From assembly GCA_021798575.1 (NCBI GenBank), contig JAJZGI010000024.1, forward strand, positions 1 to 35,393: 35,393 nucleotides of DNA, written 5' to 3'. This DNA is from Pseudomonadota bacterium (lineage in GTDB: Bacteria > Pseudomonadota > Alphaproteobacteria > Acetobacterales > Acetobacteraceae). Position numbers and translations under genes: made by a program. Position 1 is the first letter of the stretch. The number at the start of each line of letters is the position of its first letter. Shown here in pieces: positions 1 to 35,393 of this stretch. Under the pieces are notes generated by a model. The model was not told the DNA's origin, searched no databases, and worked only from the letters and a program-made list of their open reading frames with translations.

Positions 1-1
1 C

Positions 2-1135
2 GGCGGCCTGCCGGGCAATGTGGTGGCCAAGGCCGGGCCTTACACGGTGGCCACCTCAACGCCTGCTGCCCTGCTCCTGCTGTTCCTCATCGCGCTGCTG
101 TTCACCATGGTTCTGCGGGTGGTCGGCGGGCTGCGCCGCGCACCGGGCGGGGTGAGCGCCTGGCGCTTCGGGCGGCGGCACAAGCAGGGCGAGGCGGCGA
201 CCCAGCGGGCGATCGTGGCGCTGGCGGCGGGGGACGCGCCGCAGGCCCAGGCGCAGGCCATCCGGGCGCGCAGGTTATTGGGCGATACGCCGCTGGCCCT
301 GCTGCTCAGCGCCGAGTCCGCCCGCCTCGCCGGGCAGGATGACGCCGCGAAGGCCGCGTTTTCACAGCTTACGACACATCGGGAATGGGCGTTCCTCGGG
401 CATCGCGGCCTGCTGCGCCATAGCATGGGCCGGGGCGAGCACGACGCCGCGCAGAACCACGCGCTGGCGGCGGCGGATGCCTACCCGGACAGCGGGTGGC
501 TGCGCGCCAAGCGGCTGGAGCTGGAGGTCGCGCAGAAAAACTGGCCCGGTGCGCTGGCGCTGGCGCAGACTCCGGCGCAAACAGCCGCCCTGGCCACCCA
601 GGCGGCGCGGGAGAGTGCGGACAATACCAGGGCGCTGGCATTTGCGAAGCAGGCGGTGCGGGCCAACCCGGCTCTGGCCCCCGCCGTGGTCGCGTTGGCG
701 CAGGCGCTGCGCCGCCTGGGCAAGCCGCGTGTCGCGCGCCGTGCGCTGCTCGCCGGTTGGCGAGTAGCACCGAACCCGATGATCGCCACCCTGTTTTTGG
801 AGCCGGTTACCAGCCCGATTGAGCGCGCCCAGGCGGCCGCCGAGCTCGCCGCGGTGAACCCCGGCCATGCGGAGTCCGAGCTTCTGCTCGCCCAGACCGC
901 GCTGGAGGCGCGCCTGACCGGGGAGGCGCTGCGCCATGCGGGTGCGGCGATGGTCGGCGCGCAGGATGGCCGCGCCGGGAATATTCTGAACACGCTGGAG
1001 GGCAGGCCGGCGTCGCAGCCTGTCACCGCCGGGTGGGAATGCGCCGCCTGCCACGTGGTGCAACCCGGCTGGTCCGCCGTTTGCCCGCAATGCGGCAAGC
1101 TCGCCACCCTGTGCTGGCGCGCGCAGCCGACCTAG
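2..1135 (+). CDS. HemY-like TPR membrane protein with C-terminal zinc ribbon (5' end outside window)
   Basis: The reading frame is already open at base 2, so the true start lies upstream of the window. The visible part begins just before one hydrophobic segment (leucine-rich, about bases 65-130). This is followed by a basic stretch and a long alanine-rich helical region with TPR character, as in the HemY N-terminal family of alphaproteobacteria. That family is usually found beside hem genes, but its biochemical role is not settled. The C-terminus carries two CxxC knuckles (CAAC and CPQC, about bases 1045-1100). They form a rubredoxin-like zinc ribbon resembling the one at the end of LapB/YciM. 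The protein is probably anchored in the inner membrane with its TPRs in the cytoplasm. The family call is fairly firm; the function is inferred. Confidence 0.75.
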   Translation, partial: GGLPGNVVAKAGPYTVATSTPAALLLLFLIALLFTMVLRVVGGLRRAPGGVSAWRFGRRHKQGEAATQRAIVALAAGDAPQAQAQAIRARRLLGDTPLALLLSAESARLAGQDDAAKAAFSQLTTHREWAFLGHRGLLRHSMGRGEHDAAQNHALAAADAYPDSGWLRAKRLELEVAQKNWPGALALAQTPAQTAALATQAARESADNTRALAFAKQAVRANPALAPAVVALAQALRRLGKPRVARRALLAGWRVAPNPMIATLFLEPVTSPIERAQAAAELAAVNPGHAESELLLAQTALEARLTGEALRHAGAAMVGAQDGRAGNILNTLEGRPASQPVTAGWECAACHVVQPGWSAVCPQCGKLATLCWRAQPT

Positions 1136-2328
1136 GGGGACGCGCCGCGCCGCATGTCGCGCTGGCCGTCGCGGCGGCGCTGGGTGCCTGGTTGTTCGGG
1201 GTTGGCGTGGCGGACCAAGGCAGGCGGCTGTATCTGGAGCTCACCCAGGGGCTTGGTTTCACCGATCCGGCCTGCACCACGGGCTATTGCGACTACGCGA
1301 TGTTCTGGCTGGCGGGGTTTTTGGTGCGCCATGGTGCCGCCGGGGTGCTGTATGAGCCCGCGCGCTACGCCGCCGCCGCCGCCGCTATTCTGCCCTATAA
1401 AACCGGCTACTGGCCGTTCGTGTATCCGCCGACCATGTTATTGCCCGCTAGGGTGATATCCTGGATGCCGCTGGTTGCGGGCTATTATGCGTTCTGCCTG
1501 GCGGCGACTGGCGCTGCCGTGCTGCTGCTGCGCCGCGCCGGGGTCGCGGGCTGGTGCATTTTGGTGGGGCTGTGCGGCCCGGCGGCGATGTGGAACCTGT
1601 ATCTCGGGCAGTTTGGCCTGTTATGTGGCGCGTTGCTCGTGGCGGGGCTGGCCGGACTGCAAACACGCCCGCTGCGCTCAGGCGGCGCGCTGGCGTTGCT
1701 GAGCGTCAAGCCGCAATACGCGCTGCTCGTGCCGGTGGTGGTGCTGGCCGGGCGGCACTGGCGTGCGTTGGCCACGGGCGTTGTGGTGCTCGCGCTGGCG
1801 CTGGGTTTATCGGTGATGGGCGGCGGCGCGCTGGCCTGGGCGGGTTATTTCGGGCCTGGCCGCGAGGCCATGGCGGCGCTGCTCGGGCACAAATTCGGCG
1901 GTTATCAGGTGATGGGCGATTCGGTGTTCTGGATGGCGCGCAGCCTGGGCGCGGCATTTGGCACCGCTCTGGCGGCGCAGCTCGCCATGGCTTGCCTGGC
2001 CGCGCTGTGGGCCTGGCGATTGTGGCGTCAGTCGGTGGCCGAGCCGATGCGCAGGCTCATCATCACGGTATTCCTGAGCCTGCTTGCCAGCCCGTATGGC
2101 TTCACGGATGATCTCGCGGTCTGTTCTGTGCTGCTGCCGATGCTGGCGCGGGCCAACGCGCCCTGGCGCAATGCCGCGCTGGCCTGGCTGTGGCTCGCCC
2201 CCGCGCTCATTCCGCGCTTTGTCGCCATGTTCGGGTTTCTGCCAACGCCGTTATTATTGCTGGCGGCTTTATGCCTTGCGCAGCAGAAACAACCCCTGCT
2301 CACCGAACAGATTGGCCAACGTGCGTGA
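1090..2328 (+). CDS. GT87/DUF2029-family polytopic membrane glycosyltransferase
   Basis: The product is about 410 residues and almost entirely hydrophobic, with roughly ten or more membrane segments. Early in the protein is the segment GYCDYAMFWLAG, then YPP and a GQFG motif in a loop (NLYLGQFG), and SVKPQ later. This pattern is typical of the GT87 (DUF2029) family of polyprenyl-phosphate-sugar-dependent transferases. Donor and acceptor cannot be told from sequence. The frame is open back to 1033, but that would overlap the previous gene by about 100 bases. ATG 1090 or GTG 1111 are more plausible starts, and neither has a clear ribosome binding site. The 3' end overlaps the convergent metW gene by 60 bases. 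Confidence 0.7.
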   Translation: MRQARHPVLARAADLGGRAAPHVALAVAAALGAWLFGVGVADQGRRLYLELTQGLGFTDPACTTGYCDYAMFWLAGFLVRHGAAGVLYEPARYAAAAAAILPYKTGYWPFVYPPTMLLPARVISWMPLVAGYYAFCLAATGAAVLLLRRAGVAGWCILVGLCGPAAMWNLYLGQFGLLCGALLVAGLAGLQTRPLRSGGALALLSVKPQYALLVPVVVLAGRHWRALATGVVVLALALGLSVMGGGALAWAGYFGPGREAMAALLGHKFGGYQVMGDSVFWMARSLGAAFGTALAAQLAMACLAALWAWRLWRQSVAEPMRRLIITVFLSLLASPYGFTDDLAVCSVLLPMLARANAPWRNAALAWLWLAPALIPRFVAMFGFLPTPLLLLAALCLAQQKQPLLTEQIGQRA

Positions 2329-2886
2329 GCGCCGCCAGGGTGTGCGGGCACCCGCCTCATCGGCCGCCAGCCATCGCTCGACCCTGTAGCCATCGGTCTC
2401 GCACAGCGCGAAAAAATCCTGAATCGTGCAGGGGTGGATGTTCGGTGTCTCGAACCACATGCGGTTCCAGTTGCTGGTCATCGGCATCCGGCCATTGAAC
2501 AACAACTGCAAGCGCAACGACCAATGCCCGAAGTTGGGAAAACTGACGATCGCGTGCGTGCCGATGCGCAGCATCTGGCGCAGCACCTCGCGCGGTTTTT
2601 CCACCGCCTGGAGCGTGCGCGAGAGCACCACATAGTCGAACGCGCCATCGGGGTAGGTGGCGAGGTCGGAGTCGGCATCGCCCTGCATCACCGGCAGCCC
2701 GTGGGTGACCGCGCGTGTGACCGCCGCCATGTCCAGCTCCAGCCCGCGTGCGTCGCATTGCAGGTTGCGGAACAGATGCTCGATCAGCAGGCCATCCGAG
2801 CAGCCGATATCCAGCACCCGGGAGTGCGGCGCCACCATGCCCGCGATCAGCGCCAGATCGACGCGAATTTTTTTAGGCTCGCTCAT
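2269..2886 (-). CDS. metW: Methionine biosynthesis protein MetW (SAM-methyltransferase fold)
   Basis: This is a 205-residue class I methyltransferase-fold protein with motif [12 protein letters not shown] near residue 25. It also has GDAD at about 70 and the family segment SFPNFGHW near 115. These features and the position directly behind metX identify MetW. MetW is known to work with MetX in homoserine acylation in several proteobacteria. The start ATG overlaps the metX stop codon (ATGA), so the two are translationally coupled. The last 60 bases overlap the 3' end of the convergent membrane glycosyltransferase gene. Confidence 0.93.
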
Positions 2887-4025
2887 GCGAGCCCCGCATG
2901 TTCCGCGCAGCCGGCGAGAAAACCACGCAAAATGCGGTGAAAATCCGGCTCGTCGAGCAGAAACGCATCGTGGCCCTTGTCTGATTCGACCTCCACGAAG
3001 GAGACGTTGGCGGCGACATGGTTGAGCGCGCGGGCGAGGCTGCGCGACTGCGCGGTGGGGAACAGCCAGTCCGAGCTGAACGAGACGAGCAGGAAGCGGG
3101 TTCTGGTACCGCTGAAGGCGGATGAGAGCACGCCGTTATGCGGGGCGGCGAGGTCGAACAGGTCCATCGCGCGGGTGATGGTGAGGTAGGAATTCGCGTC
3201 GAACCGGCGCACGAAGCTGGAGCCCTGGTATTGCAGGTAGCTCTCGACCTCGAAACGATCCCCCAGCGCGGAGAGGTTCGCGACGTCCTGCAATTTGCGG
3301 CCGAATTTGCGGGTCAGCGCGGCCTCGGACACATAGGTGATATGCGCGGTCATGCGCGCCACCGCCAGGCCGCGCTCCGGCGTGACACCATGCGACCAAT
3401 AGCGGCCATCGTGGAACAGCGGGTCGGCGGCGATCGCCTGCCGGCCGATCTCATGGAAGGCGATGTTCTGCGCGGAATGATAGGCGGCGGCGGCGATCGG
3501 CACGGCGGCGAATACACTCTCCGGGTAGAGCGCCGCCCAGCTCAGCGCCTGCATCCCCCCCATGGAGCCGCCGATGACCGCGAATAATTTTTCGACGCCG
3601 AGATGGGTGATGAAGCGTTTTTGGGCGCGCACCATGTCGTTGATCGTCACGGCGGGAAAATTCGTACCCCAGGGCTCGGGCGCGCGTTCATCATGCGGGC
3701 TGCTTGGCCCCGTGGTGCCCATGCAGCCACCCAGGACATTGGTGCAGACCACAAAGAACTTGTCGGTATCGATGGGCAGGCCCGGGCCGACCACGCGCTC
3801 CCACCAGCCGGGTTTGCCCGTCATGGGGTTGGTGTCCGCCACATACTGGTCCCCGGTGAGGGCGTGGCAGATGAGAATGGCGTTGCTGCGGGTGGCATTC
3901 AGCGTGCCGACGCTGCGGTAGGCGACGGTGAGGCTGCGCAGGCTGCGCCCACAATCCAGCGCAAGACCTTGCGCGAAGGTGACGCTCTCATGCGTGCGCT
4001 CAGGCGTGGGGGAGGTCTGGTCCAT
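2883..4025 (-). CDS. metX: Homoserine O-acetyltransferase MetX
   Basis: This is a 380-residue alpha/beta-hydrolase that transfers an acyl group to homoserine, the first committed step of methionine synthesis. The nucleophile elbow GGSMGGMQ places the catalytic Ser at residue 154. The SDWLFP segment near residue 318 and the late [13 protein letters not shown] segment supply the Asp and His of the triad. [10 protein letters not shown] and [13 protein letters not shown] are family signatures. Some members use succinyl-CoA instead of acetyl-CoA, and the sequence alone does not decide this. It is the first gene of a metX-metW operon, divergent from the chorismate mutase operon with about 105 bases between them. 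Confidence 0.95.
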
Positions 4026-4130
4026 TACCGTCTTTGTTACATGCTCTGGGGTATCCTGGCGATATGCGCTGCTTGCGATGCCGCTTCGCGCGCTTGGCGT
4101 CAGAGGTGCAATTGGCTATCAGATCACGCC

Positions 4131-4985
4131 ATGAATGAAGCCGCCACCACACCGCCTCTGGCCCAGTTACGTGCGCAACTGGACGCGCTGGACGACCAGA
4201 TCCACGATTTGTTGATGCGCCGCGCCGCGGTGGTTGAGAGTGTCGCGCGCGATGGCGGCAAAACCGGCACCAAAATCCGGCCCGGACGCGAGGCGATTAT
4301 TCTGCGCCGCCTGCTGGCGCGCCACCAGGGTGCGTTGCCGCCGCAGGCGATCATCCGCTTCTGGCGGGAGATGTTCGGCGCGGCGCTGATCATCGAGGGC
4401 GGGCAGCTGGTCGCGGTGTGCGACGGTGAGGGCGGTGGCGACCGCCTGGCCCTGGCGCGTGAGCATTTTGGCCCATTCACGCCCGTGCGCCGGCACCATA
4501 ATCCGGCGCAGACGCTGGCCGACCTCGCGCGGGATACGGCGCAGCTCGCGGTGTTGCCGTCACCCTCCGAGGACGATGAGGCGCTGGGTGGCTGGTGGCC
4601 GATGCTGACGGCGAACAGCCCGCACCGGCTGTTCATCATCGCCCGGTTGCCGTTCTGGCCCAGGCGGCTGGAGGGTGCGCCAGCCGGTGACGCCTTTGTG
4701 GTCGCGGCGATTCCGCCGGATGCCAGCGGCGATGACCGGGGGCTGATTTCGCTGGAATTGAGCGCCGAACCTTCGCGCGCCAGGGTGACGCAGATTTTGA
4801 AGGACGCCGGATTCAGGGCGGGTTCGATATGGCTGAAATGCCTGCCGGGCGCCACAATCCGCGCGCTGGTGGAGGTCGAGGGGCTGGTTGAGGACCACGA
4901 CCCTCGGCTGGCCGCCATCGCCGGGCTAAACGGCGCCCCGGTGGTGATCGGCGGGTACGCTGTGCCGCTGGCGGAAGCGCTGTGA
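4131..4985 (+). CDS. Chorismate mutase (AroQ type) with an extra C-terminal domain
   Basis: The N-terminal 90 residues are an AroQ helical chorismate mutase: [20 protein letters not shown], with Arg14, Arg31 and the RPGRE segment at residues 50-54 in the expected active-site places. The enzyme makes prephenate from chorismate. The following 190 residues look like a reduced periplasmic-binding/prephenate-dehydratase-like region. They end in an ACT-like stretch ([15 protein letters not shown], then a Gly/Ala-rich end). This is probably regulatory, because a dehydratase active site is not evident. ATG 4131 is chosen because the mutase homology begins directly after it, although the frame is open further upstream over metX. 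It is the first gene of an operon; its stop overlaps the GTG of the aminotransferase (GTGA). Confidence 0.85.
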
Positions 4986-6067
4986 GCGGGCCCACGCCGC
5001 GCCCGGAGGTTTTTTCCATCGCCCCGTATGTGGGCGGGGAATCGGCGCTGCCCGGCGTCGCGCAGGTTATCAAGCTATCCTCCAACGAGGGAGCCTTCGG
5101 CCCGCCACCCGGCGCGCTCAAAGCGCTGGCGCAGAGTGGTGCGGGCCTGCACCGCTACCCCGATGGCGCCATGCTCGCGCTGCGCCAGGCCATCGGTGCA
5201 CAATTCGGGCTCGATCCGGCGCGGATCGTCTGCGGTAACGGCTCCGATGAGCTGCTGGTTCTGCTGATCCAGGCCTACGGCGGGCCGGACACCGAGCTGA
5301 TCATGAGCGCGCATGGGTTCTCGATCTATGAGATCGCGGGCAAGCTCGCCGGCTGCACCATCTGCAAGGCGCCGGAGCGTGACCTCACCACCGATGTGGA
5401 TGCGATGCTGGGGCTGGTGACCCCGCGTACCCGGATGGTGTTTCTGGCCAACCCCAACAACCCGACCGGTACGCTGCTGACGCACACCGAGATGCTGCGG
5501 CTGCGCGCCGGGTTACCGCAGAGCGTGCTGCTCGTGGTGGACGCCGCCTACAGCGAATATGTCACCCACGCGGAGTATGACGCCGGCGTGGCATTGGTGG
5601 ATGCGGGCGAGAATACCGTGATGACCCGCACCTTCTCAAAAATTTTTGGGCTGGGCGGGGCGCGGCTGGGCTGGGCCTACGCGCCACTGCCGATTGTGGA
5701 GGTGCTGAACCGGATGCGCCCGCCGTTCAACGTGAGTAGCACCGCCGCTGCCGCCGGAATCGCAGCATTGGCCGAACCCGGCTGGCTGGAGCACGGGCGC
5801 GCGCACAACGCGCAGGCGCGGGCGCGGTTGGCATTGCTGCTGGCGCAGGCCGGGCTGAAAATCCACGCCTCCGAGGCGAACTTCATCCTCGTGGATTTTG
5901 CCACGCCGGCGCGTGCGCAGGCGGCAGACGCGTTTTTGCGGACGCGCGGCATCATCGTGCGCAACGTGAAATCCTACGGGTTGCCGGAGTGTCTGCGGGT
6001 TACCATTGGCACGGATGAGCAATGCAGCCTCGTGGCGCAGGCGCTGGGCGACTTCGTGCATGGCTGA
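4982..6067 (+). CDS. hisC: HisC-type aminotransferase (histidinol-phosphate / aromatic amino acid)
   Basis: This is a 361-residue fold-type I PLP enzyme. [11 protein letters not shown] is near residue 32, NPNNPTG at 157-163, VDAAYSEY near 186, and the PLP lysine is Lys220 in [17 protein letters not shown]. These are HisC family signatures. HisC converts imidazole-acetol phosphate to histidinol phosphate. In alphaproteobacteria, copies placed between chorismate mutase and tyrC often also aminate aromatic keto acids or prephenate. The context therefore favours a role in tyrosine and phenylalanine synthesis, possibly shared with histidine. It starts with GTG overlapping the previous stop, and its end overlaps tyrC by 8 bases. 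Confidence 0.88.
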
Positions 6068-6947
6068 GCCGATCTTCAAACGGCTGGCGCTGATCGGGAT
6101 CGGGCTGATCGGCAGCTCCATCGCGCGTGGCGCGCGGGAGTTTGGCGGTATCGTGGGTGAGATCGTCATCTGTGACACCAGCCCGGAGGCGCTGGAACGC
6201 GCCGCGGCGCTCAGGCTGGGGGATTCCTATGAGGCCGACCCGGCGAGCGCCGTGCGCGGTGCCGATGGCGTGATCCTCTGCACGCCGGTGGGCGGCTACG
6301 CCGCGCTGATGCGGGACATCGCACCAAACCTCATGGCCGGCGCCTTGCTCTCGGATGTCGGGTCCACCAAAGAGTCCGTGCTGCGCGATGTCGGCCCGCT
6401 GGTGCCAGATGGCGTGGATTTCGTGCCCGCGCACCCGATTGCGGGCACCGAATTCTCCGGCCCGGATGCAGGGCAGGCGGGCTTGTTTCAGGGCCGCTGG
6501 GCGCTGCTCACGCCGCTGGAGCGGGGCAATGAGGATGCCGTGCGCAAGGTTGAGCGCATGTGGCAGATTCTGGGCGCGCGCACGGCGCGGATGGACCCCG
6601 CGCACCACGACCGCGTGATCGCTATCGTCAGCCATCTGCCGCATCTCATCGCCTTTACCATCTGCGGCACCGCCGATGATCTGGCGGACGAGACCAAACA
6701 GGAGGTGTTGCAGTTCGCCGCTTCCGGGTTCCGGGATTTCACCCGCATCGCCGCCTCAGACCCGGTGATGTGGCGTGATATCTTCCTGAACAACAAGGAC
6801 GCGCTGCTGGAGATGCTGGCACGGTTCTCGGAGGATGCGCAGGCCATGGCGCGCGCGGTGCGCTGGGGGGATACGGCGTATATCGAGGATAAGATCGTTC
6901 GCAGCCGGAAGATCCGCAAAAGCCTGATCGATCTGAATCAGGCATAG
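6060..6947 (+). CDS. tyrC: Prephenate/arogenate dehydrogenase TyrC
   Basis: This is a 295-residue NAD(P)-dependent dehydrogenase that oxidatively decarboxylates prephenate (or arogenate) for tyrosine synthesis. The Rossmann motif GIGLIGSS lies near residue 13. The family signatures [20 protein letters not shown] and [14 protein letters not shown] are all intact. The His residues of the latter two are the expected catalytic and substrate-contacting ones. The protein is of the short type, without an added mutase or ACT domain. ATG 6060 overlaps the end of the aminotransferase gene by 8 bases. That gives a compact mutase-aminotransferase-dehydrogenase operon covering the branch from chorismate to tyrosine. 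Confidence 0.93.
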
Positions 6948-6968
6948 GCGCATGAAAAAGGTGCATTG

Positions 6969-8255
6969 ATGGAAAATACCGCCATCCTCCTCGCCGCCGG
7001 GCAGGGCACGCGGATGAACTCCAGCCTGCCCAAGGCGGCGCAACCGCTGGCTGGCTGGCCGATGCTGCGCCACCTGCTGGCGGCGGCGACTGCCAGCTTC
7101 GCCCGCGTTGTGGTGGTGGTGGGGCCGGATATGCCGCAACTGGCGGGGCTGGCGGTACCGCACCCGGTGGTGGTGCAGGCGCAACGGCGGGGCACGGCAC
7201 ACGCCGCGCGCCAGGCTGAGCCGTATTTCGGCGAGGGGCTGGTGGCGGTGTTCTACGCCGATAATCCGCTGGTCAGCCCGCAGACCATGCAGGCGCTGCT
7301 CGCCCGCGTGCAGGCGGGGGACGCCGGGCTCGTGCTGCTGGCGATGCGCCCACCAGAGCCTGGCGGCTATGGCAGGCTGGTGACGGATGGCGCGTATGTT
7401 GAAAAAATCGTGGAATTTGCCGACGCCAGCGCGCAGGAGCGGCAGATAGGCCTGTGCAACGCCGGCGGCATGGTGGCCCGCGCGCCGGACATGCGCCGCT
7501 GGCTGGCGGGCGTGCAGGCGGCCAACGCCCTGGGCGAGTACTACCTGACCGACATCGTCGCCCTCGCCCGCGCGGAAAACGTGCCCGTGGCGGCGGTGGA
7601 GGCGCCTTTTGCGGAATGCATGGGCGTGAACTCGCGCGCCGAGCTGGCAGCGGCGGAGGCCGCGTTGCAGGCCCGGCTGCGCGCCCGCGCCATGGCGGCC
7701 GGTGCGGCGATGCAGGCACCCGAGACCGTGTTTTTCGCCGCCGACACCGAGCTTGGCATGGATGTATCCGTTGGACCCTATGTCGTGTTCGGCCCCGGCG
7801 TGCGGGTGGAGCAGGGTGCGCGCATCCAGGCGTTTTCGCATCTGGAGGGATGTGTCGTGCGCGCGGGCGCCATCGTCGGCCCCTATGCGCGGCTGCGGCC
7901 CGGCGCGGATGTGGGGGAGGGCGCGCATGTCGGCAATTTTGTGGAGATGAAGGAAGCGAGCCTCGGCGCCGGGGCCAAAGCCAACCATTTGAGTTATCTG
8001 GGCGATGCCGAGATCGGCGCGGGTACGAATATCGGTGCGGGCACGATCACCTGCAATTACGACGGCCGCAAGAAGAACCGGACAAAAATCGGCAGTCGTG
8101 CGTTTGTCGGCTCCAACACCGCGCTGGTGGCGCCGGTGAGTATCGGCGACGAGGCGGTCATCGCCGCGGGCTCGACCATCACGCGGGACGTGGCGCCTGG
8201 CGAGCTCGCCATCGGTCGGGCGCGCCAGGTGGCAAAACCTCGGCGTGAAAAATAA
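6969..8255 (+). CDS. glmU: Bifunctional UDP-N-acetylglucosamine pyrophosphorylase / glucosamine-1-phosphate acetyltransferase GlmU
   Basis: This is a 428-residue two-domain enzyme that makes UDP-GlcNAc for peptidoglycan and lipopolysaccharide. The N-terminal uridyltransferase has LAAGQGTRM at residues 8-16. The C-terminal left-handed beta-helix (from about residue 250) shows hexapeptide repeats. It also has the acetyltransferase segments VGNFVEMKEAS, KANHLSYLGDAEIG and GAGTITCNYDG. The start ATG 6969 is preferred over TTG 6966 because an AAAAAGG ribosome binding site lies 7 bases before it. The gene follows tyrC by 21 bases and may be co-transcribed. It ends 2 bases before the stop codon of the convergent efflux pump. 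Confidence 0.94.
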   Translation: MENTAILLAAGQGTRMNSSLPKAAQPLAGWPMLRHLLAAATASFARVVVVVGPDMPQLAGLAVPHPVVVQAQRRGTAHAARQAEPYFGEGLVAVFYADNPLVSPQTMQALLARVQAGDAGLVLLAMRPPEPGGYGRLVTDGAYVEKIVEFADASAQERQIGLCNAGGMVARAPDMRRWLAGVQAANALGEYYLTDIVALARAENVPVAAVEAPFAECMGVNSRAELAAAEAALQARLRARAMAAGAAMQAPETVFFAADTELGMDVSVGPYVVFGPGVRVEQGARIQAFSHLEGCVVRAGAIVGPYARLRPGADVGEGAHVGNFVEMKEASLGAGAKANHLSYLGDAEIGAGTNIGAGTITCNYDGRKKNRTKIGSRAFVGSNTALVAPVSIGDEAVIAAGSTITRDVAPGELAIGRARQVAKPRREK

Positions 8256-8257
8256 CC

Positions 8258-11200
8258 CTATTTGCGGCGGCGCGCGGTTTTTTCCCGCAGGGACTGGAGC
8301 ACCATATAGAGCAACGGGATGATGAAGATCGCGATGCAGCTCGCCGTGATCATGCCCGCGAATACCGGCGTGCCCAGTGAGCGCCGGCTGATCGCCGCAG
8401 CACCGGTCGCGACCACCAGAGGCACCAGGCCGAAGATGAAGGCGAAGGATGTCATCATCACGGCGCGGAAACGCATTCTGGCCCCCATGGCGGCGGCCTG
8501 CGCGATCGGCACACCCTCGGCCCGGCGCTCCTTGGCGAACTCCACGATCAGGATGCCGTTTTTTGCGGCCAGCGCGATGAGCGTCACCAGTCCGATCTGC
8601 ACATAAAGATTGAGGCTGAGCCCGGTGAGCCACACCGAAAACAGCGCGCCGAAGATGCCGATGATCACCGAGAGCAACACCGCCACCGGGATCACCCAGC
8701 TCTCATAGAGCGCGACCAGAAACAGATAGGCGAACAATACCGAGAGCAGCAGGATCGGCCCGCTCTGCCCCGCGGCGGCGATCTCCTGGTACGCCGTGCC
8801 GGTCCATTCAAAGGCGTAGCCTGGCGGCAGGGTGCGCGCGGAGATCCGCGCCATCGCGGCCAGCGCACCGCCGGAGGACACGCCGGGTGCCGCATTGCCG
8901 ATGATGGGGATCGCGTCGAGGTCGTTATAGCGCGAGATGATCGGTGGCTCGAGGATCGTGTGCATGGTGAGCAGCGCGCGCAGCGGGACCATGGCGCCCG
9001 TGTCGCTGCGCACATAGGTCTGGTAGATCGAGTCAGGTGTTGCCCGGTCGGCCGCGACGCCCTGGATGTTCACCTGCCAAACCCGGCCATAGAGGTTGAA
9101 CTGATTGACATAATAGCCGCCCAGCGTGGCCTGTAGCGTACTGTAGATGCTGCTTACGCTCACGCCCAGCGTTTCGGCCTTGGTCTGGTTGATATCCAGA
9201 TACAGCGAGGGGTTGTCGGCGTTATAGGTGGTGAAAACATGGGCCAGCCGCTTGTCCCCGTTTGCCGCCACCAGGAGCCCGTTCAGCACGGCCTGGAATT
9301 GCCTCGGTGAAGCACCCTGGACGTTCTCCAGCTCATACTGGAAACCATTATTGGCCGAGAGCCCGAGGATGGGCGGCATGTTGAAGGCGACCAGCTTGGC
9401 CTCGGGCAGGCGCTGCCCCATTTGGAAGACATGTTTGATCACCGACTGCACGCCGTTGCGCGCACCGGGCCGGTCGGCGAAAGGCTTGAGCCGGATGACG
9501 AAGAAGGCGGTGTTGGATTCCGCCGCCTGGTCCAGGAAAGAGAAGCCGATCACCGACATGACATGGCGCACCTGGGGCAGGTGCTCCAATTGGGTGGTGA
9601 AGGCGTCGGTTACCTTTTCCGTCCGGTTGACCGAGGCGCCCGGCGCGAGTGCAAGCTGGGCGAAGAACACCCCCTGGTCCTCATTCGGCAAAAACCCGCC
9701 CGGGATGATCGCCGCCATCACCGCGGCCCCCACGGCGAACAACGCCACCACCACCAGCCCGATCCACGCCTTGCCGAGCAGGCGTGTGATGATATTGGCG
9801 TAGGAATCCCGCGCGCGATCGATACCGCGCAGCAGCAGCGCCTGCACGCCGCGCGCTTTATGGTTCCGGCGCAGCAGAATGGCGCACAATGCCGGGGAGA
9901 GCGTGAGCGCGTTGAACGCCGAGATCAGCATCGCGACGCTCACGGTCATCGCGAACTGCTGGAACAGGCGCCCCGAGAGGCCGGGGATGAAGGCGATGGG
10001 CACGAAGACCGAGAGCAGCACGAGCGAGATGGCGACGATCGGCGCCGTGATCTGGGTCATCGCGAGCTTGGTGGCGTCGCGGCTGGAGAGATCCGGCCGT
10101 TCGGCCATGACACGCTCGACATTCTCCACCACCACGATCGCGTCATCCACCACGATGCCGGTGGCGACCGCCAGGGCCAGCAGTGACACCGTGTTGGCCG
10201 AAAACCCGAACGCCAGCAAAAACGCAAAAGCGCCGATGAGCGCGATGGGCAGCACCAGCATCGGCACCAGGGTGGCGCGCCAGTCCCCGAGGAAGACAAA
10301 CACCACCAGCACGACCAGCACGAACGCCTCGACTAATGTGAGCTCCACCTCATGGATGGTGTCGCGCACGAAGCTGGCGGAATCATAGACGTAGGTTGCC
10401 TTCAGCGTCGATGGAAAACGACTCTCCAGCACCGCCAGCTCCTTATGAAGCGCCGCCGAGGTCTGCATCGCGTTGGCGCCGGGGGTGAGAAAAATACCCA
10501 TCGCCTGGCCGTCGTTATTGTCGATTTTATTGATACGCGATTGTGTCTGCGCGCCGAGCACTACCTTCGCGACATCGCGGATGCGCACGAGCGAGCCATC
10601 CGGGTTGGCGCGCAGCACGATGGCGCCGAACTGCGCCGGGGTGGTGAGCCGCCCCTGCGCCTCCACGGTGAGCTGGAGGGACTGGCCGGCCGCATTCGGT
10701 GGCGCGCCGATGGTGCCCACGGCGGCCTGGACATTCTGCGCATTCAAGGCGGTGATGATGTCCTCCGGTGTCAACCCCAGCGCGGTGAGGCGGCTGGTAT
10801 TGTAATAGATGCGCATCGAATAGCTCTGCGGGCCAAACAGCAGCGCCTGGCCCACGCCCGGCATCCGCGAGATCGGGTCCAGCACGTTGATCGTCACATA
10901 ATTCGATATCTGCAACTGCGTGAGCTTGTTGCCAGGGCTGGAGAAGAACAAAAATCCCAGCAGCGCGGAGGAGCGCTCGCGCACCGTGATACCCTCGTGC
11001 TGGACCAGGGCCGGCAACTGCGCGGTTGCCTGCTGTACGGCATTGGTCACGTTCACCGTGTCGATATCCGGGTTGGAGCCGACGCGGAAGCTCACCATCA
11101 GCGTGTAGCTGCCATCCTGCGCGCTGGTGGAGGACATGTAGATCTCGTTCTGAACCCCGTTTACCGCCTCCTCGATCGGCTCGGCGATGGTTTCTTCCAC

Positions 11201-11371
11201 CACCTTCGCCGAGGCGCCCGGGTAATTCACGCTTACCATCACTTCCGGTGGCACGATGCTGGGAAATTGCGCGACGGGAATGCGCGTCAGGGCGATGCCG
11301 CCCGCCAGCGTGATGATGATGGCGATGACGATCGCAAAGCGCGGCCGGTCGATGAAAAAGGCGGAGAGCAT
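8258..11371 (-). CDS. RND efflux pump inner-membrane transporter (HAE1/AcrB-MexB type)
   Basis: This is a 1037-residue RND transporter. It begins FFIDRP and has the two-fold repeat of one N-terminal membrane helix, a large periplasmic porter loop, and a helical bundle. The proton-relay residues are visible: the Asp pair in [13 protein letters not shown] near residue 400, and the Lys in [18 protein letters not shown] near residue 930. Length and motifs match hydrophobe/amphiphile exporters that expel drugs, dyes or solvents using proton motive force. It follows the adaptor gene with a TGATG stop/start overlap. No outer-membrane channel gene or regulator lies beside it, so it must borrow a TolC-type channel from elsewhere. 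Confidence 0.93.
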
Positions 11372-12438
11372 CAGTCTGCCTGCGCGGGCTGCGGGCTCAC
11401 AACCTCGCCGGGATGGATGGACTGGATTCCCTGCGTGATGATTTCATCCCCCGCTTTGATGCCGGAGAGCACGGGCACGCTGCTTGTACCCTCCTGGCCC
11501 AGCGTGACGGCCTGGCGCACGACGATGTCCCCGGGTCCGATCTTGAGCACATAATTGCCGAGCTGGTCGGCGATGAGTGCGGCGAGCGGAATGACGATCC
11601 GGTTTTTCGCGCGCCGGCTGCGCAGGACGGCGGTAACAAACTCGCCATTGGTGAGGGCATGTGCCGGGTTGGGGAAGCTGGCGCGCCAGTTCAGCGTGTC
11701 CGTGGATTGCGAGACCGTATTGGCGATGAGGTCGATTCGCCCGGTATGGGCATAGATCGCGCCGTCAGGCAGGCGCAGCAGGAGCTCAAGGTTCGCAAGG
11801 TTCGGCTGGTCGCGGATCGCATCCACCATCGGCAGCGCAAAATTCACATACATCGGATCGTCCGAGACGATGGTCGCCAGGGTTCCACTCTGCGGGCCGA
11901 CGACGTTGCCGACATTCACGTTCGTGGCGCTGATCACGCCGCTGATCGGCGCGCGGATCTGCGTGTAGCCGAGGTTGATCTGGGCGGTGTGCAACTGCGC
12001 CTGCGCCGCCAGAACGGCCGCCTGGTCGGACAGCGCGGTGGCCCGGGCGAGGTCCACCGCCTGCTCCTGCCCGGCCGGGGTGTGCAGCAGCGCCACCGCG
12101 CGCGTCAGTTGAACATCGGCATAGCGCGCCTGTGCCCGCGCCTGGTCCAACGCGGCCTGCGCCTGCGCCACCAGCGCCTGGTAGGGTGGCGGCTCGATCA
12201 CATACAGCAACTGGTCTTTTTCAACCGACGGGCCGCCGGTGAAATTCTGCGCCACCAGATAGCCCGAGATGCGCGCTTGCAGATTTACGATTTTTGGAGA
12301 CTGGACGCGGCCCACATAGTTGTTCTGCTGATAGACCGCTTGGGCGTGTGCCAGGATATAGCCGACCTCGGGCGGGGTGCTGGCTTGCGCCAGCCCGCCG
12401 CCAACCAGGAACCAGGTGAGCGCAAACAGGCTTTTCAT
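11371..12438 (-). CDS. RND efflux periplasmic adaptor (membrane fusion protein, AcrA/MexA type)
   Basis: This is a 355-residue adaptor linking the pump to an outer-membrane channel. It has a cleavable-looking signal peptide (residues 1 to about 19, ending AQAS) and no lipobox cysteine. Two lipoyl half-motifs surround an alpha-helical hairpin rich in Ala and Gln (residues about 75-160), followed by [15 protein letters not shown] beta-barrel and membrane-proximal region follow ([12 protein letters not shown]). It is the first gene of the two-gene pump operon. The 143-base divergent gap to the methionine aminopeptidase gene must hold the promoter, but no clear -10/-35 pair stands out there. Confidence 0.92.
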
Positions 12439-12581
12439 ACGGGAGTTTAACCTCGGACAATGCGAGCATGTATCTATGGAGGCCGCGATGACGGGTCAAT
12501 ACTATTGCCAAAACAGGCGTCCTGCCCTTGCTTTTGGCTGTGGCGTCTGCATCTATTATTGAAATTGCTGGAAAGACCCGA

Positions 12582-13361
12582 ATGATGGATGGCGGCGCCG
12601 ATTCGCGGCGGATTATGCTCTATAAAGCGGCGGATTTTGCGCCGATGCGCGCCGCCGGGCGTCTGGCGGCGCAGACATTGGACATGATAGGTGGCCACGT
12701 GGTGCCTGGCGTTACCACCGAGCGGCTGAACACATTGTGCCACGAGTTCATCCTGGCGCATGACGCGATACCGGCGCCCTTGAACTATCGCGGCTTTCCC
12801 AAATCCATCTGCACCTCCGTCAACCACGTGGTCTGCCACGGTATCCCGGGCGAGAAAAAACTGCTCGAGGGGGATATCGTAAATATCGACGTCACGGTGA
12901 TTCTGGATGGCTGGTATGGGGATTCCAGCCGGATGTATGCCGCGGGCCCGCCCAGCACGCGCGCCAAAAGGCTGATGGAGGTGACCTATGAATCCCTCAT
13001 GCGCGGCATCGCGATGGTGAAGCCCGGCGCCAGCTTCGGCGATATCGGCCATGCGATCCAGACGTTCGTGGAGGCGCAGCGGTTCAGCGTCGTGCGGGAT
13101 TTTTGTGGCCATGGCATCGGCCAGCGCTTCCATGAGCCACCGAATGTGCTGCATTTCGGCAGACCGGGGGAGGGTGCCGTGCTCAGGCCCGGCATGTTTT
13201 TCACCATCGAGCCCATGGTGAACGCTGGCCGGCCGGAGGTGAAGATACTGGAGGACGGGTGGACCGCCGTGACGCGGGACCGCTCCCTCTCGGCGCAGTT
13301 TGAGCATATGGTCGGGGTGACCGAGACCGGTTGCGAGATATTCACCCTCTCCGCGGCGTGA
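12582..13361 (+). CDS. map: Methionine aminopeptidase, type I
   Basis: This is a 259-residue pita-bread-fold metallopeptidase that removes the initiator Met from nascent proteins. All five metal ligands are present: Asp103, Asp114, His177, Glu210 and Glu241. His86 and His184 of the active site are also present. It lacks the N-terminal zinc-finger extension of some type I enzymes. The frame opens at 12528, but ATG 12582 (or 12585), preceded by GGAAAGA, gives the normal family N-terminus. It is divergent from the efflux operon and followed by tRNA-Pro. Confidence 0.93.
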   Translation: MMDGGADSRRIMLYKAADFAPMRAAGRLAAQTLDMIGGHVVPGVTTERLNTLCHEFILAHDAIPAPLNYRGFPKSICTSVNHVVCHGIPGEKKLLEGDIVNIDVTVILDGWYGDSSRMYAAGPPSTRAKRLMEVTYESLMRGIAMVKPGASFGDIGHAIQTFVEAQRFSVVRDFCGHGIGQRFHEPPNVLHFGRPGEGAVLRPGMFFTIEPMVNAGRPEVKILEDGWTAVTRDRSLSAQFEHMVGVTETGCEIFTLSAA

Positions 13362-13412
13362 GGTACGGCTCTTGGCCGTGCGGCACTTCCTTGCTACAGG
13401 CTCTCACACGGT

Positions 13413-13489
13413 CGGAGCGTAGCGCAGCCTGGTAGCGCATCAGTCTGGGGGACTGGGGGTCGTGGGTTCGAATCCCGCCGCTCCGACCA
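13413..13489 (+). tRNA. tRNA-Pro (GGG)
   Basis: This is a complete 77-base cloverleaf with encoded CCA. Acceptor CGGAGCG pairs with CGCTCCG; the D-stem is GCGC/GCGC. The anticodon stem is TCAGT/ACTGG with loop CTGGGGG, giving anticodon GGG. The T-loop is TTCGAAT. The arrangement is standard for proline. Confidence 0.96.
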
Positions 13490-13524
13490 TTTCTGAACAA
13501 GTCAAGTCCCCCATTTGAGGCGCC

Positions 13525-16011
13525 ATGCTTGACTGTGTCGTCTCCTTCCATGAGACTGGCCGCGTGAAGCAGACTGACTCAGGCTCGGCTAGAAAACTGA
13601 TTTTCCAAAGAAATTTGGAAGATTTTTCGGATGTCTGGTTTGCGGCGCTGGAGGGAAGCGGAACGGGCATCTGGGATCGTGACCTCGTCACCGACGAGAT
13701 CAGATACTCCTCGAGCTGGTTCTCGATCATCGGCTATGGTGGCACGCCGCCGTCCAACCATATCGCGGAAAGCTACGACCGGGTGCATCCGGATGATCTC
13801 GACTATGTCAAGGCGCAGATGCAGGCCCATTTTGAGCGGGAGACACCGATCTATGAGGTGAAGCACCGGATACGCTGCAAGGACGGCAGCTATAAATGGG
13901 TGCTGAGCCGCGGCAAGGTGATCAAGCGGGATGCAGAGGGCCAGACTTTGCGCATGGTCGGCACGACGACGGATATTTCGGTTCTGAAGGAGAGTGAGGA
14001 GAACTATCATCATATGGTGGAGCTCTTTCCCGAGGTTCCTTGGGTAGCGACTCCGGAAGGCTACGTCGTTGATATTGGTCCGCAATGGGCCGCGATGACC
14101 GGCAAGAAGCAGAAGACCTTTGCGGCGGAAATCTGGATCGATTCCATCCTTCCACAGGACAGGGACCGGGTAGACCAGGCATGGAAAAACAGCATCCGTA
14201 CCGGGGATCGGTTTGATGTCGAATATCGCCTGAGACAGGCCGATGGAAGCTACGCCTGGGTTCGCTCCCGCGCCGCCGCCCGCTGGAGCGAGGATGGCCA
14301 GATTATGCGCTGGTATGGTACGCTTGAAGACATCTCGGGCCGCCGTGTCGCCGAGGATGCGCGGCGTAACTCCGAGGATCTCGCGTTTCGGGTTCTGGAA
14401 ACGACCGGTGATGCCGTGATCCTCTGCAATCGATCCGGAAAAATAACATTTTCCAACTCGAAGGCGATCTCGTTGCTCGGCCAGGATGCGGGTTTGGTTG
14501 GCGCCTGCGTAAAGGAGCTCTTTACCGACACCAAACATCACAAGATCAGCCGCGCGATCGAGCGGGCCATCGATGTCGGCCAGTCCGTGCATTTCAAAAG
14601 CCTGTGGAGCCGTGATAATCTATGCTTTGATGTCCGCATCTATGTCGGCTCGGATGATATTTCAGTATTCATACGGGATATATCCGAGCAGCATGTCGCG
14701 GAGCAAAATCTGCACTATGCGGCCAGCCACGACCTCATGACAGGCGCAATAAATCGCACCTCTCTCTTCGAAAAACTCAGCGGGAGTCTCGCCGGGCAGG
14801 AACCGGGAGACATCATCGCTCTATTTTGTATCGATATCGACTATTTTAAGGAAATAAACGACAAGCACGGTCACCCCGCGGGCGATAAACTGCTCAGGGA
14901 GATCGTGGACCGCCTGCTGCTACACGTCTCCAGGCATGATCTGTTGGCGCGCAGTGGCGGTGACGAATTTCTGATCATGCAGCCCGCAAAAACGATAACC
15001 GCCGTGACACAACTCGCCGAGCGCCTAAACGGAGCGATGAAGGAGGCTTTCGATGTTGAGGGGGTTCTGGTCAAGATCAGTCTTTCAATCGGTATTGCCA
15101 TCTCATCGTCCTCAGACAACCATATCGATCGTCTCTACCAGCAGGCGGACCGCGCGCTCTACAGGGCTAAAAAGAACGCAAGAGGGAGCTATCAGCTGTT
15201 CCACCCCGAGATTCAGACTGAAATTGACAGGACAAGCCTCTTCCATATGGATTTGAGTCTGGCGCTCGAGAGAAATGAGTTTTTCCTCGAATTTCAGCCC
15301 ATCATCCATCTCTCAAAACGCTGCATCGTCGGCGTGGAGGCGCTGATCCGCTGGTGCCACCCCGAGCGAGGGACAGTCTCGCCCGCGGAGTTTATTCCCG
15401 CCGCTGAAGAGACGGGCCTGATCGTCGAGCTTGGCACCTGGGTTCTGCAGCACGCCTGTGAAGCGGCTCTCTTGTGGCCGGAGGGCGTCAATGTTTCGGT
15501 GAATGTCTCGGCGCGCCAGTTCGAGTTGTGTGACGTTTTCAGTATGGTCAGCGATGTGCTGCGGGACTCAGGCCTTCCCGCCAAGCGGCTGAAGCTCGAG
15601 GTTACCGAATCTCTCCCGCTCTTCCGCAACTCGCCAAATCTACAAACATTGAAAAATCTCCGTGATCTCAATGTGACGCTCGTGTTAGACGATTTTGGGA
15701 CGGGGTTTTCGTCTCTTTCTTATCTCGACGTGTTCAAATTTGATTTCATCAAGATCGATAAATCTTTTCTCGACCGGATTCAAAACGCAGGAGACCGGCA
15801 CCCGGTCTTCGAGGCGGTCATGGGAATGGCAAAGGCGCTTGAGTTGCCCGTGACCGCTGAGGGCATCGAGAGGGCGGCACAGCTTGAATATGTCCAAAGC
15901 CTGGGCTGCGACTTTGTCCAGGGTTATTATTTTGCCAGGCCCATGCCGAACGGTGAGTTGATCCGGTTCATGTCCTCTCCGTTAGCGATGCTCACCGGCA
16001 CCGAACCATAG
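13525..16011 (+). CDS. PAS-PAS-PAS-GGDEF-EAL cyclic-di-GMP enzyme (RpfR-like position beside rpfF)
   Basis: This 828-residue soluble protein has three PAS domains (about 36-150, 160-270 and 285-392), a GGDEF domain (about 400-560) and an EAL domain (about 572-815). The cyclase signature GGDEF (478-482) is intact. The RxxD inhibitory site is not: the arginine position is Ser469. The phosphodiesterase residues are intact: EAL 605-607, Asn660, LEVTES 691-696, Asp722-Asp723 and Lys746. The protein may therefore make and degrade c-di-GMP. It stands directly upstream of the DSF synthase gene on the same strand. In Burkholderia, the PAS-GGDEF-EAL protein RpfR is the DSF receptor and is encoded next to rpfF; a similar role here is inference. 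The N-terminal part does not obviously match the RpfF-interaction domain of RpfR. ATG 13525 follows a GAGG site. Confidence 0.9.
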   Translation: MLDCVVSFHETGRVKQTDSGSARKLIFQRNLEDFSDVWFAALEGSGTGIWDRDLVTDEIRYSSSWFSIIGYGGTPPSNHIAESYDRVHPDDLDYVKAQMQAHFERETPIYEVKHRIRCKDGSYKWVLSRGKVIKRDAEGQTLRMVGTTTDISVLKESEENYHHMVELFPEVPWVATPEGYVVDIGPQWAAMTGKKQKTFAAEIWIDSILPQDRDRVDQAWKNSIRTGDRFDVEYRLRQADGSYAWVRSRAAARWSEDGQIMRWYGTLEDISGRRVAEDARRNSEDLAFRVLETTGDAVILCNRSGKITFSNSKAISLLGQDAGLVGACVKELFTDTKHHKISRAIERAIDVGQSVHFKSLWSRDNLCFDVRIYVGSDDISVFIRDISEQHVAEQNLHYAASHDLMTGAINRTSLFEKLSGSLAGQEPGDIIALFCIDIDYFKEINDKHGHPAGDKLLREIVDRLLLHVSRHDLLARSGGDEFLIMQPAKTITAVTQLAERLNGAMKEAFDVEGVLVKISLSIGIAISSSSDNHIDRLYQQADRALYRAKKNARGSYQLFHPEIQTEIDRTSLFHMDLSLALERNEFFLEFQPIIHLSKRCIVGVEALIRWCHPERGTVSPAEFIPAAEETGLIVELGTWVLQHACEAALLWPEGVNVSVNVSARQFELCDVFSMVSDVLRDSGLPAKRLKLEVTESLPLFRNSPNLQTLKNLRDLNVTLVLDDFGTGFSSLSYLDVFKFDFIKIDKSFLDRIQNAGDRHPVFEAVMGMAKALELPVTAEGIERAAQLEYVQSLGCDFVQGYYFARPMPNGELIRFMSSPLAMLTGTEP

Positions 16012-16324
16012 ACCTGAGCAAACGGCGGGACCTCAAACGGTGCTGCCGGAGCGGTCTTCGACAGGATCGGGGACCGATATAACCCAATATTTCGACACAA
16101 TATCAATCAGTTAATTGTTCTGGGCGGCGCTGGCCGCAATTTCAGGGCACGCTTCAGCCGGATTAATTCTGCATACGAAAACAACGGCCGGCGACGAATT
16201 TTCATCCGATGTACTTTTTTTGTTCAAAAAATTGTTTTGCACGCTAAGCTAGGCTCCAGCGGTGCGGGGCAGGCCAAAAAGCCCTCGGCCCGTGCGGTTA
16301 AACCATCAACATCGGAGAATAGTG
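16012..16324 (+). promoter_or_regulatory. AT-rich leader region upstream of rpfF
   Basis: These 313 bases contain no plausible gene. From about 16075 the sequence turns AT-rich, with imperfect repeats around CAATAT (about 16085-16110) and a T-run at 16215-16225. A possible promoter is TTGTTC (16220-16225) with TAAGCT (16245-16250), but the spacer of 19 is long. The ribosome binding site GGAG at 16314-16317 sits 7 bases before ATG 16325. The length and composition suggest that rpfF is transcribed from its own regulated promoter and not by read-through. Confidence 0.4.
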
Positions 16325-17296
16325 ATGACTTTTGTTAGAACCACAACTGGCCGTTCAACATTGGAGCATATGACCTCCGGGCAGATGAGTCGCAACACGC
16401 TTGCGTCGCACCTGCCGGATATCGCGGGCAGCCGATTTGCCAATCTTGAAATCGAAGTCGATACCCAGAACGATACCTGCTGGTGCTTCATGCAACCCGT
16501 CGGCCGTCCGTCCTATTCGCACGATCTGATGAACGATATCAGCCAGATGCAGCATCTGATCACCGACACGTTTGCAGCGCTTCCCGCCGGTATGCCCCGG
16601 CCCTTCTCATGGTTCGTCATGGCCTCCGCCGTGCCGGGCATCTATAATCTGGGCGGAGACCTCGGCCATTTCGCAGAACGTATCCGGCAGCGTGATCTGG
16701 GTGCGCTGCGCCACTACGGGCATGTCGCCGTCGAGGCCATCCACCGCAACACGATCGCTTTTGACGCGCCAGTCGTGACCATGGCGTTGGTCCAGGGCGA
16801 CGCCCTGGGGGGTGGGTTTGAGCACGCTCTGTCTTTCGATATGATTGTCGCCGAGCGCAGCGCCAAGCTCGGCTTGCCGGAGATACTCTTTAATATGTTC
16901 CCCGGCATGGGCGCCTATAGCTTCCTGTCACGCCGCATGGATCGGGCCAGGGCTGAGGCGCTGATCCTCTCAGGCCGCATCCACACCGCCGAGGAGCTCC
17001 ATGAGATGGGCGTCGTGGACGTATTGGCCGAGGACGGCCAGGGGCAGCAGGCGGCGCAGGACTATATCGCCCGCCATGGCCGCAAGTTCAACGCGCATCA
17101 TGCGACCTACCGGGCCCGTCGCCGGGTCAATCCGGTCACGCTCGATGAGTTGCGAGATGTCGTCGATATCTGGGCGGAGGCGGCGCTGAACCTGACCGAG
17201 GCGGATCTGCGCAAGATGGACCGGCTCTGTGCCGCTCAGGATCGCCGGTTGGCGGCCACGCAACCCGCCAAATTCGAGATGATGGCGGCCGAGTGA
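16325..17296 (+). CDS. rpfF: DSF (diffusible signal factor) synthase RpfF
   Basis: This is a 323-residue crotonase-fold enzyme that makes cis-2-unsaturated fatty acid signals from acyl-ACP by combined dehydratase and thioesterase activity. The RpfF hallmarks are present. NLGGDL lies near residue 108 and ALVQGDALGGGFEHALS carries Glu166. GLPEILFNMFPGMGAYSF carries Glu186. These two glutamates have the same 20-residue spacing as the catalytic pair Glu141/Glu161 of Xanthomonas RpfF. The late segment DLRKMDRLCAAQDRR also matches. The first 45 residues are longer than in Xanthomonas. ATG 16325 has a GGAG site at 7 bases. It is convergent with the rpfC-type kinase gene, whose stop is 70 bases away. 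Confidence 0.93.
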   Translation: MTFVRTTTGRSTLEHMTSGQMSRNTLASHLPDIAGSRFANLEIEVDTQNDTCWCFMQPVGRPSYSHDLMNDISQMQHLITDTFAALPAGMPRPFSWFVMASAVPGIYNLGGDLGHFAERIRQRDLGALRHYGHVAVEAIHRNTIAFDAPVVTMALVQGDALGGGFEHALSFDMIVAERSAKLGLPEILFNMFPGMGAYSFLSRRMDRARAEALILSGRIHTAEELHEMGVVDVLAEDGQGQQAAQDYIARHGRKFNAHHATYRARRRVNPVTLDELRDVVDIWAEAALNLTEADLRKMDRLCAAQDRRLAATQPAKFEMMAAE

Positions 17297-17305
17297 GAGA
17301 CTAGA

Positions 17306-17333
17306 GCCATGCGTGCCCCAATGCGCGCATGGC
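17306..17333. terminator. Hairpin between convergent rpfF and rpfC
   Basis: GCCATGCGTG (17306-17315) pairs with CGCGCATGGC (17324-17333). This gives a 10-bp stem with one G-T wobble around an 8-base loop. It sits 10 bases after the rpfF stop and 34 bases from the kinase stop, so it could end both transcripts. There is no T-run on either side, so it is not a canonical intrinsic terminator. Confidence 0.5.
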
Positions 17334-17366
17334 GATCCTCCCGGTCAGGCGGATTGGACGCGAGGG

Positions 17367-19874
17367 TCAGATGTTGTTGGTTCGGCGCGCAGAGCCCAGG
17401 GCCAGAATGGTTTTCTGCGCCCTCGCCAGCTCCTCCTGCGCGCGGATGGAGAATTCACTGGCCCGCGACTGCATCTCACTGCCGCGCAGGCCCAGCCAGG
17501 GGGCGCACAGCTCGCCGAGCGCCAGCGCGCCGACATTGACGGCGCTGCTCTGCAACGCATGCGCATGGTCACGGAACGTCCGCATATCGCCGGAATTCGC
17601 CGCCATGGCCAGTTCATGGATCAGCCCCTGCGCATCATCGAGGAAGTCCGCCAACAGCTCACTGAGGAATTTGCTGTCGCCGAGCTGACGTAGATTACGG
17701 ATGATCGTTTCGTCCAGCGCGGGTGTCGTCACCACCCGGAACCGCGGGTGGGGCTGCTGTGGCGTGACGGGATCGGCGGCTGGGCTTCGGGCTGGGCGGG
17801 ACATTTTTTCGATCGCGGCGAGCAGGGTCGGCTGGTCGATCGGCTTGATCAGGCACCCATCCATATCGGCCTTGCGCCAATGCTGGCTCGTCTGAACGGT
17901 GACGTCTGCGGTCAGGCCAACGATAGGTAGCCGGGTATCGCCGGTGGACATCATGCGATAGAGTTTTGTCGCCTCGATCCCGTCCAGTTCGGGCATGTTG
18001 AAGTCCATGAGCACGATATCGAGACGGTCGGCCTCCCGCTCCAGTATGTCGAGCGCCAGCTCCCCGTTTTCGGCGATCAGCACTTCATGCCCCGCGCTCT
18101 CCAGAATACGCGAGAAGACGCGCTGGTTGGTGCGGTTGTCATCGACGAGCAGTACGCGTCGCTTTGGTGTGGTGGAGTGCGATGGGGAATTGGCCGCTGC
18201 GGCGGCTGGCGTCGGCCTTTCCTGTGGCGCTTGCTCAGCATTGGGGGCCAGGCGCGTCGCGATGGAGAGGACCTGGCGCAGCGCGGCCTCGGAGGACAGG
18301 TCGCGGAGGACGGCGACACAGCTTCGCTGGGTCGCGAGGTCTGGCAATGATGGTTCGGCAGCCTCGTCGATCAGCACGGTCATCCCCTGGCGCGCGCGAT
18401 GGGGCGCGGATTCTTCCCAGTCCGGTTCGTGCATCAGCACCACGCGCGGCCCAGCGGCGTCTTCATGAAGTTGGGGGCCGGTTACGGCCACACCAACCGA
18501 GGCCAGTAGTACCCTCATCTGGGTCGCCACCCGCGGGCTCCTGGCAACCAGTGTGACCGCGGGCACGCCCGCCGGCCATGCCTCTGTCTCGGGCGCGAGG
18601 GCGTCCGCCTTGATATTGAAACGGAACGTACTGCCCGCCCCGAGCGCGCTCTCGACCTCGATGGATCCACCGAGCAGGCCAACCAGCCGCTGCGTAATCG
18701 CCAGGCCCAGCCCGGTCCCGCCAAAGCGGTTCATGATGCTGGCATCGGCCTGGGTGAAGCTCTCGAAGATACGGGCCTGGTTTTGTGGCGCGATCCCGAT
18801 GCCCGTGTCCGAGACCTCGAACCTCAAATTCAGGGAGCCTTCCGGGCCCTCCGCCGGCTGGCCGTCCACCGCGATGATGATGCCGCCGGTTTTGGTGAAT
18901 TTCACCGCATTTCCGACGAGGTTCATCAGGATTTCATAAAGGTGCAGGCGGTTGGCCAGCAGGCGCAGGGGGGTGCGCGGTGTGACATGGAAGCCCAGGC
19001 GCAGCCCCTTGGCCAGGATCTGGCTCTCCACCATGCGCCGGATATCGAGCAGCAGGATCAGCAGGTCGAACTCTTCGACCAAGCTGGGCATCCGCCCGGC
19101 CTCGATACGCGAGAGGTCCAATACGCCATTGATCAGCGATTGCAGCGATCGACTCGCAACGTCGATCGTCTCGATCATTTCATGCTGCTCGGCGCTCAGG
19201 TTGTTGGTGCGCAGGAGCCCGCTCATGCCGATGATCGCGGTCAGAGGCGTGCGCAGCTCGTGGCTGACGCTGGCGAGGAAGAGGCTCTTGGCCTTGCTCG
19301 CCTCCTCGGCGGCGCGCATCGCCAGGGAGAGCTTACGGATCAAAGTCCCCGCGTAGGCCGGCAGGAGGACCAGGCCGATCAGCAACCCCGCCGAGAGATG
19401 CGGCTGCGTGTACCAGAAGCGCGTCGTCGCCACCACCAGGCCGAAGCTCAGCGTTGATACCGTCAGGGCGATCACCAGAAACGGGATGCCGAAACGGAAA
19501 CCGTTGCCAAAGATCACCCAGAGATAGATCGGGAAGAACAAGGCGACGTCTTCCCCGCCCAGGTGCAGTTGCCAGGAGAGGAAGCCGCAGTCGAGCAACA
19601 GCGCAAAGAGCCGCCGCTCCTGAGATACGCCCGGGCGGAGCACGATATGTGCCAGCACGGCGAGCGCCGCCAGGATATAGATGACCATGCCGATGACCGC
19701 ATCGAGCGGCGTGCCGCTTCTTAGCCTCACGAGCAGGACGGAAATGATGATGGCGCCGAAGACGAGCCGGTTGAAGCTCATCTCGTGCTCGGTGTCAGGC
19801 CGTCCGCGCAGGCGACCCGCAACCCAGCTCCATGGACCCAGGCACGCCTGCTTCACTTGCGAAAATATAGTCAC
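17367..19874 (-). CDS. rpfC: RpfC-type hybrid sensor histidine kinase (DSF receptor)
   Basis: This is an 835-residue inner-membrane hybrid kinase. A short cytoplasmic start carries GRPDTEH (residues 24-30). It matches the GRADSEH element of Xanthomonas RpfC, part of the DSF-sensing juxtamembrane region. Several membrane helices follow (about 35-185), including LRPGVSQERRL and the LWVIFGNGFRFG segment typical of RpfC. HisKA has its phospho-His at 205. HATPase motifs are DTGIGI (356-361) and GGTGLGL (385-391). A degenerate receiver-like stretch lies at about 439-545. A canonical receiver has Asp624 and Lys677. A C-terminal HPt domain has His772 (AHALQSSAVNVGA). GTG 19874 is chosen because it overlaps the response-regulator stop (GTGA). 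The frame opens 16 codons earlier. Confidence 0.92.
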   Translation of the reverse strand: MTIFSQVKQACLGPWSWVAGRLRGRPDTEHEMSFNRLVFGAIIISVLLVRLRSGTPLDAVIGMVIYILAALAVLAHIVLRPGVSQERRLFALLLDCGFLSWQLHLGGEDVALFFPIYLWVIFGNGFRFGIPFLVIALTVSTLSFGLVVATTRFWYTQPHLSAGLLIGLVLLPAYAGTLIRKLSLAMRAAEEASKAKSLFLASVSHELRTPLTAIIGMSGLLRTNNLSAEQHEMIETIDVASRSLQSLINGVLDLSRIEAGRMPSLVEEFDLLILLLDIRRMVESQILAKGLRLGFHVTPRTPLRLLANRLHLYEILMNLVGNAVKFTKTGGIIIAVDGQPAEGPEGSLNLRFEVSDTGIGIAPQNQARIFESFTQADASIMNRFGGTGLGLAITQRLVGLLGGSIEVESALGAGSTFRFNIKADALAPETEAWPAGVPAVTLVARSPRVATQMRVLLASVGVAVTGPQLHEDAAGPRVVLMHEPDWEESAPHRARQGMTVLIDEAAEPSLPDLATQRSCVAVLRDLSSEAALRQVLSIATRLAPNAEQAPQERPTPAAAAANSPSHSTTPKRRVLLVDDNRTNQRVFSRILESAGHEVLIAENGELALDILEREADRLDIVLMDFNMPELDGIEATKLYRMMSTGDTRLPIVGLTADVTVQTSQHWRKADMDGCLIKPIDQPTLLAAIEKMSRPARSPAADPVTPQQPHPRFRVVTTPALDETIIRNLRQLGDSKFLSELLADFLDDAQGLIHELAMAANSGDMRTFRDHAHALQSSAVNVGALALGELCAPWLGLRGSEMQSRASEFSIRAQEELARAQKTILALGSARRTNNI

Positions 19875-22051
19875 CTCGCCATCGCTCCGGTGATCGAAGT
19901 GAGCCCGCTCAACCCGCTGCATGCCAACTGTGCGGCGAATGTCTCGGGCGGCACCGCCTCGCTGAAGAGGAACCCCTGGACCTCATCGCAGCCTTCGGCC
20001 TGCAACAGCTTGAGCTGGCCGTTTGTCTCCACACCCTCGGCCATCACCGAGAGGCGCAGGATATGGGCGAGATCGATGATGGTCCGCACGATTGCCAGGT
20101 CGCTCGAGGAGCTGGTGAGGCCATGGACGAAGGATTTGTCGATCTTCAGCCGGTCCAGCGGGAAGTCGCGGATATAGCTCAATGAAGAATAGCCCGTGCC
20201 GAAATCATCCAGTGACAAGGTAACGCCCAGCTCCCGCAGGGCATGGAGCTGGGTTCGGACATTCTCGATATCGCTCATCAGGATATTCTCGGTAAGCTCC
20301 AGATCGAGCAGCAACGGATTGACGCCGGTCGCGGTAATCGCGGCGACGACCAGGCTGTGTACATTGCGGCGGCGAAACTGGATCGGTGACAGGTTGATGC
20401 CGACGTGCAAATCCGTGATGCCGGACGCCTGCCAGGCTGCGGCCTGGCGACAGGCCTCGTTCAACACCCATTCGTTGATCGACACGATCAGGCCTGTCTC
20501 CTCGGCGAGACCGAGGAAGCTGCCGGGGTGTAGCAGCCCGTGGCCGGGCCGATCCCAGCGCAGCAGCGCCTCGCCACCGATGATTTTACGACGGCTGAGG
20601 TTGATCTGGGGCTGGTAGTGTAGGACGAACTCCTGGCGGGCGATCGCCAGACGCAGATCGGCCTCCAACTGCGCGATCTGGCTGGCCCGCGGCCCCATGT
20701 CGGCAGCAAAGAACGACCAAGTATTACCACCCATGGACTTGGCCGAATACATCGCCTGGTCTGAGTTTTTCAGCAGCACGTCGGGGTCGTTGCCGTCCAG
20801 TGGGGACAGGGTGACACCGATGCTGGCACCCATGGTCAGCGCGTCCGGCTTTCCGTCGGTCTGGTTCAGGCGCTTTATGATGCCCTCGGCCATGGTCACG
20901 GCGTCGTCCGACCCCGTGATCTTCGGCTGGAGCACGGCAAATTCGTCACCGCCGATGCGGGCGACGATATTGTCCTTACCCGCGACATCCAGCAATGCCC
21001 CGGCGACACGGCGCAACATCTTGTCGCCAACGTGGTGCCCATGCACGTCGTTGATGGTCTTGAAGCGGTCCAGATCGATGAAGTGCAAGGCGAAATGCTG
21101 GTCGCCGCGTCCGCCGCGCGCCAGTTCCCGCCGGATATGGTCGCGCAGCATCCCACGGTTGGGTAGTCCGGTCAGGAGATCGTGGCTCGCGACGTGCTGC
21201 AGGCGCTTCTCGACATCCCGCCGCTCCGTGATGTCGACCGAGGTGGTCAGGACGCTGACAGTCACGCCTTGGCTGTCCCGTAACGGGACCTTGCTGGTCA
21301 GATACACGCGCGACTGGCCCGTGCCGGTGGTGATATCCTCCTCGCGCGTTGGGGCGGGCTGGCCTGTCTCCATCACCAGCCGGTCCAACCGGCGGCTGGT
21401 CGCCGCCCGCTCGGGGCCGAACAGCAGGTCCACCGGCTTGCCCACGAGCTCACCCGGCACAGCCCCGACGGAGGCCGCTTGCAGCGCATTGACGAAGACA
21501 CAGGTGCCGCTCAGGTCCGCGGCGCTGATCAGGGCCGGCACGGTGTCGATAACCTGGGCCAGCGCCTCCCGGCTTTCCCGGATGAGCTGTTCCTGCGCGG
21601 TCAGGCTGACCGCCAGTCGGCGCTCCAAAAAGCCAGCCCGTTGGACCGCCATCTGCTGCTGGGCACGAAGTTTGAGCAGGTTACGTACCCGCGTGCCGAA
21701 TTCAACATGGTCGACCGGGCTGAGCAGGAAGTCCGTGGCCCCTGCCTCCAGGGAGGTCAGCCGGAATTTTCGATCGTCATAGGCGGTGACGACGATGATC
21801 GGGACATCAGGGTCGTTGCGCCGGGAGCGGACCTGGGTGACCACCATGTCGCCCGTCATATCGGGCATGTTATAGTCGGTGATGATGAGATCGGCGGTGT
21901 TATGGGCGAGCCAGTCGAGCGCCTCCTTCGGGTGGCCGAAGGCACGCACGTTGACATCCAGATTCAGCTTATGGGATAGCCTGGAATAGATGCGCCGGTT
22001 CGTTGCGCTGTCATCGATGATGAGGATCGTGGGCGACGGGGTTTGCATCAT
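19871..22051 (-). CDS. Response regulator REC-PAS-GGDEF-EAL, RpfG-type receiver with c-di-GMP output
   Basis: This 726-residue protein is co-transcribed with, and translationally coupled to, the RpfC-type kinase. The receiver (about 8-125) has Asp13-Asp14, phospho-acceptor Asp59 (LIITDYNMP) and Thr89. Its EAGATDFLLSPVDHVEF segment resembles RpfG-type receivers, except that the conserved Lys before Pro is Ser111. A coiled stretch (about 127-165) leads to a PAS domain (about 165-278). GGDEF is at 367-371 with no RxxD inhibitory site. The EAL domain has Glu494-Ala-Leu, the NLSP loop, LELTEN, Asp615-Asp616 and Lys636, all intact. It takes the place of RpfG, whose output in Xanthomonas is an HD-GYP phosphodiesterase. 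It probably changes c-di-GMP in response to DSF. Confidence 0.92.
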   Translation of the reverse strand: MMQTPSPTILIIDDSATNRRIYSRLSHKLNLDVNVRAFGHPKEALDWLAHNTADLIITDYNMPDMTGDMVVTQVRSRRNDPDVPIIVVTAYDDRKFRLTSLEAGATDFLLSPVDHVEFGTRVRNLLKLRAQQQMAVQRAGFLERRLAVSLTAQEQLIRESREALAQVIDTVPALISAADLSGTCVFVNALQAASVGAVPGELVGKPVDLLFGPERAATSRRLDRLVMETGQPAPTREEDITTGTGQSRVYLTSKVPLRDSQGVTVSVLTTSVDITERRDVEKRLQHVASHDLLTGLPNRGMLRDHIRRELARGGRGDQHFALHFIDLDRFKTINDVHGHHVGDKMLRRVAGALLDVAGKDNIVARIGGDEFAVLQPKITGSDDAVTMAEGIIKRLNQTDGKPDALTMGASIGVTLSPLDGNDPDVLLKNSDQAMYSAKSMGGNTWSFFAADMGPRASQIAQLEADLRLAIARQEFVLHYQPQINLSRRKIIGGEALLRWDRPGHGLLHPGSFLGLAEETGLIVSINEWVLNEACRQAAAWQASGITDLHVGINLSPIQFRRRNVHSLVVAAITATGVNPLLLDLELTENILMSDIENVRTQLHALRELGVTLSLDDFGTGYSSLSYIRDFPLDRLKIDKSFVHGLTSSSSDLAIVRTIIDLAHILRLSVMAEGVETNGQLKLLQAEGCDEVQGFLFSEAVPPETFAAQLACSGLSGLTSITGAMAR

Positions 22052-22137
22052 TACTCATTCTGACTGAAATTCGAGTCCCAAAGCAAGAGCGCCCCGGATT
22101 GGGTGATCCTACGCAGCTTCAACTATGTCATCAGACC

Positions 22138-22446
22138 CTAAGCGGCATGGTACATGGCGCGTTGAGCTTGAGCCAGATCACGCGCCATCTGGAGGTTCAG
22201 CCAAAACCGGGCGGACGTATTAAACCGCCGCCCTAGCAGAATAGCCGTCTCGGCGCTGATGGCGCGCTCACCGTTAACAATTTCAGTGATCCGATTCGGA
22301 GAGACGTTTATCTCACGGGCCAAGGCGCGTGCGGAGAGGTTGAGCGGGGCCAGAAACTCCTCGCGCAGCACCTCGCCGGGTGTCACCGGCGGCAACGCAT
22401 CAGCCTCAAAGCCGATCTTGTCCAAGCTTTCTCGTAAAATCGTCAC
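22138..22446 (-). CDS. higA: HigA-family antitoxin (HTH)
   Basis: This is a 102-residue XRE-type protein. PPVTPGEVLREEFL precedes a helix-turn-helix (about 38-75: SARALAREINVSPNRITEIVNGER). It continues SAETAILLGRRFNTSARFWLNLQ, the standard HigA pattern. HigA binds and neutralises HigB and represses its own promoter. It follows the toxin gene by 9 bases, the toxin-first order typical of higBA. It lies 86 bases upstream of the response-regulator gene on the same strand. Confidence 0.92.
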   Translation of the reverse strand: MTILRESLDKIGFEADALPPVTPGEVLREEFLAPLNLSARALAREINVSPNRITEIVNGERAISAETAILLGRRFNTSARFWLNLQMARDLAQAQRAMYHAA

Positions 22447-22455
22447 AACAAGCTC

Positions 22456-22740
22456 CTAGCTATGGTAATCTACAATTTCGACCTCATGAGGCCCGTCGTC
22501 TTGCCAGACAAAACAAATACGCCACTGATGGTTGACGCGGATTGAATGCTGGCCGTTTCTTCTTCCCTGCAACGCTTCCAAGCGGTTGCCCGGTGGGGCG
22601 CGTAGGTCATTCAGTGCCTCTGCAGCATCCAAAATCGCCAGCTTCCGACGAGCGGTGGCTAAAATATCCGTAGGGAACCCCTTTGGCACCCGATTTTGAA
22701 ATATCTGGGCGGTGAGCTTGTCAGAGAAACTGCGGATCAC
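22456..22740 (-). CDS. higB: HigB-family RNase toxin (RelE superfamily)
   Basis: This is a 94-residue HigB/RelE-fold toxin that cleaves mRNA on the ribosome. Visible family features are the start IRSFSDKL, the segment LRAPPGNRLEALQGRRNGQHSIRVNHQWRICF and the end VEIVDYH. They carry the conserved Arg and His residues of the family active site. The start codon is GTG 22740. A promoter-like pair ends 6 bases before it, so the message may be leaderless. The length is normal and the gene appears intact. Confidence 0.92.
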   Translation of the reverse strand: MIRSFSDKLTAQIFQNRVPKGFPTDILATARRKLAILDAAEALNDLRAPPGNRLEALQGRRNGQHSIRVNHQWRICFVWQDDGPHEVEIVDYHS

Positions 22741-22746
22741 CGGTTA

Positions 22747-22775
22747 TGTGTAGCGCAACGCGTAACATAGCACAA
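22747..22775 (-). promoter_or_regulatory. Putative sigma-70 promoter of higBA
   Basis: Read on the minus strand, TTGTGC (22775-22770) and TACACA (22752-22747) are 17 bases apart. The -10 box ends 6 bases before the GTG start of higB. Transcription would therefore begin at or next to the start codon, which implies a leaderless mRNA. A weak inverted repeat, GTTACGC with GCGCTAC, lies inside the spacer and could be the HigA operator. Confidence 0.5.
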
Positions 22776-22835
22776 GTAATTTATATGCGGTGGCGTCACC
22801 TTAATACTCTTAATGCCAATGCACTTAACGCCGTA

Positions 22836-24005
22836 TCAAGATTTTTCGGTAGCTGGACGGGCTTTTATCAGCATACCTGTCATAGTTCTCAGAGCGCCGG
22901 TCCAGGCCGTGTCCACCCACGCCAGGGGCAGCGCGCAGGCGAGGGTGATCCCGATGGTCACGGCGGCCGCCAGCAGCACGGCGCCGGCGATGCCCAAGGC
23001 TCCAGCAGTATAGATGACGATTGCCGCCCCCACCGAGAGCATGATCGGCACATGCAACAGATAGAGCGGGAACGACAGCCGCCCCAGCCATACAGCCCAG
23101 CGCTTCGAGAAAAAATGTCGCGCGGACTGATTACCGAGCAGCACGATGATGATGACCGCCGCGCTTACGTCCCAGACAAAATGGGCGGCGCTGGCATCCG
23201 GCAGGGCCGCCTTCAGCGGCGCCTCGATGATCGTGGCCGGCCCGGCGGAGAAGCAGAACAGATAGACGCCGGCCAACCCTCCGATGACAGCCTGCCAGTT
23301 GGACAGATCAGGAAATTTATGATCGGCGTAGAGCATCGCCAACATCGTTCCCACCAGAAAGTCGGAAAAAAATGTGACCGGCGGCACGAGACCCGCCGCG
23401 AGCATCACCGCGCCGATGGCGGCTAGCCGGAGCGGCCAGCGTCCTATCCAGAACAATATGGGTGCAATTAAAAAAATAGCAAAACTGCCGAACAGCTCGA
23501 TCCGCATGGTCCACAGCGGCGAGTCAAAATGGACGTCCCCGAACAAAAACACGCCATATAGCCCGCTGCGGAGCGCCGCCGCCCATGAGGTGTCGCGGCC
23601 ATGCAGTGGCGAATTGAAATGGCTCGCCATCCAGTCATTGCTCGTTATCGCCGCCGCCTGTTTGTAATCACCGTGGCTCAGCATGATCATCGCCCAGGAG
23701 AACAGGCAGGCGATGGTCGTGAGCGCGGCCAGCCTCGGCCAGCGTTTGAACAATGCGGTCAGGATGCGCGACCAATTCTGGTCCTTTGCAAAAGGCAGGC
23801 TGAGGATAAAGCCGGAGAGGACAAAAAAGACCGATACCGCCGCGCCGCCATTCAGCGCCCATTGGTGGATGAGGTTCAGCGCGTTCAAAGGGCCGGCACC
23901 AGGTGGCACGAGGCCGCGCACCAGATGGCCCAGCATCACGATGATGGCTGCGATCCCGCGCAGACCCTCCAACGGCACCAATTTACCGGCGTTTTGTTTG
24001 CTCAT
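22836..24005 (-). CDS. Acyltransferase 3 family membrane protein (OafA/YrhL type)
   Basis: This is a 389-residue integral membrane protein with about ten hydrophobic segments. The N-terminus has the family pattern LEGLRGIAAIIVMLGHL, with the conserved His near residue 27, followed by SVFFVLSGFIL and LFKRWPRLA. The LGRLSFPLYLLHVPIM segment near residue 310 is also typical. Such proteins O-acylate surface polysaccharides, lipopolysaccharide or other exported sugars; the substrate is not predictable here. There are no neighbouring polysaccharide genes, and the gene sits between the toxin-antitoxin pair and a gene-poor stretch. It could be part of an acquired segment. Confidence 0.88.
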   Translation of the reverse strand: MSKQNAGKLVPLEGLRGIAAIIVMLGHLVRGLVPPGAGPLNALNLIHQWALNGGAAVSVFFVLSGFILSLPFAKDQNWSRILTALFKRWPRLAALTTIACLFSWAMIMLSHGDYKQAAAITSNDWMASHFNSPLHGRDTSWAAALRSGLYGVFLFGDVHFDSPLWTMRIELFGSFAIFLIAPILFWIGRWPLRLAAIGAVMLAAGLVPPVTFFSDFLVGTMLAMLYADHKFPDLSNWQAVIGGLAGVYLFCFSAGPATIIEAPLKAALPDASAAHFVWDVSAAVIIIVLLGNQSARHFFSKRWAVWLGRLSFPLYLLHVPIMLSVGAAIVIYTAGALGIAGAVLLAAAVTIGITLACALPLAWVDTAWTGALRTMTGMLIKARPATEKS

Positions 24006-24430
24006 GAGCTTTAATATGCCGAATTTTTGGATTCCAGGAGGGCCTTCGTAGAATCACATTTACAGAATAGCGGAGAGGGCGTCCGTAGAAAAAACATATA
24101 ACTAAATGATAAAATAATCATTTTTTTGGCGTCACAATTCTCGTTCTACGCCGTGGCCTACATAATGGTGTTGAATTTTGGCGAATCGCTTCATTTGTAC
24201 GCCCCCGGTCAGATGTAAATCAAGGTTTGTCCGGTTCCGACGCCTACCGAGATCGTCAGCGCTGTCCTGGTGCAGTTTCCCTGGACGGCGAGCTCAATCA
24301 TGTCCATGATTCGATTCGTGCTATAGTTGTGGGAACATGCCGTTTATGTCAAAAAAAGACTTGAAGTCCTGGGACGCGGTGACGTGCGGTGAGATGCCTG
24401 CTCCGTTGACCAAAGCCCGGTGATCCACGC
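24006..24430. other. Gene-free, partly AT-rich spacer between divergent genes
   Basis: No reading frame here looks genuine. The part near 24040-24130 is strikingly AT-rich for this genome. It contains a terminator-like hairpin on the plus strand: AAATGAT (24104-24110), loop AAAATA, then ATCATTT followed by four more T. No plus-strand gene precedes this hairpin. The right part holds the inverted repeat and -10-like box described separately. The composition is compatible with horizontally acquired DNA. Confidence 0.5.
24296..24327 (+). promoter_or_regulatory. Operator-like inverted repeat and -10-like box before the HD/YwgA pair
   Basis: AATCATG (24296-24302) and CATGATT (24305-24311) form a perfect 7-bp inverted repeat with a 2-base spacer. 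Ten bases after it is TATAGT (24322-24327), a good -10 box. The repeat covers the place where a -35 element would be, as expected for a repressor or activator site. The distance to the HD gene start is about 100 bases. Confidence 0.4.
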
Positions 24431-25867
24431 ATGACCGACGCAAAACCTAAGCGCATCCGTGATCCGGTGCATAACCTGATCGAGTTCGGCCTAACCACTA
24501 ATGACGATCAACGGCAACTTGAACAAATGCTCTGGCGCGTTATTCAAACTCGCCCATTTCAACGCCTACGTCGCGTAAAGCAGCTCGGCTTCAGCGAGCT
24601 GGTGTTTCCTGGTGCCACACACACCCGCTTCGCGCACAGCCTCGGCGTGTTTCACACCGCGAGGCAGTTGCTCGCCTCTGTGCAGCGCAGCTTGGGGGGC
24701 GGCAGGGGTGACTACAACGTCGCCCAGGCAAGATTTGCCCTGACCGCTGCCCTGGTTCACGATGTTGGCCACGGGATGTTCAGTCATGCTTTTGAGGCTG
24801 TGGGTAAGATCCTCAATTTGCCCCTCGCTCGCCATGAAACGGTCAGCGACCGGCTGATTCGGTCCGGGGAGATCGGAGTAGTTCTTGATGAGACTTACGG
24901 TAGGGGCTTTGCCGACAATGTCGCGGACCTGATCGGACGGGAACAGCCGAAGACCCTTTACGATGCCGTTGTGACAAGCCAGTTCGACGCCGACCGGCTC
25001 GATTACATGCAGCGCGATCGGATGATGACAGGCGTTCACAGTGGCGCTGTAGACGTCACGTGGCTCCTACAGAACCTTGAGGTCGCGGATGTTCAGGTCA
25101 CGTCCGACGAAGAAAAGGTGGGAACAATCCAAACCCTGGTACTGGGTCCAAAAGCATTTCATGTCGCCGAGAGTTACGTTCTGGCTCTCTTCCACCTGCA
25201 TCCTAATGTCTATTTTCACAAGGCAACACGGGGCGCCGAGCAAATCTTGCGCGTTCTCATGTTGCGAATTTTTGAGCTTGTCCGGGCTGATTTGGCCTCG
25301 AAAACAGGTCTGCCAGCGAATCATCCCCTCATCCAGTTTGCAAAGAACCCGGATGACCTCAACCGGGTGCTCGCTCTCGACGATTCTGTGCTTTTGGGGG
25401 GCCTCTCTATGATGGCGGAAGCTGAAGATGTGGGAATTAAGCGCCGGTCCGCTCAACTATCAGAACGCCGCCTACTTCGTTGTATCGACATCTGGGAAGC
25501 CGCAGCGGAACGCCTGTCCCCAGCCGGGCGAGAGGATACCGCTGCAAGGGCGGCCCGGATTGCTCGGATCAACTTAGCCTGTAACAGGGTTATGGAACGT
25601 GCGGCAGAAGCCCCAGCGGCTCTTTTCGATAATTATACGCGGGACCCGTACAAACGTTTTCAAGATTCGCGGACCCCACCAAACCAAATTCACATCCTTC
25701 AGGGTGGCAGACCTCGCGACATGGCCGAACTTTCAGTTGTGGTGGCAAGTGCCGAACCCTTTAGAATTTGCCGTGCATACATAGAACGGGGTGACACGGC
25801 TACGGAAGATATGCTACGGAACATAATAAGAACATCGGTTCCTGGAAGGAGTAATCCCAATGAGTGA
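24431..25867 (+). CDS. HD-domain phosphohydrolase, COG1078/SAMHD1-like (YwfO type)
   Basis: This 478-residue protein has the COG1078 signature QRLRRVKQLGFSELVFPGATHTRFAHSLGV. The metal-binding set is His69, His110-Asp111 (ALVHDVGHG) and Asp188 (DADRLDY), matching the H...HD...D of SAMHD1-type dNTP triphosphohydrolases. The likely activity is hydrolysis of nucleoside triphosphates; the actual substrate is unknown. Gene body and codon use look less GC-biased than the housekeeping genes nearby. Its stop overlaps the start of the YwgA-like gene by 8 bases, so the two form a unit. From memory, an HD protein (YwfO) and YwgA are also neighbours in Bacillus subtilis. Other possibilities are a phage-defence or nucleotide-pool role. 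Confidence 0.85.
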   Translation: MTDAKPKRIRDPVHNLIEFGLTTNDDQRQLEQMLWRVIQTRPFQRLRRVKQLGFSELVFPGATHTRFAHSLGVFHTARQLLASVQRSLGGGRGDYNVAQARFALTAALVHDVGHGMFSHAFEAVGKILNLPLARHETVSDRLIRSGEIGVVLDETYGRGFADNVADLIGREQPKTLYDAVVTSQFDADRLDYMQRDRMMTGVHSGAVDVTWLLQNLEVADVQVTSDEEKVGTIQTLVLGPKAFHVAESYVLALFHLHPNVYFHKATRGAEQILRVLMLRIFELVRADLASKTGLPANHPLIQFAKNPDDLNRVLALDDSVLLGGLSMMAEAEDVGIKRRSAQLSERRLLRCIDIWEAAAERLSPAGREDTAARAARIARINLACNRVMERAAEAPAALFDNYTRDPYKRFQDSRTPPNQIHILQGGRPRDMAELSVVVASAEPFRICRAYIERGDTATEDMLRNIIRTSVPGRSNPNE

Positions 25868-26399
25868 GTCATATCAAGCACTTGAGGCGCATGAGGTGGC
25901 TGCGCGTATCGTGGACGAAGCCGGCGGTAGACTCGTCGGGAGAACGCGGCTCCAAAAAGTGGCTTGCCTCGCCATGCTTGCGGGTTTTCTGCCTGACTTT
26001 GATTTTGAATATCGTCACTATGGCCCATACAGCGAGGCCCTCGCCAATTCGATGGAAATAGCCGCGGGTCTGAATCTTGTCACAGAAAAGGAAGAACGGA
26101 CCGAGTGGGGTGGGTGGTATTCCGTTTATTCCACAACCGATCAAACACCTCACAGCCGGGACGGCCAGCGAAAGCGGTTTGTCGAAGAGGCTGCTAAGAT
26201 CGGACCTATTTCGCTGGAACTGGCCGCCACAGCAGCGTTCCTTCATGTGAACGAGGGCTTAAAAGCGGCTGAGGCGTGGGCGGAAACTGCGCGGCGTAAG
26301 CCGGAAAAAGCGGAAGGGGGCAGACTCGCACTCGCCAAAACAGCGTATGCAAAGCTGCTAAGTCTTCCGGCCAAGAATCCCCTCCCTAATATCGTTTAA
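25860..26399 (+). CDS. YwgA-like protein, partner of the HD phosphohydrolase
   Basis: This 179-residue protein starts at an ATG preceded by a strong GGAAGGAG site inside the end of the HD gene. The segment GRTRLQKVACLAMLAGF (about 26-42), followed by FEYRHYGPYSEALANSMEIAAGLNLV, resembles the YwgA family and more loosely the Panacea/DUF4065 fold, in which a winged-helix-like core is common. No enzyme active site is visible. Tight coupling suggests it regulates, senses for, or neutralises the HD protein, but this is inference. The gene ends only 27 bases before a displaced tRNA 3' half. Confidence 0.7.
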   Translation: MSESYQALEAHEVAARIVDEAGGRLVGRTRLQKVACLAMLAGFLPDFDFEYRHYGPYSEALANSMEIAAGLNLVTEKEERTEWGGWYSVYSTTDQTPHSRDGQRKRFVEEAAKIGPISLELAATAAFLHVNEGLKAAEAWAETARRKPEKAEGGRLALAKTAYAKLLSLPAKNPLPNIV

Positions 26400-26426
26400 T
26401 CAGCATCGTGCCGCTTTGTTGCCTCC

Positions 26427-26471
26427 CTCCAAAGGCAAAGGTCACGTGTTCGAATCGCGTCGGGTCTGCCG
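26427..26471 (+). other. Displaced 3' half of a tRNA gene (putative attachment-site remnant)
   Basis: From the anticodon loop onward a perfect tRNA 3' half is present. Loop CTCCAAA is at 26427-26433 and anticodon-stem strand GGCAA follows, then the 5-base variable loop AGGTC. T-stem ACGTG pairs with CGCGT around TTCGAAT. Acceptor strand is CGGGTCT, discriminator G, then CCG in place of CCA. The upstream sequence holds no D-arm or 5' acceptor strand, so this is not a working tRNA. The CTCCAAA loop suggests tRNA-Trp, though a decayed tRNA-Arg(CCT) is possible. Such fragments mark the distal end of elements integrated into tRNA genes. The element would lie to the left and include the HD/YwgA pair. 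Confidence 0.7.
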
Positions 26472-26514
26472 ATTAAATCAATGGGTTGTAGGTGTCTTTG
26501 TTGTTTAAGCTTTG

Positions 26515-26534
26515 ACAGGTAACGCACAGGTAAC
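26515..26534 (+). repeat. Tandem direct repeat ACAGGTAAC, possible integrase arm-type sites
   Basis: ACAGGTAAC occurs at 26515-26523 and again at 26526-26534, an 11-base period. It lies about 45 bases after the displaced tRNA 3' half. Paired short direct repeats at this distance from a core site are typical of arm-type binding sites of tyrosine integrases. No integrase gene is in the window. Confidence 0.45.
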
Positions 26535-26679
26535 ACGCGCCAAACTTCAGCTCAACGCGGGCGTTCCCACGTTGGGCGCCCTGAAACGAAAAAGCTCCAA
26601 ACCTCACAGATTTCCGTAGAATTTTAGATTGCAATGAGACGATAGCCGCGTCATCGCACCTTAGAGTAGCCTTTTGGAA

Positions 26680-26769
26680 TGGCGGAGAGACAGGGATTCG
26701 AACCCTGGGTACGCTTTCACGCACACACGCTTTCCAAGCGTGCGCCTTAAGCCGCTCGGCCATCTCTCC
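26680..26769 (-). tRNA. tRNA-Ser (GGA)
   Basis: On the minus strand this is a 90-base class II tRNA with encoded CCA. Acceptor GGAGAGA pairs with TCTCTCC. The anticodon loop is CTTGGAAAG-like with anticodon GGA. A long variable arm is followed by T-loop TTCGAAT and discriminator G. This is a standard serine tRNA. Confidence 0.96.
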
Positions 26770-26828
26770 CGCGCGGGCCCTGCATACCCAATGCCGGGCC
26801 CGACCTCAAGTGCGCCGCGGCCGCAACC

Positions 26829-27548
26829 TCATACCGTCTCGCGCCAGATTCTGCGCTTGCTCGCGATGGCGATGATAGTGAGAAAAACCAGGAACAGCAC
26901 GGCGCGCAGGCCGACCTCATGGCGGGCATCCAGGTTGGGGTCGGCCGACCAGGCGAGGAACTCACTCACATCCGCGGCCTGCTGCGCCACGGTGGCGGAT
27001 TTGCCATCGGCGTAGGTAACGTCATCGGCCTTCAGCGGCGGCGGCATGGCGAGCTGCCCGCCGGGGTACGCGGTGTTGTAATAATAGGAGGGCAGCAGCG
27101 TCACGCCCGCCGGGGCGGGGGCGTAGCCGGTGAGCAGATGGTCAATATAGCGCGCTCCATGCGGGCGCTGCGCGGCGATGTCCGAGAGGTCCGGTGGCAC
27201 CGCGCCGCCAAAGGCACCAGCGGGGATCTTGGGCGCGGGGAACGTATCATTCAGCGTCGCCGGGGCGCCATTGGCTGTTTTCACGCCAGCCGCGATGCCG
27301 GCCACCTGGTCCGGCGTCAGGCCCAGCGCCTCCAGGTCACGGTAGTGCAGCGCCTTTGCCGTGTGGCAGCTCGCGCACACGGTCTCATACACGAGGAACC
27401 CGCGCTGGGCGGCGGCTTTGTCGGTGCTGCCCAGCAGCCCCTGGGACTGGAAGTGGAACGGGCTCAGCCGGTCGTGCGCCAGGGCGTTGCCGCCCAGCAG
27501 CGCCAGCAGGCCGGTGGCCAGCCATAATTTACCAAAAACCGGGCGCAT
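26829..27548 (-). CDS. petC: Cytochrome c1 of a bc1-type complex
   Basis: This is a 239-residue cytochrome c1. It has a signal peptide (1 to about 24, ending ALAH) and heme c motif CASCH (58-62). It also has PPDLS near 118, the YYYN...PGG segment and the axial ligand Met168 in AMPPPL. One C-terminal membrane anchor follows (about 213-230), then KRRIW. All features match working cytochrome c1 proteins, in contrast to its partners. The start ATG 27548 overlaps the petB stop (TAATG). The frame runs open further upstream, but that part only reads petB out of frame. It is the last gene of petA-petB-petC. Confidence 0.93.
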   Translation of the reverse strand: MRPVFGKLWLATGLLALLGGNALAHDRLSPFHFQSQGLLGSTDKAAAQRGFLVYETVCASCHTAKALHYRDLEALGLTPDQVAGIAAGVKTANGAPATLNDTFPAPKIPAGAFGGAVPPDLSDIAAQRPHGARYIDHLLTGYAPAPAGVTLLPSYYYNTAYPGGQLAMPPPLKADDVTYADGKSATVAQQAADVSEFLAWSADPNLDARHEVGLRAVLFLVFLTIIAIASKRRIWRETV

Positions 27549-28672
27549 TATTGGGCCTCCAGGGCGGTGACAATCGGGGTGAGCACCAGGAAGTGCAGGA
27601 AGTACCAGGCGCCGAAGACCACGACCAGAAGGCCGGACAACCCCCCCGCCGCGCCGCAGGCAGCCCAGCCCAGCCCCAGCACGTCCAGCGCCAGCACCCA
27701 GGTTAGCAGCCGCCACAGCCCGCCGGCACGCCGCCCAGGCCCGGAGCGGTCCAGCCAGGGCAGCGCCAGCAGCAGCACGAGGCCCGCGGCCAGCCCGAGT
27801 ATCCCGCCGTAGGTGCCATGAAACAGCGCGCTGAGCCCGGCGAGCGGTGCCAGATACCACGGCACGCCAGCGCCCGTCGCCAAGGCCAGCGGGCCACCCG
27901 GCACATTGTTCAGCGGGCTCTGCCCGAAGTGCGGATAAAAGAACAACAGGACGCAGCCGATGAGTGCGGACACCACGAGTGCGACGAAATATTGCGCGGT
28001 GTAGTAAGGGTGGAAGGCGACGCGCAGTGCCGGGGCGGGTAGCGGTGTTGCGGCTTTCTTCGCGCCATGGCGTAGCCACAGGATGAAAAATATGACCAGC
28101 GCCAGGGCGATATGCAGCACCAGCAGCCGCGCCAGCGTACCCGGCCCGTCCGGCCCACCAAAAAACCAGGTGCCGAGCGCGCCCAGCGCCCCAGGCAGCA
28201 GCATGGCCGCATTGGTGGCGTTCATCACGCTCCAGTAGCCAGCCGCGCCACCGGTGAGCGCAAAGCCGAGCCAGCCGACCAGTAGCAGGAGCGCGAACGC
28301 CACGATATCGAGCAGCCAGACGAGCTCGCCCGGCGCTCGGTAGCTGCGCGCCAGCATCCCGCGTAGCAGCAGCAAATAGGCCGCGGCGAACACCAGCGTC
28401 GTGCCGGTGGCGTGGAAGCCTTCGATCAGCCAGCCGTTATTCACCTCCCGTGCGATGAATTGGCGGGAGGCAAAGGCATCCGCCGGGTTGTAGTACACCG
28501 CCAGCACCAGCCCGGAGGCAGTGAGAAAGACGAGCCCGGCGGTGATGAGCCAGGGCAGAACGGCGAGATACGGCGCCTCGCGCGCCATGCTGGGGGTGGT
28601 CAGGCCCGCCCACCAGCCGCCCAGGCAAGGCATCCGGGAGGCCATCCAGGAGGGTTTCACGTCTGTATTCAT
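27548..28672 (-). CDS. petB: Divergent cytochrome b of a bc1-type complex, lacking heme bH ligands
   Basis: This 374-residue polytopic protein is clearly a cytochrome b homologue: GFHATG (His87), ARLLVLHIAL (His187), FHPYYT (221-225) and LPWLDRS near 304. His87 and His187 correspond to the heme bL ligands. The second ligand of each helix, normally 14 residues later, is absent: Leu101 and Arg201 stand there, so heme bH is not expected to bind normally. The Qo motif PEWY reads VPWY (270-273), so the catalytic Glu is Pro. The usual LPWGQ turn reads LTGGA (139-143). The gene is intact and 12 bases after petA. It is probably still a membrane partner of cytochrome c1, but not a normal quinol oxidase. 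Confidence 0.92.
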   Translation of the reverse strand: MNTDVKPSWMASRMPCLGGWWAGLTTPSMAREAPYLAVLPWLITAGLVFLTASGLVLAVYYNPADAFASRQFIAREVNNGWLIEGFHATGTTLVFAAAYLLLLRGMLARSYRAPGELVWLLDIVAFALLLLVGWLGFALTGGAAGYWSVMNATNAAMLLPGALGALGTWFFGGPDGPGTLARLLVLHIALALVIFFILWLRHGAKKAATPLPAPALRVAFHPYYTAQYFVALVVSALIGCVLLFFYPHFGQSPLNNVPGGPLALATGAGVPWYLAPLAGLSALFHGTYGGILGLAAGLVLLLALPWLDRSGPGRRAGGLWRLLTWVLALDVLGLGWAACGAAGGLSGLLVVVFGAWYFLHFLVLTPIVTALEAQ

Positions 28673-28684
28673 GGTTGCGAATCC

Positions 28685-29239
28685 TCAGAGGAACTGAATT
28701 TGCGCGGCGTCGAGGAACGTAAAGCGCGGGATGACGAGGTTTTTGCGCGCCGGGCCGCGGCGCACCCGCCCCAGCGGGTCATAGGCGCTGCCATCGCAAG
28801 GGGAGAGCCAGCCGTCATACGGCCCGCGTGGCTCGCCGGGGGTGTTGCCCTCCAGCGCGCAGGAGATGCCGGTGTTGAGTCCCACCACGACGACAAAATT
28901 GTCATAGCCAGGCTTCACGCGGCTTTTGAAGCGCGCCGGGTCCGGCAGGGAGCTCTGCACCAGGTTCCGGTTATCGGCGATCTGTTTGGCGGTGAGCCTG
29001 CGGATATAGATCGGCAACCCGGCCCATTGCACCGCGATGCCGGTGTTCTCGGCAACTCCGGCGACATTCACGATCATCTGGCCGCTGGCGTCGCTCTGCG
29101 CATCGGGGGCGAGCGCGTCGATCATCGGCCAGACCGTCGCGCCGAGTGCGATGGCACCGGCAGACGCGGTGAGAATGGTTAAAAAATCACGCCGGGAATG
29201 CTCGCCCGTTCCCATCGCCTGATCCGATGTTTCCGCCAT
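28685..29239 (-). CDS. petA: Rieske-fold protein lacking all four iron-sulfur ligands
   Basis: This 184-residue protein has the layout of the bc1 Rieske subunit. A twin-arginine SRRDFL start and a membrane anchor (about 22-42) are followed by a beta-rich domain. That domain ends DPLGRVRRGPARKNLVIP. Box I, normally CTHLGC, reads NTGISC (122-127). Box II, normally CPCHGS, reads SPCDGS (146-151). Thus both Cys and both His cluster ligands are replaced (Asn122, Gly124, Ser146, Asp149), while the two disulfide cysteines remain (Cys127, Cys148). ATG 29239 has GGAG 6 bases upstream. The gene is intact and first in the operon. It cannot hold a Rieske cluster in the usual way. Confidence 0.93.
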   Translation of the reverse strand: MAETSDQAMGTGEHSRRDFLTILTASAGAIALGATVWPMIDALAPDAQSDASGQMIVNVAGVAENTGIAVQWAGLPIYIRRLTAKQIADNRNLVQSSLPDPARFKSRVKPGYDNFVVVVGLNTGISCALEGNTPGEPRGPYDGWLSPCDGSAYDPLGRVRRGPARKNLVIPRFTFLDAAQIQFL

Positions 29240-29341
29240 TTCGTCTCCTGCCGCGCAATTCTTCCCACACACGCATGGCGGCAAGCTGAAAAAAATTCAA
29301 GAGGCGGGTGACGTGAGGCCGGACGCCGATTATTGTCGGGC

Positions 29342-30208
29342 ATGGATAAAATTCTTAATCCCCCGGCCCATGAGGCCCTGAAACCCGCCGCCGCCGCCTG
29401 GTTCGCCAGCCTGCGGGACCGGATCTGCGCCGAACTGGAGGCGCTGGAGGCACAGGCCGCCGTCCAGCCCGCACGCTTTGAACGAACGGCGTGGGAGCGG
29501 CCCGATGGCGGCGGCGGTGTAATGAACGTGCTGCGCGGCGAGTTGTTCGAGAAGGCGGGGGTGAACATCTCCGTCGTCAACGGCAAATTCTCGGCCGATT
29601 TCGCGCAGCAGATGCACGGCGCGGGCCACGGGGCGGAGCATTTCTGGGCGGCGGGGATCAGCCTGGTGGTCCATCCACGCTCCCCAAAAATACCGACGGT
29701 GCATATGAACACCCGGATGATCGTGACCACCAAGGGCTGGTTCGGCGGCGGCGGCGATCTGACACCCTTGCAGCCCGGAACACCCCAGGCAGCCGAGGAC
29801 GCGGCGTTTTTTCATGCCGCCTACAAGGCCGCCTGCGACAGGCACGATCCGAACTATTATCCAAGGTTCAAAAAATGGTGTGACGAATATTTCTTCCTGC
29901 CGCACCGGGGCGAGCCACGCGGCGCCGGCGGTATCTTCTACGACTATCTGGAGTCAGGCGACCCGGAGGCGGACTTCGCCTTCACCCGCGATGTGGGGGA
30001 GGCATTTCTGGCCGCCTATCCGGCCATCGTGCGTCGCCGCATGGGCGAAAGTTTCACGCCCGAGGAGCGCGAGGCCCAGCTCATCCGCCGCGGCCGTTAT
30101 GTGGAGTTCAACCTGCTCTACGACCGGGGCACGACCTTCGGCCTCAAGACCGGCGGCAATACCGAGGCGATCTTGATGTCCATGCCGCCGGAAGTGAAAT
30201 GGCCGTGA
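29342..30208 (+). CDS. hemF: Oxygen-dependent coproporphyrinogen III oxidase HemF
   Basis: This 288-residue enzyme oxidatively decarboxylates two propionates of coproporphyrinogen III in heme synthesis. The family segments are present: GGGGVMNVLRGELFEKAGVN, HMNTRM, WFGGGGDLTP, CDEYFFLPHRGEPRGAGGIFYD and RGRYVEFNLLYDRGTTFGL. Length and motifs are those of a working enzyme. ATG 29342 is preferred over an in-frame TTG at 29333. It is divergent from the petABC operon, with about 100 bases between the two starts. Linkage of heme synthesis with a cytochrome operon is plausible but not specific. Confidence 0.96.
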   Translation: MDKILNPPAHEALKPAAAAWFASLRDRICAELEALEAQAAVQPARFERTAWERPDGGGGVMNVLRGELFEKAGVNISVVNGKFSADFAQQMHGAGHGAEHFWAAGISLVVHPRSPKIPTVHMNTRMIVTTKGWFGGGGDLTPLQPGTPQAAEDAAFFHAAYKAACDRHDPNYYPRFKKWCDEYFFLPHRGEPRGAGGIFYDYLESGDPEADFAFTRDVGEAFLAAYPAIVRRRMGESFTPEEREAQLIRRGRYVEFNLLYDRGTTFGLKTGGNTEAILMSMPPEVKWP

Positions 30209-30224
30209 GCCCGTCGAAAAGGGG

Positions 30225-30542
30225 CTAATCGCCGTCGTCATCATCCCCGCGCGGGGCGTAATACACCGGCGGCGGCGCGTAATAAACCGGCGGCGGCGGT
30301 GCGTAATATACCGGCGGCGGCGGCGGGTAATATACCGGAGGCGGCGGATAATAGCCGCCACCGCCGTCACCGTGCCAACCACCGTCTCCGCCGTCACCAT
30401 GCCAGCCGCCATCGCCGCCGTCATGGTGCCAGCCGCCACCGTCACCGCCGCCATCGCCGTGCCAGTCCGCCAGCGCGGGGGCGGCGCTGAAGAGGGAGAT
30501 TCCAAGGATCGCGGCGCCGAGCGCCAATAGTTTCCGTTTCAT
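30225..30542 (-). CDS. Small secreted Gly/His/Trp and Tyr/Pro repeat protein
   Basis: This is a 105-residue protein with a clear signal peptide (1 to about 25, ending ALA). The mature part has two low-complexity blocks. The first is a Gly-Asp-Gly block with repeated GGWHGDG units (several His and Trp). The second has YYAPPPPV-type repeats, ending in an acidic tail. I do not recognise a family with a known function. The repeats suggest an unstructured periplasmic or surface protein, and the His/Asp pattern could bind metal ions. It is convergent with hemF, only 16 bases between the stops. Confidence 0.75.
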   Translation of the reverse strand: MKRKLLALGAAILGISLFSAAPALADWHGDGGGDGGGWHHDGGDGGWHGDGGDGGWHGDGGGGYYPPPPVYYPPPPPVYYAPPPPVYYAPPPVYYAPRGDDDDGD

Positions 30543-30666
30543 GTTGCAGAGCCTCCAGTGCTCATAACGCCAATATGGTCACGGCCTGTGGCCGTGTCAT
30601 GGCGGCATTCGGGTGAAATCATGGCGAACCCAAACCCCAGGCCAGCAACGGAATTGTATAACGGGC

Positions 30667-30742
30667 TGGCTCCCGAAGTAGGACTCGAACCTACGACCGA
30701 GCGATTAACAGTCGCTTGCTCTACCAGCTGAGCTATTCGGGA
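30667..30742 (-). tRNA. tRNA-Asn (GTT)
   Basis: On the minus strand this is a complete 76-base cloverleaf with encoded CCA. Acceptor TCCCGAA pairs with TTCGGGA, the D-arm is GCTC...GAGC, the anticodon is GTT in loop CTGTTAA, and the T-arm has TTCGAGT. The discriminator is G. Confidence 0.96.
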
Positions 30743-30813
30743 TCCGTGCCCGGCCTATAGCCAACCCGGCGCGCGGGTGCAAGGCGGGCACGGAGGCCGA
30801 TATCGCGTAAGCA

Positions 30814-30843
30814 TTGCGGGATGGGCGGCAATCCCGGTAGACT
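30814..30843 (+). promoter_or_regulatory. Putative sigma-70 promoter before ybjN-proC
   Basis: TTGCGG (30814-30819) and TAGACT (30838-30843) are 18 bases apart, with no gene in between. This would give a leader of about 75 bases before ATG 30926, which has its own GGAGAG site. Confidence 0.4.
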
Positions 30844-30925
30844 AGGAGTCGTGGTGGAGAAACACTCAGCCCCCATGGGTAGAGATGTCTGCGCCCGGGT
30901 CCCCACCCCGATGCAGGAGAGAACC

Positions 30926-31432
30926 ATGACGAGCCTCGCACGCTCCTACGACAGCGCCACCGCCGCCAATCCGCTCGATCTGGTCGAGCAGGTGATCAGC
31001 GCCAATGACTGGGCCTTCGACCGCCGCTCGGACTCCGACATGGCCGCGCAGGCACCCGGAAAATGGGGCGACTATGGTCTGTATTTCTGCTGGTCGCACG
31101 AGATCTCCGTCATGCATTTTTCCTGCGCCATCGAGATTGCCTCGCCGCCAAAGCGTCGCACCGCGCTCTATGAGCTGCTGGCCAAAGCCAATGAGCGCCT
31201 GTGGATCGGGCATTTTGGTATGGATGAGGACAATGGTATGCCGATCTACCGCCATTCCGTTCTGCTGCGCGGCACGCCCACGGCGTCCTCGGAATCCATC
31301 GAGGATCTGGTCGATATCGCGCTCACCGAGTGTGAGCGGTTTTTTCCCGCGTTTGAGTTCGTGCTGAAGGGCGGCAAGGCGCCGGATGCAGCACTTGAGG
31401 CCGCGATGCTGGAGTGCCTGGGCGAGGCATGA
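30926..31432 (+). CDS. YbjN domain-containing protein
   Basis: This 168-residue soluble protein has the YbjN fold pattern. NPLDLVEQVISANDWAFDR starts the domain, followed by WGDYGLYFCWSHEISVMHFSCAIEI and LLAKANERLWIGHFGMDEDNGMPIYRHSVLL. These resemble the type III chaperone-like fold called a bacterial sensory transduction regulator. Its molecular role is not established. ATG 30926 follows GGAGAG. Its stop overlaps the proC start (ATGA), an arrangement that I believe is common in alphaproteobacteria. Confidence 0.85.
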   Translation: MTSLARSYDSATAANPLDLVEQVISANDWAFDRRSDSDMAAQAPGKWGDYGLYFCWSHEISVMHFSCAIEIASPPKRRTALYELLAKANERLWIGHFGMDEDNGMPIYRHSVLLRGTPTASSESIEDLVDIALTECERFFPAFEFVLKGGKAPDAALEAAMLECLGEA

Positions 31433-32235
31433 GCATTTTGCCGGCGCTGTTACTGGTGGGCGGCGGGCGCATGGGCAGCGCCATGCTGGCCGGCTGGCGC
31501 GAGCGCGGGCTCAGCCAGGTGGTGGTGGTGGACCCCTCAGCCGAGGCACAAAAGCTGGCCGGCGTTGGCGTGCAGGTGGTGGCCGATGCCGCGGGAATCC
31601 CTGCCGGCTTCACGCCCGAGGCGGTGATCCTGGCGGTGAAACCGCAGATGGCGGCGGCGGCCCTGCCTGCCTATGCCCGTTTCGCCGGTCAGGCTTTGTT
31701 CATTTCCATCATGGCGGGAAAAACGCTGCGCACGGTCGGCCAGATGCTGGGGGTGAGGGCGCCTGTGGTGCGCGCCATGCCCAACACACCGGCCGCCGTG
31801 CGCCAGGGCATCACCGTGGCGGTGGCCGGGCACCAGGTCTCACCCCGGCAAAAAATGCTGGCCGACTCGCTGCTCTGCGCCATCGGCAGCACCGAATGGG
31901 TGGAGGATGAGGACCTGCTGGACCCCGTGACCGCCATTTCAGGCGGTGGCCCGGCCTATGTGTTCCTGCTGGTGGAACTGTTGGAGCGTGAGGCCCTGGC
32001 GCAGGGCATTCCCGCCGCACTCGCCCGCCAGCTCGCCCGCCAGACCGTCATCGGCTCGGCGGCGCTACTCGCGGCCTCCGATGAAGACGCATCGGCGCTG
32101 CGCCTGGCCGTCACCTCGCCCGGCGGCACGACCGAGCAGGCACTCGTGGTGCTGCGCGCGGATGGTGCCTGGCCGGACACCTTCAGCGCCGCGATTCAGG
32201 CCGCGACACAACGTTCGCGCGAGCTCTCCGCTTGA
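31429..32235 (+). CDS. proC: Pyrroline-5-carboxylate reductase
   Basis: This 268-residue enzyme makes proline by reducing pyrroline-5-carboxylate with NAD(P)H. Visible features are the Rossmann motif LVGGGRMGSAM (about 9-19), AVKPQM near residue 70 and VRAMPNTPAAV near 113. The signature DPVTAISGGGPAYVF near 165 and VTSPGGTTEQAL near 225 are also present. All conserved segments are intact. Translation is coupled to the ybjN gene by an ATGA overlap. Confidence 0.95.
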   Translation: MSILPALLLVGGGRMGSAMLAGWRERGLSQVVVVDPSAEAQKLAGVGVQVVADAAGIPAGFTPEAVILAVKPQMAAAALPAYARFAGQALFISIMAGKTLRTVGQMLGVRAPVVRAMPNTPAAVRQGITVAVAGHQVSPRQKMLADSLLCAIGSTEWVEDEDLLDPVTAISGGGPAYVFLLVELLEREALAQGIPAALARQLARQTVIGSAALLAASDEDASALRLAVTSPGGTTEQALVVLRADGAWPDTFSAAIQAATQRSRELSA

Positions 32236-32297
32236 TGGACAGGCTGGGGTGCCATTGCTAAACACGCCGCGTCGATAACCGGAAAGCCCCTGAAAAC

Positions 32298-33230
32298 ATG
32301 AAAATAGTTGCCTGCAACAGCAATCGCCCCCTGGCTGAGGCTGTCGCCGCCGGTTTGAACCTGCCGCTCGCCCGCGCCTCCGTCCGCCGCTTCGCGGATA
32401 TGGAGGTTTTCGTCGAAATTCATGAGAACGTGCGCGGTGAGGATGTCTTCGTCATCCAGTCCACCTCCTACCCCACCAACGACAATCTGATGGAGCTGCT
32501 GATCACGCTGGACGCGCTGCGCCGCGGCTCGGCACGGCGGATCACCCCCGTGATCCCCTATTTCGGCTACGCCCGGCAGGACCGCAAATCCGGCCCGCGC
32601 ACGCCCATCTCCGCCAAGCTGGTGGCCAACCTCATCACCGAGGCCGGGGCGAACCGGGTGCTGACGATGGACCTGCATGCCGGGCAGATCCAGGGTTTTT
32701 TCGACATCCCGGTCGATAACCTCCTGGCCGCCCCGCTGTTCTCGCGTGATATCGAGGCGCGGTTCGCCGGGCGCGAGCTGATGATCGTGAGCCCGGATGT
32801 GGGCGGGGTGCTCCGCGCGCGCAGCATCGCCCGGCGGCTGAATTGCGACCTCGCGATCATCGACAAGCGGCGCGAGCGCGCCGGCGTCTCGGAGGTGATG
32901 AACATCATCGGCGAGGTGGACGGCCGGGACTGCATCATCATCGACGATATCGTGGATTCCGGCGGCACTCTGTGCAACGCGGCGGAGGCGCTGCTGGCCG
33001 CCGGCGCGCGCTCGGTCAGCGTCTATGTCAGCCACGGCGTGCTCTCGGGCGGTGCGGTGGCGCGCATCGCGGCCTCGCCCATCGAGATGCTCACAATCAC
33101 GGACTCGATCGCGGCGACCGAGGCGGTGCGCCTTGCGCATAACGTGCGCCAGCTCTCCATCGCGCCGCTATTGGCGGAGGCGATGACGCGGATCTCCACC
33201 GAGAGTTCGGTGAGTTCATTGTTTGACTGA
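32298..33230 (+). CDS. prs: Ribose-phosphate pyrophosphokinase
   Basis: This 310-residue enzyme makes PRPP from ribose 5-phosphate and ATP for nucleotide, His and Trp synthesis. The ATP-site segment [10 protein letters not shown] lies near residue 93. [18 protein letters not shown] lies near 127. The ribose-5-phosphate/PRPP loop [13 protein letters not shown] lies near 213. Length and motifs match class I enzymes. The gene starts 62 bases after proC and is followed within 5 bases by the histidine phosphatase. Confidence 0.95.
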
Positions 33231-33234
33231 ATCG

Positions 33235-33789
33235 ATGCCGTGCTCCGGCCAGGCTTTCTGGTTTTTGCGCCATGGCGAGACGGACTACAACGCCGCCGGG
33301 CTGAGCCAGGGCGCGCTGGATATCGACCTGAACGCGACAGGCCGCGCGCAGGCCGCCGCCGCCGGGCAAAAACTGGTGGGGCAGGGGGCTGTGGGCATCG
33401 TCTGCTCGCCGATGCGCCGCACCCGCCAAACGGCGGACATCCTGAATGAGGCGCTCGGGCTCGAGATCATCCTGGAGCCCGACCTGCGAGAAGTCGTCTT
33501 CGGCGGGATGGAGGGCAAACCCCTGCAACCCTGGTTCGGGGAGTGGCTGGCGGGCCGCGCCACGCCAGCAGGCGCCGAGAGCTTTGCGGAGGTCACCCTG
33601 CGCGTGCAGGGCGCCATGGCGCGCGTTCTGGCCCGGCCCGGCCCGCTGCTCATCGTCTCGCACGGCGGCGTCTTCCGGGCGTTGCGCGGGCTGATGGGCC
33701 TGGCGCTGGCAGGCGGGCTCACGCCCAACGCGGTGCCGATTCTCTGCCAGCCCGGCCCGGACGGGTGGCGCGCGGTGCCAGTTTTATGA
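33235..33789 (+). CDS. Histidine phosphatase family protein (phosphoglycerate mutase-like)
   Basis: This 184-residue protein has the catalytic segment FLRHGETDYNAAG near the start. It also has SPMRRTRQTADIL near residue 60 and the second catalytic His in LLIVSHGGVFRAL near 140. It is probably a phosphatase for a small phosphorylated metabolite; the substrate is not predictable. ATG 33235 directly follows the prs stop, and an in-frame TTG at 33223 would overlap prs. It is likely co-transcribed with prs. Confidence 0.85.
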   Translation: MPCSGQAFWFLRHGETDYNAAGLSQGALDIDLNATGRAQAAAAGQKLVGQGAVGIVCSPMRRTRQTADILNEALGLEIILEPDLREVVFGGMEGKPLQPWFGEWLAGRATPAGAESFAEVTLRVQGAMARVLARPGPLLIVSHGGVFRALRGLMGLALAGGLTPNAVPILCQPGPDGWRAVPVL

Positions 33790-33806
33790 ATGAACCGCAA
33801 AATAGC

Positions 33807-33839
33807 TTGACGCAACGGCATCCGTAAACTATAGTTTAC
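33807..33839 (+). promoter_or_regulatory. Promoter with perfect 16-bp palindromic operator of a toxin-antitoxin pair
   Basis: TTGACG (33807-33812) and TATAGT (33830-33835), 17 bases apart, form an almost consensus sigma-70 promoter. GTAAACTATAGTTTAC (33824-33839) is a perfect palindrome covering the -10 box. It is a natural site for autorepression by the antitoxin. The GTG start of the toxin at 33843 is 7 bases after the -10 box, so the message would be essentially leaderless. Confidence 0.75.
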
Positions 33840-33842
33840 GCT

Positions 33843-34133
33843 GTGTATTCCATACGCCAAACAGACGAATTTTCTGATTGGCTGCATGGGCTCCGGGACC
33901 GTACCGCCGCCGGTCTCATCGTCAAGCGAATCACCCGCATGGGTACGGGGAACCTCGGTGACGTAAAGAACATAGGCGATGGATTGTCCGAAGCTCGAAT
34001 ATTCTTCGGGCCAGGGTATAGGCTCTATTTTACGCTCCGCGATGGCGCGGTCATTATCTTGCTGTGCGGTGGCGATAAAACCAGCCAGGAGCGCGACATT
34101 GAACGGGCGAAACCCATGATGAGAGAGGTCTGA
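33843..34133 (+). CDS. RelE/ParE-superfamily toxin (HI1419-type addiction module killer)
   Basis: This 96-residue protein has the family pattern FSDWLHGLRDRTAAGLIVKRITRMGTGNLGDVKNIGDGLSEARIFFGPGYRLYFT. It ends ILLCGGDKTSQERDIERAK. These are signatures of the phage-derived Gp49-like/HI1419 group of RelE-fold toxins, thought to cut or block mRNA use. It starts with GTG right behind the promoter. The partner antitoxin follows immediately and belongs to the matching HI1420 group. Confidence 0.9.
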   Translation: MYSIRQTDEFSDWLHGLRDRTAAGLIVKRITRMGTGNLGDVKNIGDGLSEARIFFGPGYRLYFTLRDGAVIILLCGGDKTSQERDIERAKPMMREV

Positions 34134-34134
34134 T

Positions 34135-34428
34135 ATTTCCATCCCAACAAGGCCATTCGATGCGGCTGAATTTCTCGTGGACGAGGCGAGCATCGTGGCG
34201 TTCCTCGATGAATCTTTCGCAAGCGGCGACGCCTCCGAGATCGGCGAGTCCCTGGGTGTCGTGGCGCGCGCGCGGAATTTTACCGACCTTGCGCGGCAAA
34301 CCGGCCTCACCCGCCAGGCGCTATACAAGGCCCTCAGCCGGGACGGTAATCCGCGCCTGGACACCCTGCTGGCTGTCACCCGGGCATTGGGCTACGAGTT
34401 CAAGCTGGTGCCGCTCTCGGCGGAGTAG
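34135..34428 (+). CDS. HI1420-type HTH antitoxin, start codon unusual
   Basis: The C-terminal part has the typical antidote pattern: VAFLDESFASGDASEIGESLGVVARARNFTDLARQTGLTRQALYKALS, with a helix-turn-helix, then NPRLDTLLAVTRALGYEF. The first ordinary start in frame is GTG 34177. It would lose the conserved leading segment PFDAAEFL, which is encoded in frame just upstream. The frame is open back to 34123 without ATG, GTG or TTG. ATT 34135 lies 6 bases behind a GAGAGG site and 1 base after the toxin stop, so a rare ATT start is a reasonable hypothesis. If that is wrong, the gene runs 34177-34428. Confidence 0.75.
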   Translation: MSIPTRPFDAAEFLVDEASIVAFLDESFASGDASEIGESLGVVARARNFTDLARQTGLTRQALYKALSRDGNPRLDTLLAVTRALGYEFKLVPLSAE

Positions 34429-34831
34429 GGCGCAAAACTCCGAGGGGTAACGAAGATGTGAAGCGGCGGGCGCACCCGGCGATCATGATCCCCGGCTGGC
34501 CTCTGGCCTCCGGCCCATTCACCCATAACACGCCCTATCGCAAAATTCCTGGCGGGAACACGAAGTTCGCCGGCTTTTCCCCCGCCTGTCCGGCATCGCG
34601 GCGCCTGTCCGGGCGCGCTGATTTGTAATGTTCAAACTCGACCGGCAGCCTTTTTGGCATTTACAGAACATGGTTGAGTCATTAAAGTCATTTAATAAGA
34701 ATGACTAAAGTTGCATGATGAAGTGTTTCGCTAAAGGGCTGGGACCTGCGGCGAAAATAGCTCGCGGGCAATTTTACTGTTTTTCGTCGTGCAATGTCCC
34801 GGGTATCCGGGCTAATTTAGGGTGCTCTGCC
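34429..34831. other. Gene-free region upstream of the adhesin
   Basis: No convincing gene is seen. The left half is GC-rich with many short CGGCC/GGCC repeats, and the right half (from about 34620) is AT-rich. It includes the AGTCATT repeats listed separately. An open frame from ATG 34715 joins the adhesin frame, but the residues before 34832 do not look like part of a signal peptide. Confidence 0.5.
34677..34706 (+). promoter_or_regulatory. Three copies of AGTCATT (two direct, one inverted), operator-like
   Basis: AGTCATT occurs at 34677-34683 and 34686-34692. Its reverse complement AATGACT follows at 34700-34706. The last two form a perfect 7-bp inverted repeat around a 7-base loop. The cluster is AT-rich and about 125 bases upstream of the adhesin start, a natural place for a regulator binding site. 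Confidence 0.4.
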
Positions 34832-35281
34832 ATGGCCGCGAATGAACTGTCTCCCGCCTCTCTGCGGCTCCGCAAAGCGCTTCTGGGTGGCGTCTCCGCG
34901 CTCCCGCTGGCCTACGGCGCACTCGCCCCCCACGCGGCATTGGCAGGCCCCGGGCCAGCGACCTGCGCGCCGACGATCAACACATTTGCTGGCGGCCCCT
35001 ATACGCTGAGCGGTGCCTGCACGATCACGAGCGCCGGAAATATCCGCGGCACTACCGCATTAATTACATCAGCGGGCACAATCTCCTCGCTGACCAACAG
35101 CGGCACCATCAGTGCCACTCATCACGCCGTGGACAACCTCAACTCGACGATCACCACGCTGGACAATCTGGGCTTCATCTCCAGCAAAACCTTTGCAGCG
35201 ATTGATAACAACGGATCGATCGGCGCACTGACCAACAGTGGAACCATCGTGAGTACTAACATTGCTGTTTCTAGTGGATAA
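34832..35281 (+). pseudogene. Truncated surface adhesin / autotransporter passenger
   Basis: From ATG 34832 the product has a long signal-like start (basic residues, then a hydrophobic stretch ending about AALAG). It is followed by Thr/Ser/Gly/Asn-rich short repeats such as ITSAGTISSLTNSGTISAT and GSIGALTNSGTIVST. These are typical of beta-helical passengers of autotransporters and large repeat adhesins. The frame stops after about 149 residues, and no beta-barrel or export domain follows. The stop lies in sequence that looks like the end of an insertion element, so the gene is broken and not naturally short. Whether the rest continues beyond the element cannot be seen. Confidence 0.65.
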
Positions 35282-35393
35282 AATCATACATTTGAGTCCA
35301 ATTTAGGATTCCCATTTTGCGTCTGAGATGCGATTCTGGGGCATGCTCGATGGTATTCAAGTTAAAGTCACTGCCAAGGACCGTGCCAAGCTG
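35274..35393 (+). mobile_element. Left end of a probable IS630-family element (cut by window edge)
   Basis: The adhesin repeat pattern ends at CTAG (35271-35274), and CTAG is the preferred target of IS630 elements, which duplicate TA. The sequence after it changes character. At 35343 a reading frame starts that resembles an IS630-type transposase. The inverted repeat cannot be confirmed because the other end is outside the window. Confidence 0.5.
35343..35393 (+). CDS. N-terminus of probable IS630-type transposase (partial)
   Basis: Seventeen codons from ATG 35343 to the window edge read MLDGIQVKVTAKDRAKL. The VTAKDRAKL portion resembles the first helix of many IS630 transposases (pattern VxxxDRxxLE). 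The piece is too short to be certain of the family. A second ATG in another frame (35350) gives no recognisable start. Confidence 0.4.
   Translation, partial: MLDGIQVKVTAKDRAKL

Follow-up and report, generated by a model that had tools for sequence, protein, structure and literature searches.

The petABC operon of the window, which here means the whole stretch of 35,393 nucleotides that was analysed, is best explained as an ancestral Acidocella-type cytochrome bc1 locus whose product has lost the Q cycle and now persists as a scaffold that probably serves cytochrome c1; taken as a whole, we give this reading slightly better than an even chance. The core of the finding is already known. Degli Esposti et al. 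(2023; PMC10715153) reported a 'deranged' bc1 complex of Acidocella, and according to the main text of that paper its Rieske-type subunit (ISP) is without three or four of the cluster ligands and keeps the disulfide Cys pair, its cytochrome b is without the histidines of heme bH, its cytochrome c1 is intact, and the same taxa carry cytochrome c oxidase along with quinol oxidases. All of these listed traits match the locus in the window, and the comparison with the main text has brought out no separating feature; from the combination of traits we infer that the host genus is Acidocella. The initial annotation, which held a clusterless Rieske subunit of this kind to be undescribed, had thus been anticipated for Acidocella in the main text of the 2023 paper.

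What is added to the 2023 report is the purifying selection on the locus, the distribution of the constraint among its genes, the conserved ISP tip, and the relative G270, in which cytochrome b is already altered and the ISP retains every ligand. A further addition is the fixed replacement of the Qo-site Glu by Pro; the main text of PMC10715153 mentions neither PEWY nor the Qo site, and the replacement may be in its supplement. A bc1 complex that is stripped of its Q-cycle residues and yet kept under selection offers a natural system in which the roles of complex III beyond catalysis can be tested.

The petABC locus and its altered subunits

The ISP gene had been placed correctly at 28685-29239 by the initial annotation, to which the strand can now be added: the petA frame runs on the minus strand from 29239 to 28685 and encodes 184 aa without an internal stop. 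It stands on this strand with petB (27548-28672; altered cytochrome b, 374 aa; PF00033 at 76 bits, together with the motif comparison given below) and petC (26829-27548; cytochrome c1, 239 aa; PF02167 at 201 bits), the ATG of petC sharing one base with the petB stop. The divergent neighbour of petA is hemF, which encodes coproporphyrinogen III oxidase (29333-30208, plus strand; PF01218 at 335.5 bits). A hemF match is found in 12 of 13 petA stretches from the genus (one ends early at a contig end). The petA stretch of G270 has one too, as do 6/7 of the stretches examined from other relatives. The presence of hemF beside petABC in all these groups implies that petABC of the window occupies its ancestral locus and is neither a spare copy nor a duplicate. 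Between hemF and tRNA-Asn sits a gene (30225-30542, minus strand) for an exported-looking protein of 105 aa, rich in Gly, His and Asp, which carries HGDGG and YYPPPP repeats and has no Pfam match.

All four [2Fe-2S] ligands are replaced in the ISP of the window, as had been stated from the first reading. In the former box I (NTGISC, residues 122-127; 28859-28876, minus strand) and the former box II (SPCDGS, residues 146-151; 28787-28804, minus strand), N122, G124, S146 and D149 occupy the positions of the ligands Cys, His, Cys, and His, respectively, and an alignment with the ISPs of solved bc1 structures likewise places these residues on the ligands of the two boxes. The disulfide cysteines C127 and C148 are retained. 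So are the twin-arginine start and membrane anchor (residues 15-38; 29126-29197, minus strand; PF10399 at 43.6 bits over residues 11-46), the SxYD stretch and the C-terminal segment, in a frame that is intact. Descent from a bc1 ISP is indicated by the TIGR01416 family profile, which matches the protein with 124.1 bits (above the cut-off of 97.4), by the position in petABC beside hemF, and by the presence of both disulfide Cys. A functional Rieske protein has two Cys and two His ligands and the Pfam Rieske domain PF00355, and the window ISP departs from it on both counts: PF00355 is unlisted for this protein at E values up to 1, and a PF00355 search of its own genome gave four matches, none of them at the petA locus. 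From these residues the window ISP is predicted, with near certainty, to be without a [2Fe-2S] cluster. An AlphaFold2 model of the window ISP, made with 20 Pelagibacteraceae/Pelagibacterales relatives, was poor (mean pLDDT 46).

Catalytic residues are missing from the cytochrome b too, a point on which the initial annotation is silent. Its motifs were compared between 35 genus copies and 21 canonical relatives, and each scored residue is kept in 21/21 of the latter. In the genus, the Glu of the Qo-site motif PEWY is replaced by Pro in 35/35 copies (Pro271 in the window; 27860-27862, minus strand), the Qi-side His and the PWGQ motif are each lost in 35/35, and no copy (0/35) has both ligands of heme bH, H111 being kept in 9 copies and H212 in 10. 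Residue numbers such as H111 follow what we take to be Rhodobacter numbering, and the roles of the motifs are assumed likewise. In the window, the heme bH ligands are replaced by Leu101 in helix B (28370-28372) and Arg201 in helix D (28070-28072), and the heme bL ligands His87 in helix B (28412-28414) and His187 in helix D (28112-28114) are kept, all on the minus strand. Throughout the genus, one heme bL His is kept in 35/35 copies, the other in 34/35, and the pair in 34/35. Locus L018 of genome G020 (77% complete, 6% contamination) holds the sole genus cytochrome b, among the 35, with a heme bL His replaced (by Leu).

Cytochrome c1 keeps its heme motif (CASCH; 27363-27377, minus strand). Its CxxCH is kept in 34/34 copies, one further copy being lost to a contig end, and 14/14 full-length copies retain the Met-Pro position. 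Of the features expected in a working bc1 complex, the bL pair and the c1 heme are thus present, and the bH pair, the Qo Glu and the Qi His are each found in none of the 35. On this pattern of residues, the complex would very probably perform no Q-cycle turnover.

The canonical alphaproteobacterial bc1 complex has an ISP that shares TIGR01416, the twin-arginine anchor, the disulfide pair, the C-terminal segment, the operon order and hemF with the locus described here; the cluster ligands, the Qo Glu and the bH pair are present there, whereas they are lost here. The bc1 complex of Acidiphilium, as described in the main text of PMC10715153, has a cytochrome b without the bH histidines, as is the case here, but its ISP gene is missing altogether.

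Distribution in the genus and an intermediate relative

The genus is represented by 38 genomes in the collection, from which 35 ISP copies were aligned; these include the partial copy of locus L089, which covers both boxes. Eight longer stretches from genomes already counted (L115-L121 and L124) were excluded from the genus counts. The window ISP has a match in its own genome and in 34 of the 37 other genomes of the genus. The three genus genomes that are devoid of a match are 77-85% complete, and a match is present in 23/23 of those with at least 90% completeness and at most 5% contamination.

Position 122 is Asn and position 149 is Asp in 35/35 genus copies, position 124 is Gly in 29 and Ala in 6, and position 146 is split between Cys (23 copies) and Ser (12 copies). 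Both disulfide cysteines, 127 and 148, are present in 35/35. Three ligands are lost in every genus copy, and position 146 is the variable fourth. The loss of all four ligands, as initially described, therefore holds for the window ISP and does not extend to the genus as a rule, Cys146 being kept in 23/35; the same kind of substitution, which an alignment had been proposed to reveal among relatives, does run through the genus in 35/35 copies.

Outside the genus, the four ligands are intact in 25/25 rows of the ISP alignment and in 25/25 loci read from a wider family search, the two sets of 25 overlapping in some genomes. The wider search was made with the genus profile and gave matches in 218 of 249 genomes, the ligands being read in the 25 non-genus loci and the remaining matches being taken by bit score alone. 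The five sampled genus genomes scored at least 290 bits, and the best other genome 205.9 bits. On the cytochrome b tree, one change accounts for the ligand loss, whereas position 146 requires at least 6 changes between Cys and Ser.

An intermediate relative is genome G270 of genus g136 (L206/L222, contig C73). Unlike the genus, the ISP of its petABC keeps the four ligands (CPHRGC and CPCHGA), and the Ser and Tyr of its SxYD stretch are replaced by Ala and Phe. Its cytochrome b resembles that of the genus in having PPWY, in lacking PWGQ and both bH His, and in retaining the two bL His. The other two g136 genomes in the wider search (G172 and G228) gave no ISP match. On the cytochrome b tree, G270 (L206) is sister to the genus with a support of 99, on a long branch and by a quick method. 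The combination of an altered cytochrome b with intact ISP ligands suggests that the loss of the cytochrome b chemistry preceded that of the cluster. A further implication is that the bH ligands can be lost without the ISP ligands being lost too, and one sentence in the main text of PMC10715153 has to be qualified accordingly. The same main text mentions one intermediate Acidisoma taxon, and G270 is perhaps that taxon.

Selection on the three genes

The three genes petA, petB and petC are all under purifying selection. Omega was computed by the Nei-Gojobori method, so that the values below come from a simple method applied to sequences of high GC, to pairs that are non-independent and, for c1, to many copies cut at the locus ends. 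The partial L089 copy was dropped from the omega and entropy sets, leaving 34 genus copies. The canonical rows numbered 15 for the close-pair omega and the tip entropy and 21 for omega by dS bin; the long-ISP rows L090, L092, L097 and L100 were excluded from the latter set.

Among genus pairs, the four closest (dS about 0.08-0.20) have omega values of 0.08-0.16 for petA, 0.08-0.18 for petB and 0.02-0.07 for petC, and a fifth pair has higher values (0.36, 0.29 and 0.23, respectively). The dN/dS comparison that had been suggested for the ISP thus points to purifying selection in the four closest pairs. Together with the genus alignment and the motifs, these values bear out the initial view of a Rieske subunit that is clusterless and selectively retained in a full petABC operon.

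At dS 0.4-1.2, the omega of petA in the genus is similar to or lower than that of the canonical rows (0.31-0.36 vs 0.34-0.44), that of petB is higher (0.43-0.47 vs 0.28-0.31), and that of petC is lower (0.23-0.31 vs 0.42-0.54). At dS 0.05-0.4 the order for petB is reversed (0.220 in 13 genus pairs vs 0.388 in 4 canonical pairs), and this lowest bin has canonical pairs for petB alone and none for petA or petC. The constraint seems to have shifted from cytochrome b to cytochrome c1, two of the three dS bins showing a more relaxed cytochrome b.

Within the ISP, the tip is less variable than the rest of the head (entropy of 0.59 vs 1.03 bits in 34 genus copies, permutation p 0.003), and its omega is 0.257 vs 0.325 for the rest of the head (81 pairs). 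The contrast is stronger in the canonical ISPs (0.23 vs 0.96 bits), and hence the tip in the genus is conserved, less strictly than it is with a cluster. The conserved tip thus also preserves, in weaker form, the earlier pattern. The constraint on c1 and on the ISP tip fits several roles.

Respiratory setting and possible roles of the complex

A second, canonical petABC in the same genome, the presence of which had been raised as a question with the initial annotation, was not found; the genome has one PF00033 cytochrome b and one ISP match. Similarly, a search for cytochrome bd oxidase in this genome gave no match, and there was no sign of alternative complex III, the NrfD search being without a match. 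The genome carries COX2, COX1, a CtaB-like UbiA, COX3 and SURF1 in a cluster, with the CuA residues of COX2 recognised by eye, and a second COX1 homologue with a longer frame, which is read as bo3 from its length only. Typing of aa3 and bo3 by gene content covers this one genome, for its aa3 set. Across the genus, a COX1 match of more than 500 bits, read as aa3-type, is present in 30/38 genomes, and bd oxidase in 30/38. Of the better genomes defined above by completeness and contamination, 23/23 have at least one of bd oxidase and a long-frame COX1 taken to be bo3, and quinol can therefore be oxidised without bc1. Three of these 23 genomes (G015, G016 and G036) have, besides the long-frame COX1, partial COX1 matches only.

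In the reading that we prefer, quinol would be oxidised by bo3 or bd oxidases instead of bc1, and the ISP would be a cofactor-free structural subunit with its head docked on the periplasmic face. The complex would then be a membrane scaffold that holds cytochrome c1, and cytochrome c1 may relay electrons to the aa3-type cytochrome c oxidase or be its partner in assembly. A structural scaffold of some kind is likely. That cytochrome c1 would be the point of this scaffold is a more tentative proposition, to which we attach somewhat less than an even chance. The c1/aa3 scaffold is favoured because in most comparisons c1 is under tighter constraint, and cytochrome b under looser constraint, than their canonical counterparts. 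The retention of heme bL counts against it, as the need for this heme is not obvious in a pure holder of c1.

Degli Esposti et al. (2023) proposed, in the main text of PMC10715153, that the altered bc1 complex is kept because it forms a supercomplex with Complex I and so stabilises it. In agreement with this proposal, 34/38 genus genomes have NuoD, either complete or fragmented; however, Complex I is common in bacteria, which makes the co-occurrence weak, and the conservation of the c1 heme site, of heme bL and of the ISP tip is unexplained by stabilisation alone. We regard the proposal as rather unlikely.

A loss of Complex I in the genome of the window (G000, listed as 96.4% complete) was considered as a test, since searches for NuoD and NuoH gave weak paralogues only and no full-length copy there, and it was dropped. 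Lon is close to NuoD in three relatives (Pfam confirmed Lon and NuoD in two of the three), and Lon equally has no real match in this genome (best 17.4 bits); the absence of the NuoD neighbour too makes an assembly gap likely. A single cluster of the same genome (G000:C54:49264-53241) encodes one relative each of NuoH and NuoD (89.6 and 77 bits), perhaps parts of a hydrogenase-4-type complex, and many genus genomes give weak NuoD-like matches over this range of the profile.

Rather than a leftover, the complex might be a rebuilt machine, a two-heme (bL and c1) scaffold on the periplasmic side that would act as a quinol-independent electron port or assembly platform for aa3. Cytochrome b would have lost its Qo and bH chemistry first, as in G270, and the ISP tip would then have been re-fixed with Asn and Asp, its head being permanently docked. 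We consider this reading unlikely.

A new electron path, in which quinol or another donor would pass electrons to bL and c1 and the ISP would carry a different cofactor or use Cys127-Cys148 as a redox disulfide, is improbable. N122, D149 and both Cys are invariant (35/35), the bL histidines are conserved and c1 is intact, all of which speaks for such a path; but neither the Qo motifs PWGQ and PEWY nor the bH pair survive, position 146 toggles between Cys and Ser at least six times on the tree, unlike a metal ligand, and other quinol oxidases are available in 23/23 of the better genomes. The disulfide cysteines are invariant in the genus, but they are kept in the aligned canonical relatives too, and in canonical Rieske proteins the Cys pair is structural; their invariance speaks neither for nor against the redox disulfide suggested in the initial annotation.

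A recent pseudogene or a sequencing error, for which the ligand loss itself and nothing more would speak, has practically no chance of being the explanation and is ruled out by the same state in 35/35 concordant genus copies with open frames, by the low omega in close pairs and by the single origin on the tree.

Near the contig end, the window also holds a gene (34715-35281, plus strand) for an exported-looking protein rich in Ser, Thr and Asn, which has no Pfam match and is autotransporter-like by eye.
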